A DNA stretch of 64,000 nt from Diacronema lutheri (taxonomy: Eukaryota > Haptophyta > Pavlovophyceae > Pavlovales > Pavlovaceae): NCBI GenBank assembly GCA_019448385.1, contig JAGTXO010000023.1, positions 1-64,000 on the forward strand, written 5' to 3'. Positions 1 to 64,000 of the stretch are shown here, piece by piece. Under the pieces are notes generated by a model. It did no database searches, was not told the origin of the DNA, and saw only the letters and a program-made list of their open reading frames with translations. A program made the position numbers and the translations under genes. Positions within the stretch are counted from its first letter, which is position 1, and every line of letters begins with the position of its first letter.

Positions 1-365
1 CCCTTACCCTATACCCTTACCCTTACCCTTACCCTTACCCTTACCCTTACCCTTACCCTTACCCTTACCCTTACCCTTACCCTTACCCTTACCCTTACCC
101 TTACCCTTACCCTTACCCTTACCCTTACCCTTACCCTTACCCTTACCCTTACCCTTACCCTTACCCTTACCCTTACCCTTACCCTTACCCTTACCCTTAC
201 CCTTACCCTTACCCTTACCCTTACCCTAACCCTTACCCTAACCCTTACCCTTACCCTTACCCTTACCCTTACCCTTACCCTTACCCTTACCCTTACCCTT
301 ACCCTTACCCTTACCCTTACCCTTACCCTTACCCTTACCCTTACCCTTACCCTTACCCTTACCCT
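1..365. repeat. Terminal telomeric repeat array, C-strand CCCTTA (G-strand TAAGGG)
   Basis: Nearly uninterrupted CCCTTA hexamers run from base 1 to about 365, roughly 60 copies. The C-rich strand read 5' to 3' from base 1 is the orientation expected at a left chromosome end. Read toward the end, the G-strand unit is TAAGGG, not the common TTAGGG (whose complement would be CCCTAA). Interruptions are few: a CCCTATA variant at about 7-13 and two CCCTAA units near 223-240. Confidence 0.95.
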
Positions 366-455
366 AACCTGAACCCTAACCTGAACCCTAACCTGAACCC
401 TAACCTGACCCTGACCCTAACCCTGACCCTAACCCTGACCCTAAGCTAGGTTAGG
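361..455. repeat. Degenerate telomere-proximal repeats
   Basis: The perfect array passes into four CCCTAACCTGAA 12-mers and then mixed CCCTGA and CCCTAA units, ending near 455 at a short GCTAGGTTAGGG segment in the opposite orientation. A decay from homogeneous repeats to variants is the usual structure at the inner edge of a telomere. Confidence 0.85.
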
Positions 456-1203
456 GCAGCCCTTTTTGAAATGTGCCGTAGGGATGGCGGGCATGGCAGG
501 GAGAGCGCGTCGGCGGCGCGCTGCGGTGAGGCGGATGGGCGCTCTTGCTCGGCTGAGGCGTGCGTGTGGCTGCAAACGGGCCGTGCGTGGTCAGTCCTGT
601 GCCCTCATCACCCGCCGCCGCCCGCCAAACGCCCGCACGCCACGCGCGAGGCCGCGCGTGCGGCGCGTCCTACACCGTGCGAGGCTGCGCCGCGCCGGCA
701 GGTGCTCGTCCGGCAGATTGGCTGGTCCGAATGTCGCGAGACTTTGGCGCGTGGCTCCATGCGCCATGCCCATCGAATCGGCTCGGCAGGTCCGCGCACT
801 TTCTGCCTCGATCACCCGCACGCGCGTGGTCGGCGCCGCGCGCGCCTCGTTTGGCCGTCCGACGCGCTCGCGCGACCGTCGCCCAAGACCCACCGGGCCA
901 AAGTCGTTCAAAATACAAGACAGGACTGGTGTCCCCAAGGTCTACTTTATCGATCGGCCTGGCCAGGTTTGCCGCGCCTGTAAGCGTCGTTAGTATAATC
1001 CAGCAGCGTTCTCCAGTCACTAAAATCATCGCGACGATCTTCGCTGCTCGCGTCCAGTGACGGTCGCGACTGCCCGTCACAGCGTGCGACAGTGACAGTG
1101 GCGACGACGACGATTTCGTCACTTGCAGCGCGACGATCGCGACGAAGTCGCGACGAAAGCGACGATGCGCGCTCACCTCATCGGGCGGGCCGCAACGCCG
1201 GCA

Positions 1204-1235
<32 letters not shown>

Positions 1236-1590
1236 AGCGCCGGCGGCAGGATGCCACCCGTCCCATCGCTCTACGTCCACGCGCGAGGCGAGCAAATTAA
1301 GAGCGGCTTCATGGCGAAGCTTCGAGACGTGGTCGTGGGCGACGCCAGTAGCCGCCGCGAGTGGGGGGGTGTCGCCGTACGCGTCTCCCCGGGAAGACGC
1401 CTACGGCGCGCTCGCGATTACTGGCGACATGGCTGTTGGAAGTGTGCCGGCGCTCATCGTCGCGACGATCTTCGCGACCGTCACTCGTCACCGTCACGCG
1501 ATGCCGCGACGGTGACGATCGTCACGTCACATCGTCACGCGCGGCCATCGTTGCGACGCGACGCGTCACTGACGCCAGCGCAGCGAAGGG
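456..1590. other. Subtelomeric stretch without a supportable gene
   Basis: Six-frame reading gives only arginine/alanine-rich frames with no recognisable domain. The segment holds a GGC trinucleotide run (1201-1236) and scattered repeats of short TCGCGACGA-like words between about 1020 and 1560. No splice-compatible coding chain was found. Confidence 0.5.
1201..1236. repeat. GGC trinucleotide repeat
   Basis: A run of about ten GGC units, slightly interrupted by GCA at both ends. It lies in the gene-poor subtelomere and encodes glycine, alanine or arginine tracts in whichever frame is read, which explains several spurious ORFs there. Confidence 0.85.
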
Positions 1591-3068
1591 AGAACGCTGT
1601 AATCCAGCACCGTTTTTGTCAGACGGGTTCGTCATTTTCGTATATGACCAGCCAATCGAATTAGCCACGCCAATCCGAGGTTTTGCCGACGGATTTGTCA
1701 GTGTTGAACCCGCCAATCGAATTGAATTGGCCAATCGAACGTTTTGTCCCACGAGTTTGTCATTTTGAACCGGCCAACGGGAAATCGGTCGGAGATGGCG
1801 CACTTTTTGGTAGATGACCAGCCTCAACCAAGCGAGAGCCTCTCCTCCTCAGCACGCGGGCGGCCGCGCTCTTCCGAGATGGCGCGCGAAGCATTTGCGG
1901 CATTCCCTGCCACCGAGTGCTGCGTGCTACCCTCGCCCGCACCCCCGGACGACCCGTGTGTTTCGCCACCGCCGTCGCCGTCGCTGCCGTCGCCGCCGCG
2001 CGCCGCCGCCCAGCCAGCGCTGGCGCGCGCCGCCAAGACCGAGCCGCCGCGCGGTGGCGGTGGCAAGCCGCGCACGCACTCGCCCTCCGGAGGCTCCGAT
2101 CGCCGTGACGTGCGCCCGCGCCTCGCGTCGACTGCCGCGCACGCGCACGCCTGCGGCGGCGTCCGCCCGCTCGGCGCCGCACGCGACACGACCAACGGCG
2201 CTGCGCTCAAAAGAGCATTGGCCGCCGCCGGCCTCGCTGCTTTTCCCGGACTCGTGCGTGCTGTTCGTCCGGCGAGCCACCCGGTTCTCAACGCGCACGC
2301 CGGCGGTGGCCCGCTCGCGCTCGGCGACGCCCGCCGCACGACGGACGGCACAACGCTTAACGCAACGGTTGCCGCCACCGGCATCAGTCGCCCCGCGGCG
2401 GACTCTCCCGCCGCGTCCGCCGGCACGGGTGGCCGTGCCGTGCGCCAACGCCTGGCACCGACCGGTGCGCACGTGGCTGCGCGCGGTGGCGGCGCGCGCA
2501 CTCTGGGCACGGCAGACGACGCGACAGACACGACCGGCAGCGCCGTGCCTGGCACCACGCACGCCGGCGCCTCGCTTACTTCAACGACTCCAAGCGCGTG
2601 TATCGCGTCCTCGGCCACGACGAGCCCGTCGCCGCCAACATCGCGAACGCCGCCGCTGCCGCCGGCCCGCTTGCCGGCCAACTCGCGCTGCCCGAGGGAT
2701 GCTAGCCGATGCGCGCCACCACCGTCCGCGAACACGCCGCAGCTCGCGCCGTCGGACCGACCGCGGCGCGGCCGCCATGCGCGCGCCGCCCCTCACACCG
2801 CCACTGCCTCGACGCTACGCATATCCGCCTCCACGCGCCTTCCCCTCACCCCTCACACCCGGTCCGCCACTTCGGCGTGGTCCTCCACCGGCCGCCGGCC
2901 GTCGTCACTGCCACACGCCGAGACGGCCAAACGTGTCGCAGCCTCAAACCCGGCCGGCAGGCCTTCAAGCCTCGGTCGCTCACAAGCCTCGACTCCGTGC
3001 ATTCTTTAGTCCGGCATTAGGGAATAACGGCCCCCCGCCCCCCGGCGTGCGTTCTTTTTGGAACGACC
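1591..3068. other. Gene-poor segment with one coding-like fragment
   Basis: Bases 1600-1760 are less GC-rich and repeat the word GCCAATCGA several times. From 1760 to 3068 all plus frames and one minus frame stay open for hundreds of codons, but the translations are Arg/Ala/Pro-rich with no domain. The exception is a short plus-strand frame at about 2568-2705 that reads AYFNDSKRVYRVLGHDEP and continues to a TAG stop. It looks like natural protein sequence with no attachable upstream exon. It may be a gene fragment or the last exon of something unrecognised. Confidence 0.35.
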
Positions 3069-4433
3069 ATGGAGGACAAGTCGGTGGGCGCTGACGGCGG
3101 CTCGTCGTCGCGTATGGTCGTGCACGAACGCTCGCCTCTGCTCTCGCCGCACGCTGCGGCGCATGCCGTGACTCACGCGTCTCCGGGTTTCCCGACACCC
3201 TTTTTGCTGCTGCCCGCCGAAGTGCTCGCGCGTGTCGTCGCGCTCGTCGGCGACGAGTACGCCGTGTGCTGGCGCCTGTCGTGCCGCGCGATTCGCGGCA
3301 CGGTCGGCGCGCCGACGCGGACACCGCGCTCGGCAATGCTGCGCTCGCGCGCGCTCGCCGCGTGGGCGTGGGCGCAGCCCGGCTTCCGCTCGGCCGCGTT
3401 TCCCGCGCGCGAGCAGGCGGCCCTGTCCGCGCTCGCGGCGGGCGTTGGCAGCGTGGGTGCGCTCGCGTGGCTGCGCGAGCGCGGCTGCGGATGGCACGTG
3501 ACGACGTGCTCATCTGCAGCTCGGCGCGGCCACCTCGCGGTGCTCCAGTGGGCACGCGAGCACGGCTGCGAGTGGCACAGCGGGACGTGCTCCGCTGCTG
3601 CCCGCGGTGGCCACCTGGAGGTGCTCCAGTGGGCTCGCGCGCACGGCTGCGAGTGGGATCGCTTCACGTGCGCCTTTGCAGCCCTTGGCGGCCACCTGGA
3701 CGTGCTCCGGTGGGCGCGCGAGCACGGCTGCGAGTGGGACAGCGACACGTGCTCCTCTGCAGCCCGCGGTGGCCACCTGGAGGTGCTCCAGTGGGCTCGC
3801 GCGCACGGCTGCGAGTGGGACTGCAACACGTGCTGCTTTGCAGCTGGGCGTGGCCATCTCGCGGTGCTGCAGTGGGCGCGCGAGCACGGCTGCGAGTGGG
3901 ACAGCGACACGTGTTCCGTTGCGGCTGGGGCTGGCCACCTCGAGGTGCTCCAGTGGGCTCGCGCGCACGGCTGCGAGTGGGATCGCTTCACGTGCGCCTT
4001 TGCAGCCCTTGGCGGCCACCTGGACGTGCTCCGGTGGGCGCGCGAGCACGGCTGCGAGTGGGACAGCGACACGTGCTGCTTTGCAGCTGGGCGTGGCCAT
4101 CTCGCGGTGCTCCAGTGGGCGCGCGAGCACGGCTGTGAGTGGGACAGCAGCACGTGCTCCAGAGCAGCTGGAAGCGGCCACCTGAATCTTCTCATATGGG
4201 CGCGCGAGCACGGCTGCGAGTGGTCGCTGCACGAGTGCTTGCGCGAGGCCATGGATTGCAAGCACGCGCACGTGGCAGCATGGCTGCGTGCGCGCCCCGA
4301 GTACGGCGCTGAGGTGCATGGCACCGATCATGATGGCGACGATGATGGCGATGTCTCGGAGAGCGAAGATGACCCATGGTGGGTGACGCGCTCTACGCTC
4401 CACTGGTGGACGGTGGACACAGCGTCGACCTGA
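3069..4433 (+). CDS. F-box-like protein with 27-residue ankyrin-like repeats
   Basis: Single-exon ORF of 454 aa from an ATG just after a T-rich stretch. Residues about 47-77 (LLPAEVLARVV through CRAIRG) resemble an F-box. From about residue 136 there are nine tandem 27-residue units of the form GCEWDxxTCxxAAxxGHLxV followed by LQWAREH, then a degenerate tenth unit and an acidic tail. Such short ankyrin-type units are abundant in algal and large DNA virus proteomes, usually as protein-binding scaffolds; with an F-box they would recruit substrates to an SCF ubiquitin ligase, which is inference. Units 3 and 7 are nearly identical at DNA level over about 120 bases, so the array has recently been duplicated or homogenised. 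It is the first credible gene inward from the telomere. Confidence 0.8.
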   Translation: MEDKSVGADGGSSSRMVVHERSPLLSPHAAAHAVTHASPGFPTPFLLLPAEVLARVVALVGDEYAVCWRLSCRAIRGTVGAPTRTPRSAMLRSRALAAWAWAQPGFRSAAFPAREQAALSALAAGVGSVGALAWLRERGCGWHVTTCSSAARRGHLAVLQWAREHGCEWHSGTCSAAARGGHLEVLQWARAHGCEWDRFTCAFAALGGHLDVLRWAREHGCEWDSDTCSSAARGGHLEVLQWARAHGCEWDCNTCCFAAGRGHLAVLQWAREHGCEWDSDTCSVAAGAGHLEVLQWARAHGCEWDRFTCAFAALGGHLDVLRWAREHGCEWDSDTCCFAAGRGHLAVLQWAREHGCEWDSSTCSRAAGSGHLNLLIWAREHGCEWSLHECLREAMDCKHAHVAAWLRARPEYGAEVHGTDHDGDDDGDVSESEDDPWWVTRSTLHWWTVDTAST

Positions 4434-4746
4434 ACATTCCGCGCGTTGCAAGGATGGCATTCTTACTTTGGGAGGGGGGGAGGGGGGGAGGGGGAGGGGG
4501 GTTTAAATCGACGCGGGCCGCGCGCCCGATAAAGCTAATCCTCGTCGCGCCGCACATCTTGCACCCGAACGAGTGTGCCAGTGATGTGCGCTCTCGTTTG
4601 AGCACCTCTTGCACTCTTCCTCTTGCACCAGGACGAGTGTGCCTATAATTTGCGCTCTAGGCGACGTCGCCCCCCCCCCCCCCCCCCTCCCCCCCCCCCC
4701 CTCTTCCCCCTTTTCTTCCTACACCTCAACAGCGGCGCCCCCGCGC
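4434..4746. other. Intergenic region with G- and C-homopolymers and an imperfect direct repeat
   Basis: The region contains a G-rich tract with A interruptions (about 4471-4501) and a C18-T-C13 tract at 4670-4701. A 40-base imperfect direct repeat sits at about 4558-4600 and 4621-4663, sharing CTTGCACC, CGAGTGTGCC and TGCGCTCT. No gene is visible. Confidence 0.6.
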
Positions 4747-5936
4747 TCAACCTGTCGGATCAACTGCCGTCACGCTCGCCGGCCTCGCCGTGGGCGACAG
4801 CGGGCCCTCCGGGCCCGCAAGCGTGGCCGTCAGCTCGAGCCGCTCGCGCGACGCGTCGGCGCTCGCAGCGCTGCGTGGCCTATGCTCGTCGTGGCGCACA
4901 CCCTCATGCCGTGCGAGGGCGGCGCGGCGAAGCGTGTTGCTCGCGGTGAAGGCGAGGCCGCCGTCAAATGTGGTCGCCGTGCGGTACGCCCTGTGCTGCA
5001 TCTGCTCGAACGTCTCCGCGAACAAACCGGGCGACAGCCTGCACCCAGTGATGTTTCGGGTGGGGGTGGGGAGCAGACGCGAAAAGAAGGGGAAGGGGAG
5101 GGTGACGAGGCGGACAGTGGGGCGCGCGCGGCGCGCGTGGCGAGTAGCGCGGCGCACCTGCCGCGGCTGCCGTATGTGCTGCCCCACTCCCGCTTGAAGA
5201 GCGTGACCCCCGGCTCGGACGCGCAGTAGACCGTGGCGCGCCGCGTGATCTCGTGCGAAGGTGCCCCCCAAAGCGCGGGGTCGAGGTCATCGAGAAGCAC
5301 GCGCTGAGTGCCCGCTTCGTGCAGCAGCACGTAAGTCTTGCCGCGCACTGGCTCGGCCAGACTTTCATCGCGCCAGTGGCGGCCGTGCCTGCAGACCGAC
5401 CGGTACGCGAGGTCGACAAACTGTGCAGAGGCGAGCTGCTTGCCCGGCGTATAGCCGTGGCGCGCGCGGTGCCCATTCTCGAGCCACTCGGCGCGCCGGC
5501 GGTCCGTTGGCGTCCCCACGCGCCGGAGAGTTGTGTCGCGGACGTCGTTCGTGCGGAAGTCGATCGTGTGCACATGCGGCTGCATCGTCGCGAGCGGCGA
5601 CGCGCGCATGCCGTGCGGCAGGTTGCTCCCGCCGCTCGTGTGCGGCCGTGGGCGCGCGTGCCGGCCCGCCGCGCCGAGGAAGTCAAAGGCGCTCGCCGTG
5701 CTTGGTGCGACGCGCGACGGAAGTTGCGCGACGAGCGTTGGCGCGACGCACAGCTCGCGCGCGCGCGCCGGCACGCCCGACGCGCCCGGGTCGGCAGTTG
5801 CAGGCCGGCGCGCGAGCTGCTCGCGGCGCGCCTCGCGCACGCGCCCGCTGGCCATCAGCGCGCGCCCATCCGTACCTGGCACGCTCAGCCCACGCTTGAC
5901 AGGCTCGGCGATCCACGCGTTGTGGGCGGCGACCAT
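4747..5936 (-). CDS. Uncharacterised two-exon protein
   Basis: Exons 5936-5158 and 5038-4747 on the minus strand join through a 119-bp intron (5157-5039) with donor CAG/GTGCGC and acceptor GGTGCAG/GC, the same style as other introns here. The spliced protein is about 356 aa. The sequence across the junction reads FKREWGSTYGSRGRLSPG and continues in ordinary, mixed-composition sequence (FAETFEQMQHRAYRTATTF), so both exons look protein-coding. I recognise no domain; it is soluble-looking, with several Tyr/Arg/His-rich stretches. It lies directly beside transposon relics but lacks their frameshifts, so it is probably a host gene. The start is chosen as the first Met after which composition becomes normal; an earlier start in the same open frame cannot be excluded. 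Confidence 0.6.
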
Positions 5937-6129
5937 CGCGGCGCGGCGACGGTCACGCGCGCCGCGGCGAGACCAGGGCGAGGCGAGCGGGCGTGAAAAA
6001 CCGAAACGAACTCGCCTTTGGAAATTGCTGGCGTTCGAACGGGAGACCAAAGTTTGGGGGGAGTGGCCCGGCCCCGTGATTGCGATGCCGATCGTCGTTG
6101 CGCCGCTCCTCGCGCCGCTCCTCGCGCTC

Positions 6130-7578
6130 CACGGGGCGTGCTCGGCGGCGGCGGCGGCGCCGCGGCGCGCAAGCGTGCGTATGGTGGCGGCGGGCGAAGG
6201 GCGACGTACGGTCGTGGTAAGTGGGGTGGGCAATGAGCGCAGCCGCCGCAGCGATCGCCGCCGCGGAGGGTGCGGGGGTGCTGCCGCAGCTGAGGACGTC
6301 GGCCGGCTCGGCGAAGAGCGCGGCAGTCGTGCGCGCGTAGAGCGCCGCAGAGGACGGTGCGGCCGAGCGGCCCTATTTGCCGCGCCACATTTGCCGCGGC
6401 AAATAGCTGTGGCGGCGCCGACGCGGAAGCTGTGCATGGAGAAGTAACGCGCGCGCGAGGGTCCCATGCACGGGTCGCCAGCGGCCTGTGCCCATTTCAG
6501 GGCGAGGTTGCAAGGGAGTGCACCCGCAAAGCCGGGCAGGGCGCCGTCGGGGCTGGCGGCGTAATCGGCGCAGTGTGCCACGACCAGGACCGCGCCAGCC
6601 CCGACGCCCAGGGCGAGCCAGACGAATGGCGTGGCGCGGAGGGCGCGCCCCTGTGCGATTACGACAGGGGCGCCGCCCCGTTTCCCTGGCCTGCCGGAGG
6701 TGCGGCCGCGGGGCCGTCGCGCGAATTCGCCGCGAACTACCGGGGGCGCTTGGGCGCCGTCGACAGACGCGTCGGCACGAAGCCCGGCGGGAAAACGAAC
6801 GCCGAGCCGCGCGCGTGCTCGTCGTCCGGCGCGGTCGGCGTAGGGCACGCGCTCGCGCTGCGCGATAAGTACCGGGAAGCATTTGTCGTCGACGGGGCGG
6901 CCCAGCAAGTCTGCGGTCGTGGCCATGTCGAACAAGGCGCGCCCGAAGCTGACCGTGCCGCTTGCGCGCGGGCGCAGCGAGCCAGGCCCGCCGCGCGCCG
7001 CCGGACCGGCGGCGGGGGGCGGCGCGAAAGGCGGCGGCGGACGGCCACCGGGCGGTGCCTGGTGAGAGAGCGCGGTAGTGGCCGCGCTCGTCGGCGGCCG
7101 AGAGCCTGCCGCACCGGAAGGAGCAGCTGCGCTGGCGGCGGAGAAGGGGCCGAGCGTGAGTGCCAGGCCGGTCTCCTGGATGGCGCGGGCGAGCGCAATT
7201 GCCGGGTTGAGCTCCACGGGGCGCCGAGTCGCGCCAGGGCCAACAGGGAGAGAAGGCGCCCTCGTCGGTGCACTCGGTCGTCGCAGCGGACGAGAGAGCT
7301 GAGCGGACGGCGACGGCGGCGATAAGGTCGTCGAGGGCAGCAAGAGTGCCGACCGTGAGCTGCGCGGCGAAAGCCTCCGGCAAGCCGGGCGGCAAGGGCG
7401 AGCCGTTGACGGACACGACACGCTGCGCGACAGCAGCGGCGTCGAGGGCGAAGGGCGCGGTGTCGCGAACCAGCGAGAACCCGGCGACCGCCACCCCGAG
7501 GAGCGCGGGTGCTGCACTTGGGGCACGGGTGCTCCGAGGCCGCGGCGCGCAGGCAGCGCTGAGCTCACTCCTCGACAA
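6130..7578 (-). pseudogene. Degenerate tyrosine recombinase/integrase relic
   Basis: Coding-like sequence hops between all three minus frames. It starts at about 7578 (LLGVAVAGFSLVRDTAPF), shifts frame near 7250, again near 6840, then meets a stop at 6737, which marks it as broken. Near 6385-6450 it reads YFSMHSFRVGAATAI, the HxxR box II of tyrosine recombinases. About 28 residues further on, in another frame, SAALYARTTAALF supplies the expected catalytic Tyr (codon near 6337-6339). The spacing from box II Arg to Tyr fits the family. Tyrosine recombinases of this kind occur in Crypton and DIRS-type mobile elements; no reverse transcriptase was seen. The N-terminal half matches no family I know. 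Confidence 0.6.
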
Positions 7579-9405
7579 GCCCGACTACATGCCTCTTGCT
7601 GTCCGCCATAAATACGCCGAGATCATGCTCATGGCCGTCGGCGCCGTCACGATGCGACTCGCACAACACTTTTTCATCTCGACATGTGCAATGTCGAAGC
7701 TTGCAGAGCAGCTGTCGGCGTCGATCCTCCTTAGCCGGCCTCTTGCGGAGGGCGAGTACCTGCGCTTCGTCGAGCGAGAGCAGCATGCCGAGCGCTCACG
7801 GCGCGCGCAGCATCGGCAGACGACGCTCCACGACTTTCTGCCGAGCTCGGTGCCGCTCGTAGTCGGGGCCGACCGCAGCGAGTGGCCTCCCTTCATGCGC
7901 GTCGATGCGCTCAACTCGCCCATCACACCGGACAACATCCGCACAGTTGTTATGCACGTCGGAGGGAGAGCTTCTCGCCGCGCTCCTCCGGCTACGCGCG
8001 CGCTTCGAGCGCATGGGCACGTTGGCGGGCGTCACGGTGTGGTACCCAGACTTGTGCTGCCTTAGGTGCACGCAGGCGCCGCTGAGCCAGCACGTCCTGG
8101 TCGACCTCTTCGACAACGTCACGCGGCGCCCTTTGCTCGACCCCTTCCACGCTTGCAAGCGCACCGGTGACACGCTCCACGTCGCCAACCAAGAGTACGC
8201 GACCGCCTTCAAGCGGGACCTCGCCGCCGCGCTATTCGAAGCGCAGATGCCGGACGTCGATGCCGTCGCGCAGCACGTGGCTCTGCAGGCGCGCAGCGAC
8301 GTGGCAACGGCGAAGGCGTCTGTGCTGTCCAACCTTTGCAAGTACAGAAGGAATGGTGCGGTCCGGATGGCGACGCGTGCGCCGACTGAGGCTGCGGCGC
8401 AGCTGGACGCGCTCGAGCTCAAGTGGACGATCTTCACGGAGGAGCAGCGCACTTTGTCGCCTGTGCGCCCCCCCAAGGGAAAGGGGTCTGGCCGTGTTCT
8501 CGACACCTTCGAGTCGCTCGCCTCTTTGAGGTCATGCGTGTCGCGCGGCTGCTTGCACGACCCGTTCCCGCCGCCTGCGGGCATGGCAATGGACGGCCTC
8601 GCGTACGCCTTCAATGAGCTTTAAGTGGCGTCTTTTGCCGATCCTGCGGGTGGCATTGGCGCGGACCACGCCCACTACGAGCCGATGGGCTGGAAGTACG
8701 AGCCGGACAATCGTGCGGCGCGGCGCGAGTTTGACGAGCTCGTGGAGGCGCGGGCGCACATGAGGCTTGCGGCGTTGCAGGCATCGCCGCTCTCATCCGA
8801 ATCGCCGCAGCCGCCCTCGCAGCAGCAGAGCCCGTTCTCGCAGCAGTAGCCGCCGCCCTCGCAGCAGCCGCGCGCCGGCAAGCAGAGCCTGCACGCAAAA
8901 GCCGCGCAGGGCCACCTCTTCCAATCCAGTACCAACGCTGTCGAGCCGCGATATCCGTGGCGAGCGGAGCGCGCGCTTGCGGTGGAATGCCTGGCGACCG
9001 CAATCTACACCTGTGGATCGACGAACGAGGGCACCGTGTTCAAGGCGGCGCAGGCGCACTACACCTCCGCGTTGTTGCAGCGTTACTCACAGCCCGCTGG
9101 CGCTGGCGTGCCGCCGGAAATCAGCATCCCGTCGGCCGGTGCCTTCCGCAGCATCTCGCGCGCGGCCTCGGAGCAGCATGCTGCTGCGTCCATCGACGCG
9201 GCCGTGACGGGCAGGTCATCACGCGAAGCGGCGCGGGCAGGTGCGGGCACACGCCGCTGCGAGCACTCCTGCCACACGCTGCTCACCAGCGCGCCCCCCC
9301 TCGCCTTGTGCTCCCGCGTTTGCCGTGTGCAGAATCAGAGGAGGGCGCGCCGGCCGCGGCCGGGCCCGCGTCGCTACTCGCGCTCGAGTTTCAGCGCCAG
9401 CACCT
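7560..9405 (+). pseudogene. Transposase-like relic (long ORF broken by a frameshift and stops)
   Basis: The relic begins near LDKPDYMPLAVRHKYAEIML in one frame and shifts frame at about 7955-7980. It then follows a single frame to about 9400, interrupted by an in-frame TAA (8622) and TAG (8847, in a CAG-rich context, so probably a CAG mutation). The best-preserved part (7980-8620) contains VWYPDLCC and, about 25 residues later, LLDPFHACKR. This YxDxCC...LDxxH pattern resembles the RNase H-like core of some eukaryotic DDE transposases, by memory of the pattern only. Later sequence (CLATAIYTCGSTNEGTVFKA) is also protein-like. It diverges from the recombinase relic at about 7570. Assignment to a named transposon family would be a guess. 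Confidence 0.5.
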
Positions 9406-9626
9406 GACGCCTGTCCTCGCGCGCTCTGTGCGTCCTCCCACAGCAGGTACGCTCGAACGCCGTCGCTTCTCCAGTTCACGCGCGCCTTTTGCGCCTCGAG
9501 CGCGAGGGGGCCTTGCCCTGACCGCGCCGCCCCAATCCCCTCCCGTCGCGAAACGAGTGCAGGCTGACATGTGCCTTTGCGCAGCCGCCCTACTACGCTT
9601 CCGCGCCGCGGCTCTTTCCAGGAGCC

Positions 9627-9920
9627 ATGCACGGCGTCTCCGCGCTGCCTACCGCTGCGGTGCCAGCTGCAGCAGCCCGCGCTCCCACCGTCAGCGCACG
9701 AACCGACGAGATGCTGCAGCGTGCGAAAGAGGGCGGAGCTGCATATGTGCGGGGGCTCAATAAGGCAAACACGCGCAAGCTCGCGACCACGCTGTGCGTG
9801 CTCCAAAACAACAGGTCGCTCGACCAGATCAAGGACGGTGTTGTCGCGGCGCTTGGCAGCGCGCGGCCGAGCGATGAGGAGCTCGGTGCGTCTCGACCGG
9901 AGAAGCGCGCGCGCAAGGAA

Positions 9921-9922
<2 letters not shown>
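9627..9922 (+). pseudogene. Protein-like fragment ending at the G homopolymer
   Basis: A frame opening at ATG 9627 reads through natural-looking sequence (YVRGLNKANTRKLATTLCVL, then LDQIKDGVVAALG) and a basic EKRARKEE segment before entering the poly-G run as polyglycine. It is in the same frame register as the transposase-like relic upstream and may be its C-terminal part, or an independent short gene whose end has been overrun by the homopolymer. No family was recognised. Confidence 0.35.

Positions 9923-9969
<47 letters not shown>
9923..9969. repeat. 47-base poly-G homopolymer
   Basis: An uninterrupted run of G on the plus strand sits between the transposon relics and the GST gene. The exact length is probably unreliable for any sequencing chemistry. 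It could fold as stacked G-quadruplexes. Confidence 0.85.
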
Positions 9970-9970
<1 letters not shown>

Positions 9971-10014
9971 GGCCCGTGGGGGCCGGCCGCAGCCCGCAGC
10001 CCACGAATGCCACG

Positions 10015-11006
10015 ATGAAGTTGGATGCTGGATGCTTGGGCCACGCCGCTGATTTTGAAAACGCCATGATGCGGTTCCTCGTCTCGATCGTGAACCGGCT
10101 GCTGGTTCGCATCTTCTCGGTTGGGCGCGGCTCGGTCACGTGGCTGTTGCTGAAGACAGACGAGACAGTTGAGGTGGGCTACTGGAAGATCCGCGGGCTC
10201 GGCGCGCCACTCCGCATGATGTGCGAGTACGCGGGCGCGCACTACGAGGCGCTCTCCTTCGAGGCCGTCGAGAAGCCCGACGGCTCGTACAACATGGACT
10301 CGTGGTTCAAGGGCAAGAAGCCCGAGCTGCTCACGCTGAACGCTCTCACTAACCTGCCGTACGTCCGCGTTGGCGACGTGGTCGTGTCTCAGTCGAACGC
10401 GTGCTTCACGTTCCTCGGCCGCCGGTTCGGCCTGCTCGGCTCGACCGAGGACGAGGTGACGAAGAACGAGCAGTGCCTGTGCCAGGTGATGGACCTGCGC
10501 AACGACGCGGTCGGCCTCTTTTACGCCGGCTTCGGTCCGGAGAGGGCGGCCGTCTTCGAGGCCAAGAAGGACGCGTACTACACGCGCAAGGCGCCGGTGC
10601 ACTACGCAAAGTTTGAGCATTGGCTGCAGAGTGCGGGCACCAAATTCCTCGTGAGCGATGCGCCGCAGGCGGCCGACTTCCATTTGTGGGAGATGCTCGA
10701 CCAGCACGAGGCTCTCGGCCGCTTCCTCGACAAGCCGTCGCTGCTCGAGGGCTTCCCAACGCTCCGCCGCTACTATGCCGACTTTGGCGCGTTGCCGCAA
10801 CTGCAGGCCTACTTCCACGGGCCGCAGCACAAGCTGCCGATCAACAACAAGGCGCGCATGCCCGCGCGCCGCGCGTCCCGCCGGCCGAGCTGCGGCCCGC
10901 CGGCGCGCAACCGCGAGCGGGGCGTGACGCGACCAAGCCGGCGCGCCTGCGCTGCGCGCGCGCGCGCACGCTGCAGAGGGCTGTCTTTGGCGCGCAGCCG
11001 TTGTAG
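10015..11006 (+). CDS. Glutathione S-transferase (Mu/Sigma-like)
   Basis: GST conjugates glutathione to electrophiles. The N-terminal thioredoxin-fold domain begins VGYWKIRGLGAPLR, with the Tyr of the active-site region. It continues through LPYVRVGDVVVSQSNA (cis-Pro and the QS glutathione-contact motif) into an all-helical C-terminal domain ending PQHKLPINNK. The frame then turns arginine-rich, and a GC-AG intron (10852-10976) best explains the end: exon 2 supplies RAVFGAQPL and a TAG at 11004. GST Mu-type proteins often end INNK plus a short tail. The start is uncertain. ATGs at 10015, 10066 and 10069 all precede a hydrophobic leader (FLVSIVNRLLVRIF) that ordinary GSTs lack, so a targeting peptide or an undetected upstream exon is possible. 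The poly-G tract lies 46 bp upstream of the first ATG. Confidence 0.8.
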
Positions 11007-11014
11007 AGCGCCAC

Positions 11015-11071
11015 CGTCACCGAGCGCTCGCCGCTCGGTGACTTCGCCGAGCGCTCGCCGCTCGGTGACTT
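11015..11071. repeat. Duplicated stem-loop downstream of GST
   Basis: The word CGAGCGCTCGCCGCTCGG with GTGACTT following occurs twice (11021-11044 and 11048-11071). The first copy forms a perfect 11-bp stem (11016-11026 with 11032-11042) around a 5-base loop, and the second copy can pair alternatively. It lies immediately 3' of the GST stop and may form a 3'-UTR hairpin. Confidence 0.65.
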
Positions 11072-11176
11072 GCGGCGGCTAGAGTGTGACTCAACCGCTT
11101 TTGAAATACACCGGAGGGGCCGTTAGGCGTTCGCGGCCAAGCCGGCCTCTCTCCTTCGGCGCGAGCGCCTCGTCGG

Positions 11177-13552
11177 ATGGCGCCGGGCACTGCGATGCCC
11201 GGCACGGCGATGCCGGGCACGGCGATGCCCGGCACGGCGCTAGGCACCGCGCACGGCATGGGCTTTGCGCGCGGCCCCGTCGAGGGCCAGTACACCGAGC
11301 GTGTCTACGGGCTGATCGGCCAGCAGCGCTACGCGGAGGCGATCCAGATCCTCCAGCAAGCGCAGTACGACTTCCCGACGTCGCGCGCGGCGAACTCGCT
11401 GCTCGGGTACTGCTACTTCCACACGGGCGATTTCCTCGCCGCCGTGCAGGCCTACGAGGCGCTCGTCCGGCTGTGCCCCGATGTCGAGGAGGCAAGCGCC
11501 CCCCCCCCCCCCCCTCCCCGCGCGCGCGCGCGCCGCGCTCACGCGCCCGGCGCTCGCGCGCGCGCCCGCGGCGCGTGCGCGCGGGGCGCGTGCTCGCGCG
11601 CGCCGCGCAGTATAAGCTCTACCTCGCGCAGTCGCTGCACAAGGCGGGCGTGTACGACACGGCGCTGCGGCATTGCCAGTCGATCGAGGACCCGGCCCTC
11701 TCGGCCAAATCGCTGCTGCTGCAGGCGGCGGTGCGGTACGAGCAGGATGACCTGCAGGGCACGCGCGCGGTGATCGATCAGTGCATGCCCGACGACCCCG
11801 ACACGTACGTCAACCTGGCGTGCGTGCTCTACAAAGAGGGGCTGCCCGATGAGGCGCGCCAAAAATTCCTCGACGCGCTCAACACGGTCGGCTCGAACGC
11901 AGAGCTCGCGTACAACGTCGCGCTCTGCTACTTCAACGCGAAGCAGTACGGGCCGGCGCTCAAGCACATCGCCGAGATCATCGAGCGTGGCGTGCGCGAG
12001 CACCCCGAGCTGTCGGTTGGATCGCAGGCGGACGGGCTGGAGGTGCGGTCGGTTGGCAACTCGTCCGTCCTCAAGCAGACGGCGCTCGTCGAGGCCTTCA
12101 ATCTCAAGGCGGCGATTGAGTACGCGATGGGCAACGCGGACGCTGCGCGCGAGGCGCTCGCCGACATGCCGCCGCGCGGCGAGGAGGAGCTCGACCCGGT
12201 GACGCTGCACAACACGGCACTGATGGGGATGGAGGCAAACCCGACCGGCGGCTTCCGCAAGCTCAACTTCCTCATACAGAACCCGCCGTGCCCGCCCGAG
12301 ACGTTTGCAAACCTGCTGCTCCTCTACTGCAAGCACCAGTATTACGACCTCGCCGCCGACGTGCTCGCCGAGAATGCGCAGCTCACGTACAAGTTCCTCA
12401 CGCCCGAGCTGTACGACTTTCTCGATGCGACGATCATGGTCGTCACTTCACCCGAGGAGGCCTTTCGCAAGTTCGACGACCTGAGCCACAGGCACGTCGA
12501 CGGGCTGCGCAAGCTCACCAAGCAGATCCAGGACGCGCGCCTCGCGCGCGACAACGAGGGCATCAAGGCGTGCCTCAAGCAGTATGACGAGGCGCTCGAG
12601 CGGTACGTGCCGTGCCTGATGAGCCAGGCAAAGATCTATTGGGCGAGGGAGCATTACCCGATGGTCGAGAAGATCTTCCGGCAGAGCGCCGAATTCTGCT
12701 CCGGTGCGCAACGCGCGCGCACCCGGCAGCAGCCGCCGCGCGCGCGCACGCGCCGCCACGCACCCCGCACCCAATGTCACGACGCCGCCCCCACCCCCCC
12801 CCCGCGCGCCCCTGCCCCGCGCGCCGCTCGGCGTGCGCCGCTTCAGAGCACGACGTGTGGAAGCTTAACGTTGCGCACGTCTTCTTCATGCAGGAGAGCA
12901 AGTTCAAGGAGGCGATTCGCTACTACGAGCCGATCGTCAAGAAGCAGGCCGAGCAGCTGCTGAGCGTACCGGCGATCGTGCTCGCCAACCTGTGCGTCTC
13001 GTACATCATGACGAGCCAGAACGAGGAGGCGGAGGAGCTCATGCGCACGGTGGAGAAGGAGGAGGAGCGCGCCGTCTTCAACGACCCAGACCGGCAATGC
13101 TTCCACCTGTGCATCATCAACCTGGTGATCGGCACGCTCTACTGCGCAAAGGGCAACTTTGAGTTTGGGATCGGTCGCGTGATCAAGTCGCTCGAGCCCT
13201 ACCAGAAGAAGCTCGGGCTCGACACGTGGTTCTACGCGAAGCGCACATTCCTTGCGCTCGCCGAGACGCTCGCGAAGCACATGATCATGTGTGCGCCGCG
13301 CCATCAACGTCCCGCTCCGTGCCGGCGCGCGCGCGGCCGACGCGCGACTTGTGTGCGCGCGCGCGCGCGCGCAGGCTCAAGGACGGCACGTTCCGCGATA
13401 TCCTCGCGTTCCTCGACGCGATGGACTCGCATGGCAAGAGCGTGCCGACCAAAATTCAGGACCATCCCGACAAGCCCGTCGACAAGAACCGGCACAATGT
13501 GTCCTACGAGGCGCGCATCCTCAAGAAGATGTACCTCAAATTGAGGGACTAG
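11177..13552 (+). CDS. IFT70: Intraflagellar transport protein 70 (TTC30 family)
   Basis: IFT70 is a TPR subunit of the IFT-B core that moves cargo along flagellar axonemes. Four exons join cleanly: 11177-11491, 11611-12703, 12847-13288 and 13375-13552, giving 675 aa, matching the roughly 660 aa of the family. Intron 1 has a GC donor (GAG/GCAAGC); introns 2 and 3 use GTGCGC and GTGTGC. Diagnostic stretches include YTERVYGLIGQQRYAEAI near the N-terminus, EHDVWKLNVAHVFFMQESKF, NLCVSYIMTSQNEEAEELM and VIGTLYCAKGNFEFGIGRVI. The junctions restore AEFCSEHDVW and AKHMIMLKDGTFRDI. The first residues are an unusual AMPGT repeat encoded by tandem CGGCACGGCGATGC-like units, so the true start may be a later ATG such as the one at GMGFARG. 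Presence implies a flagellated stage. Confidence 0.93.
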
Positions 13553-13668
13553 CGCGAGCTCACATGTCACAGCTCGGCATGCCTGCCTGTCCCGTCAGGT
13601 TCTGAACCCGGAACCTGTGGCAACGCGCGAAACTGCTCAGCCCCCCACACCAACCTCCCCCTCCAAAA

Positions 13669-15455
13669 TCAGAGGATGTTGGCCACGTAGAAGACAGAGG
13701 GCCTCCGCGACCCGCGTGCCGAGCTAACGGCTGAGCCAGGCGGCGACAAGCGGCGCGCATCTACGTCGGCAAAGACAGACGGCCGGTGCGAGCCCGGCCG
13801 CTGCTGCTCGGCGACGAGCCGGTCAGTTGACGACTGGTAGAAATCGGCCTTGTAGCTCGACGGCAGCACGTCGATCTTGCCTGCCGCCTCGCGCGCCTGT
13901 TGCGTATAGTGCCCTGCGCCTCGAGAGAGGAAGAGCTGGTCCTGCGCCGCACGCGCGCGCAGGGCGGCGCGCGCCGTGCGGCGCGTGTTGGGCACAGCCG
14001 GCGCGCGCGGTAGCCGGCAGCTGGGGGGGAGGGGGGGGGCGGGAAGGGGACGGGGGTAAAAGCGAACCTGCGCGTATGTCGGCCGGTGGATGTGCGAGAC
14101 GACCGTGTCCCACTCGGCGTCAAACTGCTGGGCGAGCAGGAGGAGCGCAGCGTCCAACGAGACGCGCCGACCGGAGAGCAGCGCGCCGCTCGGGTCCTCC
14201 ACGCTCAGCGCCTCGAGCTGCGCAAGCAGCCGCTCCTGTATAGAGTCCGGTCGCGGGCACGCGCGCGCGAGCGCGCGCGCGGAGAGCCGGCGCGTCGGCC
14301 GCCGGCCGCACGCGCAAACGCCGCGCGTGGCACGAACAGCGGCGCGCAGCTGCGGCAGCGACGGGCTTGGAGGAGGAGGAGGAGGAGGGGACGGTGGCGG
14401 TGGGAGGGCGATGCGCGCACCTCGAGTGCGCGAGAGTAGAACATGGCACGAACGGCGGCGCGCAGCTGCGGCAGCGAAAGCCACACTTCGCCGTGGCGCG
14501 AGAGGCGCTCACGCACGGCGCTCGGCTCGAAGAGCAGCGCGATGAGCCCAAGGCAAAAGTTTTGCTTGGCAGCCGTCCATGCGCCCTCGCCGTCGATCCA
14601 GCCCATCGCGGCTGCGAACAGGCGCACGCGCCCGCTCTGCGCCGCCATCCCGACCGCCGAGGCGAGCAAGTTGGCCGCGTGCCGCTGCGCAAGCTCCTTG
14701 AGGCCGTACCTGCGCCAGAGCTCGTCCGAGACGAACTCGGCCAAGCTCTGCCGCTCGTTGCGCATCGCGTCGTCGACCGCGTCCGCCTGAATCTTCTCCT
14801 CGAGCATGTGCGCGATCAGCGCGTGCAGCTGGCCAAGCCCGAGCGGCCGCGCAGCACCGTTTGTCCGCATCGTCGCGACGCGGTCATTCACGCGCGCGGC
14901 CGCGAGCGCGTTCGGCGTCGGGTGCGCGAGGCTCGGCGCGTGGAGCAGCCGCGAGTCGCCGGGCGGAGGCGCGGCGTGCAGCTGCCGGTCGCGCAGCTGC
15001 GTTGAGCGCACGCCCGAGTTCTGCCCGCGCACGCCACGCGCCTTGACCATCGCGGCCGCGAGCGCTTGCGCGAGCCGCTGCGCGTCCGCAAATTGCGGCG
15101 TGTCGAGCCGCTCCGCTTCGGCAGCCGCGGCGGCTTCGCGCGCCCTGCGCTCGAGCGCGCGCTGGTAGGGCGTCCGTAGGCTCGCTTCGAGCTCGCGCAG
15201 CTCCGCGTCCTGGCGCGCAAGCAGCTCGCGCTGCGTGCGGCGCCGATGCATGAACAGCGCGCGCGCCGCGCGATCGTCCTCGAGCCCGCGCTGGTAGCGC
15301 GCGTGCGCGGCCTGCGACGCGACCGCATCGAGGTCGGGCCGCGAGACGTAGGCACGCCGCTCGTCGGGCGGCGGGTGCACCCGTGCAAACGCACGGCTCG
15401 TCTCAAGCCCGTCGTAGAACGCCGAGGGCTTGGGCGCGCGCGCCTGGACGAGCAT
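13669..15455 (-). CDS. Uncharacterised protein with central coiled coil
   Basis: Three exons on the minus strand, 15455-14421, 14235-14068 and 13941-13669, with donors CTCGAG/GTGCGC and GCGCAG/GTTCGC and acceptors ATACAG and GCGCAG, give about 491 aa. Residues about 50-150 are Arg/Glu/Ala-rich and strongly helical (RTQRELLARQDAELRELEA), probably a coiled coil. A better-conserved-looking block follows (LGQLHALIAHMLEEKIQ, then FVSDELWRRYGLKELAQRHA). The C-terminus is Ser/Arg-rich. I do not recognise the family. Its end is 116 bp from the convergent IFT70 gene; a flagellar role would be speculation. The start Met was chosen because upstream codons in the open frame are low-complexity. Intron 1 contains a near copy of 34 bases of the exon. 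Confidence 0.65.
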
Positions 15456-15779
15456 GCCTGCTCTGCGCCCCCCTCGCGCTAGCGACGCACGGCCGTGCGC
15501 CACCTCGCGCAAAACGTGTAACAGCCTGTGGAACGGCCCGAACGGGCCCAATTTTATTTCGATGCACGGCGGGCCACGGGCCCACGGCTCGACACCGGCG
15601 ACGTCATTCCAAAGCCAGCAGTGCCGGGCTCACGTGCACCGCCGTAGCGACGGCCGACGCCGCGACCTTGAGCGCACTCGGCGAAGCCCGCACCGGCCAC
15701 GGCCAACGGCCCGCGCCCCGCGGCCGCTCGTCGGCGCCGCTGCGGCCAGCCTAGGCCGCGCGTGCGCGCGTCGCTCGCC
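15456..15779. other. Intergenic region between two minus-strand genes
   Basis: It contains a less GC-rich island around 15510-15570 and a short inverted repeat GGCCCG-AA-CGGGCC near 15535-15550. No coding frame is supported. It presumably carries the promoter of the downstream minus-strand gene and the 3' end of SDE2. Confidence 0.5.
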
Positions 15780-16556
15780 TCAGCCGTCGGCGGACGAGTC
15801 GTCCGAGTCATCGGACGGCCGCTCGAGCACCGACCAGCGCGCGCCAACCGCGCCCTTGCGCTCGCCGCCCGGCGCTGCGGCGGGCGCGTCCACACGCGGC
15901 GCCTTGCTCGCGCGCGCACCGTCGACTGCGGCCGATGGCGAACCGTCGGACGCACTTGCCTCCACCGCCTCCGCCGCCTCGCGCACGGCCGCGCCAAGCA
16001 CGTCGCGCTGCCGCTTCGTGGCGAGCCCGGCGCTGACCGCCGTCGCGACGCATGCGCGCGCGCTCTCGTTGGCCTCGTAGTAGCCGTCGAGGTCAAAAGC
16101 GGCGGTGGGCGAGTCGAGCAGCGGTGGCGGCGGCTCGTCCACCGCCTTCCTGCTCTGCTGCTTGCTCTCGTGCTTGGCCGCCTGCCGAGCGCGCCACTCT
16201 GCGATCTGCCGGTCCTGGTGCACCGCCTTAAGCCGCACGCCGTTCAAATCGCGGCACGCGTCAAAGTTGGTCGTCTTCTTTTGGCCGGCGGCGAGGCTCT
16301 TGCCGCGCAACATCGCGCCGAAGCCGCCCTTTCCGCCCGCCACGCGCAGGCAGAGCGTCACGCGCGGCAGCGGGCCGCTGAGAAAGTCGGTCGGCCGCAG
16401 GTCGCGGCTGCCCCAGACGAGCCGCTGCGTCTCGGGCGGGATGCCCTCGGCCTCGTGGATGGCGGCCATCAGCGCGTGCACAGGCATTGTCGGGCCCTCC
16501 GCACGCAGGCAGCGCGTCGTGCCGTCCAGCCGCCCGACGAGCACGGAGATGGTCAT
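15780..16556 (-). CDS. SDE2: SDE2-family protein (ubiquitin-like fold, GGKGG processing site)
   Basis: SDE2 is made as a ubiquitin-like precursor cut after a Gly-Gly; the released C-terminal part acts in the spliceosome and, in animals, in replication-stress and telomere-related functions. The 258-aa single-exon ORF has a ubiquitin-like N-terminus (ISVLVGRLDGTTRCLR), then GGKGGFGAMLRG with GG at residues 74-75, exactly where family members are cleaved. The hallmark KKTTNFDACRDLNGVRLKAV and a Lys/Arg/Glu helix follow. The C-terminus is acidic and serine-rich (SDDSDDSSADG). It is shorter than the roughly 450-aa human protein, and no SAP domain is visible. It is divergently arranged with the PCIF1-like gene, 99 bp between start codons, suggesting a shared promoter. 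Confidence 0.9.
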   Translation of the reverse strand: MTISVLVGRLDGTTRCLRAEGPTMPVHALMAAIHEAEGIPPETQRLVWGSRDLRPTDFLSGPLPRVTLCLRVAGGKGGFGAMLRGKSLAAGQKKTTNFDACRDLNGVRLKAVHQDRQIAEWRARQAAKHESKQQSRKAVDEPPPPLLDSPTAAFDLDGYYEANESARACVATAVSAGLATKRQRDVLGAAVREAAEAVEASASDGSPSAAVDGARASKAPRVDAPAAAPGGERKGAVGARWSVLERPSDDSDDSSADG

Positions 16557-16655
16557 TCTCGGCGAGTTGGGGGCGTGGGAGGTACAGGGGGACGCAGCCT
16601 CCTCTCGCCACTTTTTTGCGGTTCAAAAGGTCTCCGGGACCCGTTTCGCGTTGCG

Positions 16656-18194
16656 ATGGCGACGGTCGGACCCGACGAGGACGATGCGGCACGCGCCGCG
16701 CTCGCGCGCGCGCGGCGTGCGGGTCGCGCGGCGCGAGCCGCGCCAACGACGTGCCCGGTCATTGAAGCCGCGCGGTACGAGGCCGTCGCCGCGCTTGGAC
16801 GCCAGTTTGCCGCGGACATTGCTCCTCTCCTTGGCCGAAGCCGCTGGTGGACGGCGTTCGAGGACTGGTTGCACGCGCGGAGGCACGCGTGCAGGCACGG
16901 CGTCGGCGCCGAGCCCGCGCGCGCTTCAAGCCAGCTCGATCCCGTTCTCCCGACAGGCGAGTTTGCGCGCGCCGACCCCGAGCTGAGCCGTAAGCTGGCG
17001 GCCGCCGGCGTCGCGCCCGACGTCGCCGCGCGGTCGTGCGCGGCGCTCGCCACGCGCTCCGAGGAGCTCGCGCGCGGCGTGCGTGACGTTGCTGCGCGCT
17101 GCGCGGCCAGTGGTGAGCGCGGTGAAGTGCGCCTCCTCACCGCCGGCACTGGGCAGGCTGTGGACGCGGACGCGGACGTGGACGCGTGCGCGCGCGCACG
17201 CGCGGACGTCGTCGTCGCGTGCGGCGCGGTCGCGCTGCGCTGCGCCGCGACGCACTGGGCCAGGCTGCGCTGGCTCTTTGATCGCACGGCGGGCCCACAG
17301 GCGGCCGCCGACGGCTCGGCCGAGCGAACATTCCGCGCTGCCGCGTTTTGCGTGCTCGCACGGTACGGCGCGCTGCAGGGCGGCCACGAGCGCGCGGGCG
17401 GCATGCAGGCGGCCGTGCCGCCGCAGCTCCTCGCCGAGCTGCGCAGCTCGCTCGGCGTTGGCGCCGAGCTCTTCGCCTCGCCGCTCAACTGCCTGTGGCC
17501 CCAGTTTGGCTCAGCATGTGCAGACACTGACGGCGCATTCGGCTCTGCAGGCAGCTTCTTTGAGCTGGCGCCCGATGCGGGCTCGTTCGAGGTCAACCCG
17601 CCCTTTGACGACGCCCTCATCGCGCACGCGGAGCGGCACATGCGCGCGTGCCTCGAGGTTGCGCATGCGCGCGCGCTCCCGCTCTCCTTCTGCGTCGTCG
17701 TGCCATACCGCCCGGCAACCGCCGGCTGGGTCGCTCTCACTCGCTCGCCGTTCTGCACCGCGTGCGTCCGGCTGCGGTCCGGCGAGCACAGCTTCACCGA
17801 GGGCGCGCAGTGGCTGAGGCCGCGCATGCGGCCGTCGCCCGCCGATTCGACGCTCGCCCTCCTGCAGACAGCGCGCGCCAGCCGCGAGTGGCCCTTCTCC
17901 GAGGCGCTGCGCCTGCGCCTGATCGCCGCCTTCGCGGCGCCGCGCGACCAGTCGGACGGCCGTCCCGCGCCAGTCGAGCCAAGCGCGCTGCACCGCGCGC
18001 GAGAGAGCGGCGACGACCGCCGCGGGCCGGACGGACGGAAGCGCAGTCGCACCGCACCGGCGGAGGCCTCGCGTCACGGTGCGTCGGATGGTGGCGCGCG
18101 TGGCTCGGCCTCGCGTGCAGGAGGCAAGGGGCGTGGACGCTTTGATCCACGCCGCGGTGCCGGTCGCTTGCGCCCGCACGCCGCTCCCCAGTGA
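16656..18194 (+). CDS. PCIF1: PCIF1/CAPAM-like cap-adjacent adenosine N6-methyltransferase
   Basis: PCIF1 methylates N6 of 2'-O-methyladenosine next to the mRNA cap (m6Am). The ORF has a clear Met at 16656 (512 aa), although the frame is open further upstream. Family hallmarks are [39 protein letters not shown] with the catalytic NPPF at about residues 314-317, and a following [13 protein letters not shown] strand. The helical domain before it (residues about 20-250) corresponds to the PCIF1 helical module. No N-terminal WW domain, which in vertebrates binds the phosphorylated Pol II CTD, can be seen. The last 90 residues are basic, Arg/Gly/Ser-rich and probably disordered. The gene shares a 99-bp divergent promoter region with SDE2. 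Confidence 0.88.
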
Positions 18195-18219
18195 TGACGT
18201 CCGCCTGCCCCAATTCCTT

Positions 18220-18251
18220 CCCCCCCCCCCCCCCCCCCCTCCCCCCCCCCC
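18220..18251. repeat. Poly-C tract (C20-T-C11)
   Basis: A cytosine homopolymer lies between the PCIF1-like stop and the prohibitin start, in the sense strand of both genes, about 108 bp before the prohibitin ATG. Confidence 0.8.
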
Positions 18252-18358
18252 GCGGCCCCGCCCCCCCCGCCCCCCTGAACCGTGATTCTCAAGCCCTTCC
18301 GCCATGCTTTATTACGAGTCCACGCGGCCCGGCGCTTGACGAGAAGTCTCGGCCCGAT

Positions 18359-19580
18359 ATGGAGGCCTTCCAGCGGATCCTGGCGCGCGTGCGGCCCGTG
18401 CTCGCGCAGGCCGGTGGCGGCGGTGGCGGCCCGAGCATGCCCTCAGGTGGCCAGTCGGCGCTCGCGGCTGCGGCGCTGGGCTCCGCGGGCGCGCTTTACT
18501 TTGGGCTGAACAACTGCATCTTCAACGTGGAGGGCGGCCAGCGCGCGGTCATGTTCAACCGGATCGGCGGCGTCAACATGCGCAAGATCTACGCGGAGGG
18601 GACGCACTTCATCGTGCCGTGGTTCCAGCGCCCGATCGTCTTCGACGTGCGCGCGCGCCCGCGCCTCATCCAGTCGACCACCGGCTCGAAGGATCTGCAG
18701 ATGGTCAACCTGACGCTGCGTGTGCTCTCGCGACCCGACCGCGAGAAGCTGCCGCACATCGTGACGACGCTCGGCACGGATTACGACGAGCGCGTGCTGC
18801 CTTCGGTCGTGCACGAGGTGCTCAAGTCGGTCGTCGCGCGCTTCAACGCCGCCCAGCTCATCACGCAGCGCGAGCTCGTCTCGCGGCTGATCCGCGATCG
18901 GCTCACGGCGCGCTCGGCCGACTTCTTCATCGTGATCGAGGACGTGTCGATCACGCACCTCGACTTCGGCAAGGAGTACCGGCAAGCGGTTGAGGCCAAG
19001 CAGGTCGCGCAGCAGGAGGCGCAACGCGCGCATTTCATCGTCGAGCGCGCTGTGCAGGAGAAGCGCTCCATCGTCATCCGCGCCGAGGGTGAGGCGCGCT
19101 CCGCCGAGCTCATCGGCGCGGCGGTCGGCTCCAACCCGTCGTTCATCCAGCTGCGCAAAATTGAGGTGCGTCGCGCCGCCCGACGCGCACCGCGCCAGCC
19201 CAGTGCGCACCGCGCCGCTCGCCCGGCCGCGCCGCGCCGCGCCGCGCGCGCGCGCCCAAGCGCCGCGCCGCGCGCCGCCGCGCGCGCCGCCGCCGCCCGC
19301 GCCGCCGCCGCCCGCGGCCGGTGCGCAGGCCGCGCGCGAGATCGCGGCGACCGTCGCAAAGTCGGCCAACAAGATTTACCTCTCGGCCGACTCGCTGCTG
19401 CTCAACGTGAACGAGAAGGGCGATTACGATCTGCGCTCGGCGCCGCCGGCCCAGGGCGACGCGCTGCCCGGCCTCGGGAACACGGACGACGCGCTCGACG
19501 CGGTGCGCAAGGAGGCGCTCGCGGATGAGGGGCAGCCCTTTGTGCCCGACGGCGAGCCGCTGCCGCTCCCCGCCGCGTGA
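18359..19580 (+). CDS. PHB2: Prohibitin-2
   Basis: Prohibitin-2 forms ring complexes with prohibitin-1 in the mitochondrial inner membrane and stabilises membrane proteins. Exons 18359-19165 and 19329-19580 join in phase 0 (donor ATTGAG/GTGCGT, acceptor GTGCGCAG), giving 352 aa. Residues about 40-60 ([17 protein letters not shown]) form the N-terminal membrane anchor. The SPFH domain follows with [59 protein letters not shown] and [18 protein letters not shown], all typical of PHB2 rather than PHB1. Exon 2 supplies [16 protein letters not shown], the conserved C-terminal element, followed by an unusually long acidic and proline-containing tail of about 50 residues. The N-terminus carries a Gly-rich insertion. 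Confidence 0.95.
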
Positions 19581-19914
19581 GCAGTGAGCACTGAGCACGA
19601 CCGCGGCGCGCTGCGCGACAGGCGTGCGGCCGGCAGGCGTAACTCAAGCCGCTGGGCGGGCACGTTGCATCTGCGTGACTGACCGGCTGGGTGTCTCGCG
19701 ACGTGCCCACTCTCTGGCAGCCGATTGCTCAAATCACGTTCTGCAACAATTTGCTTCGTCTGAATGCAACGATTCAAGCCGGTCGCAACATCGCTCACAC
19801 CAGGCCCAAAGTTCGTCACGTACATGCGATCGACGAAGTAAATTTTAGCGGGGCCGTTTGCCGCGCAACGTGCACGCGGTACCGTACCGGGTTCAACTCG
19901 CTCCGCCGATCTCA
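19581..19914. other. Intergenic region, relatively AT-rich
   Basis: Bases about 19720-19870 are markedly less GC-rich than their surroundings and precede the next plus-strand gene, so they probably hold its promoter. The minus strand reads KIYFVDRMYVTNFGPGV here, faintly resembling KVYFIDRPGQV read on the plus strand at about 935-970 in the subtelomere. The similarity is too short to call a repeat. Confidence 0.4.
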
Positions 19915-20481
19915 ATGACGACCGCCCGCACGCTCTTCCGCTCGTCGGCAAGCATGGCCACGCGCACGGCGCCGACGCTTGCGACGCACTTCCTTCCGCA
20001 CAAGATCGCGCCCATCCTCTGGCGCATGCCGCGCGCGCCGGCCGCAGTCGCAGAGGACTACGTGCTCGCGTGGCCGTCGTCGACGGTGCCAAAGCGCGGC
20101 AGGCCCTCTGTGGGCGCGCACTACTCGCTCGACGTGCACCCATCCTCCTCGTCTGCGTGCCCGCGAACCGCCGTCATCGCTGACTACGATTTTCCCGTCG
20201 AGCTCATCTCCTCGCGCCCGGCGGCGGTCGCACGGAGGCGACGCCGGCCTGCGATGACGCACGCCCCGCCGACGGACGGCGCGGCCTGGCCCGTCTCGCC
20301 GCCCGCGCGCGACACTGCCATCGACGATTCCTATGTGTACGAGTGGCCGTCCGCCCTCGCCGTGCGCGCCGCGCGCGCGTGCATCGTCGACGAGTCGTAC
20401 ATCTACGAGTGGCCCTCGAGCGTGCCGATGCTCACCAAGCCCGACCCGACGCACGTCATGACGTGGGTGGCGCGCGCCTGA
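19915..20481 (+). CDS. Small uncharacterised protein with repeated DxYxYEWPS motifs
   Basis: ORF of 188 aa starting MTTARTLFRSSASM. It contains two strong copies of a short motif, DDSYVYEWPSA and DESYIYEWPSS, a related EDYVLAWPSS near residue 48, and weaker forms (AHYSLDVHPSS, ADYDFPVEL), spaced by Arg/Pro/Ser-rich linkers. The Arg/Ser/Thr-rich N-terminus could be a mitochondrial presequence. I do not recognise the family. Repeated aromatic-acidic short linear motifs in a disordered chain suggest multivalent binding to a partner, which is inference. An earlier in-frame Met (19858) is possible, but its extra residues lie in the presumed promoter. Confidence 0.55.
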   Translation: MTTARTLFRSSASMATRTAPTLATHFLPHKIAPILWRMPRAPAAVAEDYVLAWPSSTVPKRGRPSVGAHYSLDVHPSSSSACPRTAVIADYDFPVELISSRPAAVARRRRRPAMTHAPPTDGAAWPVSPPARDTAIDDSYVYEWPSALAVRAARACIVDESYIYEWPSSVPMLTKPDPTHVMTWVARA

Positions 20482-21086
20482 TCGCGGTGTCCGCGATGCG
20501 CCCGCGCGCTTGCAACCACGCGCGCACGACGTGCCGTCCGCTAAATCGGCGTCGAGGTAGGGCGGCGCGGTGCTTTCGCGCCCGCGTCGCCGACGGCATA
20601 GAGGCAGCAATATGACAGACGAGGCGGTACGACCACGAGCCTCCGCCTCAGCGATCGCCGTCGCCACCGCCATCGGCATCCGCCGCGGACCGCGGACCAG
20701 CTTCATCGTTGAGGTGAAGACCCTGTGTGGCCGCGCCGCCACGGTCCTGCTCCGCACGGTACATGCTCTCGCCCGTCGGGTGCCGGACGCCGCATGGCAC
20801 GCGCGCGGCGCGCCGCTTTGCGCGCGCGCCGTCGTGCGTAGCCCCGCCACGCTTGGACTTGAATGTCCAGCAGCCCCAAAGTCAGAAAGTCTTACCCGCG
20901 GAACCATTTTTGATTTTTGATTTTCCATTCGTCCCGGGAAGACTTCAGCGAAGGGACGCGTCCAAAGCCGCTCACCGCGCCAAGCGGGCCGTCGCCGACC
21001 GCGCCGATTCGCCTACCGTCACCGCGCGATTCGCCGAGCTCGCCCAGCTGTCACTCTGCTTCCGTACCCGCCTGGCCTCGCGCACG
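20482..21086. other. Intergenic region without a supportable gene
   Basis: About 600 bases contain several open frames of Arg/Ala-rich shadow sequence. The segment 20870-20945 is AT-rich for this genome (TTTTTGATTTTTGATTTTCC) and is a plausible promoter region for the following gene. Confidence 0.45.
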
Positions 21087-22910
21087 ATGGCGATCCTGGC
21101 CGGCGCCGCCAACGGCCAACCGCAGCTCACGGACGAGGCGCGAGGCCTGCTCACGGCGTTCAACGCGCGCGCCGAACACCTGATCACCCAACTTAGCCGC
21201 ATGGTCGAGCGCCAGCCGATGCAGTATCTCCCCTTCGAACAGCTGCCGACCGGCGTCGCTCGCGAGGCCGCATGGGCGCTCTCGATCGCCGCGCTCGAGT
21301 ATCACGTGGCGCGGCTGGGCGTACTCGTTTCCGCGGCGCTTCCGCCGGCGCTTGCGCGATTTTTCTGCGACGCGCTGTACACGCAGCGGAGGCTTGACGC
21401 GGTACTGTCTCGCGTGCTCTGCCAGTTGACCAATTCGCATCACGCAGAAGTCGTCGGCAACCTGCGCGCGACGCAGTTCGCACCTCGCATCCTCTTCTCC
21501 GAGGCGCTTGACGAGCAGCTTGCGGTCGAAGAGCTGCGAGCGCTTGCGACGGCGCAGCAGCTGCGCTCATTCGGCACGGCGACGACGACTGCCGGCGATC
21601 GCGCGGGCGAAGCGTGCGGCACGTGCTTCACCGGCGCCACCGACGGCTTGCCGTGCGGCACCTCTTTAGGCAACGCTCTCCCCGACGGGGCGGCGCATGC
21701 GATGTCCGGCGAGCCACCGCCGTCGTCGGAGTCCGAGTCCGAGTCCGAGTCCGAGTCCGAGTCCGAGTCCGAGTCCAAGCGCCTCGTCAAGGTCAAGGAA
21801 CCTCCGCTGCCGGCGACCGTTTGTGAATTCGACGGCGCGCAGCCGTCGTCCCCACAGGCGCTGCGCCATCTGCGCGCGGCGTCCATGCGCGATGGGCGCA
21901 TGCTCTCGCGCTCAATCGCGCCGGTCAAGTGGGAGTGGCCCGCGCACAACGCGTCGGCAGGCGGCCATGGCGTCGCGGGTGGCGTGGCCTGTGCGCTTGG
22001 CAGACCGGCTCATGCGCACGACCACAGCCGCGACGTCGGCCGCGGCGCGCACGCGCGTGATATGCCGTGCGCTCGCCAGGTTGCCGATCCACAAGCTCGC
22101 CTCCTGCCGCCATCCGAGCGCGTGCACCCGGCGGGTCGGGGCACCGCTCGCGCTGCGCCGGTGCATCCGAAACCAAGTGCCGCGCAGGCCCAGCGCGCAA
22201 AGGTGCTGCCCAAGCCTCTGACGGCCGTGCAGCTGCATCTGGCGGGCAGGGGCACGTACCGCGCGGCGCTGCTGCCCATGCGCTTGCCCACGCGCGCCGC
22301 CAGCTTCGACACTGTGCGCATCAACTTGAATGGCCACGGCGGATGGGAAGTGGTGCGCCACGTTGGGTTGCCCGCGCTCCTGCCCGCCCGCCCGCGGCAC
22401 AGGAGCGACGCGGCGCCTTCAGCGGGCGAGCGCGGCGCGCGTGGCGACGGCGACTGGACGGGCGCTGCGCGACGCCCGCGCGCGCCGCTGTCGGCTGCGT
22501 GCCCGCTGACGGCACCCGCCGCGCTTGGCTCTGCGGCTGCGTGCCCTGTGCCTGCCGGCTGCAGGCGGCCGCCTTCGCTCGTCGCCGCGCCCGCCGCGAC
22601 GCCCTCGCCCACGGCCGCCGCCGCCTACGACGACAACGACGACGACGACGACGATGACCCCCCCTGGGTGTGGCGCACTCCAGATGCGGGGGGTGCTGAG
22701 CCGATGGCGCTGCCCTCAGCGGAGGCGCTCGCGGCGCTGCCCTCGCCCGACGAGATCGCGCGGCAGCTCGTGCGAGGCGTGCGGGCTGGTGCGGTGCGCA
22801 AGCGCAGCCGCGGCGAAGGGGATGCGGACGGCATGGGTGGCGACGGCGAGTCCCCTCGTGCGCGGAGAATGGTGCGGGCGGCGGAGCCGTGGCTCACGCC
22901 GCTCGTGTAA
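21087..22910 (+). CDS. Uncharacterised protein with helical N-terminus and acidic/Ser-Glu repeat
   Basis: From Met 21087 the ORF gives 607 aa; the frame is open upstream but low-complexity. Residues 1-150 look like a compact helical domain (LLTAFNARAEHLITQLSRMV, then EYHVARLGVLVSAALP and LDAVLSRVLCQL). A Ser-Glu run encoded by about eight GAGTCC hexamers (21728-21775) follows, then a long Ala/Arg/Pro-rich linker with a patch of ordinary sequence (ASFDTVRINLNGHGGWEVVR), a poly-Asp tract and a C-terminal basic region (VRKRSRGEGDADGM). I recognise no family. Composition suggests a nuclear, partly disordered protein. It converges with the following minus-strand gene, stop codons 33 bp apart. Confidence 0.55.
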   Translation: MAILAGAANGQPQLTDEARGLLTAFNARAEHLITQLSRMVERQPMQYLPFEQLPTGVAREAAWALSIAALEYHVARLGVLVSAALPPALARFFCDALYTQRRLDAVLSRVLCQLTNSHHAEVVGNLRATQFAPRILFSEALDEQLAVEELRALATAQQLRSFGTATTTAGDRAGEACGTCFTGATDGLPCGTSLGNALPDGAAHAMSGEPPPSSESESESESESESESESKRLVKVKEPPLPATVCEFDGAQPSSPQALRHLRAASMRDGRMLSRSIAPVKWEWPAHNASAGGHGVAGGVACALGRPAHAHDHSRDVGRGAHARDMPCARQVADPQARLLPPSERVHPAGRGTARAAPVHPKPSAAQAQRAKVLPKPLTAVQLHLAGRGTYRAALLPMRLPTRAASFDTVRINLNGHGGWEVVRHVGLPALLPARPRHRSDAAPSAGERGARGDGDWTGAARRPRAPLSAACPLTAPAALGSAAACPVPAGCRRPPSLVAAPAATPSPTAAAAYDDNDDDDDDDPPWVWRTPDAGGAEPMALPSAEALAALPSPDEIARQLVRGVRAGAVRKRSRGEGDADGMGGDGESPRARRMVRAAEPWLTPLV

Positions 22911-22943
22911 AGTCTAGCAGATTCACATTGTCACCTCACTCGG

Positions 22944-24934
22944 TCATCGCAGCGGCAAGACAACGCTGAGCGTTGGCATCTCGAGCTTGGTGGAGAGCCG
23001 CGCGTGCGCCCGGCCGCTGTCGACCAGCTGATCGAGGGCGACGTCGACCTCGCGCACGTGCGCGCCGTCGGTGTCGGTCGCCGGGACGCGCGCGCGCAAC
23101 CGCAGCCTGAGCGCTCGCGGGCGGGCGTGCGAAGCGGCGGCGCGGTGTGCACGCCGGCTGAGCGCCACCGCCGCGCGTCGCCCGTGCTCGCCGCGCGCGC
23201 GTGCACGCACCGCGTGTCCCCGACGTCAAGCTCGAGATGCTTGAGAGTGCGCATGGCGGTTGGGAGGCGAATTGACCAGCGCAGCTCGCGCCGACACGCA
23301 TCGACGCGCTGCTCGTGCGCCCACGGCGCGGCTACCGACTCGGCAGCCGTGGACGCCTGCGTCGTGCGCATGGCCGCCGGCTCGGCCGCCGCCGCAACTG
23401 CGGCCAGGCGGAGCGGTGCACGCTCGTCGCCGGCGGGCGGCGCGTCGGCGGTTGGCGCCTGCGCCGCTGAGCTGCCGCCGCGCGCCGCAGCGGCGCGCGC
23501 GCCAACGCCGACCGTTGGCATTGTGCCGACCGTTGGCATTGTGCCGACCGTTGGCATTGTGCCGACCGTTGGCATTGTGCCGACCGTTGGCATTGTGCCG
23601 ACCGTTGGCATTGTGCCGACCGTTGGCATTGTGCCGACCGTTGGCATTGTGCCGACCGTTGGCATTGTGCCGACCGTTGGCGTCGTGCCGACCGTTGGCG
23701 TTGTGCTCTCGTTGCACCCGGGCGGTCCGCCCACGTCCACGTCCACCAGGCCGTGCGGCGCGCCGTGCGGGCATGGCGGCCGCTCAACGGACGCGGGCGC
23801 GCAGCGCGCGAGCGCGGCGCGCACGTCGCGCAGCTGCTCGGCCAGCTCGTCGGCGCGGTGGCCGTCGAGCAGCGCGGCCACCTCGTCGCGCATCGAATGT
23901 GAGAGCTCAAAGGAGGCGCACTTGCTGAGGAGCTGCGTCGTGACGTGCAGCCGCGCGTCGAGTGGCGGCAGCGCTGCGCACGCGGGGGCACGCGCGCGTA
24001 ACGCGGCGCGCGCGCGCGCAGCCTCGTCGGTGCCGGCCTCGTACGGGCGCTGCCGTCGCAGCAGCTCGGGCAGCAGCGCGTGCACCGGGTCGGGCGTCTC
24101 GCTCTCCGCCAATTCCTCCGCCTCCGCCTCCGCGCCGCCGTCCGCGCCGTCGAGCGCCGCACGCAACCGCAGCGCACGCCGCTCGACGCGCGTGATGAGC
24201 GCGTCGAGGAGCGCAGCGTACTCGGCGGCCGCCTCGTCGCGCTCGCCGCTCTGCTCGCGCACGTGTGCCGCGCGGAAGTGGGCCTTCGCCCACCGCGGCT
24301 GCGCGCGCGCCGCCGCGCGCGCGTCGTCCGCAGCGAGGCCGAACGCGCGCGCCTGCGCGTACGCAGCCGCGCGCGAGCAGAGGATCGCCGGACGCGCCTC
24401 GTCACACTCGGTGCACAGCTCGAGTGCGCGCGTGTATAGCGCGACGGCGAGCTTCTCGTCGCGCGCCTTAAGCGCCGTGCGCGCGCGCTCGCGCAGCGCA
24501 CCCAACTCGGCGAGCCGCTCGCGCTCGTCGGTGACGATGGCCGCGACCGAGCAGCGCGCGCCCGCCACTGATTCGTCCACCGCACGGCTTGCGCGCTGCA
24601 GCTCCGTCTCGCGCGGGCCAATTGCCGCGTGCAGCCTCGCGACCTCGGCACCATGCTCGGCGACCGTGGATGCCGCCGCGTCCACCTTGGCCTGCGCGAG
24701 CGCCGCCTGCGCCTTTGCGCGCTCGAGCTGCGCGTGGAGGCGGCGCAGCTCGCCCTCGCCCCCGCCCTCGCCCCCACCGAGCAGAGCGGCGCCGCCGCGC
24801 GGCGTCAACCGCGCGCGGCGGTCCGCCGCGCGCGGCGCGGTGCGCTCGACAATCGGCGCGCGCGCGCGAGCGCCCGCCGCGTGCCGCGGCCCCGCCTCCT
24901 CGCGGCTCGCGCCGGCTGGCGCGGCTGTCTGCAT
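22944..24934 (-). CDS. Coiled-coil/TPR protein with C-terminal CS (p23/PIH-like) domain
   Basis: Two exons on the minus strand, 24934-23211 and 23106-22944, join via donor CACGCG/GTGCGT and acceptor GCTCAG, giving about 628 aa. Order: Arg-rich leader, coiled coil (about residues 60-160), TPR-like helices (KLAVALYTRALELCTECDEA and WAKAHFRAAHVREQSGERDE), a linker, an 11-unit TMPTVG hexapeptide array, and a C-terminal beta domain. That domain (RWSIRLPTAM, LKHLELDVGDTRLRLRARVP, ending MPTLSVVLPLR) resembles the CS domain of PIH1-type proteins. TPR plus CS/PIH modules are typical of R2TP-like HSP90 co-chaperones that pre-assemble axonemal dyneins, which would suit a flagellate; this role is inference. 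Without splicing the CS domain would be lost to a frameshifted tail. Confidence 0.6.
23507..23704. repeat. 18-bp coding minisatellite (TMPTVG)
   Basis: Eleven 18-base units of the form GCCGACCGTTGGCATTGT (plus strand) lie within the TPR/CS gene. Nine are essentially identical, and two variant units at the 23670-23704 end encode TTPTVG. The unit length keeps frame, so copy number can change without disrupting the protein. Confidence 0.9.
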
Positions 24935-25238
24935 GGCGGTTGTGCCGGCAAGGCCGGCCGGGGTTTGCTTTGCCGTGACGGTTGCGGGCGATCCCGGCGA
25001 GAGGTCAATGGCGGTCAGTGGTGGAGCGCCGGTCAGCGGGACAGCGGCTGAGCGCAGCGTGGCCGAATGTGGCAGTTCTGATCAAGTGAGTGTCATGTGG
25101 CGGCCGCCTGGGCGGTGCCTTGGCAGCTGACGGGCTGTGCGGGTCGCCGGTCTCCGACAACGACTCGGCATCGGCATTCGCCGGTGCGCGCCGCGCTGCT
25201 GTCGCGCCTCGCGCGCTCAGCGCCCCTTGCCCGCGCGC
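24935..25238. other. Intergenic region between two minus-strand genes
   Basis: No coding frame is supported. The region separates the 3' end of the LHC-like gene from the start of the TPR/CS gene and presumably holds the latter's promoter. Confidence 0.5.
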
Positions 25239-26406
25239 CTACTTGAGCAGAAGGCCGCCGAGGCCCGTGTTCACCACCTCGAGCAGGGGCTGGCCCGTCG
25301 CGAGCGACGCGCCAACGGCGGCGATGAGGCCGAGCATCGCCAGCCGGCCGTTCATCATCTCCGCCGCCGCGGTCAAGCCCGCCTGCCCCGGGATGGGCAC
25401 GAACAGACCTGCGCACGCCACGAGCGCCGGCACGGCGCACGGTGGCCAGCGCGGGTGCATGCTCGTGAGCGTTCACGTCGTGAGAGCAGCCGCGCGCGGT
25501 GCAGTGCCACGCGCGCATGCCCCGGATGCGCGCGGCGCGGCTTTGCGGGGCATGCGGCAAAGCGCTAGCCTGACCGCAGCGGCGACGACCGCGACGACGC
25601 CGCGCCGCGGTGCGCGAATGGGTGCGTCGCCATTCCGCCTTGCCCGGCCATGCCCCCATCTACCACGTCCCCCCCCCCCCCCCCCCCGGCCCTGCATACC
25701 CCCTTTCGCCTTTCCGGCCCGATGACGGGCGCGGCGCGGCGCGGCGCGGCAGCGAGGCCTTCGCGCGGCGCACGGGCACGCACCGTACGCCGCCTCGTCC
25801 CGCTCCGCCGCCTTCATGTTGAGCGTGAGCGAGTCCTGGAAGCCGAAGGGCGAGAGCGACGACGCGAGCGACACAAAGAGCGCGTGCACGTGCGCGATCA
25901 GGATGATGGCACGGCCGTTGGTGATGGACGAGTAATCGCCCTGGCGGGCGAGCGGGCCCCAAGCCGACAGGTCGAGCGGCGCGTCAAAGTTGGGGATCAG
26001 GTTGTGCGACTGCGCGTAGCCAGTCGCGAGGATCACGACCCAGCCAAACATGGCATGGCGGCCGTTCCAGCGCTCGGCCTTGGTGGTCGGGCCGAAGCCG
26101 CGCTTCGAGAACTCGGGGAAGTCCTTCTCAAAGTTGGCCATCGCGCCCTCGAACACGGACGCCGCGCGCGGCGCCGCGCGTGCGGACACGGCCGACGCCT
26201 TGGCGCCACGGAGCGCGGTGCGCGCCGCCGGCGCGTACGCCGCGGCGTGGCCAGCAAAAGCGAGCGTGGCGAGGGCAAGGACCTGAACGGAGCACGCGGG
26301 TGGGGGAGGAGCCGCCTCGTGAGGCACTGCCACGCGCTGGCGCAGGCCGGGCCTGCATCCAACGCCCTGCGCTCCAACACGCAGATGGCGCAGGCCGAAC
26401 CTTCAT
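25239..26406 (-). CDS. Plastid chlorophyll-binding protein, LHC/ELIP superfamily
   Basis: Three minus-strand exons, 26406-26401 (only ATG AAG), 26282-25784 and 25408-25239, give 224 aa. Splicing creates MKVLALATLAFAGHAAAYAP: a signal peptide followed by an AYAP site, the bipartite targeting pattern of red-lineage complex plastids. The mature protein has a first membrane helix with the chlorophyll-ligand motif AERWNGRHAMFGW, a second hydrophobic stretch (AIILIAHVHALFVSLASS), and a third helix with AEMMNGRLAMLGL, i.e. two E..NGR motifs in a three-helix layout. The short loops look more ELIP/RedCAP-like than a major fucoxanthin-chlorophyll antenna, suggesting a photoprotective role; subfamily assignment is uncertain. 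Intron 2 contains a 19-base C run on the plus strand. The gene diverges from SF3B1 with 151 bp between start codons. Confidence 0.88.
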
Positions 26407-26557
26407 CGTTATTTCGCAATAATTAAGGCCGCGCCCAAAAAACGCGCCCGGATAGTCCGGAGGCCCGCCGCCATCGCTCGACGACCCGTGTCGACCCCCT
26501 TGTCCGGGGGGAAGGGCGCTCGCGCTCGCGCTCGCGTTCGAGGCCGGCGCGGCGCGG

Positions 26558-29500
26558 ATGGCGGACACCGGCGTCGACGACGAGATCGCGCGCGCGCGCG
26601 CGGAGCGCGCGAAGCAGGCATTCGGCGTCGCCGACGACGAAGACGACTTTTACGGCGGCGGCGGCGGCGGCGCGGCGGCGGCGGCGATGCGCGGCGCCGA
26701 GCTGCCGGCCGACGGCGACGACGACGACGACGAGCGCGCGGGCGGGGCGCGAAGCGCGCGTCCAACGTTTACGGCACCGCGGCAGGTGCTCGACGACGTG
26801 CCCTTGTCCGGCGCTGATGACGAGGCCTCCGACCCCTTCGCCGCGCACCGCCAGCTGACGATCAACGAGCGGTACGACGAGTACCACAAGCGCGGACGCG
26901 TCGGTCGCGCGCTCTCGCCCGAGCGCGCGGATGCGTTCGCGCAAGGCGGCGCGAGCAAGGCGCAGGGCGTGGAGGTGCGCACCTACCGCGACACGCTCCT
27001 CGAGGCGCAGCTCGCTCGCGAGGCGGACGAGCTCCGGCGGGCAGCGGCGCAGAAGGCGGAGGAGGCCGCCGCCGTCGCGGCGGGTGCGACGGGCGCCGCC
27101 GCGCCCGCGCCACGCAAGCGGCGGCGGTGGGACGTGGTATCGGATGCGGCAGCAGCGGCGGCGCCGTCGCTCGGCCCCGAGTGGGAGGCGCCAGAGCGCC
27201 CGCGCGCCGGCAGCGCTGCGCCGTCGGCGCTCGGCGGCGCGCAGTGGGACGCGACGCCCGCGCCCGGTGCGTGCGCGCCCGGCGGCGGCGGCGGCGGCGG
27301 CGGCGCGCAGCCGAGCTGGGACGCGACACCGCTCGCCGGCGCTGCGGGCGCCGCGTCCGCGCGCGCGTCCAAGTGGGACGCGACGCCGACGCCCGGCCGC
27401 GCGCCCGTCGCGGACGCGGGCGCGGGCGCGGGCGCGGCCGTGCCGGGCCCCGCGTGGGACGCGACGCCGATGCCGAGCGCGGCGGCGCAGCAGGCGGCGG
27501 CGCATGCGGCGCAAGGGTGGGACGCGACGCCGCTCGCCGGCGCGCAGCTCGCCGCGTCCAAGTGGGACGCTGCGCCCACGCCCGGCCGTGCGCCCGCCGC
27601 CGGCGGGTTGGCGGCTGCGGGCGCGGGCGCGTCCAAGTGGGACGCGACGCCGACACCCGGCCGCGCGCCCGTCGCCGGCGCCGGCGGCGCAGCCGCGTCG
27701 GCCTCGCGCTGGGACGCGACGCCCACGCCCGGCCGCGCGCCCGCCGCCGGCGCGTGCGGCGCGGCCGCGTCGGCGTCCAAGTGGGACGCGACGCCGACGC
27801 CCGGCGGCCTCGCGCCCGGCGCGCTGTTGGCGGCCGCGTCGGGCGCGTCCAAATGGGACGCGACGCCCACGCCCGGCCGCGCGCCCGATGCGGCCGGCGG
27901 CGCGGCCGCGTCGGCCTCGCGCTGGGACGCGACGCCCACGCCCGGCCGCGCGCCCGCCGCCGGCGGCGCGTGCGGCGCGACGCCGGTCGCCGGCGGCGGC
28001 CGCTCGCGCTGGGACGAGACGCCGCTAGGCCCGGCGGCGAGCGGCGCGGCGGGCGGCGCGACGCCGCTGGGCAGCGCGTGCGCCTTCGGAGCGACGCCCG
28101 CGCCCGGCGCCGCCGGCCTCGCCGCGCTGTACGGCGTGACGCCCGGCGCCGGCGGCGTCGGCGCAACGCCGCGCGGGCCGTGCGATGCGCAGACGCCGCT
28201 CTACGCGGCAGGCGGGCTCGGCGCGGCGGGCGCGAGTGGCGTGCCACTCACGCCCGAGGCGAGCCAGGCGCTCCGCTGGGAGGCCGAAATGGACGCGCGC
28301 AACCGCCCGCTCTCCGACGCGGACCTGGACGCCATCTTCCCGCCGTCCGGGTACAAGATCCTCAAGCCGCCCGATTCGTACCAGCCGATCCGCACGCCCG
28401 CGCGCAAGCTGGCGGCCACGCCGCTCGCCGGCACGGGCAGCGGCTCCGCCGGCCTCTTCGCCGCCGACGGCGCCACCGGCCTGTCGGGCGCGTCCGCCGC
28501 CGCCGCGTACGGCCTGCCGCCGGGCGCGGACGAGGTGGCGGCGGCGGCGGGCCTGCCGTTCAGTAAGCCCGAGGACTACCAGCACTTTGGCAAGCTGCTG
28601 CGCACGGAGGACGAGGAGCTGCTCACCGCCGACGAGCTGCGCGAGCGGCGCATCATGAAGCTGCTGCTGCGTATCAAGAACGGCACGCCGCCGCAGCGCA
28701 AGGCGGCGCTGCGCACCATCTCGGAGAAGGCGCGCGAGTTTGGCGCGGGGCCGCTCTTCAACCAGCTGCTGCCGCTGCTCATGTCGCCCACGCTCGAGGA
28801 CCAGGAGCGCCACCTGCTCGTCAAGGTGGTCGACCGCGTGCTCTACCGCCTCGACGAGCTCGTGCGGCCGTACGTGCACAAGGTGCTCGTCGTGATCGAG
28901 CCGCTCCTCATCGACGAGGACTACTACGCCCGTGTCGAGGGGCGCTCGATCATCTCCAACCTGGCCAAGGCGGCGGGGCTCGCGACGATGATCGCAACGA
29001 TGCGCCCCGACATCGACAACGTGGACGAGTACGTGCGCAACACGACCGCGCGCGCGCTGTCCGTCGTCGCGGCCGCGCTCGGCGTGCCCGCGCTGCTCCC
29101 CTTCTTGCGCGCGGTGTGCGCGTCGAAGAAGAGCTGGCACGCGCGGCACACGGGCGTGAAGGTGGTGCAGCAGATCGCCATCTTGCTCGGCTGCTCCGTC
29201 CTGCCGCACCTGCGCGCCCTCGTCGAGTGCATCGAGGCCGGGCTGAACGACGAGCAGCCAAAGGTGCGCACCGTCGTCGCCCTCGCGATCGGCGCGCTCG
29301 CCGAGGCGGCGGCGCCGTACGGCATCGAGGCCTTCGACTGCGTGCTCAAGCCTCTGTGGAAGGGGATCCGGCAGCAGCGCGGCAAGGGCCTCGCTGCCTT
29401 CCTCAAGGCGATCGGTTTCATCATCCCGCTGATGGACGCCGAGTACGCGGGCTACTACACCAAGGAGGTGATGGTCGTGCTGCTCCGCGAGTTTGGCACG

Positions 29501-31453
29501 CCCGACGACGAGCTCAAGAAGATCGTGCTCAAGGTGGTCAAGCAGACCGTCACGACCGAGGGCGTCACGCCCGAGTACGTGCGCACCGAGATTGTGCCCG
29601 AGTATTTTGCAAAGCTGTGGCAGCGCAGGATGGCTGCCGACCGGCGCAACTACCGGCAGCTCGTCGAGACGACCGTCGAGCTCGCCGCAAAGGTCGGCGC
29701 GGCGGAGGTGCTCGCGCGCATCGTCGACGACCTCAAGGACGAGAGCGAGCCGTACCGCAAGCTGTGCGTTGAGACGGCCATGCTGATCCTCCAGCGCCTC
29801 TCCGCCGCAGACGTTGACGCGCGCCTCGAGGAGCAGCTCGTCGATGGCCTCATCTATGTCTTCCAGGAGCAGACGGCGCAGGCGGACGAGGGCGAGGAGG
29901 AGCGGCGCGACTCGTCCTCCGCCATCGTCCTCTCGGCGTTTGGCTCGATCATCGCGCAGCTCGGCCTGCGCGCCAAGCCCTACCTGCCGCAGATCGCGGG
30001 CACCGTCAAGTGGCGGCTCAACAACCGCGCGGCAAAGGTGCGGCAGCAGGCCGCGGACCTCGTCGCGCGGATCGCGCCGGTGATGAAGGCGTGCGACGCT
30101 GAGGGCCTGCTCGGTCACCTTGGCGTCGTGCTGTACGAGTACCTTGGCGAGGAGTACCCCGATGTGCTCGGCTCCATCTTGGGTGGCCTCAAGGCCATCG
30201 TCAACGTGATCGGCATGCACAAGATGACGCCGCCTGTCAAGGACCTGCTGCCGCGGCTCACACCCATTCTCAAGAACCGCCACGAGAAGGTGCAGGAGAA
30301 CGCCATCGACCTCGTCGGCCGCATCGCCGACCGCGGTGCCGAGTTTGTCTCGGCGCGCGAATGGATGCGCATCTGCTTTGAGCTCCTCGAGCTGCTCAAG
30401 GCGCACAAGAAGGGGATTCGCCGCGCGACGGTGAACACGTTTGGGTACATTGCCAAGGCCATTGGCCCGCAGGACGTGCTCGCGACGCTGCTCAACAACC
30501 TCAAGGTGCCGCACGCCTGCGCGCGTGTGTGCCCGCGTCCGCGCCCACGTCGAGCCGCACGCGCACGCGGCCGCGACCGCGCCGCGCGACCCTCGCGCGC
30601 GCCGTGCTGCGGGGCTCACCACCCGTCTGCCACCGCCGCTGCCCCCCCTTTGCACAACCCCCTCTCTCTCGGCTGCCCCCCCCCCCCCCCCCCCCCTCTC
30701 TCTCCGTCCTTCCTCGCAACGCAGGTGCAGGAGCGGCAGAACCGTGTGTGCACGACCGTCGCGATCGCGATCGTCGCCGAGAGCTGCGCGCCCTTCACCG
30801 TCGTGCCCGGCCTGATGAACGAATACCGCATCCCCGAGCTCAATGTGCAGAACGGCGTGCTCAAGTCCTTCTCCTTCCTCTTCGAGTACATTGGCGAGAT
30901 GGGGCGCGACTACCTGCACGCCGTCGTGCCGCTCCTCGAGGACGCGCTCATCGACCGCGATCTCGTCCATCGGCAGACGGCGTGCACGACAGTCAAGCAC
31001 CTCGCACTCGGGGCCGCTGGTCTGGGCTGCGAGGATGGCTGCCGGCACCTGCTCAACCACGTGTGGCCCAACATCTTTGAGACGAGCCCGCACGTGGTGA
31101 ACGCGGTGAGCGAGGCGATCGAGGGCATCCGCGTCGCGTGCGGTGCGAGCCTTATCCTCAGCTACCTGCTCGCCGGACTCTTCCACCCGGCACGGCGCGT
31201 GCGCGATGTCTACTGGCGGCTCTACAACTCGGCGTACGTTGGCGCGCAGGAGGCGCTCGTCTGTGCCTACCCCATCCTCCCCGACGAAGACGAGACGCCG
31301 CACGCGGCGCGTGACGCCCTCGCTGCCCTCCCGCCCAATGTGCCGCCGCACGGCGTGCCCAACGGCGACGCCCGCGCCAACGGGAAGACGGTCAAAGCGC
31401 GGCCGGCCGCGCGCCGCCGCTACGCGCGCACGCACCTTGAGCTCTTCTGCTGA
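26558..31453 (+). CDS. SF3B1: Splicing factor 3B subunit 1 (SF3b155)
   Basis: SF3B1 is the HEAT-repeat scaffold of U2 snRNP that clamps the branch-point helix. Exons 26558-30505 and 30725-31453 join in phase 0 ([14 protein letters not shown]), giving 1558 aa versus 1304 in human. The N-terminal 490 residues hold about a dozen W-D-x-x-P units, many as [12 protein letters not shown] or [12 protein letters not shown], equivalent to the U2AF-ligand/phospho-TPGR motifs. The C-terminal HEAT array is highly conserved ([76 protein letters not shown]). The Lys equivalent to human K700 is in EQPKVRT. The 219-bp intron is a multiple of three without an in-frame stop, so retention would insert 73 residues. 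Intron 3' end has a long C/T tract. The C-terminal tail is extended and basic, ending HLELFC. Confidence 0.97.
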
Positions 31454-31483
31454 TGCGCACGCACCTTGAGCTCTTCTGCTGAT
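31426..31483. repeat. 29-bp tandem duplication across the SF3B1 stop codon
   Basis: The 29-base unit beginning GCGCACGCACCTTGAGCTCT and ending TGCTGAT is present twice, head to tail. The first copy contains the SF3B1 stop codon; the second lies in the 3' region, and a third copy begins but breaks off after eight bases. Because 29 is not a multiple of three, the duplication changes frame. Confidence 0.9.
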
Positions 31484-31786
31484 GCGCACGATGCGTGCGC
31501 CCGGAGCTCTTGATGGTTGGTGACGGTGGGCATGTGGGTGCGGGCGGGCGCGTGCGTGGAGCCGTGGACACTACCGTAGCACGGCATGGCTTCGGCACGG
31601 CGGCACGGCGGCAGCAGACGAAAGCGCAAGGCGCGCGGCCGCAGCCGGAGTCCGGGAGGCGCGGCCCACTGCGTGCAGTGTCAGTGTGTCACTGTGTCAG
31701 CGCTCCTGTGCGTGGGCGGGAAGTCGGAAGGGAAACTTGCACGAAAGTTGCCTTTGAAAACCGCAGCCGCAAGCATCCAAAGAGAG
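31484..31786. other. Intergenic region
   Basis: No recognisable gene. The last 100 bases before the next ATG are less GC-rich (GAAAGTTGCCTTTGAAAACC) and probably contain promoter and 5'-UTR sequence. Confidence 0.45.
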
Positions 31787-32662
31787 ATGAACGTCAAGCG
31801 CGCCTACCTCGCGAGCCTCGCCGTCGCCGGCGCCCTCCTGCTCCTCCTCCTCCTGCTCGTCGGCGGCACGGGTGCAGCATCGCGCATCGCCGAGTGCGTT
31901 GAGACCTGCCACGCGAACGGCTACGCGTGCGCTGGCCAGGCGTCGTGCGAGTGCGTCTGCGCGGCGCCGACGACCGCCGATCCAACGATGCGCAAGCTCG
32001 ACAAGGAGGAGTGCACCGTGCTCAAGGACGCGATGATCGAGGAGTACCAGGCGCATATGAACGATGACGAGGAGGAAGAGAAGGACGACGACCGCCTCGA
32101 CGACGTTGGCAGTTTTGGCTTGCCTCGCCAGCATGAGCACAACCACGACTTCCACCGCAGCGACCTCGACGACCACCACGCGCGCTCGCGCGAGCATCTC
32201 GACACGGCCGTGGCCCGTGCGCAGGGCATCTGCGCGGCGGCACTCGGCATGTCCGACGGCGTCGCCGCGCAGTGCCCGGCCTTCGCCCCCGGCACGAGCG
32301 CCGCCGCGCGGTACGACGGCGCGCGCGTGCGCGTGCCCGCGTTCGCCGAGTGCACGCACAAGCACCGCACGTGCCTCAAGCGCATCGCGACCGAATGCGT
32401 CGACCATGGTGTGCTCATCGCGAGCGTCATCAGCGCTGCTGGGGCGGCGGCAGCGCTGCTGGCTGCCGCCTGCTTGCTCGCGGTGCCCTGCTTGTCGGGC
32501 CGCTCGCGCGCCACGGCGTACGCGCGCACCGCGGCCGCTCGTCTGTGCGGCGGCAACGAGCCGCTCGCGGCGTGCGGATCGGCGGATGGCGCGAATGTGC
32601 CGGACGCTCATTGGACGCAGCAGGCAAGCGGCAGCATCCCCTTCGCCAAGGTCGTTCCGTGA
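31787..32662 (+). CDS. Secreted/type I membrane protein with Cys-rich ectodomain
   Basis: ORF of 291 aa from Met 31787, chosen because it begins a clear signal peptide (MNVKRAYLASLAVAGALLLL). The next segment is cysteine-rich (CVETCHANGYACAGQASCE), followed by an acidic and His-rich stretch (HEHNHDFHRSDLDDHH). A second Cys cluster (CTHKHRTCLKRIATEC) and a transmembrane helix near residues 210-235 (SAAGAAAALLAAACLLAV) precede a cytoplasmic tail of about 55 residues. No domain family was recognised. The His/Asp-rich segment could bind metal, which is inference. Its stop is 55 bp from the end of the convergent minus-strand gene. Confidence 0.65.
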   Translation: MNVKRAYLASLAVAGALLLLLLLLVGGTGAASRIAECVETCHANGYACAGQASCECVCAAPTTADPTMRKLDKEECTVLKDAMIEEYQAHMNDDEEEEKDDDRLDDVGSFGLPRQHEHNHDFHRSDLDDHHARSREHLDTAVARAQGICAAALGMSDGVAAQCPAFAPGTSAAARYDGARVRVPAFAECTHKHRTCLKRIATECVDHGVLIASVISAAGAAAALLAAACLLAVPCLSGRSRATAYARTAAARLCGGNEPLAACGSADGANVPDAHWTQQASGSIPFAKVVP

Positions 32663-32717
32663 GGGCTGGGATGCCCGGAGATCGACAGTCAAAAGTGTGG
32701 TCGCACGGCCGTCAGGT

Positions 32718-33857
32718 TCAGACGAGGCAAGAGAGCGCATCGAGCGCCTCGGCAAACGCCGACTCGGCCCCCGCGACAGCGTGCAGCCAGCCAACTGGCA
32801 GCGGCTCCGCACCGCCCGGCTCGATGCCAGTGGGTCCGCCTCCGCCGATGCCGTCGGAGGGCCCGATGCCGCCCATGTGCCGGGACGCGGCCGCACGCCC
32901 GGCGGCCGACGCTCGCGCACGCGACGAGCTCTCGTGCGGGTCGCGCCAGTCGCTTCCCAACGCGCACGGCGCGCACGCGTCCGAGGAGCGCTGCGCTCGG
33001 GAGGATCTGAGCTGCCCGCCCGCGTCTGTGCTCGTCGAGACGCTCGCCTGCGCGCTGGCGAGCGGCCGCAGCACGCAGATGGCGAGCGCGTAGCCCTCGA
33101 CCACGCTGCTGGTCGCCGTGAGCCTCGCCCACTGCTGCTGGCTGTGCGGCTCCCTGCCGACGAGCTGCAGCGCGAGGCCGCCGCGCCCGCCGCAGATCGC
33201 CGTGAGCTCGTCAGCCACCGAGACCGAGAGCCTGGGCTGGTGTTGCGTGGATGGCCGCGATGCCCTCCCGTCTTCCACGGGCGCGCAGCCTCCGCCCGCG
33301 CTGCCGCGCGCGCGAGAGCGCGGGTTGGCGTGCGACGAGATGGCGAGGCTGCGCTCCTCGCGCCGCGCAGTGCAGAGCGCCTCCATCACGTGCGCAACGG
33401 CTGCGTTGCCCGGTGCCACGCTCGTCGCGGCGAGCACGTCCGTGAGCTGCGCGCCCGGCGCGGTGAGCCTCGCGTGGACCGTCCTGCCGAAGAGCCAGTA
33501 GCCCGACGACGTTGCGAGCACGCAGCCGTCCTCGCCGAGCACGACGACGAGGTCGAGCACGGCCTCCATCCAGCTAATCAAGTGCGGGCGCAGCGCGAAG
33601 AAGGCCGCCTGCTGCCGCGGGCTCGCGTCGAGTGGGTGCGGCAGCGCGAGCACCATGCCCTCCTCCTCGTCGGCGCTCGCGAGCAGGACGTGGTCGGCCA
33701 CGCCCGCGGCGCTGGGCGGCAGGCTCTCGCGCGCGAGCAGCGAGGTGGCTCGCGGCGCGACGCGCCTGCGGCCCAAGAGCTGGCGCACGCGCGCGAAGCA
33801 CGACGGCGAGCTCCGCTGCGGGTCGCGCCGCGGATCTCCAGGTTTGACGGCGAACAT
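32718..33857 (-). CDS. Uncharacterised protein with PAS-like domain
   Basis: Single-exon ORF of 379 aa. Residues about 90-150 (LISWMEAVLDLVVVLGEDGC, then VLATSSGYWLFGRTVHARLT) follow the beta-alpha pattern of a PAS domain start, in which the first strand ends in a G-x-x-x-x-x-N/S-like turn. A second beta-rich segment near residues 220-270 (GLALQLVGREPHSQQQWARL) could complete the sensor fold. The last 110 residues are Ser/Gly/Ala-rich and probably disordered. No kinase, bZIP or LOV cysteine motif was found, so any signalling role is unsupported. It starts 48 bp from the divergent kinase gene. Confidence 0.5.
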   Translation of the reverse strand: MFAVKPGDPRRDPQRSSPSCFARVRQLLGRRRVAPRATSLLARESLPPSAAGVADHVLLASADEEEGMVLALPHPLDASPRQQAAFFALRPHLISWMEAVLDLVVVLGEDGCVLATSSGYWLFGRTVHARLTAPGAQLTDVLAATSVAPGNAAVAHVMEALCTARREERSLAISSHANPRSRARGSAGGGCAPVEDGRASRPSTQHQPRLSVSVADELTAICGGRGGLALQLVGREPHSQQQWARLTATSSVVEGYALAICVLRPLASAQASVSTSTDAGGQLRSSRAQRSSDACAPCALGSDWRDPHESSSRARASAAGRAAASRHMGGIGPSDGIGGGGPTGIEPGGAEPLPVGWLHAVAGAESAFAEALDALSCLV

Positions 33858-33905
33858 GCAAGCGAGGTGGACTCCGACTCGACGTTACACGCATGATCCA
33901 TTTTC

Positions 33906-34709
33906 GTGAACACATCGATGCCGCCGGGCGGCATCGTCCTCGTCTCGGCGTGCCTGCTCGTACACGCTCCCGCGGGCACCGCGCCGCGAGGGCGCCGGCC
34001 GTCGCGCGCGCGCACGAGCCTGCCGGTGTCAGCCACGATGCAGGCCCTGCACGCCGCCTCGCGCGGCCTTGCCGACGAGCTGCGCGCGCGCGCGGACGCG
34101 TCGGGGCTCGCGCAGTACTGGGTGGGGATCGCGGGCGGCGCGGGCTCGGGTAAGTCGACGCTTGCGCGCGCCGTACGAGACGCGCTCGGGCCGGAGGTGG
34201 CCGTCGTGCTTCCGATGGACGGCTTCCATTACACCAAAGCGGAGCTCGACCGCTTCGACGACCCGGCGCTTGCGCACGACCGGCGCGGCGCGCCCTTCAC
34301 GTTCGACGCGGACAGCTTCGTGCGTCGGCTGGCACAGCTGCGAGCCGCGGGTGAGGGTGCGTGGCCCTCATTTGACCACGCGGTGGGCGATCCAATCGAG
34401 GATGAGCTGCGCCTCGATCGCAGCCACCTGATCGTGCTGGTGGAGGGGAGCTACTTGCTGCTCGACGAGGCCCCGTGGTCTGACGCGGCCGCGCTTCTCG
34501 ACGAGGCGTGGTTCATCACGGTGCCCGAGGAGCTTGCGCGCCAGCGCGTCGCCGGGCGCCATGCGCGTGCGTGGGGCTGGTCCCTCGACCAGGCGCGGGC
34601 ACGCGTCGAGAGCAACGACTTGCCCAACATTCGACTCGTTGCGCAGTGCGAGGCGCGTGCGCACATCGTGATCGCGGGCGTGACGCTCAGTTGGGTGCGG
34701 CAGCGTTGA
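33906..34709 (+). CDS. P-loop small-molecule kinase (uridine kinase/PanK-like family)
   Basis: ORF of 267 aa. A canonical Walker A, GIAGGAGSGKSTLA, lies at about residues 74-87, followed by LPMDGFHYTKAELDRFDDPA and RGAPFTFDADSFVRRL, the substrate-binding layout of the uridine kinase-like/fructose-transport-kinase-like NTPase family (yeast Yfh7-type). LIVLVEGSYLLLDEAPW is the Walker B region, and WFITVPEELARQRVAGRHA supplies the lid arginines. The substrate (nucleoside, sugar or glycerate) cannot be told. The first 45 residues contain a hydrophobic stretch (GIVLVSACLLVHAPAGTA) followed by an Arg/Ser-rich segment, consistent with signal plus transit peptide and plastid targeting. If so, the mature protein would begin near MQALHAASRG. 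Confidence 0.78.
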   Translation: MNTSMPPGGIVLVSACLLVHAPAGTAPRGRRPSRARTSLPVSATMQALHAASRGLADELRARADASGLAQYWVGIAGGAGSGKSTLARAVRDALGPEVAVVLPMDGFHYTKAELDRFDDPALAHDRRGAPFTFDADSFVRRLAQLRAAGEGAWPSFDHAVGDPIEDELRLDRSHLIVLVEGSYLLLDEAPWSDAAALLDEAWFITVPEELARQRVAGRHARAWGWSLDQARARVESNDLPNIRLVAQCEARAHIVIAGVTLSWVRQR

Positions 34710-34960
34710 GGCCGCAGAGGTCGCGCACCGGAGCGTCCACGCGCGCCCGGAGGCCTGGTCGTGAGATGGACATCCCGCCTTCCCCAGTTAGCGACTTTGT
34801 ATTCCGACGGTCCGCCATCGTGTTCCGGGCGCGCACCCGGTCCGGGCGTCGCGGCACGTGCGCCAAGCAACCGGGAGAAAGCCTCGCCCGTCACCGGGGG
34901 CGAGCGAGCGAGCGCAGGGAAGCGAGCGGCTCGTACAGGCGTCGGCCCGCGCACAGCGGC

Positions 34961-35547
34961 ATGTCCAAGTTCTTCGCCGCGGGCTCGTCCTCCGACGAGT
35001 CGGACGAGTCGGAAGACGAGTCGCTCGAATCCAAGTCGGACGATGGCGAGCGGCCGCAGCAGTCGGCGCCGCTCGGCCGTGCTGCCTTCCTCAAGTCGGA
35101 CTCGGAGGACTCGGAGGACGAGGGTCCGCGCGTGGTCAAATCGCTCCGCGACAAGCGGTGGGAGGCGATGGTGAACACCATCAAGTCGATGCGCAACCAC
35201 ATCAAGATCAACGACTGGAACGCGATCGTCGGCGACTACGACGCGCTCAACAAGGCGCTCGCAAAGGCGTCGGCGATCGTGGCGAAGGAGGGCGTGCCCA
35301 AGTTCTTCTTCAAGGCGCTGCTGATGCTCGAGGCGCACACGAACAAGACGCTTGAGGATAAGGACGCGAAGAAGAAGATGTCGCCCACCAACGCCAAGAG
35401 CCTCAACTCGGTCCGGCAGAAGGTGCGCAAGCAGACCAAGGACCTCGAGGAGCAGCTCGTGCCGCTTCGCGACGCGGGCTTCAACGCGCTCAAGGACGAC
35501 CCGCTCGAGGCCGACGACGACGACGACGACGCGTGGCTCGACGATGA

Positions 35548-35585
<38 letters not shown>

Positions 35586-38311
35586 GCGACGACGACGACG
35601 GCGACAGCGGCGACGACGGCGGTGGCGCGCAGGCAGGTAAAAAGGCGGCGGCGGCGGCGGCGAAGGCGGCGGCGGCCGCCGGCAAAGCCAAGGGCAAGGA
35701 GGAGGCGGCGGCGGCAGCCAAGCTGGGCGCGGCCACGCTCTCGAAGCAGGAGGAGCAGGAGAAGATCGAGGCGGAGGTTGACCGCCGCCTCGACGAGCTC
35801 ATGGCGATGCGCGGGCGCAAGGGCACCGACCGCGCCGCGCAGGTGTCGGCACTGCACGAGCTGCGCGCGCTCACGCACAAGGACGACAAGCAGCTCGCGC
35901 TGCAGCTGCACCTGATCACGGCCTACTTTGACATGAACGCAAACATGCTCACTCTCATGTCGCACGCAAACTGGACGCACTGCTTCAACGCCCTCGACGG
36001 CGCGATCGCGCAGGTGTCCGCCGACCCGTCGCTCGAGCGGCGCACGGCCGTCGGCGAGGCGCCCGAGCGGCAGGCGGCGGAGGCGGGGGGCGACGGCGAG
36101 GACGCGGACGCGGCGGCGGAGGCGGCGGCGGTCGCCGACGCGGCGGCGAGCGCCGCGCTGCGCCTGTCCAACGTGTGCGCGCATTTGCTCGCGTTCACCG
36201 AGCGGCTGGACGACGAGTACTACAAGGCGCTGCAGCAGCAGCCCTTCTCCGAAGCGGGCGCGGCGAACGAGAAGGAGGACAAGGGCTCGTACCTCGCGCG
36301 GCTGCGCGACGAGCCGCGGCTCGTGCGCCTGATGGCCGCCCTCCTCGAGCACTTCAAGGGCGGCGCCGACGGGCGCGCGCCCGTCAACCTGCCCGCCGCC
36401 GCGCGTGTGGGCGCGCGGATGATCGAGCGGCTCTACTACAAGCCGCAGTCCACCTACGACGCGCAGTGGGCCGAGGTTAGGCGCCGGCGCGGCGTCGCAA
36501 CGGCTGAGCTCGAGCGCGCGACCAAGGCCTCCGACGACGCCGCCGCCGCCGCTGCGCGCGCGACGCTCGCGTCGCTGGCCGACCCGGAGGTGGCGGACAT
36601 CTCGGCGCGAATCGGCGAGCTCGCGTCGCTCGTCTACGCGTACGCGGACGAGCGGTCGAAGACGCGCGCGCTGCTGTGCCACGCCTTCCACCACGCGCGG
36701 CACGAGCGCTTCCACACGGCGCGCGACATGCTGCTCATGTCGCACCTGCAGGACAGCATCGGCTTCTCGGACATCTCGACGCAGATCCTCTACAACCGCG
36801 CGCTCGTGCGCGTGGGCGTCGCCGCCTTCCACACGGGCCACTTCGCCGAGGCGGTCGCGGCGCTCGGCGAGATGGTGGGCAACAACCGCCAGCGCGAGCT
36901 GCTCGCGCAAGGCCTGTCGAGCGCGCGGTACAACGAGCGCAACCCCGAGCAGGAGAAGCTCGAGCGGCGGCGGCAGGTGCCCTTCCACATGCACATCTCC
37001 CTCGAGCTCGTCGAGGCCTGCTTCCTCGTCGGCACGCTCCTCTGCGAGATGCCTGCGCTCGTCGCGCAGCGCAACGAGCCCAAGCGGCGGCTGACGCACA
37101 TGTCCAAGGCGCTCCGCCGGTTGATCGACTCGTACGACCGCCTCGTCTTCGCCGCGCCCGCCGAGCACCTGCGTGAGCACGTGATGGCCTGCGCGCACCT
37201 GCTGCTCGACGGCGATTGGCAGCGCGCGTGCGAGACGCTCGTCGGGCTGCCCGTCTGGGACATGATGACCGATGCTGCGGGCACGCGCGCCATGCTCAAG
37301 GGTGAGCCCGCAGCATGGCGCCCGCACCATGGCGCCCGCAGCATGGCGTCCACACGCGCCGCGCTCACGCCGGCGCGCCTCCCCTCTGCCCCCATCGTGC
37401 CGTGTGTGTGCGACGGTGTGTGTGCAGTGCGCATGCAGGAGGAGGGGCTGCGCACCTTCCTCCTCTCCTTTGCGCACGCCTACGAGGCGCTCTCGCTGCA
37501 GCAGCTCGCCGCGCGCTTTGAGCTGCCCCTCGACAAGGCGCACGCGATCGTTTCTCGCATGCTTGGCTCAGACGTAACCGCCGCCACCAGCCCTGCTCAA
37601 CCCCGCACCCTTCGTCCCATTGTCCCACCCACCCACCCAACCCTCCCCACCCCTTCCCACACGCCGCGCTGCCGCCCCGCGTGCGCGCGCGCGCGCTCGC
37701 CGACCGCCATTCGCTTTGCTTTTCCCGCGCCGCACGCACCCTGCGCTGTGCAGCAACTCGACGCCGCGTGGGACGGGCCGAGCGGTTCGGTGGTGCTCAA
37801 CCACGCGGCGCAGCTCTCGCGGCTGCAGGCGCTCGCCCTCTCGCTCTCGGAGAAGGCCGCCGCGCTCGTCGAGTCCAACGAGCGGCTCCTCGATGCGCGC
37901 ACCGGCGGCTACGGCTACAAGTACGACATCAAGCCGCCGTGGGCGGACCGCGCCGGCGGCGGACGCGGGCACGGCGACGGCGGCGGCGGTGGTGGCGGTG
38001 GCGGTGGGCGCGGCGGTGGCTACCGGCAAGGCGGCGGCGGCTACGGCGGCCGCGGCGGCGGCGGCCGCGGCGGCGACCGCGGAGGCTACGGCGGCGACCG
38101 CGGCGACCGCGGCGGCTACGGCGGCGGCGGCGACCGCGGCGGCGGCGACCGTGGCGACCGTGGCTACAGCGGTGGCGGGCGCGGCGGCGACCGCAGCGGC
38201 TACGGCGGAGCCGGAGGGCGCGGTGGCGGCGGTGGCTACGGCGGCGGCGGCGGCGGGCGCGGCGGCGGCGGCGGATACGGCCAGCGGCAGGGCTACCAGC
38301 GCGGCTACTGA
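34961..38311 (+). CDS. EIF3C: Eukaryotic translation initiation factor 3 subunit C
   Basis: eIF3c is a core PCI-domain subunit of eIF3 that bridges eIF1, eIF5 and the 40S ribosome. Exons 34961-37301, 37428-37573 and 37754-38311 give 1014 aa. The start MSKFFAAGSSSDESDESE is typical of the family, followed by RDKRWEAMVNTIKSMRNHIK and a poly-Asp tract. The PCI-proximal helices follow (ARDMLLMSHLQDSIGFSDIS, QILYNRALVRVG, PFHMHISLELVEACFLVGTL), then the winged-helix in exon 2 (RTFLLSFAHAYEALSLQQLA) and exon 3 (GSVVLNHAAQLSRLQALALS). The C-terminus is a long RGG/GGYGG array. Both introns (126 and 180 bp) are multiples of three without in-frame stops, so the genomic frame stays open throughout. Intron 1 carries small GCATGGCGCCCGC repeats. 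Confidence 0.96.
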
Positions 38312-38574
38312 GTGCGGCGCACGCAGCGCGCCGCATCGGCGCGCTGCGCGCGCTCGCATGCGGCCCTCAGACGCCGAGGCCGTCAGCTCGTGTCTCGGGG
38401 GGCGGACACTGAAAGTGGGTCGCAACGAACTTCCCTCTTTGCTGACCTTAATTAAGGATGCAAAATGTCAATGAGAATATACTAACGACGCTTACAGGCG
38501 GGTGTCGAGGTTCCTTAAGGCATTCTATTTTGGACACCGGATCCTTTGACGTAGCCCCGCCGAACGTAACGAAG
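38312..38574. promoter_or_regulatory. Candidate promoter / 5'-leader with TACTAAC-type branch site
   Basis: The last 150 bases are AT-rich for this genome, including CTTAATTAAGG at about 38448. Bases 38480-38497 read TACTAACGACGCTTACAG, an ideal branch-point sequence followed by a 3' splice site about 12 bases downstream. This suggests a 5'-UTR intron of the PKHD1-like gene; no convincing donor was located. A similar AATTAAGG word occurs in the divergent promoter at about 26420. Confidence 0.4.
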
Positions 38575-41500
38575 ATGAGGCAGGGCGCCGTCGGGCGTCT
38601 CGTCGCGGCGCTCGCCGCGCTGGCGTGCGCGGCGCGCGCGCAGACAATCACGCGCGTCTTTCCTACTCGCGGGTCGACATACGGTGGCACGTACGTCGTG
38701 ATTGACGGCGCGGGCTTTGCGATGCCGACGGACGGCAACCCGTGGGACGCGCAGCAGATCTACCTTGGGCCCGTGCCGTGCGACCCGATGCCGCACTATA
38801 CGCACGCGACGCGGATCGTGTGCATCACGCGTGGGTACGAGCCCTTCATTGACACGCCCACGCTGCCGCTCTCCGTCGTCAAGTTCTCCGGACTCGGCGA
38901 GGTGCACACGGACACGGTGGCGGCCGCGTTCGAGTACACGGACGCCAACACGCCGTCGCTCGAGTGGCTCTCCAAGTGGGGCGGCTCGGCGGGCGAGCTG
39001 CTCACCGTGTTCGGCGAGATGCGCTCGGTCGTCAAGTCTGCCGCGCAGGTGCGCGTGCGCATCGGCGCCGTGCAGTGCCTGAGCGACGAGGAGGCGCGGC
39101 CGATCGTCAAGCCGAGCTACCACGGCCGCACGCTCTCGTGCCAGCTGCCGTCCGAATCGTCGCAGCTGCTGCCAGGCCGGTTCAACGTGTCGGTGAACGT
39201 GGTTGCGCTCGATCAGCATGCGGGCGAGTGCTCCAACCTCGCCTGCTTCGTCGCCGACTTTGACTCGGCGTCCAGCTCGCTCCGGCGGGACGGGTACGGC
39301 AGCGGCCCGCTCGTCGTGCCCGCGCCGCTCGCCGTCGCGCCGTCCGCGCGCGGCGACGAGTGGGCGGGGTCGGTGCATCTGCCGACGGGCGAGCCATACC
39401 ACTTTGAGGTGTACCCACGCGTCGACTTGCTCTCGCCCTCGTCTGGCGGCTCGTACGGCGGCCAGCGCCTCACGATCCGTGGCGCGTCCTTCTCGGCCGC
39501 GCGCGAGGAGAACGAGGTCTTCGTCGGCGGGGCGCCGTGCGCCGTCATCTCCGCCGACGAGGCAGAGCTCGTGTGCGCGCTGAGCGACGATCTGGCGGGC
39601 GCGAGCGCGGCTCCGCCCGACGAGCGGCGCACGCCGCGCGGCCTCGCCTTCCGCACGTACGACGCGGCGGAGTACGCCGCGGCGGGCGACGGCGCGGCCG
39701 TGCTGCAGCGCGGCGTGCTGAGCGACCGCGTCGACTTTGTGCGCGACCGCGGCCCGACCGACTACAACCCGGAGAGCCGGAGTGCCTTGGTGCGCGTAGC
39801 CGAGGGCTACCTCGTCCCGCCGCTCACCGCCAACTACACCGTGTACACGGCGGGTGACGATGGCGTCTCGGTCTTCCTCTCGCACGACGACTCGGCCGCG
39901 CGCCTCGTGCGCATCACGCACTTCGACAGCTGGTCCAACGTCGACCACCAGCGCACCAACCCGGCGGCCTTCTTCGCGCACGCGGCGAGCACCGGCCCCG
40001 TCGAGCAGCTGCGCGGGCCGACGGCGCGCGTCTCGCACCCGATCGAGCTGCGCGCGGGCGCGCGCTACGCCTTCCGCATCGAGCACACGATGGCCTCGGG
40101 CGACGAGTGGACGCGCATCGGCGCGCGCGTGAGCGGCCTCGGCGCGGCGCAGCTCGCCGACGGCTCGGCGCTCGACGAGGGCGCGGCGGCGTCCGCGGCG
40201 CGCGCCGCGCCCGCGCGCGCGCTCGCGCTGCTCACGCTTGCGCCGCTGACCACGCTGCGGCGCGAGACGCACGAGATACGGCTGCAGGCGGGCGTGGGCG
40301 GCGATCTGACGATCCGGCTCGACGCGCTCACCGACGCGACGGGCGTGCCGTCGGTCGCCGACCTGGCGATCTCGGAGGCGACGAGCGCATCGGAGCTCAC
40401 CTCGTTCCTCCTCGCCGCGAGCACCGCTGTCTTCGACACGCGCGGCCGGCTGACAACGCAGCGCGTGCTCACGCGCTGCCGCACCGTGCGCTCGACCAAG
40501 GAGATATCGGACGGGGTGGTCATCTTCACCGTCGAGATGGGCTGCCCGTACACGCACGAGAACGACCGCTTCATCGCGCTCTCGATCGCGCCGACGCGGC
40601 AGCAGCGCAACAAGGCGTTCTCCTCCCTCCAGCCGCACGCGCAGCTCGTGCGCCACGCGGCGGCGCCCGTGAGCGGCTCGTTCCGCGTCGGCGTGTCGGG
40701 CGCTTGGTCGGTGGACATCCCGGTGCGCACGGCGTGGAGCAGCGAAGGGTACAGCCGTTGGGAGAACCTCGCGCGTGCGATCACCGTTGGCCCGTTCCGA
40801 GCCGACCGGCTCGACGACGGTGGCGTGCGTGGCGCGCCCAAGGACGTGCAGCTCGAGGTGTGGCGAGCGCACGGCACGTGGACGAGCTTTGAGGCCTTCT
40901 CGATCGCCGTGCGCGTGCGCAGCCCAGTCTCGTTCACGCGCACCGCGGCGGAGGCCACCGACGCCAACGCCGATGCGGACCCCGATGCGAGCGCCGGCCC
41001 TTTTTCGGACGAGCAATGGCTGCCCGAGCTGCCGGAGCTGCAGCTCGACACGTCCAAGCTGGTCGGCGAGAACATCACGCTGCAGATGCGCGAGCTGGAT
41101 TGGGCCGACCCGGACAGCGCGCAGCTCGAGCGCCTCCCGTCCGATTGGTTCCGCCTGCCGGACCCGCCGGACTCGGCCGAGCGGCTCGTCGTCGTGCGCA
41201 CGCTCGGCGTGCACTCGGCGGCGGGCGGCGCGGGCGCAGCCTCGTTCACCGTCAACGCATCGCTCACGCCGACGATCAACGCGTTCTGGCCCACCGTCGC
41301 AGAGGCGGGCACGACGCTCACGCTGAACGTCTCGGCAGCCGTGCCGATGCTCGCCGACGAGCTCAACACCCTCGCCGTCCGGCTCGGCGACGGCGAGAAC
41401 GGCACGGCGTGCGACAACCTCGTCGACGCGACGCCGCCGTCCGCGCCGGCCGGCGTGCTCGCCACGCTCAACTGCACGCTGCGCGACGGGCCGGCGGGCA

Positions 41501-44500
41501 CGCACGCGCTCGTCCTCGTTTCGAGCGTGCGCGGCTCGTCGGGCGTGTTCGGCGCGCCGCGCATCGAGGTGCGTGTGCGCGTGACGGACGTTGCGCCCGC
41601 CGTCGGCTCGATCGGCGGCCTCACGCCCGTCGCGCTGAGCGGCACTGGGCTCCGAGGGCTCGGCTGCGCGCAGGTGCTGCTCGGCGGGCGGCCATGCGCT
41701 GAACTGGGTGCGCTCGTGGACGGCGGCATCCCGCGGCGCGCCGTCGACGAGCTGCGCCGCGCGAACAGCAGCGCCGCGCTGCTCTGCCTGACGCCCCCGC
41801 TGCCAAACGCGACGGGCGCTGCGGACGAGGGGGAGACCGTCGTCGTCACCGTCGCGCAGCCACTCTCCACCGCCGCGTCGGTGCGCGGCTTCTTCACCTA
41901 CTCGGCTAACGCGACGCCCGCCGTGCTCTCGCTGCAGCCGGCCGTCCTCTCCGCCGCCGTCTCGTCGCAGATCGAGCTGCTCGGCTCGCGGCTTGGCGGG
42001 GGCGGCGGCGCGGGCACGGGCACGGCCGATGAGGAGGACGGCGTGCATGTCTCGTTCGGCGCGCGCGCGTGCGAGGTGCGCGCGCGCACGGACGTGTCCA
42101 TCTCGTGCTTCTTGCCGCGCAGCGTCGGCCCGCCCACCGACGACTCGGACGGCCCAGCGCGCGTGTGGCGCTCGTCCGTCGGCGCGTCCGTCGTGACCGA
42201 CGCGAGCGCCGCGCTGCGCTCGGAGCTGCAGATCGACGCCGTCTCGCCCGCGTCGGGCTCGCTGGGTGGCGGCACGGTCCTCACCCTCGTCGGCAGCGGC
42301 TTTGCGCCCGACGGCGTCGCTGCCGCAGCGGAGCAGATTGTGACGGTGCAGTTCCTTGACGATGGCGCCGAGCTGAGCTGCGCGGTGCTCGAGGGGACGG
42401 CGAACCGCGTCCTGTGCGAGCTGCAGCCCGCGGCGGACGCGGTGTACAACGACATTCTCGCCGGCGAGATTGGCGGCTTCCTGCAGGCGAAGCGCCGCCG
42501 CCGGCTGCTCGACGGCGAGCTCGACGGCGAGGTTGGCGCCGACGGCGCAGACACGACGGCCGCTTCGTCGCGGCTGCCGTGGGGTCGGCTGAGCGGCCGC
42601 CGCCTCGACGCTGGCGGACTCGAGGCGCCGCACGCCGAGCACTATGCAAGCGCGCAGCGTCACGTGACGTCGCGCCGCGCGCACATCGGCGCCGGGCCGG
42701 CGGCCGCGCACGCGCGCCCCGCCCACCTCTCCCATTCGCCGCACGCTCGGCTCGCCGCTGCATTTGGCGCGGCGGGTGCAGTGCGCGGGCCGGCGGCGGC
42801 GCACGAGCACCCGCTCGCGTCGACGCTGCGCGCTCTCAAGCCGTCCGCCGCGCGGCATGCCGCATTTGACACGCATCACCTGCTGCCGCCCGAGCACCGC
42901 CGGCTGCAGCAGCGGCTGCACGCCAGCGCGCTCGGCGCTGAGCAGGAGGAGCGCAGCCGCCGCGCGCTCGCCGAGCGCGCGGCCGGCGCAGCGGTCGAGG
43001 CGGGTGCCGAGGCGGGTGCCGAGCCAGATCTCGCGCGCTTTGGCGCCTTCGCGCGCCGCGCGGCGGCGCACGCGACGCGCCGGCTGCTTTTTGGCGCGAA
43101 CGCGCTCGCAACGACTCCGCCGCCCAACCCGCCGCCGTCCAGCTTGCAGCCGCCCAGCCCGCTGCCGCCCAGCCCGCCGCCGCCCAGCCCGCCGCCGCCC
43201 AGCCCGCCGCCACCCACCCCGCCGCCCAGCCCGCCGCGGCCGCCCAGCCCGCCGCCGCCCAGCCCGCCGCCGCCCAGCCCGCCGCCGCCCAGCCCGCCGC
43301 CACCCACCCCGCCGCGGCCGCCCAGCCCGCCGCCGCCCAGCCCGCCGCCGCCCAGCCCGCCGCCGCCCAGCCCGCCGCCACCCACCCCGCCGCCGCCCAG
43401 CCCGCCGCCACCCACCCCGCCGCCGCCGCCCAGCCCGCCGCGGCCGCCCAGCCCGCCGCCCAGCCCGCCGCCGTCAGCGCCGCCGCCGCCGCCGCCGCCG
43501 CTGCCGCCGCCGCCCGCTGCGCGCGTCGGCCGCGTCCGGCTTGTGCGCAACAACGTGCCCGCGCGCTGCGCCGATGCGGACGGCCGCTGCGCCTTCTCGC
43601 TCGACTTTGCGCGCACGCCGCTCGCGCACTCGGTCGCGCCGCTCGCCGGCTGGCACGTGCCGCCGCCGCCGTCCGACGGCGGCGGCGGCGGCGGTGCCAC
43701 GGGCGCCGGCGAGAACGCGACCGCCGCCGAGAACGCGACCGTCGTCATGGTCACGCTGCGCGGGTACGTGGGCGCCAACGGCAGCGACGCGCTGAGCGCG
43801 CGCGTCTTCTTCGGCGCAGTCGAGTGCGCGGTCGGGGACGCGCAGCCGGCGCTCGACGACAGCGGGCGCATCGACGGCGTGACGCTGCGCGTGCCGCTCT
43901 GCGCCTTCGCGGCGGGCAGCGTTCCCGTATCGGTGCTCGTGCCAACCGTCGGCTGGGCGCTTGGAGCGGCTGGGCGTGGCGCGGTCGCGCGCTCGCTGCC
44001 GGGCGAGCCTGCTGCCGAACCCTTCTCCTCCTTCGCCGTGGAGCAGCTGCTGCGCATCGACTCGCTCTCGCCACCCAACGGCTCGTGGTACGGCGGCAGT
44101 CGCGTCACGCTGCGCGGCTCGGGCTTTGGCGGCGGTGTGGACGAGGGCGCGCCCGCCGGCAGCCGCGCGCGCAGCAGCGTGCTCGTCGCCGGCCTGCCGT
44201 GCGAGGTCGAGATGGAGACGCACGACACGCTCACGTGCTTCACATCGGCCGTGCCCGCGTACCGTCCGCTCTCCGAGGCGGGCAGCCTCTCACGCCGCGT
44301 GCTGTGCACGTTCGTCGGGTCGGGCGACAGCGCCTCCGCCGCCGCGTGCGCCGCCTCATGCGACGGGCACGCGGCGTGCAACACGGTCAACTACCGCGCA
44401 TTTCCGCGCGCGTGCGAGCGGCGCGTGTGCCCGGTGTCGTGCACGGCCGCATCGTGCTCGTTCGACAGCACGAGCTCCGCTGAGTACCGCGTCCTCACCA

Positions 44501-47500
44501 AACTGCCGCTCGCGCGCCTCACGGACGGCAGCGCGACCGCGTCGCTGCGCGTCGGCGCGGCGGCGGCCATGCTGGCGCGCGCCTTCGCCTACGGCGCGGC
44601 GGCGGACGCACCGCGCCTCGACGCGCTCGTACCGTCGGGCGGCGAGCCCGGTGGCGAGCTGCGCCTCGCGCTGAACGGCAGCGGCTGGGGCGCCGATCCC
44701 GGACAGGCCGGACTCGTCGTGTTCGGCTCGGCGCCGACGCCCGCACGCAACCTCGCGTGCGCGCTGCCGTCGGCCGGCGCCGGCGCGTGGACGGACAGCT
44801 CGCTCGTGTGCGCGCGCGCGGCGGACGAGACGCCGGCGGGCGGCTGGTCGGTGCGCGTGTGGAGCGCAAGCAGCAACGGCTACTCCAACCCGCTGCCCCT
44901 CGTCGTGCTGCCGCAGCCCCTCGAGCTGCGCGTCGCGAACGGCGCGGCCGCGAACGTGAGCGGCGCGGCGAGCGGCAGCGGCGTGGCGCAGCTGCTCGGT
45001 GGGCACGGCGGCGGCCTCGAGCTCACGCTGCTCGGCGCCGGCCTCGGCCTCGACGCCACGCAGACGCGCCTCACCGTCTGCGGGCTGCCGTGCGAGCTGC
45101 TCGCGTCCAACGGCTCCTCTGCCACGTGCATCTCGCCGCCAGTCACGACGCTCGAGCTCGTGGACGCGCTGCCCGAGCAGTTCCCGCCATCGGACCTTGC
45201 GCTCTCCGCGGCCAACTTTTCGACCAACCGACCGTCCGACACGACGGAAGTGCGCTTTGCAACCGAGGCCTTTGGCGGCACGATTGACGTGCCGCGCACG
45301 CTGCTCGCGGACGACGGCTCGTGGCGCAACGCCGACGCGGCGTGCTGGTACGCGATGACGCTGCCGGCCGAGCAGGCCGCGCTCGTGACCGCCGCAAAGT
45401 TCTACCCGGCCATCGACCCGGCGCGGCGCGAGCTCGCGCGCCAGACGGTGCTGCAGGTGCGCAACGTGACCGTCGGCGCCGGCTCCGAATTGGCCGACTT
45501 TGCGGACGCGGCCGCGTGGCGCACGGTCGGCGACGTCGCGCAGACGGCGGTGACGGGCGACTCGATCGCGCAGGGCTGGAGCGCCTTCACCGTCTCGCCG
45601 CCGCTGGTCGCGCAGGCCTTCCGCGTGCTGCTGCCGCGTAGCGCGTGCCGGCAGCGTGGCGAGCTCTTCCGCGCCGCTCGCTTCGACGGCGTCACCTTCC
45701 ACGCGGCGGACGAGGCGGAGTGCGCGGTCGCGCTCGAGGCGGTGCGCCACCCGCTCGCCGACACGGCCGCGTCACCGCTCGTCCTGCGCGCCTCGCTGCT
45801 GCACACGCTGCCGCACACGCCGACGCTCGTCTCGCTCGAGCCGCGTACGGGCAGCGCGCGCGGTGGCACGACGGTCACCATCGTTGGCACGGCGCTCGAC
45901 CCGCTCAATGCGGCGGGCGCGGCGCTGCCTGCCACCGAGGCGCTGCTCGCCGTGCGCGTGCAGCTCAACGGGTACGAGTGCGCCGTGCAGTCGGTGAACG
46001 GCAGCGCGATCGTGTGCGTGACCGGCGCGCGGCGCGACGCGCTGCTGCCACCGAGCACGCGCGTCACCGTCGGCGGGCGCGGGCGCGCCCTTCGCTCGGC
46101 CATGGATGACACGGCCTTTGAGTACATCGACCTGTGGTCGGACGAGCGCTCGTGGCTGCACTCGGAGAAGCCGGCCGACGGCGACTCGGTGATCGTGCCC
46201 CTCGGGCAGTCGATTTTGCTCGACGAGGATTCGCCGCGCCTTTTCCTCCTCCTCGTGCAGGGCAGGCTGCACTTTGCGCGCAAGGACGTGGCCCTCGATG
46301 CGACCTACATTTGGGTGGCGGGAGGCACGCTGCAGGTGGGCACCGAGACGGAGCCCTTCGTGCACCGGGCGACGATCACGCTGCACGGCGACCGGTGGAC
46401 TACCGTCGAGCTGCCCTTCATCGGCTCGAAGATGCTCGTGGTCACCAACTTGGGCGGACTCGACGGCGGCTGCCACGTGCACGCGCATGGCGACGCGCCG
46501 CCGCCCTCCGGACCCGGCGCCGCGCGCACCGCGGCCGACCCGTGCCCCGCGCGCTCGGTTGGCCGCCTCGAGCTGCAGGGCGCGCCTCGCCGGCCGTGGA
46601 CGCGCCTCGTGCGCACGGCGGCGCCGGGCGAGAGCGCGCTGCACCTCGCCGAGCCGGTGGACTGGCCGATCGGCGCCGAGATTCTCGTCACGCAGTCGGC
46701 GGCTGGCGAGCGCGAGGAGCTGCGCCGCGTGGCGGCCATCGAGGACGACGGGTTGACGCTGCGGATCGACGCGCCGCTCGCCAACGAGCACCTCGGCGTG
46801 TGGCACTGGCACGACGAGGGCGCGGCGCCGTCCGACCTGCGCGCGGCCGTCGCGCTGCTCGAGCGCAACGTGGTCGTGCAGGCGGGCGACGAGTCGATGC
46901 GCGCGGGCGGCGCCTTTCAATTCGGCGTGCACACGGGCGGCTTCCACGGCGGCGTCTTCCGCCTGCGCAATGTGCAGCTCACGCGCTCGGGGCAGGCGGG
47001 CAACTTTGGCCGCTACTCGTCGCACTGGCACCACTACACGATGGCCGGACGCAACATCGACATCATCAATGGAGCCTCGTATCTCAAGGACAACGTCTAC
47101 CGCGACACCTTCCAGCGGGCGGTCGTCGTGCACGGCACGGATTACGCGACGGTGACGGGCAACGTGGCGTACCGCGCCAAGGGGCACAACTTCTTCACCG
47201 AGGAGGGGCCCGAGCGGTACGCGCTCTTCGAGGGCAACCTCGCGGTCGCGGCCGTGCCGCACCCGATCCTGCTCGGCGACGACTCGACGCCCGCCGGCTT
47301 TTGGATCCCGGGCTTCACCGGCTGGCACCGGCACAACCTCGCCGTCGGCTGCGCCAACGGGTGGAAGCTCAACGTGCAGGCGGGCGCCGGCGCGCGCCAG
47401 TCAGGCATGGACTTCCACAACAACTCGGCGCACGCGTGCGGCTTTGGCTGGCGCCTCTTCCCGCCGCACCAGCCGCCGACGCCCAACGTCTTCTCCACGT

Positions 47501-50500
47501 TCGTCGCCTTCCGCTGCTCCACCTGCATGTTCTACTACTCGTCGGGCAACCTCAACCACCTCGACCACCGCTTCATCGAGTGCGGCCGCGCGATCCACCT
47601 CAACCACTACATGAACGGGCTGCACGCCGCGCCCTTCTTCACGGACCTCGTCCTCGTCGGCTCCATCGACCCGAGCGCGCGCAGCGCCAACGCCGGCTCG
47701 CCCGCGATCCACTCGCCCAAGGACGACGAGCACTGGCTCGTGTCGGGCATGCACGTGTCCAACTACCACGACAGCGCGGTCCTCTTCGGCTGCTTTCAGA
47801 CCGCATGCACGATGCGCTACGAGCGCACGGTGTGGGTCAACTCGACGCGCCGCACGACCTCGACCGGCCCACTCTCGGGCATCTTCCACGACCTCGACGG
47901 CACGCTCACCGGCTTCCCGAACGGCTGGGTGAGCGGCGACAAGGCCTTCAACCACTGGGAGGACGGCGTGTGCATCGCGGGCGACAGCCGCTTCGTGGAC
48001 GGCCTCGCGTGCGGGCTGGCCGACGGCTCGTTGCGGCTGCGCCGGCTGTTTGTGCACGACGCCGAACCGTGGCAGCTCGATGGCAAGGACTTGCTCGTCA
48101 CCACGCCCGCCGGCACCGACCGCGTCGCCTTCGACACGAAGACCTTTGGCTGGCACGTCTATGCAATCGCCAACCGCTCGTACGAGCTGGAGCCGGACGA
48201 TGCGAACAGTTGGCAAAGCATGGCGACCATGTACAGCCACTGGAACTACGTCTTTGAAACGCATGGCTGGAGCGCGGGGCTGCCCTCCTCCTCCATCGCG
48301 CCAGGCACGCTCGCGCAGCCCGTCGTCGAGCGCCTCACCATCGAGATCCCGTACTGCCACTTCCGCCACCACTTCGACTCGGACGTTGGCCCGCGCCTCG
48401 AGCGCGAGCCGTCTCAGGACGACGACGTCTTTGGCGCGCACGCGCTCCGGCTCAACCAGTCGGCGTGCGAGCTGTACGCCAACCTGAGCAACGCGTCGAC
48501 CGCCGAATGCTCCAACTGGACCAACCAATCGACGTATGCGCCGCCGCGCCGCCCGCCGCGCCGCCCGACGCGTCGCCTGCGTCCCGCGCCGCGCGCTCCG
48601 CCGTACCGCGCGCTCAGCCGCGCCGCGCCGCGCCGCTCGCAGGCTCGAGCTCAAGTTTGAGCTCGACCAGCAGCCCGAGCAGCCGCAGGTTGACGGGCGC
48701 GTCAAGACGGTCGTCTCGGAGAAGGGCGCGCCACGCTCGATGCGCGCAAAGCTGACGGCGCGTCTCTGCCCGGTTGAAGGCTGCCCCACGCCGCCGCGCA
48801 TGCCAGGGGTCTTCGGCGACTTTGTGCTCTGGTCTGATCCGTCCGTTTGGCAGTGCGCGCGGCTGACCGACGGTGCAACGATCCGCCAGTGCCGCCTGCG
48901 CCCGTCCGACCGGCGTGCGCGCCGCCTCGCCGAGGCGATCGGCGGCGCTGCCGGCCGCGCCGTGCACTCGGCCGCGCGGCTGCTCCACGCGCGCGGCACG
49001 CGCTCGCGCCGGCTGCTGCTCGCGATCCGGCGGACGGTGCAGCGGCGGCGGCTGCAGTTCAGCACCGTGCCGCTCGACATTGAGTACAGGCTGCCCGGCG
49101 AGGAGGACGACGTGGTGATCGGCCCCGACGAGAGCGTGCTGCTTGACGTGGCGACGCCGCGCCTCAACTGGCTCACTGTCGAGGGGCGGCTGCACGCGAG
49201 TCGCACCAGCCACTCGACGCTCACGGCGCGCTCGGTGCTCGTGTGGGGGCAGCTGCACCTCGGCACGCCCGCCGAGCCGATCCCGGCCAACGTGAGCGCG
49301 CAGCTCCGACTGTGGGGCGACGAGTCCGACCACACAGTCGTGATGGTGGAGGGCCTCTTCCTCGGCAACAAGGTCCTCGCCGTGCTCGGCGAGCTGCAGG
49401 CGGCGGGCACGCCGCTCGACGCGCCGCTCTGGACGCGCCTCGCCTCGACGGCGATGCCCGGCGCGACGACCATCGCCGTGCGAGGCGACGTGCGCGCGTG
49501 GCCCGTCGGCGGCCGGCTCGCGCTCGCTCCGACCGAGTACCCGGCCCCGCCCTCCACCACCGAGCTCGAGACGCTCGCGATCGCGGCGGTCGGCGAGTAC
49601 GACGCGGCGGCGGACTCGACGTCGGTCACGCTCGACCGCCCGCTGCTCCACCGCCACTTCGCCGACGATGTGCTCACCGACGCGGACGGCGCGCACTGGC
49701 CGCGCATCGCGCTCGCCGCGCCCGTCGGGCTGGTGGGCAACTTTTCAAATGTGGCGGTCCTGACGGACGAGGAGGACGCGCAGCACGGCGGCGCGATCGT
49801 GATCGGCGGCTCGCTGACGGGCACGTGGGTGGGCACGGCCAACGTGAGCGACATCGAGCTGTGGCGTCTTGGCAAGTTTGCCCTCCAGCAGCCCGCCGTG
49901 CGGTTTGACTACGTCGGCCAGAGCGCGGCGCTCGAGCGCCAGGCGGCGCTCGGCGCGGATGAGTCGGTGCTCGCGCGCGTCGCGTTCGGGCAGTCGCAGG
50001 CGGGTGCGGTCGAGATTAACGGTGGGCAGGCCATCTTGCTCGACGGCTGCGTCTTCCACGAGACCCTCCGCTCGGCCGTGTGGGTGGGCAAGGCGAGCGC
50101 ACACGACGTGGTGCGCATTGAGCGCAACGCCGCCTTCGGCACGCTGCGCCACCCGTCCGAGAGCAACGCGTGGATCCGCCAGTTCGCCGCCTTCTTGCTC
50201 GAGGTGCGCGTCGCCTCGCTCGTCGGCAACGTTGCCGCCGGCTCGGCCGACACGGGCTTCGTCTACCGGCCGCACCTCGCCGACGGCGCCTGCGCGGCCG
50301 GCGCCGACGGCTCGGCGCCGCTCGAGCGGCACGAGCTGAACGAGGCGGTGGGCTGCATGGTCGGGCTCTTCGTGCTGCGCGCATGCCCCGACGCCTCGCT
50401 CTGCGCGCGCTGCGCCGCCGTGCGCGGCTTCGTCGCGTGGAAGTCGTCGCATGTGGGCGTGCTGACGGTCGACCAGAACGCGCTCACCTTCCGACTCTCC

Positions 50501-53500
50501 GACGTGCTCGTCTCGGACAACCACATCGGCGTCTCGCTCAATTTCCACATCTTCGATCCGAACGAGCAGGACCACCGCGTCGCGTACCACAACCTAACCG
50601 TCCTCGGCTCGACCCTCGCCTCCGGCTCGTGCGCAAAGTCGAGCGAGTGTCGTGCGTATGGCGACATTGACAGCGTCGCAAAGGTGCAGGGCAGCTCGTG
50701 CAACTCGGTCGCGGGGGCGGGCGTGCGCCGCTTCGGCGTGCTGGCGCACATGGTGAACAGGCTCGCCAAGCTGTGCGAGGGCAACCCGCGCCTGCGCGTC
50801 TGCCGGCCGCCCACGCTGCCGGTGAAGGCGTGCGTGATGCCCTGGGAGCACCGCGAGGGCACGCTCGGCGCGCGCTACTCGGAGGCGCACTGGTCGTCGA
50901 CCACGTTCGGCCACTTTGCGCACAGCGACTGCGGCCTGCGCTCGGCCGCGTTCACGTCCAACCCGACGTCCATCGACATGAACTACCCGAACCGTTTCGA
51001 GCAGACACGATGGCTGTCGTCTGCCCCGCCCGGCGCCGGCCGCTTCTTCCTCGAGCAGTGGGCGGCGAACGCGGACAATGCGCGCGACTGCGCGCCCGGT
51101 CGCGAGTGCGACTCGCTGCAGCACATGCTGCTGCACGACCTCGACGGTACGCTCAACGAGGTCGGGCCGTCCGGCGCGGGCGGCATGGTCGTGCCCGCCG
51201 CCGCGCCCGCGCACGCCATCTCGAGCTGCTCGGCGCCCGGCGGCGCGTTCGCGTGCCCGCAGCTCGCGCTGCGTCCGCTCTTCTGGGAGGCGCCCGGCCT
51301 CGCCAGCTCCGAGACGGGCCGCGCGCTTGGCCGCTTCAAGTCAACCCGCGCGTCGGACGGCCGCTCGACCGCATCGCGCGGGCCGTACGACGCCATGTGC
51401 CTCACGAGCCCAGCGCTCCAGTCGCGCCAGTGGGCGGTGCGCGTGGGCGAGGAGCTCGACCTGACGCTCTTCGTCTCGCACCCGAAGAACCAGCGGTTCG
51501 TTCTCTTCTCGGACGAGCCGAGCGAGGCGGTGCGCATCGCGCTCTTCCTCAGCCAGCCATTCCGTCTCGACGTCTTCCGCAACGGCGCGTCCATCGGCTC
51601 GGCCTTCGATTCGTCGGACGCGGCCAACTTTGCGGCGGCGGGCGCGCCGCGGCTGCCGCAGGTGACCGACGCGCACGGCACGTACGCCTTCGACCCGCAG
51701 GCGCGCACCTTCTACCTGACGCTGCGCGGCGCGCCTGGCGGGCGCAGCGGCTCGACGGAGGTGGTGCTGCGCATGCTGATGGTCGTGCAGCTCTCGCTGA
51801 CGCTCTCCGTGCCCCAGGCCGAGTTTGACGGCGCAAACTTGATCGCCAACCTCGCACTCCTCCTCTCGATCGACCCGAAGCGCATCCGCATTGTGCAGGT
51901 GCAGCTCGAGCGCAGGCGGCTGAGCGCCGGCGCGAACGGCACGTCGGTGCAGGTGCAGATCTCCGAGGACTTTGACGACGCGGAGGTGGGCATGCTCTCG
52001 CAGGCGGTGGCGACCGACGAATCGCTCGCCGATGAGAACGCGACCAACGCGACGGCGCCAGATGGCGGCACGGTGGCGGACACGGGCTTCAGCTCGGGCG
52101 CCATCGCTGAGCTGGGCACAATCTCGACGGCACTCGAGACGGCCGGTCAGAACGGCACGCTGGCCGTGTCGCTCAACCAAACGATCCTCGCAATCGCGAC
52201 GGTCACGACGGAGATCTCGACGCAGTTCCCGCCGCCCAGCCCGCCACCACCGCCCAGCCCGCCGCCCAGCCCGCCGCCGAGCCCACCGCCGACCCCGCCG
52301 CCCAGCCCGCCGCCGCCCAGCCCGCCGCCCAGCCCGCCGCCCAGCCCGCCGCCCAGCCCGCCGCCGAGCCCACCGCCGAGCCCACCGCCGCCACTCCCGC
52401 CGCCGAGCCCGCCGCCCTCGCCTCCGCCCAGCCGGCCGCCTAGCCCGCCGCCCGCCCGGCCGCCCAGCCCGCCGCCTAGCCCGCCTCCTCCACCTCGCTT
52501 TGAGCCCTTCCCGCCGCCCCTACCGCCCAGCCCGCCGCCCAGCCCGCCGCCGCCCAGCCCGCCGCCTAGCCTGCCGCCGCCAAGTCCGCCGCCGAATCCG
52601 CCGCCGCCCAGCCCGCCGCCGAGCCCGCCGCCGAGCCTGCCACCACCAAGCCCGCCGCCAAGCCCGCCGCCCACCCCGCCGCCCACCCCGCCGCCCACCC
52701 CGCCGCCCACCCCGCCGCCCACCCCGCCGCCCACCCCGCCGCTGCCGCCGCCGTCTCCGCCTCCACCGCGGCCGCCGCCGTCTCCGCCTCCGCCGCGGCC
52801 GCCGCCGTCTCCGCCTCCGCCCTCGCCTCCCGGTTCAAGCGTGCGCGCCACCTTCTCCATCGCTTCGGACGTGGCCTCGTTTGGCGACGCGGAGCAGACC
52901 GCCTTCATCGCGGCGCTCGCCTCGTACGTGGGCGTGCCTGCGGAGTGGGTGAAGATTGAGTCGATCGAGTCAGCGTCTCTCCTTGTCAACGTGCGCATCT
53001 TCCAGCCGGACGATTCGACCATCGACGTTGCCGTCGCCCTCTCTGGCCCAATCTCGCTGCAGGCGCTTGCAGCCGCGCTCAACGTGAGCCTCCTCAGCCT
53101 GCCCAACCTTGTCCTCCTCGTGCCGCCCAGCCCGCCGCCCAGCCCAGCCGACATCACCGTGGGCATCGACTGCGTCTGCATGTCCTCCCGCACGAGCCGC
53201 CCGTACCGCGCGCTGAGCGATGGCGGCTCGACCGCCATCTTTGCTGCCGTCCATGCGCACGGCGCTGCCACCAGGCCGCGGCGTCTCAACGTCGCGGGCA
53301 AGGGCGGCGGCGGCGGCGGCGGGCGCAAGGCACATGCTCGCGAGGCGGCCGCCGCCGCCGCCGAGAGGAAGGCCGCGGCCACGCGCCGGCAGTCGCGGCT
53401 CGCGCTCATCTCGGGCGCGGCCGAGCGGCTCTTTGGCGGTGGCGGCGCGCGCAGCGGCGCGCGCGGCAGGCGCGGGCGAGAGCTGCTCTTTGGCGGCATC

Positions 53501-53536
53501 GGCAACATGCCGCCATGCCCCGTCGAGCTGTGCTGA
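38575..53536 (+). CDS. Giant secreted PKHD1L1/fibrocystin-like protein with proline-rich hinges
   Basis: Exons 38575-48533 and 48643-53536 (donor TCGAC/GTATGC, acceptor GCTCGCAG) give about 4950 aa. A signal peptide (LVAALAALACAARAQ) is followed by serial IPT/TIG domains (VFPTRGSTYGGTYVVIDGAG; LLSPSSGGSYGGQRLTIRGA; VSPASGSLGGGTVLTLVGSG; LSPPNGSWYGGSRVTLRGSG; LEPRTGSARGGTTVTIVGTA). A PA14 domain lies at about residues 380-520. A first G8 domain spans about 2515-2610, a right-handed beta-helix region follows, and a second G8 lies after the intron (nt 49110-49330) with further beta-helix. A segment like the membrane-proximal region of PKHD1 proteins (FDGANLIANLALLLSIDPKR) comes near the end. Two SPPPP-type hinges (nt 43110-43530 and 52225-52830) are of the pherophorin/extensin kind. 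No C-terminal transmembrane helix is visible, so it is probably an extracellular matrix or scale protein. Confidence 0.9.
43110..43530. repeat. Proline-rich hinge repeat 1 (CCGCCGCCCAG units)
   Basis: A tandem array of 12- to 18-base units encodes SPPPP, TPPPP and RPPSPP motifs in the PKHD1-like gene. Units are near-identical over about 400 bases, so the length is likely polymorphic. Confidence 0.9.
52225..52830. repeat. Proline-rich hinge repeat 2
   Basis: A second SPPP/TPPP array in the same gene. It includes six consecutive CCACCCCGCCGC-type units (about 52665-52740) and three CCGTCTCCGCCTCC-type units (about 52750-52820), separating the PKHD1-like body from a small C-terminal domain. Confidence 0.9.
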
Positions 53537-53751
53537 CGACAGTCGACAGCGGCTCGCGCTGGCGCATGCCCGTCTTCGAGCGGGCGGGTTCCGCAGATGC
53601 GGTGTCGCGCGCCTGTGACGCATGACGCTCGCCTGCGCGCAATGTCTGTGTGACCACGTCTTGGTGAATTTTCCAGTGAATGTCAGTCTCTAGTCTCTAC
53701 AGTGATTTTGTCCTATCCATCCCTTGTGTTGGCCGGGCCTCGTCGCCCGCC

Positions 53752-54812
53752 ATGTCGGCCGCAAAGCTGCTCGCGCGCAAGCGCGCGCGCCAGACCGAAA
53801 GTGTTGCCGCCGAGCCGGTGCCTGCGATACGCAAGGCGCCGCCGTCGCGCCGCGCCAAGGTCCTCGCGCTCATCTCGCACGGCTCGACGACCAAGTTCAC
53901 CGCGCTGATGGAGGACTGGGTCGCGCTGCTTCCGCACGTGCGCAAGGACTGCAAGCTCGAGCAGAAGGACCGCGTGGACACGATCGCTGAGGTTGCCGAG
54001 CTCGCCGGGTGCAACCGCGCGCTCTTCTTCGAGGTGCGCGCTCCAGCTTCGCCCTGGGCGGCTGCGCCCTACCCCGCCACGCCCGCAGCGCGCGCCGCGC
54101 GCGCGCTCACTCCGGCCGCCGTCACGCGCGCCGCACTCGCGCCGGCCTTCGCGCGCGCCAGGTGCGCAAGCACACGGACCTCTACCTGTGGGCGGGTGCA
54201 GTGCCGTCCGGTCCGACCGTCAAGTTCCACGTGCAGGCGGTGCACTCGATGGACGAGCTCTCGCTGACGGGCAACTGCCTGCGCGGCTCGCGCGGCATCG
54301 TCTCGTTCGACAGCGCGTTCGGCGGGACGGCGCCATCACACCTGCTGCTCGTGCGGCAGGTGCTCACGGGTATCTTCGCTGTGCCCGAGGGCCACCCAAA
54401 GTCGAAGCCCTTCGTCGACCACGTCCACTCGTTTGCGCTCGACCGGCTGGGCAAGATTCACTATCGTCACTACCAGATTGTCAACGCACAGGACGGCGCG
54501 GACGGCGGACGCCGCTCGCAGGCGGGGCAGATGCTCGTGGAGGTTGGGCCGCGCTGCTCACTCACGGTGATGCGCATCTTTGACGGTCCGTTTGGCGGCC
54601 CGACGCTCTACGCGAACAGTGGCTTCGTCTCGCCCAACCACGTGCGCGCCGAGGTGCGACGCAGGACGGGCGAGCGGTACGCGAAAAAGATCACGGCGCG
54701 CGCGGCGATGCGCAAGCGGCACGCGGGCGCCGACCGTCGGCTGCCACGGGACGAGCTCGCCGACGTCTTTCGGGAGGAGCCGGACGAGCATATGGAAGGG
54801 CTCGACGAATGA
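53752..54812 (+). CDS. BRX1: Ribosome biogenesis protein BRX1 (Brix domain)
   Basis: BRX1 is a nucleolar Brix-domain protein needed for 60S subunit and 27S pre-rRNA maturation. Exons 53752-54033 and 54162-54812 join in phase 0 (CTTCGAG/GTGCGC; GCGCCAG/GTGCGC), giving 310 aa. The Brix signature includes RAKVLALISHGSTTKF, the junction CNRALFFEVRKHTDLYLWAG, PSGPTVKFHVQAVHSMDELS, PKSKPFVDHVHSFALDRLGK, IHYRHYQIV and LVEVGPRCSLTVMRIFDGPF, then a basic C-terminal region (KKITARAAMRKRHAG). All core elements are present and the length fits the family. Note that both the donor and the first exon 2 bases read GTGCGC, so the junction is ambiguous by that repeat, but the chosen join preserves the conserved FEVRKH reading. 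Confidence 0.95.
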
Positions 54813-54826
54813 GCGACAATATTCCT

Positions 54827-54847
54827 TTTTGTTTTTGTTTTTTTCCC

Positions 54848-54877
<30 letters not shown>
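54827..54877. repeat. Oligo-T then C29 homopolymer between convergent genes
   Basis: TTTTTGTTTTTGTTTTTTTCCCG is followed by 29 cytosines and CTTTCTTTCTTT. It lies between the BRX1 stop and the end of the convergent transporter gene and may lie in both 3' UTRs. Confidence 0.8.
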
Positions 54878-54878
<1 letters not shown>

Positions 54879-54905
54879 TTCTTTCTTTGCCGGCCGAGCA
54901 CCTCG

Positions 54906-56372
54906 TCAGAGCAGCCTTGCCGGCCCGAACTGGACGGCGACATCGTCGGCACGCGCGGCGCTTTGCGATGCCGATGCCAACATCCGGTCGTCCTGTAAAT
55001 TCGCGGCCCAAGCGTGGCTTGGCTCCGCCGCGACGCTCACGCTGCGCCGCGCTGAGCCCTGCGCGCGCTCGCTGTTCAGCTCATTGGAGGACGAGGAATG
55101 GAAGATGAAGCCCGACGCGCCCACCACCCAGATGGCAGCGACCACTCGAGGCGAGAGCGCCTGGTGGAAAAGGATGACCGACAGGGCCAACGTGCCGACC
55201 ATTGCGACGCCATGCGCGAACACGCGCGCAACGTTGTCCTGCAGCTGGGAGCGCGCGCGCCGTGGAGGCCAAAAGGGGCGCCGCGAAGGGGCGCTGCGTG
55301 GGTGCGCGCGCTCGCGCCGTGCGGCGCTGGCCGCGCGCGTAGGAATCGCGCACTTTGAGCACAGCCGAAGTGCAGAGGCCCACGGCGGCGTTGTTTGCCA
55401 CGAGGCACCACGCCGCGGCCGAGTAGCCACGCAGCAGCGCTCCGCCACGCACGCCGCCGCACGCCTCGCCGAGGAGGAGCGCGGCCGCATTGATGACGCT
55501 GCCCCAAACGTAGATCTGCGCGTTCTGCCAGTGCAGTGAAAGCGGCCGCTGCGTCGGCTCTTTGAGCAGCCACTCGCAGCAGACGCCGCCGAGCGTTGAC
55601 AAGCCGTTTGCGACCAGCGTGAGGGAGAGGCCGATCAGCACGTTGCGCTGCGCGTGTCCCCTGGCGGCGTCGCCAGTCGTGGTACGGTCGCCTTCTCCAG
55701 TGGCGTCGCGCAGGGGCGAATCGGAGCTGGCGCTGGCCGCGCACGATGTGCCCGGATCGGCCGACACGATGAAGACCGCGCACGCGAGCAGCGAGACGGC
55801 GGCTACTTGCAGTGGGGACAGCCGCTTCATTCCCGTGCAGTGCATCAACGCGCCCGTCCTGGCGCATTGTCAGGTGTGGGGGGGCGCATGTTGTGAGCCG
55901 CGCGTCGGAAGAAGCGTTGTTTCCTGCGGAAACGCTTGGCGCACATGATCGTCTTCAAGCAGGCGAACACCTGGAAGAGCGTGGGCGAGATCAGGGTGAG
56001 GATGTGCAAGACGAGGTTGTTATTAAGCGCGTACACGAGCGAGGGCACGCTGTACTTGCCAAAGGCGAGGGGTGAGAGCGGGCACAGGCTCCGCAGCGCA
56101 CGGAGGACGGAGCCGCCGTGCGCATGCCGCCGTAGCGCCCCGAGCGCAAGAAGAGCGCCGAGTGAGAACGCGAGCTTGGCCAGCTCGGCAAAGAGCGTGG
56201 CCGAGATGATCGAGAAGTCGAATGCACCCGCATCGCTCTGGCTCAGCTTGGCGATGAGAGGGGAGCTTGTCATGAAGGCAGATGCGCCCGCAAACGACGC
56301 TGCGCGCAGCATCGCGCTTGGTCGCTCTCCCCTTTTCGCCGCCGGCGCGGCAAGCCGCTCGTCAAGCCGCAT
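54906..56372 (-). CDS. Nucleotide-sugar transporter (SLC35A/UDP-galactose type)
   Basis: This protein is predicted to exchange nucleotide sugars for nucleoside monophosphate across Golgi/ER membranes. Minus-strand exons 56372-55945, 55858-55354 and 55238-54906 give 421 aa. Donors are ATCAT/GTGCGC and CTCAAA/GTGCGC; acceptors GCGCCAG and GCTGCAG. Family motifs include ALNNNLVLHILTLISPTLFQ, the junction KTIMTGALMHCTGMKRLSPL, GLSTLGGVCCEWLLKE, and the junction TSAVLKDNVARVFAHGVAMV, giving about ten hydrophobic helices. The conserved Lys-x-x-Asp-Asn type motif before the last helices is present as LKDN. The luminal loop between helices contains an unusual Ser/Asp/Thr-rich insertion, and the C-terminus is extended by about 60 residues. 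Substrate cannot be assigned. Confidence 0.87.
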
Positions 56373-56544
56373 GCGGAGCCAAGGCGCGAGCGCCGTTGCG
56401 ATCGAGCGCGCGGGGCTTCGGGCGAGGGCCAGCTCGTTGCTCTCACGATGACGCTCGGCCGGGCCGCGCTGTGAAACCCGAGCCTGCCGTTTGGGTCAGC
56501 AGGAGGGGATCGACGGTAGATTGTTTGAGTGGCACAGGGGAGGA

Positions 56545-57246
56545 TTACTGATAAACGCTTCCGCTCCAGAAGACGATCGTCTTGCGCGGGCCCACGAACT
56601 CCTCCTGGCCATGGTAAATCTTCCGCTGGACCTTGCGCGCCGTGCTGCGGTCGTCGAGCGTCATGTCAAACGTCCGGCCGCGAGGCGCGTAGCCCTGCTC
56701 GAGCATGATCGCCTTCAGATCGCGTTGCTGCGCCAGGTTGCGCAGAGCGGCGTGCGCCGGCGTGGGCGCGACGCGCACAGCCGCAATCAACGCGCCAATC
56801 CCGCCCAACTTTGCAATCGCCGATCGCTGCGGCAGGCTTGCCGCGAGGTTTTGCAACGCGCCCGCCGCGCGCGATATCGCCGCCGTCGTCGCGCCGTTGC
56901 CTGGACGGACAATGTCGATGAGCGGCTTGATCGCGAAGCGGCGCGCAAGGATCGGGCGGTTCTTCTCGACAGCCGCCAGGTTGAGCACAAAGCCCGCCGC
57001 CTTTTCCTTCTGCGCGGGCGTGCCGGCCGTGAGCCGTCGCACGACCGTCGGCAGCAGCACGCCCTCGAGGGCCTCCAGGTCGAACGACGGGTCCCTCGCA
57101 AAGGAGGTGAGGCGTGCGAGCGCCTCGGCCTGCTGCGAATCGGAGCCTGTCTTTAGCGTGCGCAGCACGCGGCTAAGCGGCGGCGGCGACTCTTGGCACC
57201 TCACGCCCAACGCGACCAGCAGGACGCCGAACGCCCGCAGCACCAT
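56545..57246 (-). CDS. Armadillo-repeat-like protein with signal peptide
   Basis: ORF of 233 aa. MVLRAFGVLLVALGVRCQES is a likely signal peptide. The remainder has three to four ARM-like helical repeats (ALARLTSFARDPSFDLEALE, AAGFVLNLAAVEKNRPILAR, AAGALQNLAASLPQRSAIAK, LGGIGALIAAVRVAPTPAHA) and a short C-terminal Arg/Lys-rich tail ending FWSGSVYQ. ARM repeats normally mediate cytosolic or nuclear protein binding; a secretory or plastid-targeted version is unusual, so the leader could also be the first part of a plastid targeting sequence. Family unknown. Confidence 0.65.
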   Translation of the reverse strand: MVLRAFGVLLVALGVRCQESPPPLSRVLRTLKTGSDSQQAEALARLTSFARDPSFDLEALEGVLLPTVVRRLTAGTPAQKEKAAGFVLNLAAVEKNRPILARRFAIKPLIDIVRPGNGATTAAISRAAGALQNLAASLPQRSAIAKLGGIGALIAAVRVAPTPAHAALRNLAQQRDLKAIMLEQGYAPRGRTFDMTLDDRSTARKVQRKIYHGQEEFVGPRKTIVFWSGSVYQ

Positions 57247-57279
57247 GCCGAGGAGCGTAACGACTGCGCGACCGCGTCA

Positions 57280-57347
57280 GTCAAGTGGCGCATTCCAGTC
57301 AAACTAGGTGGGGCAGGAGAGAGTTTGACTGGAATGCGCCACTTGAC
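57280..57347. repeat. Perfect 26-bp inverted repeat (hairpin)
   Basis: Arms 57280-57305 and 57322-57347 are perfect reverse complements (GTCAAGTGGCGCATTCCAGT and so on) separated by a 16-base purine-rich loop. It is followed at 57348-57380 by a direct repeat of CGACTGGGGTCAGGA. It lies between the start of the armadillo gene and the end of the cysteine-rich gene, both on the minus strand. Confidence 0.9.
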
Positions 57348-57372
57348 GACTGGGGTCAGGACACGACTGGGG

Positions 57373-58776
57373 TCAGGAGTCGTCGGGCATGGGCACCTGC
57401 GCGCGCTCGGCGCCGATGCACTGCTGGAAGGGCGCCGAGCAGTGTTGCTGCCCGCACGACCGGCAGCCATCGCTCTGCTGCCCGAACATGCACGTGTTCC
57501 TGCGCGCGCGGTTTGTGTTGGGCGAGGCGGGAGGGGCAGGGGTTGAGAGGGTGAGGGGTGGGGAGGGCTGGGCAGGAGTCGAGGCGCCGCCGCGCGTTCC
57601 ACGCGCCGTTGCGCTGCGCACCGCCGCGCGCGGCGCGCTCGCGCCGCACCAGCAGTTCCACGCGCCGCAACCGACGACCTCGCCCCAGCACGCCGCGCAG
57701 CCGTCGGAGAGCTGCCGCTTGCGCACGCACGCCGTCGAGCACGCTGACTTGCCCCAGCAGCCGTGCCCGCACTCGCTCACCGCCGCCAGAAAGCCGGGCG
57801 CGAAGAGGGCGCGCTGGTCGGCAACAGACGCGCACTGCACGCGCGCCGCGAGCGTGTGCGCCGGCTGCGCGGCAAAGACGACCGGCGCGGAGTCGGCGCA
57901 CGATTCGCGCACGGAGAGCACGTACGCGTCGCCCGCATCGAGCCCACCGACCACGCATTTGGTCAGCCGCGCCATCCGCGCGGCGGCGAGCGCGGCCGCG
58001 TCGGTTGGGTCGGCGCCGCCGGCGGGCGGACGGCACCCACCCACCGCACCGTCGCCGTCGCCGTCGCCACCGTCGGGCGCGTGGAGCGGGACGAGCGCGC
58101 CGCTCGCCGAGAGCGCGCGTACGCACCAGCTCGCCTTGGGCGGCTGCGCCCAGAAGAGCTCCAGCGCGTCCGTGTACGCGCGGCCGACGGCAAACGGGGC
58201 GGCGCCGTCGTCGTCGTCGCGTTCGCCGTCTGCGGCCTGTGCGCGGCGCAGCTGCGACGGCTGCTGCGGGCGCGGCTGCGGCTGCGGCGGCTGGAGCGTC
58301 GCAGCAGCGCCTGGCGTCGCGCTCTGCCCGCCTCGCCGAACGGGCGCGCGCCCGCGCGCTGGCGCGCCGCACGACGCGGGCGTGGGCGCACCCGGTCGCG
58401 CCGCGCGACAGAAGAGGCGCGCGCCGCCGTCGGCTCCGGCGGCGGGCTGCAAGCCGACGTGGTCGCACTGGTGCAAATCGCACGAGCTCCACACGCTGCT
58501 CGCCGCCTCCGCGCCCGGGCACGCGCACACGAGCGAGCACCACGCCGTCGCGGAGCAGTTGCACGACGGCGCGAGCTCGGACAAGCCGCGCACGACGGCG
58601 GCCCGCTCACACGTGGTGGGTGCGAGGCCGGCGTGCGGCACCTCGATGACGAGCGCGGAGTGCCGCGAGGCCGGGCGCGGCTGCGCGGCGGAGAGCAGCA
58701 GGAGGAGAGATCCTACGGCCGCACTCCCAAATCCGGCGCGCCGCAGCAGCGCGCCCGCCGCCATGTTTGGGCCCAT
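57373..58776 (-). CDS. Secreted cysteine-rich protein
   Basis: Minus-strand exons 58776-57650 and 57499-57373 (donor CTGCTG/GTGCGG, acceptor CGCGCAG) give 417 aa. The N-terminus has a signal peptide (SAAVGSLLLLLSAAQPRPAS). The first third has a Cys cluster (CNCSATAWCSLVCACPGAEA); the middle is Ala/Pro/Gly/Gln-rich. The C-terminal module has a regular Cys pattern: CGHGCWGKSACSTACVRKR, LSDGCAACWGEVVGCGAWNC, then after the splice WNTCMFGQQSDGCRSCGQQH and a final CSAPFQQCIG. This CxxC-rich layout recalls small secreted domains I have seen repeatedly in haptophyte and dinoflagellate proteomes. Function unknown; likely disulfide-stabilised and extracellular. The splice choice was guided by keeping the Cys register. 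The gene is divergent from the next gene, 68 bp between starts. Confidence 0.65.
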   Translation of the reverse strand: MGPNMAAGALLRRAGFGSAAVGSLLLLLSAAQPRPASRHSALVIEVPHAGLAPTTCERAAVVRGLSELAPSCNCSATAWCSLVCACPGAEAASSVWSSCDLHQCDHVGLQPAAGADGGARLFCRAARPGAPTPASCGAPARGRAPVRRGGQSATPGAAATLQPPQPQPRPQQPSQLRRAQAADGERDDDDGAAPFAVGRAYTDALELFWAQPPKASWCVRALSASGALVPLHAPDGGDGDGDGAVGGCRPPAGGADPTDAAALAAARMARLTKCVVGGLDAGDAYVLSVRESCADSAPVVFAAQPAHTLAARVQCASVADQRALFAPGFLAAVSECGHGCWGKSACSTACVRKRQLSDGCAACWGEVVGCGAWNCWCGASAPRAAVRSATARGTRGGASTPAQPSPPLTLSTPAPPASPNTNRARRNTCMFGQQSDGCRSCGQQHCSAPFQQCIGAERAQVPMPDDS

Positions 58777-58844
58777 CCCCCGGGGACGGTCGTCGGCCGG
58801 ACGCCGGTGAAAAAGCTCAAGAGTTGAGAGACCCCTCCCCCGCC

Positions 58845-60338
58845 ATGGAGACGGACACGCCCGACCAAGATGGCGCGGTGCGCGACGCTCCGTTCAAGGC
58901 GGGGACGATTGGCGTGGCGCTCTCGCTGCCTGCGCTCATCCTCCTCGCCACCACATGGCACTGGGAGTTTGGCGTGATCACCGCGCTGCTCGGGCTACCG
59001 CCGATGCTCGTGCTCTACTTGTGGTGGCGGCCAAACCGGAGCGCGTGCTCGCTCGCGCACGTGATCGTCGCGTTCGGGCAGGGGTTCTGGCTGCTCGGTT
59101 CGTGCGCGACCGTGCTCGGCGTCTTCGCCTTTTACGGCGCGCAGGTGTTCGCGACCGTGATCGTCGTCGCGCTGTTTGCGTGGCTGCCACCGCTCGTGCA
59201 GGTCCTCGCCGTGCTCGTCGGTGGGCTGTGCGCCTTCATCGCGGTGGAGGAGGCGTGCAAGCTGGCGTACGCGCGCTGGGCGCTGCGCCGGCGCATGCGC
59301 AAGGCCGCCGTCGTCGGGCGCGCCAGCGCGGCCGCGAAGCCGTTCGTGATCGGTGCGGCGTCGGCATCGCTCGGGCACGCGAGCGCGTTGTCCATCATCC
59401 TTTCGCTGCTCGTCACGCGGGTCTTCCTCGCGGATGCGCGGATCGACAGCTCCGAGTTTGGCACGATCGTGCTCTACGCCTTCCTCTTTGCCGCCGCCTC
59501 GATGCCCCTCAACGTGCTGTGCGCCTACATGACGGCGCTGCAGCTGCACGCCCTCGGCCCCGAGCCGCCGCGTGACAGCGGCGCGCGCCCCGTCCACGCT
59601 ACGCGCGGCGCGGCGGAGGCGCACGCGGCCGCCGACGGCGGCGCTGTGCGGCCACTGCCACCCGCACGCGGCGGCGCGCCCGATGCCACGCCCGGCGCTG
59701 TGCCGCCACTGCCACCCGCACGCGGCGGCGCGCCCGATGCCACGCCCGGCGCGCCCACGCCGCCGGCGAACGCCGCGCCCGCGCTGCAGCCCGCGCGCGA
59801 GCGCTCGAAGCCCCCGCCGCTGCTCACGTGGCCGGTGGGCGTGCGCTCGCTCTTCTCGGCGCAGCCGCTCGTCTGGCTCACGCTCTTCCGGGCGGAGGAC
59901 GCCGTCGGCACCGCCGTCGTCGTCGTCCTCTCGGCACTCAGCGGCGCGGGCGTGTACGCGCTCGTCCTGCGCCGCGTGCGCGCCCTCGAGGCGAAGGTGC
60001 CCTCCGCGAGCGCGAGCAGCGCACGCCGGCGGTTTGGTTTCGCGCTCCTCGCAACCGACGACGCCGACGAGGCGCACGATGGGTCCGCTGTCGATCCGCC
60101 GCCCTACGCCGCAGCCTCGCAGCCCAGCGGCGGTGCGGGCGGCGCGCGGAGCGTCGAGATGGCGCAGATCAGCGTCGAGATGGCGCAGATCAGCGTCGAG
60201 ATGGCGCAGATCTCGCCGCGCTCCGACGCTGCCGGTGTCGCCGCCGCCGCGCCCGCCTTCGAAGACCCAGCGTATGCCGCCTCGCACCCCACGCCAGCGC
60301 CCACCGACGGTTGGTCGCCGCACAACGTGCGCCCGTGA
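58845..60338 (+). CDS. Polytopic membrane protein, possibly PrsW-like
   Basis: ORF of 497 aa with about eight hydrophobic helices: four or five in residues 15-130 (GTIGVALSLPALILLATT, VITALLGLPPMLVLYLWW, FWLLGSCATVLGVFAFY, LPPLVQVLAVLVGGLCAF), two around 170-240, and one near 350-370. A VEEACKLAYARW segment at about residue 133 and a GHASAL segment near 177 are reminiscent of the glutamate- and histidine-containing motifs of PrsW-type intramembrane proteases, but the match is loose. A Pro/Ala-rich loop contains a 48-bp duplication (LPPARGGAPDATPGA twice) and the C-terminal tail three copies of SVEMAQI. The tail is presumably cytosolic and disordered. Confidence 0.6.
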   Translation: METDTPDQDGAVRDAPFKAGTIGVALSLPALILLATTWHWEFGVITALLGLPPMLVLYLWWRPNRSACSLAHVIVAFGQGFWLLGSCATVLGVFAFYGAQVFATVIVVALFAWLPPLVQVLAVLVGGLCAFIAVEEACKLAYARWALRRRMRKAAVVGRASAAAKPFVIGAASASLGHASALSIILSLLVTRVFLADARIDSSEFGTIVLYAFLFAAASMPLNVLCAYMTALQLHALGPEPPRDSGARPVHATRGAAEAHAAADGGAVRPLPPARGGAPDATPGAVPPLPPARGGAPDATPGAPTPPANAAPALQPARERSKPPPLLTWPVGVRSLFSAQPLVWLTLFRAEDAVGTAVVVVLSALSGAGVYALVLRRVRALEAKVPSASASSARRRFGFALLATDDADEAHDGSAVDPPPYAAASQPSGGAGGARSVEMAQISVEMAQISVEMAQISPRSDAAGVAAAAPAFEDPAYAASHPTPAPTDGWSPHNVRP

Positions 60339-60504
60339 ACGAGTGCGACGCGCGCCGGGCCGGCGTCGCTGCGCAGTCTATTCGCGCACGGTCGTCTGTC
60401 GGCAGCGCCCGCCCGTCGTGCAAAGAGAGAACTCCTGGGGAGGTTTTTTCTTTGCACGAGGTGCGAATAGTCATTATTGCGGGGCGATGGTGGCAACCCC
60501 CGCG
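60339..60504. other. Convergent intergenic region with small hairpin
   Basis: Between two converging genes, GTGCAAAGA (60418-60426) and TCTTTGCAC (60449-60457) form a 9-bp stem around a loop containing TCCTGGGGAGG and T6. It could mark 3'-end formation of either gene. Confidence 0.5.
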
Positions 60505-61983
60505 TCACGATGCTACAGCCTCCGCGCACGTGTTTAGAGCAACGCAAGAGTCTGCGTCCGCGCGCGCATCGCACACTGCGCGTTCCACAGACCGTGCACC
60601 GTCCGCCGCCGCGTGAGCAGCCAGCATGCCCTGGAGCAGCTGCGTGAGCTCGGCCGCAAACTCGTCCAGCCCGCGCGCGAGCGCCGCCGCGCGCGCCGCG
60701 GCCGCGACCGCGCGGCTCGGCGACGGCCGCGCGCGATCAGCCGCGCGCGCGGGCTGCGCGCCGTCGCCGTCGCGCTGCTCTCGCACGAGCGCGGGCACGA
60801 GCTCGCGCAGCGTGGCCGCGAGCGCCTCGGCGCTGCCCATGTCCGCGCCGTACGCGTGCGATCCGAGGGGCAGCAGGTCGGATGCGCCAATGTCGCCGCG
60901 CTCGTCGAGCAGCAGCGGGGCGCCGAGCGCGGCGGCCTCGACGAGCATCATGCCGTACGACTCGTAGCGCGCGGGGTGGACGAAGAGGAGCGTCCGCTCG
61001 AGCAGCGGCGCGAGCTGCGCGGGCTGCACAAAGTCGAGCAGCAGCGCGTCGGCGAACGCGTCGCGCACCGCGTCGCGCGCCGCGCGCACGAGCTGCGCGT
61101 CCGCGCCTCCGCCGACGAGCGCAGGGCGCACGCCGAGCGCGCGCAGCGCGGGCGCGGCGAGCGCGACGGCGCGCGCGAACGCGAGCACGTTCTTCTCCGC
61201 CGCGAGCCGGCCGCAATAGAGCAGCAGCGTGCGCTCGCCGCTGCCGTTGCGCACGGCCGTTCGGTTCGCGATGGCGGCAATCTCGGCGCGTAGCGGCGGG
61301 TTGAGCACGACGATTGGCGCAATTGACGCCGCACCACGCCCCGGCGGGGCGCGCGCGCCGTCGCCATACTGCAGCTCGCGGAGGAGGCGCGCATCGACGG
61401 TCGAGATCGCGATCGTGAGCGAAGCGTCGCGCTGCGCGGCGGCCTCGCGCGCGGCGTAAAAGGCGCGGTCGGCAGCGCTCGTGCCCTCCGACGCGGCGAA
61501 GACGCGGAAGCACGCGAACGCGATCGGCGGGCGGGCGCGCAGCCCCGCCGCCGGCAGCAGCGCGTCCGCGGCCGCCATCGCCGTCCAGTCGACCGCCAGG
61601 ACAACGTCGGGCGCAAAGTGGCGCACGTGCGGCGCGGCGGTCGCGGCCGCGCCGTGCGCCCACTGCTCCCACCCCGAGTGGCGATCGAGGCGCCCCCACG
61701 AGCGGAGCGGCACCTGCACGATACCCGCGAGCCCGGCGCCGCGCAGCGAGGCCGGCAGCTCGGGCGGCCGCGCGTCCGGCGGCCGCTCCGGGCCGGCGCA
61801 GACGATGAGCACGGACGCGCCGCGGCGGAGCAGCGCCTCAACAATCGAGCGCCCGTACACGCCGTTGCCCGAGAAGATCGGCTCGGCGAGCTCGAGCGCG
61901 AGCACGAGCACGCGCAGCAGGCGATCTCGCTCCGCACCTACCGCCATCGCGCGCCTTTTCAAACGCGCAGCCGCTCTCGCCAT
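60505..61983 (-). CDS. GT4-family (group 1) glycosyltransferase
   Basis: ORF of 492 aa with a GT-B layout. The N-terminal Rossmann domain begins LRVLVLALELAEPIFSGNGV and YGRSIVEALLRRGASVLIVC. The linker and C-terminal domain include TLLLYCGRLAAEKNVLAFA, the retaining-GT4 sugar-nucleotide signature, and FVHPARYESYGMMLVEAAAL with the E-x7-E catalytic pair (about residue 340). It likely transfers a sugar from a nucleotide donor with retention of configuration; acceptor unknown. A signal peptide is not obvious, so it is probably cytosolic or plastid-peripheral. A second Met at residue 13 (61947) is an alternative start. It diverges from the CID/RS gene with only 48 bp between start codons. Confidence 0.88.
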   Translation of the reverse strand: MARAAARLKRRAMAVGAERDRLLRVLVLALELAEPIFSGNGVYGRSIVEALLRRGASVLIVCAGPERPPDARPPELPASLRGAGLAGIVQVPLRSWGRLDRHSGWEQWAHGAAATAAPHVRHFAPDVVLAVDWTAMAAADALLPAAGLRARPPIAFACFRVFAASEGTSAADRAFYAAREAAAQRDASLTIAISTVDARLLRELQYGDGARAPPGRGAASIAPIVVLNPPLRAEIAAIANRTAVRNGSGERTLLLYCGRLAAEKNVLAFARAVALAAPALRALGVRPALVGGGADAQLVRAARDAVRDAFADALLLDFVQPAQLAPLLERTLLFVHPARYESYGMMLVEAAALGAPLLLDERGDIGASDLLPLGSHAYGADMGSAEALAATLRELVPALVREQRDGDGAQPARAADRARPSPSRAVAAAARAAALARGLDEFAAELTQLLQGMLAAHAAADGARSVERAVCDARADADSCVALNTCAEAVAS

Positions 61984-62031
61984 CTAGCGCCTCGTGCGCG
62001 CTGGATTCAACACGGGAGCACGCTCGCAGGG

Positions 62032-63307
62032 ATGGACGCGGAGCTGCGCGAGGCGCACGAGCGCGCGCTCCGCGGCCTGACGCCGTCCAAGGAGTCAATC
62101 CGCCGCGCCGTCGCCTTCATCTCCTCGCGCTCCGACGAGCGCCAGATGTTCCAGCTCGCGTCCGACGTGATTGCGCGCATGGCCGCGGCCGAGAGCGCGG
62201 CGGCGCGGCTGCCGCTCTTCTGCGTGCTCGACTCGGTGTGCCAGAAGGCGAAGAGCGCCAAGCGCGCCGACTTTCTCGCCCTGATGCAGCCCAACCTCAC
62301 CGTCGCCCTCTCCGTCGTGCTGCGGCGCGTCGACGGCGGCGACGAGCATGCGGACGAGCGCGCGACGCGCCAGCTCGTGGGCAGGGTTCTCGACAACTGG
62401 CGCCGCCAGCGCGTCTTCGACGAGGACGCGCTGTGCCAGGCCGATGCGCAGCTCGGCGCCACGCGCGTCGACGGTGACGGCGACGACCGTGCCGGCGCGC
62501 GCGCGCCGGACGCAGCTGGCGCCTCTCCTCTCGGCGCGGCGCTCGACGCGCTCGGCTCTTCTCCGCTCGACGCAGCGGGCGGCGGCGCGGGCGGCGAGTC
62601 GGACGACTCGCAGCAGCAGCTGCTCGAGCTGCTCGGCGCGAGCGAAGACAACGGCGCCCTCACCGGCGCGAACGGCCGCGCGGCCGGCCGCGCACGCGCA
62701 CGAGGCGACGGCGGTACCGGCGACGCCATCGTGAACGGTGGCTCCCCGCTCTCGCTCGGCTCGTCGCTGCAGTCGTCGCCCGAGGCGGTGGGCGGGCGCG
62801 AGCTTGGCGGCGCGCGCGCGCCGCGCGCGCGGCGCGGCGCGGGCGGCAGCGCGGATGGCACGGACGCCACCGGCGCGCGGCGTGGTGGTGCCGGCGCCGC
62901 CGGCCGTTACGCGGCGGCCGAATCGCTCAGCGCCGGACTGGACGCGCTGCACCAGCAGAGCAAGGCGGAGCGCGTGGAGCTGCGGCTGCGCACGGAGGGC
63001 GAGCCCCCCGACGCCGAATTCGACGAGTGGTGGCGCGAAATGGGCGCGCTACGCACCGAGCAGCTGCTCGCGCTCCTCGCGCTACGCTGCGCGGTCGCGG
63101 TGCGCCGGGACGGCCACGGCTGGGTGTGTGACCGTGGCGTCTTCCCGCACTGGGACCCCATCTTCTTCCCGCCGGCGCGCAGGGATCCCGCTGACCCGCC
63201 CGCCGAGTGGCCACGGCACTCGCCCAGTCCGCCGCCCGCCGGTGCGGCGGCGGCGGCGGAGGCGGCGGCGGACGCAGCGGCGGGGTTGTCGCCGCCGCCG
63301 CCGCGGC

Positions 63308-63343
<36 letters not shown>

Positions 63344-64000
63344 GGCCGCTGCCACCGCCGCCGCCGCCGCTTGCTGCCCGCGCGATCGGCGGCGGATCCG
63401 CGCGCGCCGCGGCAGCGGCGGAGGCGGCACGTGCGAACGGCGGCAATGGCGGTAACGGCTGCAATGGCGGTAACGGCTGCGATGGCAGCAATCACCGAAA
63501 TGGCGGCGCAGCGCGCGCTGCCGACGCGTCGCCTCCGCCGCCGCCGCGCCGCATCGGCGGCGGAGGCGGCGGCGACATTGGCCGCGAGCGCGCGCGGTGG
63601 ACGTGGACGCGCTCGCCTTCGCTCGCGCGCGGTCGCGGTCGCGCAGCTGATCGTGCCCAACCCGCAGGCCACGCCGCGGAGCGGCACGCGCGGCCCGTTG
63701 GCCCGCTCCCGCCGCGTGCGCGCGCGCGCGTCAGCCCAAGCGGCCGCAGCCGCAGCCGCAGCCGCAGCCGCGGCCGCGGCGCGCGCTCGCCACTGCCCGC
63801 TGCGCGCCGTCCGCGCTCGCCGCTCGGCGCGCGAAGAGTGAGCCGCAGCCGCAGCCGCAGCCGCAGTGCCAGCCGCAGCCGCAGCCGCAGTGCCAGCCGC
63901 AGCCGCAGCCGCAGTGCCAGCCGCAGCCGCAGCCGCAGTGCCAGCCGCAGCCGCAGCCGCAGTGCCAGCCGCAGCCGCAGCTTCTCCGGCAGCAGCCGCA
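62032..64000 (+). CDS. CTD-interacting domain (CID) protein with RS domain, 3' partial
   Basis: The frame from ATG 62032 is open to the end of the window, so the gene is truncated at its 3' side. Residues 1-125 form a CID/RPR domain (LTPSKESIRRAVAFISSRSD, LPLFCVLDSVCQKAKSAKRA, QLVGRVLDNWRRQRVF), a fold that binds the phosphorylated RNA polymerase II C-terminal tail. A second ordinary-looking region (DEWWREMGALRTEQLLALLA, then GWVCDRGVFPHWDPIFFP) is followed by polyproline, an Asn-Gly repeat, and a long RS domain. The RS domain is partly made of a repeated SRSRSRSA octapeptide. CID plus RS suggests a co-transcriptional splicing or 3'-processing factor (SCAF/CHERP-like); no SURP or RRM is visible in the part seen. 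Confidence 0.82.
63842..63985. repeat. 24-bp coding repeat (SRSRSRSA)
   Basis: About five to six copies of the 24-base unit AGCCGCAGCCGCAGCCGCAG plus TGCC lie in the RS domain of the CID protein at the window edge. The unit maintains frame. Confidence 0.85.

Follow-up and report, generated by a model that had tools for sequence, protein, structure and literature searches.

In the Diacronema lutheri assembly analysed here, telomeric arrays at different contig ends are built from different repeats, and TAAGGG, the repeat at the start of the stretch shown above, is only one of several caps, the others being TTAGGG, TGAGGG, TCAGGG, TAGGGG (GTAGGG in the other register), TTCGGG and rarer ones. We regard the presence of several end-specific repeats in this assembly as close to certain, and we are much surer of it than of the mechanism. 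The telomere sequence of a genome is normally uniform because one RNA template writes it. Among the matches listed, there is no report of end-specific telomeric repeats (six or more terminal kinds) in an alga, nor any of the telomeres of D. lutheri, and the available excerpts of the D. lutheri genome paper contain no mention of telomeres (PMC8379373); the other published studies are likewise cited here from excerpts.

Terminal repeats at the contig ends

The assembly consists of 43,492,796 bases in 103 contigs, with 206 contig ends; the window, that is, the whole stretch of 64,000 bases that was analysed, comprises bases 1-64000 of contig C40. The genome of D. lutheri NIVA-4/92 was sequenced from sorted clonal cells using PacBio long reads (read N50 of 23 kb, commonest coverage approximately 315x), and the assembly was polished with Arrow, Pilon and FreeBayes, three rounds each, according to the excerpts of the source paper (PMC8379373).

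Tandem Repeats Finder identified a period-6 repeat with the consensus CCCTTA at positions 1-442 of the window (93% matches), and direct parsing delimited the terminal array proper (Table 1), in which the exceptions to CCCTTA are one CCCTATA (7-13) and two CCCTAA units (224-229 and 236-241). Both analyses confirm the TAAGGG array noticed in the sequence-only reading, which was also right that TAAGGG is no rotation of TTAGGG; the end that it assigned to the array, position 365, lies about four bases too far. Beyond position 460, CCCTTA is absent from the + strand of the window, and none occurs on its - strand. Genome-wide, CCCTTA repeated five times was found at 922 overlapping places (536 forward and 386 reverse), compared with 0 for the reversed-letter control, and all 28 CCCTTA array boundary matches lie within 2 kb of a contig end; the CCCTTA array is therefore far above chance and terminal. 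Most likely, the window array is a genuine chromosome end of D. lutheri, and we infer that contig ends in general correspond to chromosome ends. We interpret the 12-base dimer that follows the array on its proximal side as an indication of local tandem copying.

Table 1. Features at the start of the window
Feature	Positions	Strand	Basis
Terminal telomeric array, 57 CCCTTA units (G-strand TAAGGG)	1..361	-	Direct parse
Proximal higher-order repeat, CCCTAACCTGAA x3 + CCCTAACCTGA; 12-base dimer unit	362..408	-	
Proximal alternating CCCTGA/CCCTAA units (TCAGGG/TTAGGG)	409..444	-	
Copy of the shared subtelomeric element (564 bp in the C100 copy)	445..976	+	

Altogether, 164 of the 206 contig ends were surveyed, 24 of them over at least 1.7 kb and 140 over 300 bases. 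A script took 42 of these as telomeric, from which the poly-C end C18s was dropped to leave 41 counted ends; the script overlooked C25s, where CCCTTA lies beneath raw-read noise, and C24e, with three units only, was omitted. The outermost repeat is CCCTCA at 12 ends, CCCTTA at 12 (among them the degenerate C12e and the mixed C37e), CCCTAA at 8 (among them the mixed C53s), CCCCTA at 5 (among them C23e, mixed with CCCCTAA), CCCGAA at 2, and CCCTGA and CACCTAA at one each; the canonical repeat, CCCTAA (TTAGGG), is not outermost at 33 of the 41 ends. Arrays of the CCC type, with the C-rich strand running 5' to 3' inward, are present at 41 of the 164 ends, an orientation for which the filter selected, and none of the 164 ends shows the opposite orientation, judged by more than six AGGG in the outer 300 bases. 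Outside the 164 ends that were read, position-only searches placed a CCCGAA boundary approximately 0.2 kb from an end of C96 and CCCTCA boundaries approximately 1.9 kb from an end of C75. Both ends are telomeric in C9 (CCCCTA at each), C36 (CCCTCA and CCCTTA) and C47 (CCCTTA and CCCTAA), the latter two contigs having different repeats at their two ends.

The sequence-only reading had proposed that TTAGGG at other ends would point to a base-calling or consensus artefact. TTAGGG is indeed outermost at eight ends, but the conclusion of an artefact is unlikely to hold because, in a single assembly, the variants are specific to particular ends and are found in both contig orientations. Tandem arrays are hard to polish, all three polishing programs were run repeatedly and several contig tips are noisy, as would be expected if sequencing, assembly or polishing had generated the variants. 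However, one systematic error or one polisher would push the ends in one direction, and these differ; the substitutions are repeated up to 130 times in a row; and the tips that look unpolished agree with the adjoining array. PacBio errors, furthermore, are mostly indels. An artefact of this kind is judged very unlikely.

Block structure and order of the repeat variants

Parsing of the arrays yielded 2547 units, chiefly CCCTTA (903 units; TAAGGG on the G-strand), CCCTCA (542; TGAGGG), CCCCTA (351; TAGGGG, or GTAGGG in the other register), CCCTAA (293; TTAGGG), CCCGAA (167; TTCGGG) and CCCTGA (97; TCAGGG). By inspection, each of the five non-canonical main variants is one substitution away from TTAGGG. 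The longest pure runs comprise 130 and 90 CCCTTA units (C6 and C89, respectively), 79 CCCTCA (C48), 77 CCCCTA (C9) and 72 CCCGAA (C65). In the adjacency test, for which 37 of the 42 called ends had enough parsed units (the degenerate C12e was dropped from this and the order test), 2073 of the 2490 neighbouring units were identical, against 1660 expected from shuffling within ends and 522 from pooled composition. Two-unit alternation accounts for 96 of the 397 unit changes, whereas 200 shuffles of the run order gave 7.8 on average and never more than 19; for example, CCCCTCA alternates with CCCTAA approximately 23 times at C53, and CCCTTA with CCCTGA 7 times at C13. Dimers like these are not written by a hexamer template. 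Changes between adjacent hexamers involve a single substitution in 192 of 218 cases, a proportion that is partly forced by the closeness of the main variants to one another; at C65, for instance, the passage from CCCTTA to CCCGAA proceeds via CCCTCA and CCCGTA. Distal growth by copying predicts that the distal half of an array is purer than the proximal half, but the difference was not significant (Wilcoxon p = 0.14): among the 22 ends compared by half-arrays, the proximal half was more mixed at 13, the halves were equal at 4, and the reverse was seen at 5.

It is an even call, in our judgement, that the variant units were expanded locally by copying of telomeric DNA, and we favour this explanation because it predicts what the arrays show: blocks that are pure and specific to an end, dimers, stepwise variants and mixed orders. 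An ancestral TTAGGG array would acquire point-mutated units, and single units or pairs would then be expanded at their own end by copying of the local telomeric DNA, through t-loop or break-induced self-priming, rolling circles, unequal sister exchange or slippage. Each end would thereby come to consist almost entirely of its own variant, the GGG core being preserved, and telomerase may still add some repeats without dictating the sequence of most of the ends seen. In human cells, recombination-based extension has been described to amplify variants stochastically (PMC3919612; see also PMC9678338), and human telomerase extension increased variants with changes at positions 1 and 3 but not position-2 variants such as TAAGGG, TGAGGG and TCAGGG (PMC3919612). 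Three of the five main non-canonical variants of D. lutheri are position-2 changes; the other two, GTAGGG (position 1) and TTCGGG (position 3), are of the kinds that human telomerase extension raises and count against local copying.

The order of the variants was assessed with block pairs, that is, blocks of four or more units sharing an end. Four ends supplied the block pairs of CCCTCA and CCCTTA, three in one order and three in the other, with both orders present at C9e and C36e, and the orders of CCCTAA relative to CCCTCA and to CCCTGA are each divided 2 to 1. In all six block pairs that they form with CCCTTA, CCCCTA (3), CCCTAA (2, at C15 and C98) and CCCGAA (1) are the distal partners. 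The mixed orders of CCCTCA and CCCTTA exclude a single switch, whereas a partly ordered history remains compatible with the data.

These orders bear directly on the proposal of the sequence-only reading that a single recent change of the telomerase template had converted TTAGGG into TAAGGG, CCCTAA being the older sequence. The latter part may well be correct. Boundary matches more than 2 kb from a contig end make up 5 of 12 for CCCTAA, compared with 0 of 28 for CCCTTA, 3 of 33 for CCCTCA, 0 of 10 for CCCCTA and 0 of 4 for CCCGAA; four of the five deep CCCTAA matches lie 59-208 kb in and the CCCTCA ones at most 7.2 kb in, and CCCTAA alone of the five boundary patterns searched has internal matches tens of kilobases from an end. 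The telomeric motif given for Phaeocystis globosa, another haptophyte, in the available part of the report is also CCCTAA (PMC11347835). On these two grounds, TTAGGG is probably ancestral. The internal CCCTAA matches and the CCCTAA units at the base of the window array would fit a single template change, but the change itself has to be abandoned as extremely improbable: CCCTTA is outermost at 12 of the 41 ends and not at 29, other ends carrying CCCTAA, CCCTCA, CCCTGA, CCCCTA or CCCGAA; at C15 and C98, it is CCCTAA that occupies the distal position relative to CCCTTA; and CCCTCA blocks are found both distal and proximal to those of CCCTTA. One genome-wide template switch was accordingly rejected in view of the repeats at the other ends, the occurrence of both block orders and the presence of a shared subtelomeric element under different repeats (see below). 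Approximately 6.6 kb from the start of C33, there is an apparent former chromosome end (L035), a CCCTAA/CCCTGA/CCCTTA array followed by the subtelomeric element and oriented like the present CCCCTA end.

Alternatively, the telomeres might be ordinary ones, the arrays representing a proximal variant zone of the human type with the distal, telomerase-made TTAGGG tract missing from the assembly. TCAGGG and TGAGGG are common proximal variants in human telomeres, as far as the excerpts describe them (PMC3919612), CCCTAA is outermost at eight ends, lies distal to CCCTTA at two and is the Phaeocystis motif, and contigs may not reach the termini. This last point may also be held against local copying, as may the occurrence of proximal alternation and blocks where telomerase maintains the tip. 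However, the distal tract should have been read, given the read length and coverage of the assembly, and the 33 ends with another outermost repeat speak against its existence. At C9e, the terminal 1072 bases are nearly pure CCCCTA; at C51e, CCCGAA begins approximately 1.1 kb in and, wherever listed or read, continues to the tip, the last 300 bases being pure; the 300 bases read at C50s are pure CCCTCA, with a separate CCCTCA boundary match 1.7 kb in; and at C22e, C36e, C88e, C76s, C33s and C80e, the outermost stretch resembles uncorrected reads and is dominated by the variant of the adjoining array. We therefore consider a missing TTAGGG tract unlikely, although it is, together with multiple telomerase RNAs (see below), the main competitor of local copying.

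Subtelomeric sequences and telomerase-related genes

The sequence that adjoins the window array belongs to a subtelomeric element with copies near the ends of C9, C15, C20, C48, C65, C98, C100, C102 and others. For the copies at other ends, whether long or truncated, identity is 86-96% and mostly 93-95%, the values at C9 being 86-90%; the window copy diverges 36 bases before the inner end of the element. At the element-bearing ends, the outermost repeat is CCCTTA (C40, C25 and C88), CCCTAA (C44 and C100), CCCTCA (C11 and C55) or CCCCTA (C9), although the element is separated from the outermost block by other sequence or further arrays at C11 and C9. The presence of one element at ends with different outermost repeats indicates that the repeat has probably turned over since the copies separated.

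Many copies of the element share a nearly constant inner end, GACTACTAACCC, and are variably truncated on the telomere side, most being followed directly by telomeric repeats; stacked copies are found at C9, C20, C98 and C102. This structure is consistent with retroelements primed by telomeres or, alternatively, with broken ends that were healed by the addition of telomeres. A second dispersed repeat, at approximately 1004-1249 of the window, has at least 21 further copies that are 92-97% identical and contig-internal. Within the telomeric array at the start of C9 (L043), positions 482-924 hold an insert with long, near-identical palindromic repeats (TGTTGGGATAAAGTAGCAGACTATACGAGTC...) on both sides, and a related palindrome adjoins the array of C53. 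Seven contig ends, C3e, C8e, C13e, C32e, C33e, C43e and C57e (L165, L169, L173, L183, L184, L191 and L201, respectively), break off at almost the same point, to within a few bases, of a common sequence, ATAGATGGTCAAGCCAAATCCGATC..., which has no Rfam match at gathering thresholds; Rfam returned nothing at these thresholds for any of 10 selected loci. Further into the window, an open reading frame at 3069-4433 contains 81-bp repeats, which we take to be ankyrin-type HLEVLQWAREHGCEWD units, and next to the C86 telomere there is coding sequence of a similar kind, so that the two perhaps represent a subtelomeric gene family. A very long open reading frame of 3400 aa (table 11) with proline-rich repeats occupies 38458-48660.

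On C5, we detected a match to the telomerase RNA-binding domain PF12009 (E = 6.2e-26, over the cut-off) and a weak match to RVT_1 (E = 1.1e-4, below the family cut-off), in the right order and each in a 1453 aa open frame; we take these to represent one TERT-like frame. A POT1-like match is present on C73 (E = 3.4e-9). Judging from these predicted genes, ordinary telomerase maintenance is available to the alga, which counts against local copying. By our own estimate, short template-like words are too common in this 73% GC genome to serve as a guide to the telomerase RNA.

The TERT-like frame would also be compatible with several telomerase RNAs, alleles or successive templates that differ in template sequence, one of them writing a long pure block at an end in an infrequent burst of high processivity. 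The 130-unit CCCTTA block could be one such extension, and duplication of the telomerase RNA gives two repeats in Mimulus lewisii, according to the excerpts of that study (PMC12169523). The order of the blocks lends some weight to the same possibility: CCCCTA, CCCGAA and CCCTAA are always distal to CCCTTA, which is itself the distal partner in none of its pairs with CCCCTA (0 of 3), CCCTAA (0 of 2) or CCCGAA (0 of 1). This consistency stands against local copying and could also result from a series of template changes. Nevertheless, the repeats of M. lewisii are described as interspersed (PMC12169523), unlike the pure blocks seen here, at least six templates would be needed, and neither the dimers nor the mixed one-substitution steps at block borders are predicted by processive bursts. 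Overall, multiple templates appear a rather improbable source of the blocks.

Relation to known telomere systems

Like the proximal variant repeats of human telomeres (TCAGGG, TGAGGG and TTGGGG), the D. lutheri variants are single-substitution derivatives of TTAGGG that keep the GGG core, and the human patterns are known to tell telomeric alleles apart (PMC3919612, PMC9678338). In the human telomeres described in those excerpts, however, TTAGGG is dominant and the variants are mainly proximal, whereas another repeat is outermost at most D. lutheri ends in the assembly. The ALT telomeres of cancer cells show stochastic, lineage-specific amplification of variants, including TTCGGG and TGAGGG, also at distal positions (PMC3919612, PMC9678338). 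Amplified variant repeats are present in D. lutheri, where pure blocks reach 130 units and dimers exceed all 200 shuffles. The differences are that D. lutheri is a free-living alga with a TERT-like frame and that, within one clonal culture, the dominant variant differs from end to end.

As in M. lewisii, which has two telomerase RNA paralogs, more than one telomeric repeat occurs in one genome, but the two repeats of M. lewisii are interspersed (PMC12169523), whereas D. lutheri has at least six outermost repeats in end-specific blocks; interspersion along each telomere was not found, identical neighbours being in excess of the shuffled expectation. In Giardia, TAAGGG is a recorded telomerase product alongside TAGGG and TAAGG (PMC10999387, PMC7046594), and the TAAGGG hexamer alone is therefore not new. 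From what the excerpts describe, TAAGGG is a variant beside the characteristic TAGGG in Giardia, unlike in D. lutheri, where some ends have pure TAAGGG arrays while others have it only proximally or not at all. In common with telomerase-type systems, D. lutheri has a short G-rich terminal tandem repeat and encodes a TERT-like frame.

Tentatively, and with less confidence than we attach to local copying as such, we suggest that the telomere sequence of D. lutheri may be heritable per end, with constitutive, ALT-like, self-templated replenishment in a telomerase-encoding alga and a satellite-like evolution in which only the GGG core is selected. More generally, chromosome ends that bear different pure repeats within one genome would show that many spellings are tolerated in capping, and such a genome would offer a natural, non-cancer system for template-independent telomere maintenance in which each end is a marked lineage for following copying events. 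A telomere motif taken from one contig end can mislead.
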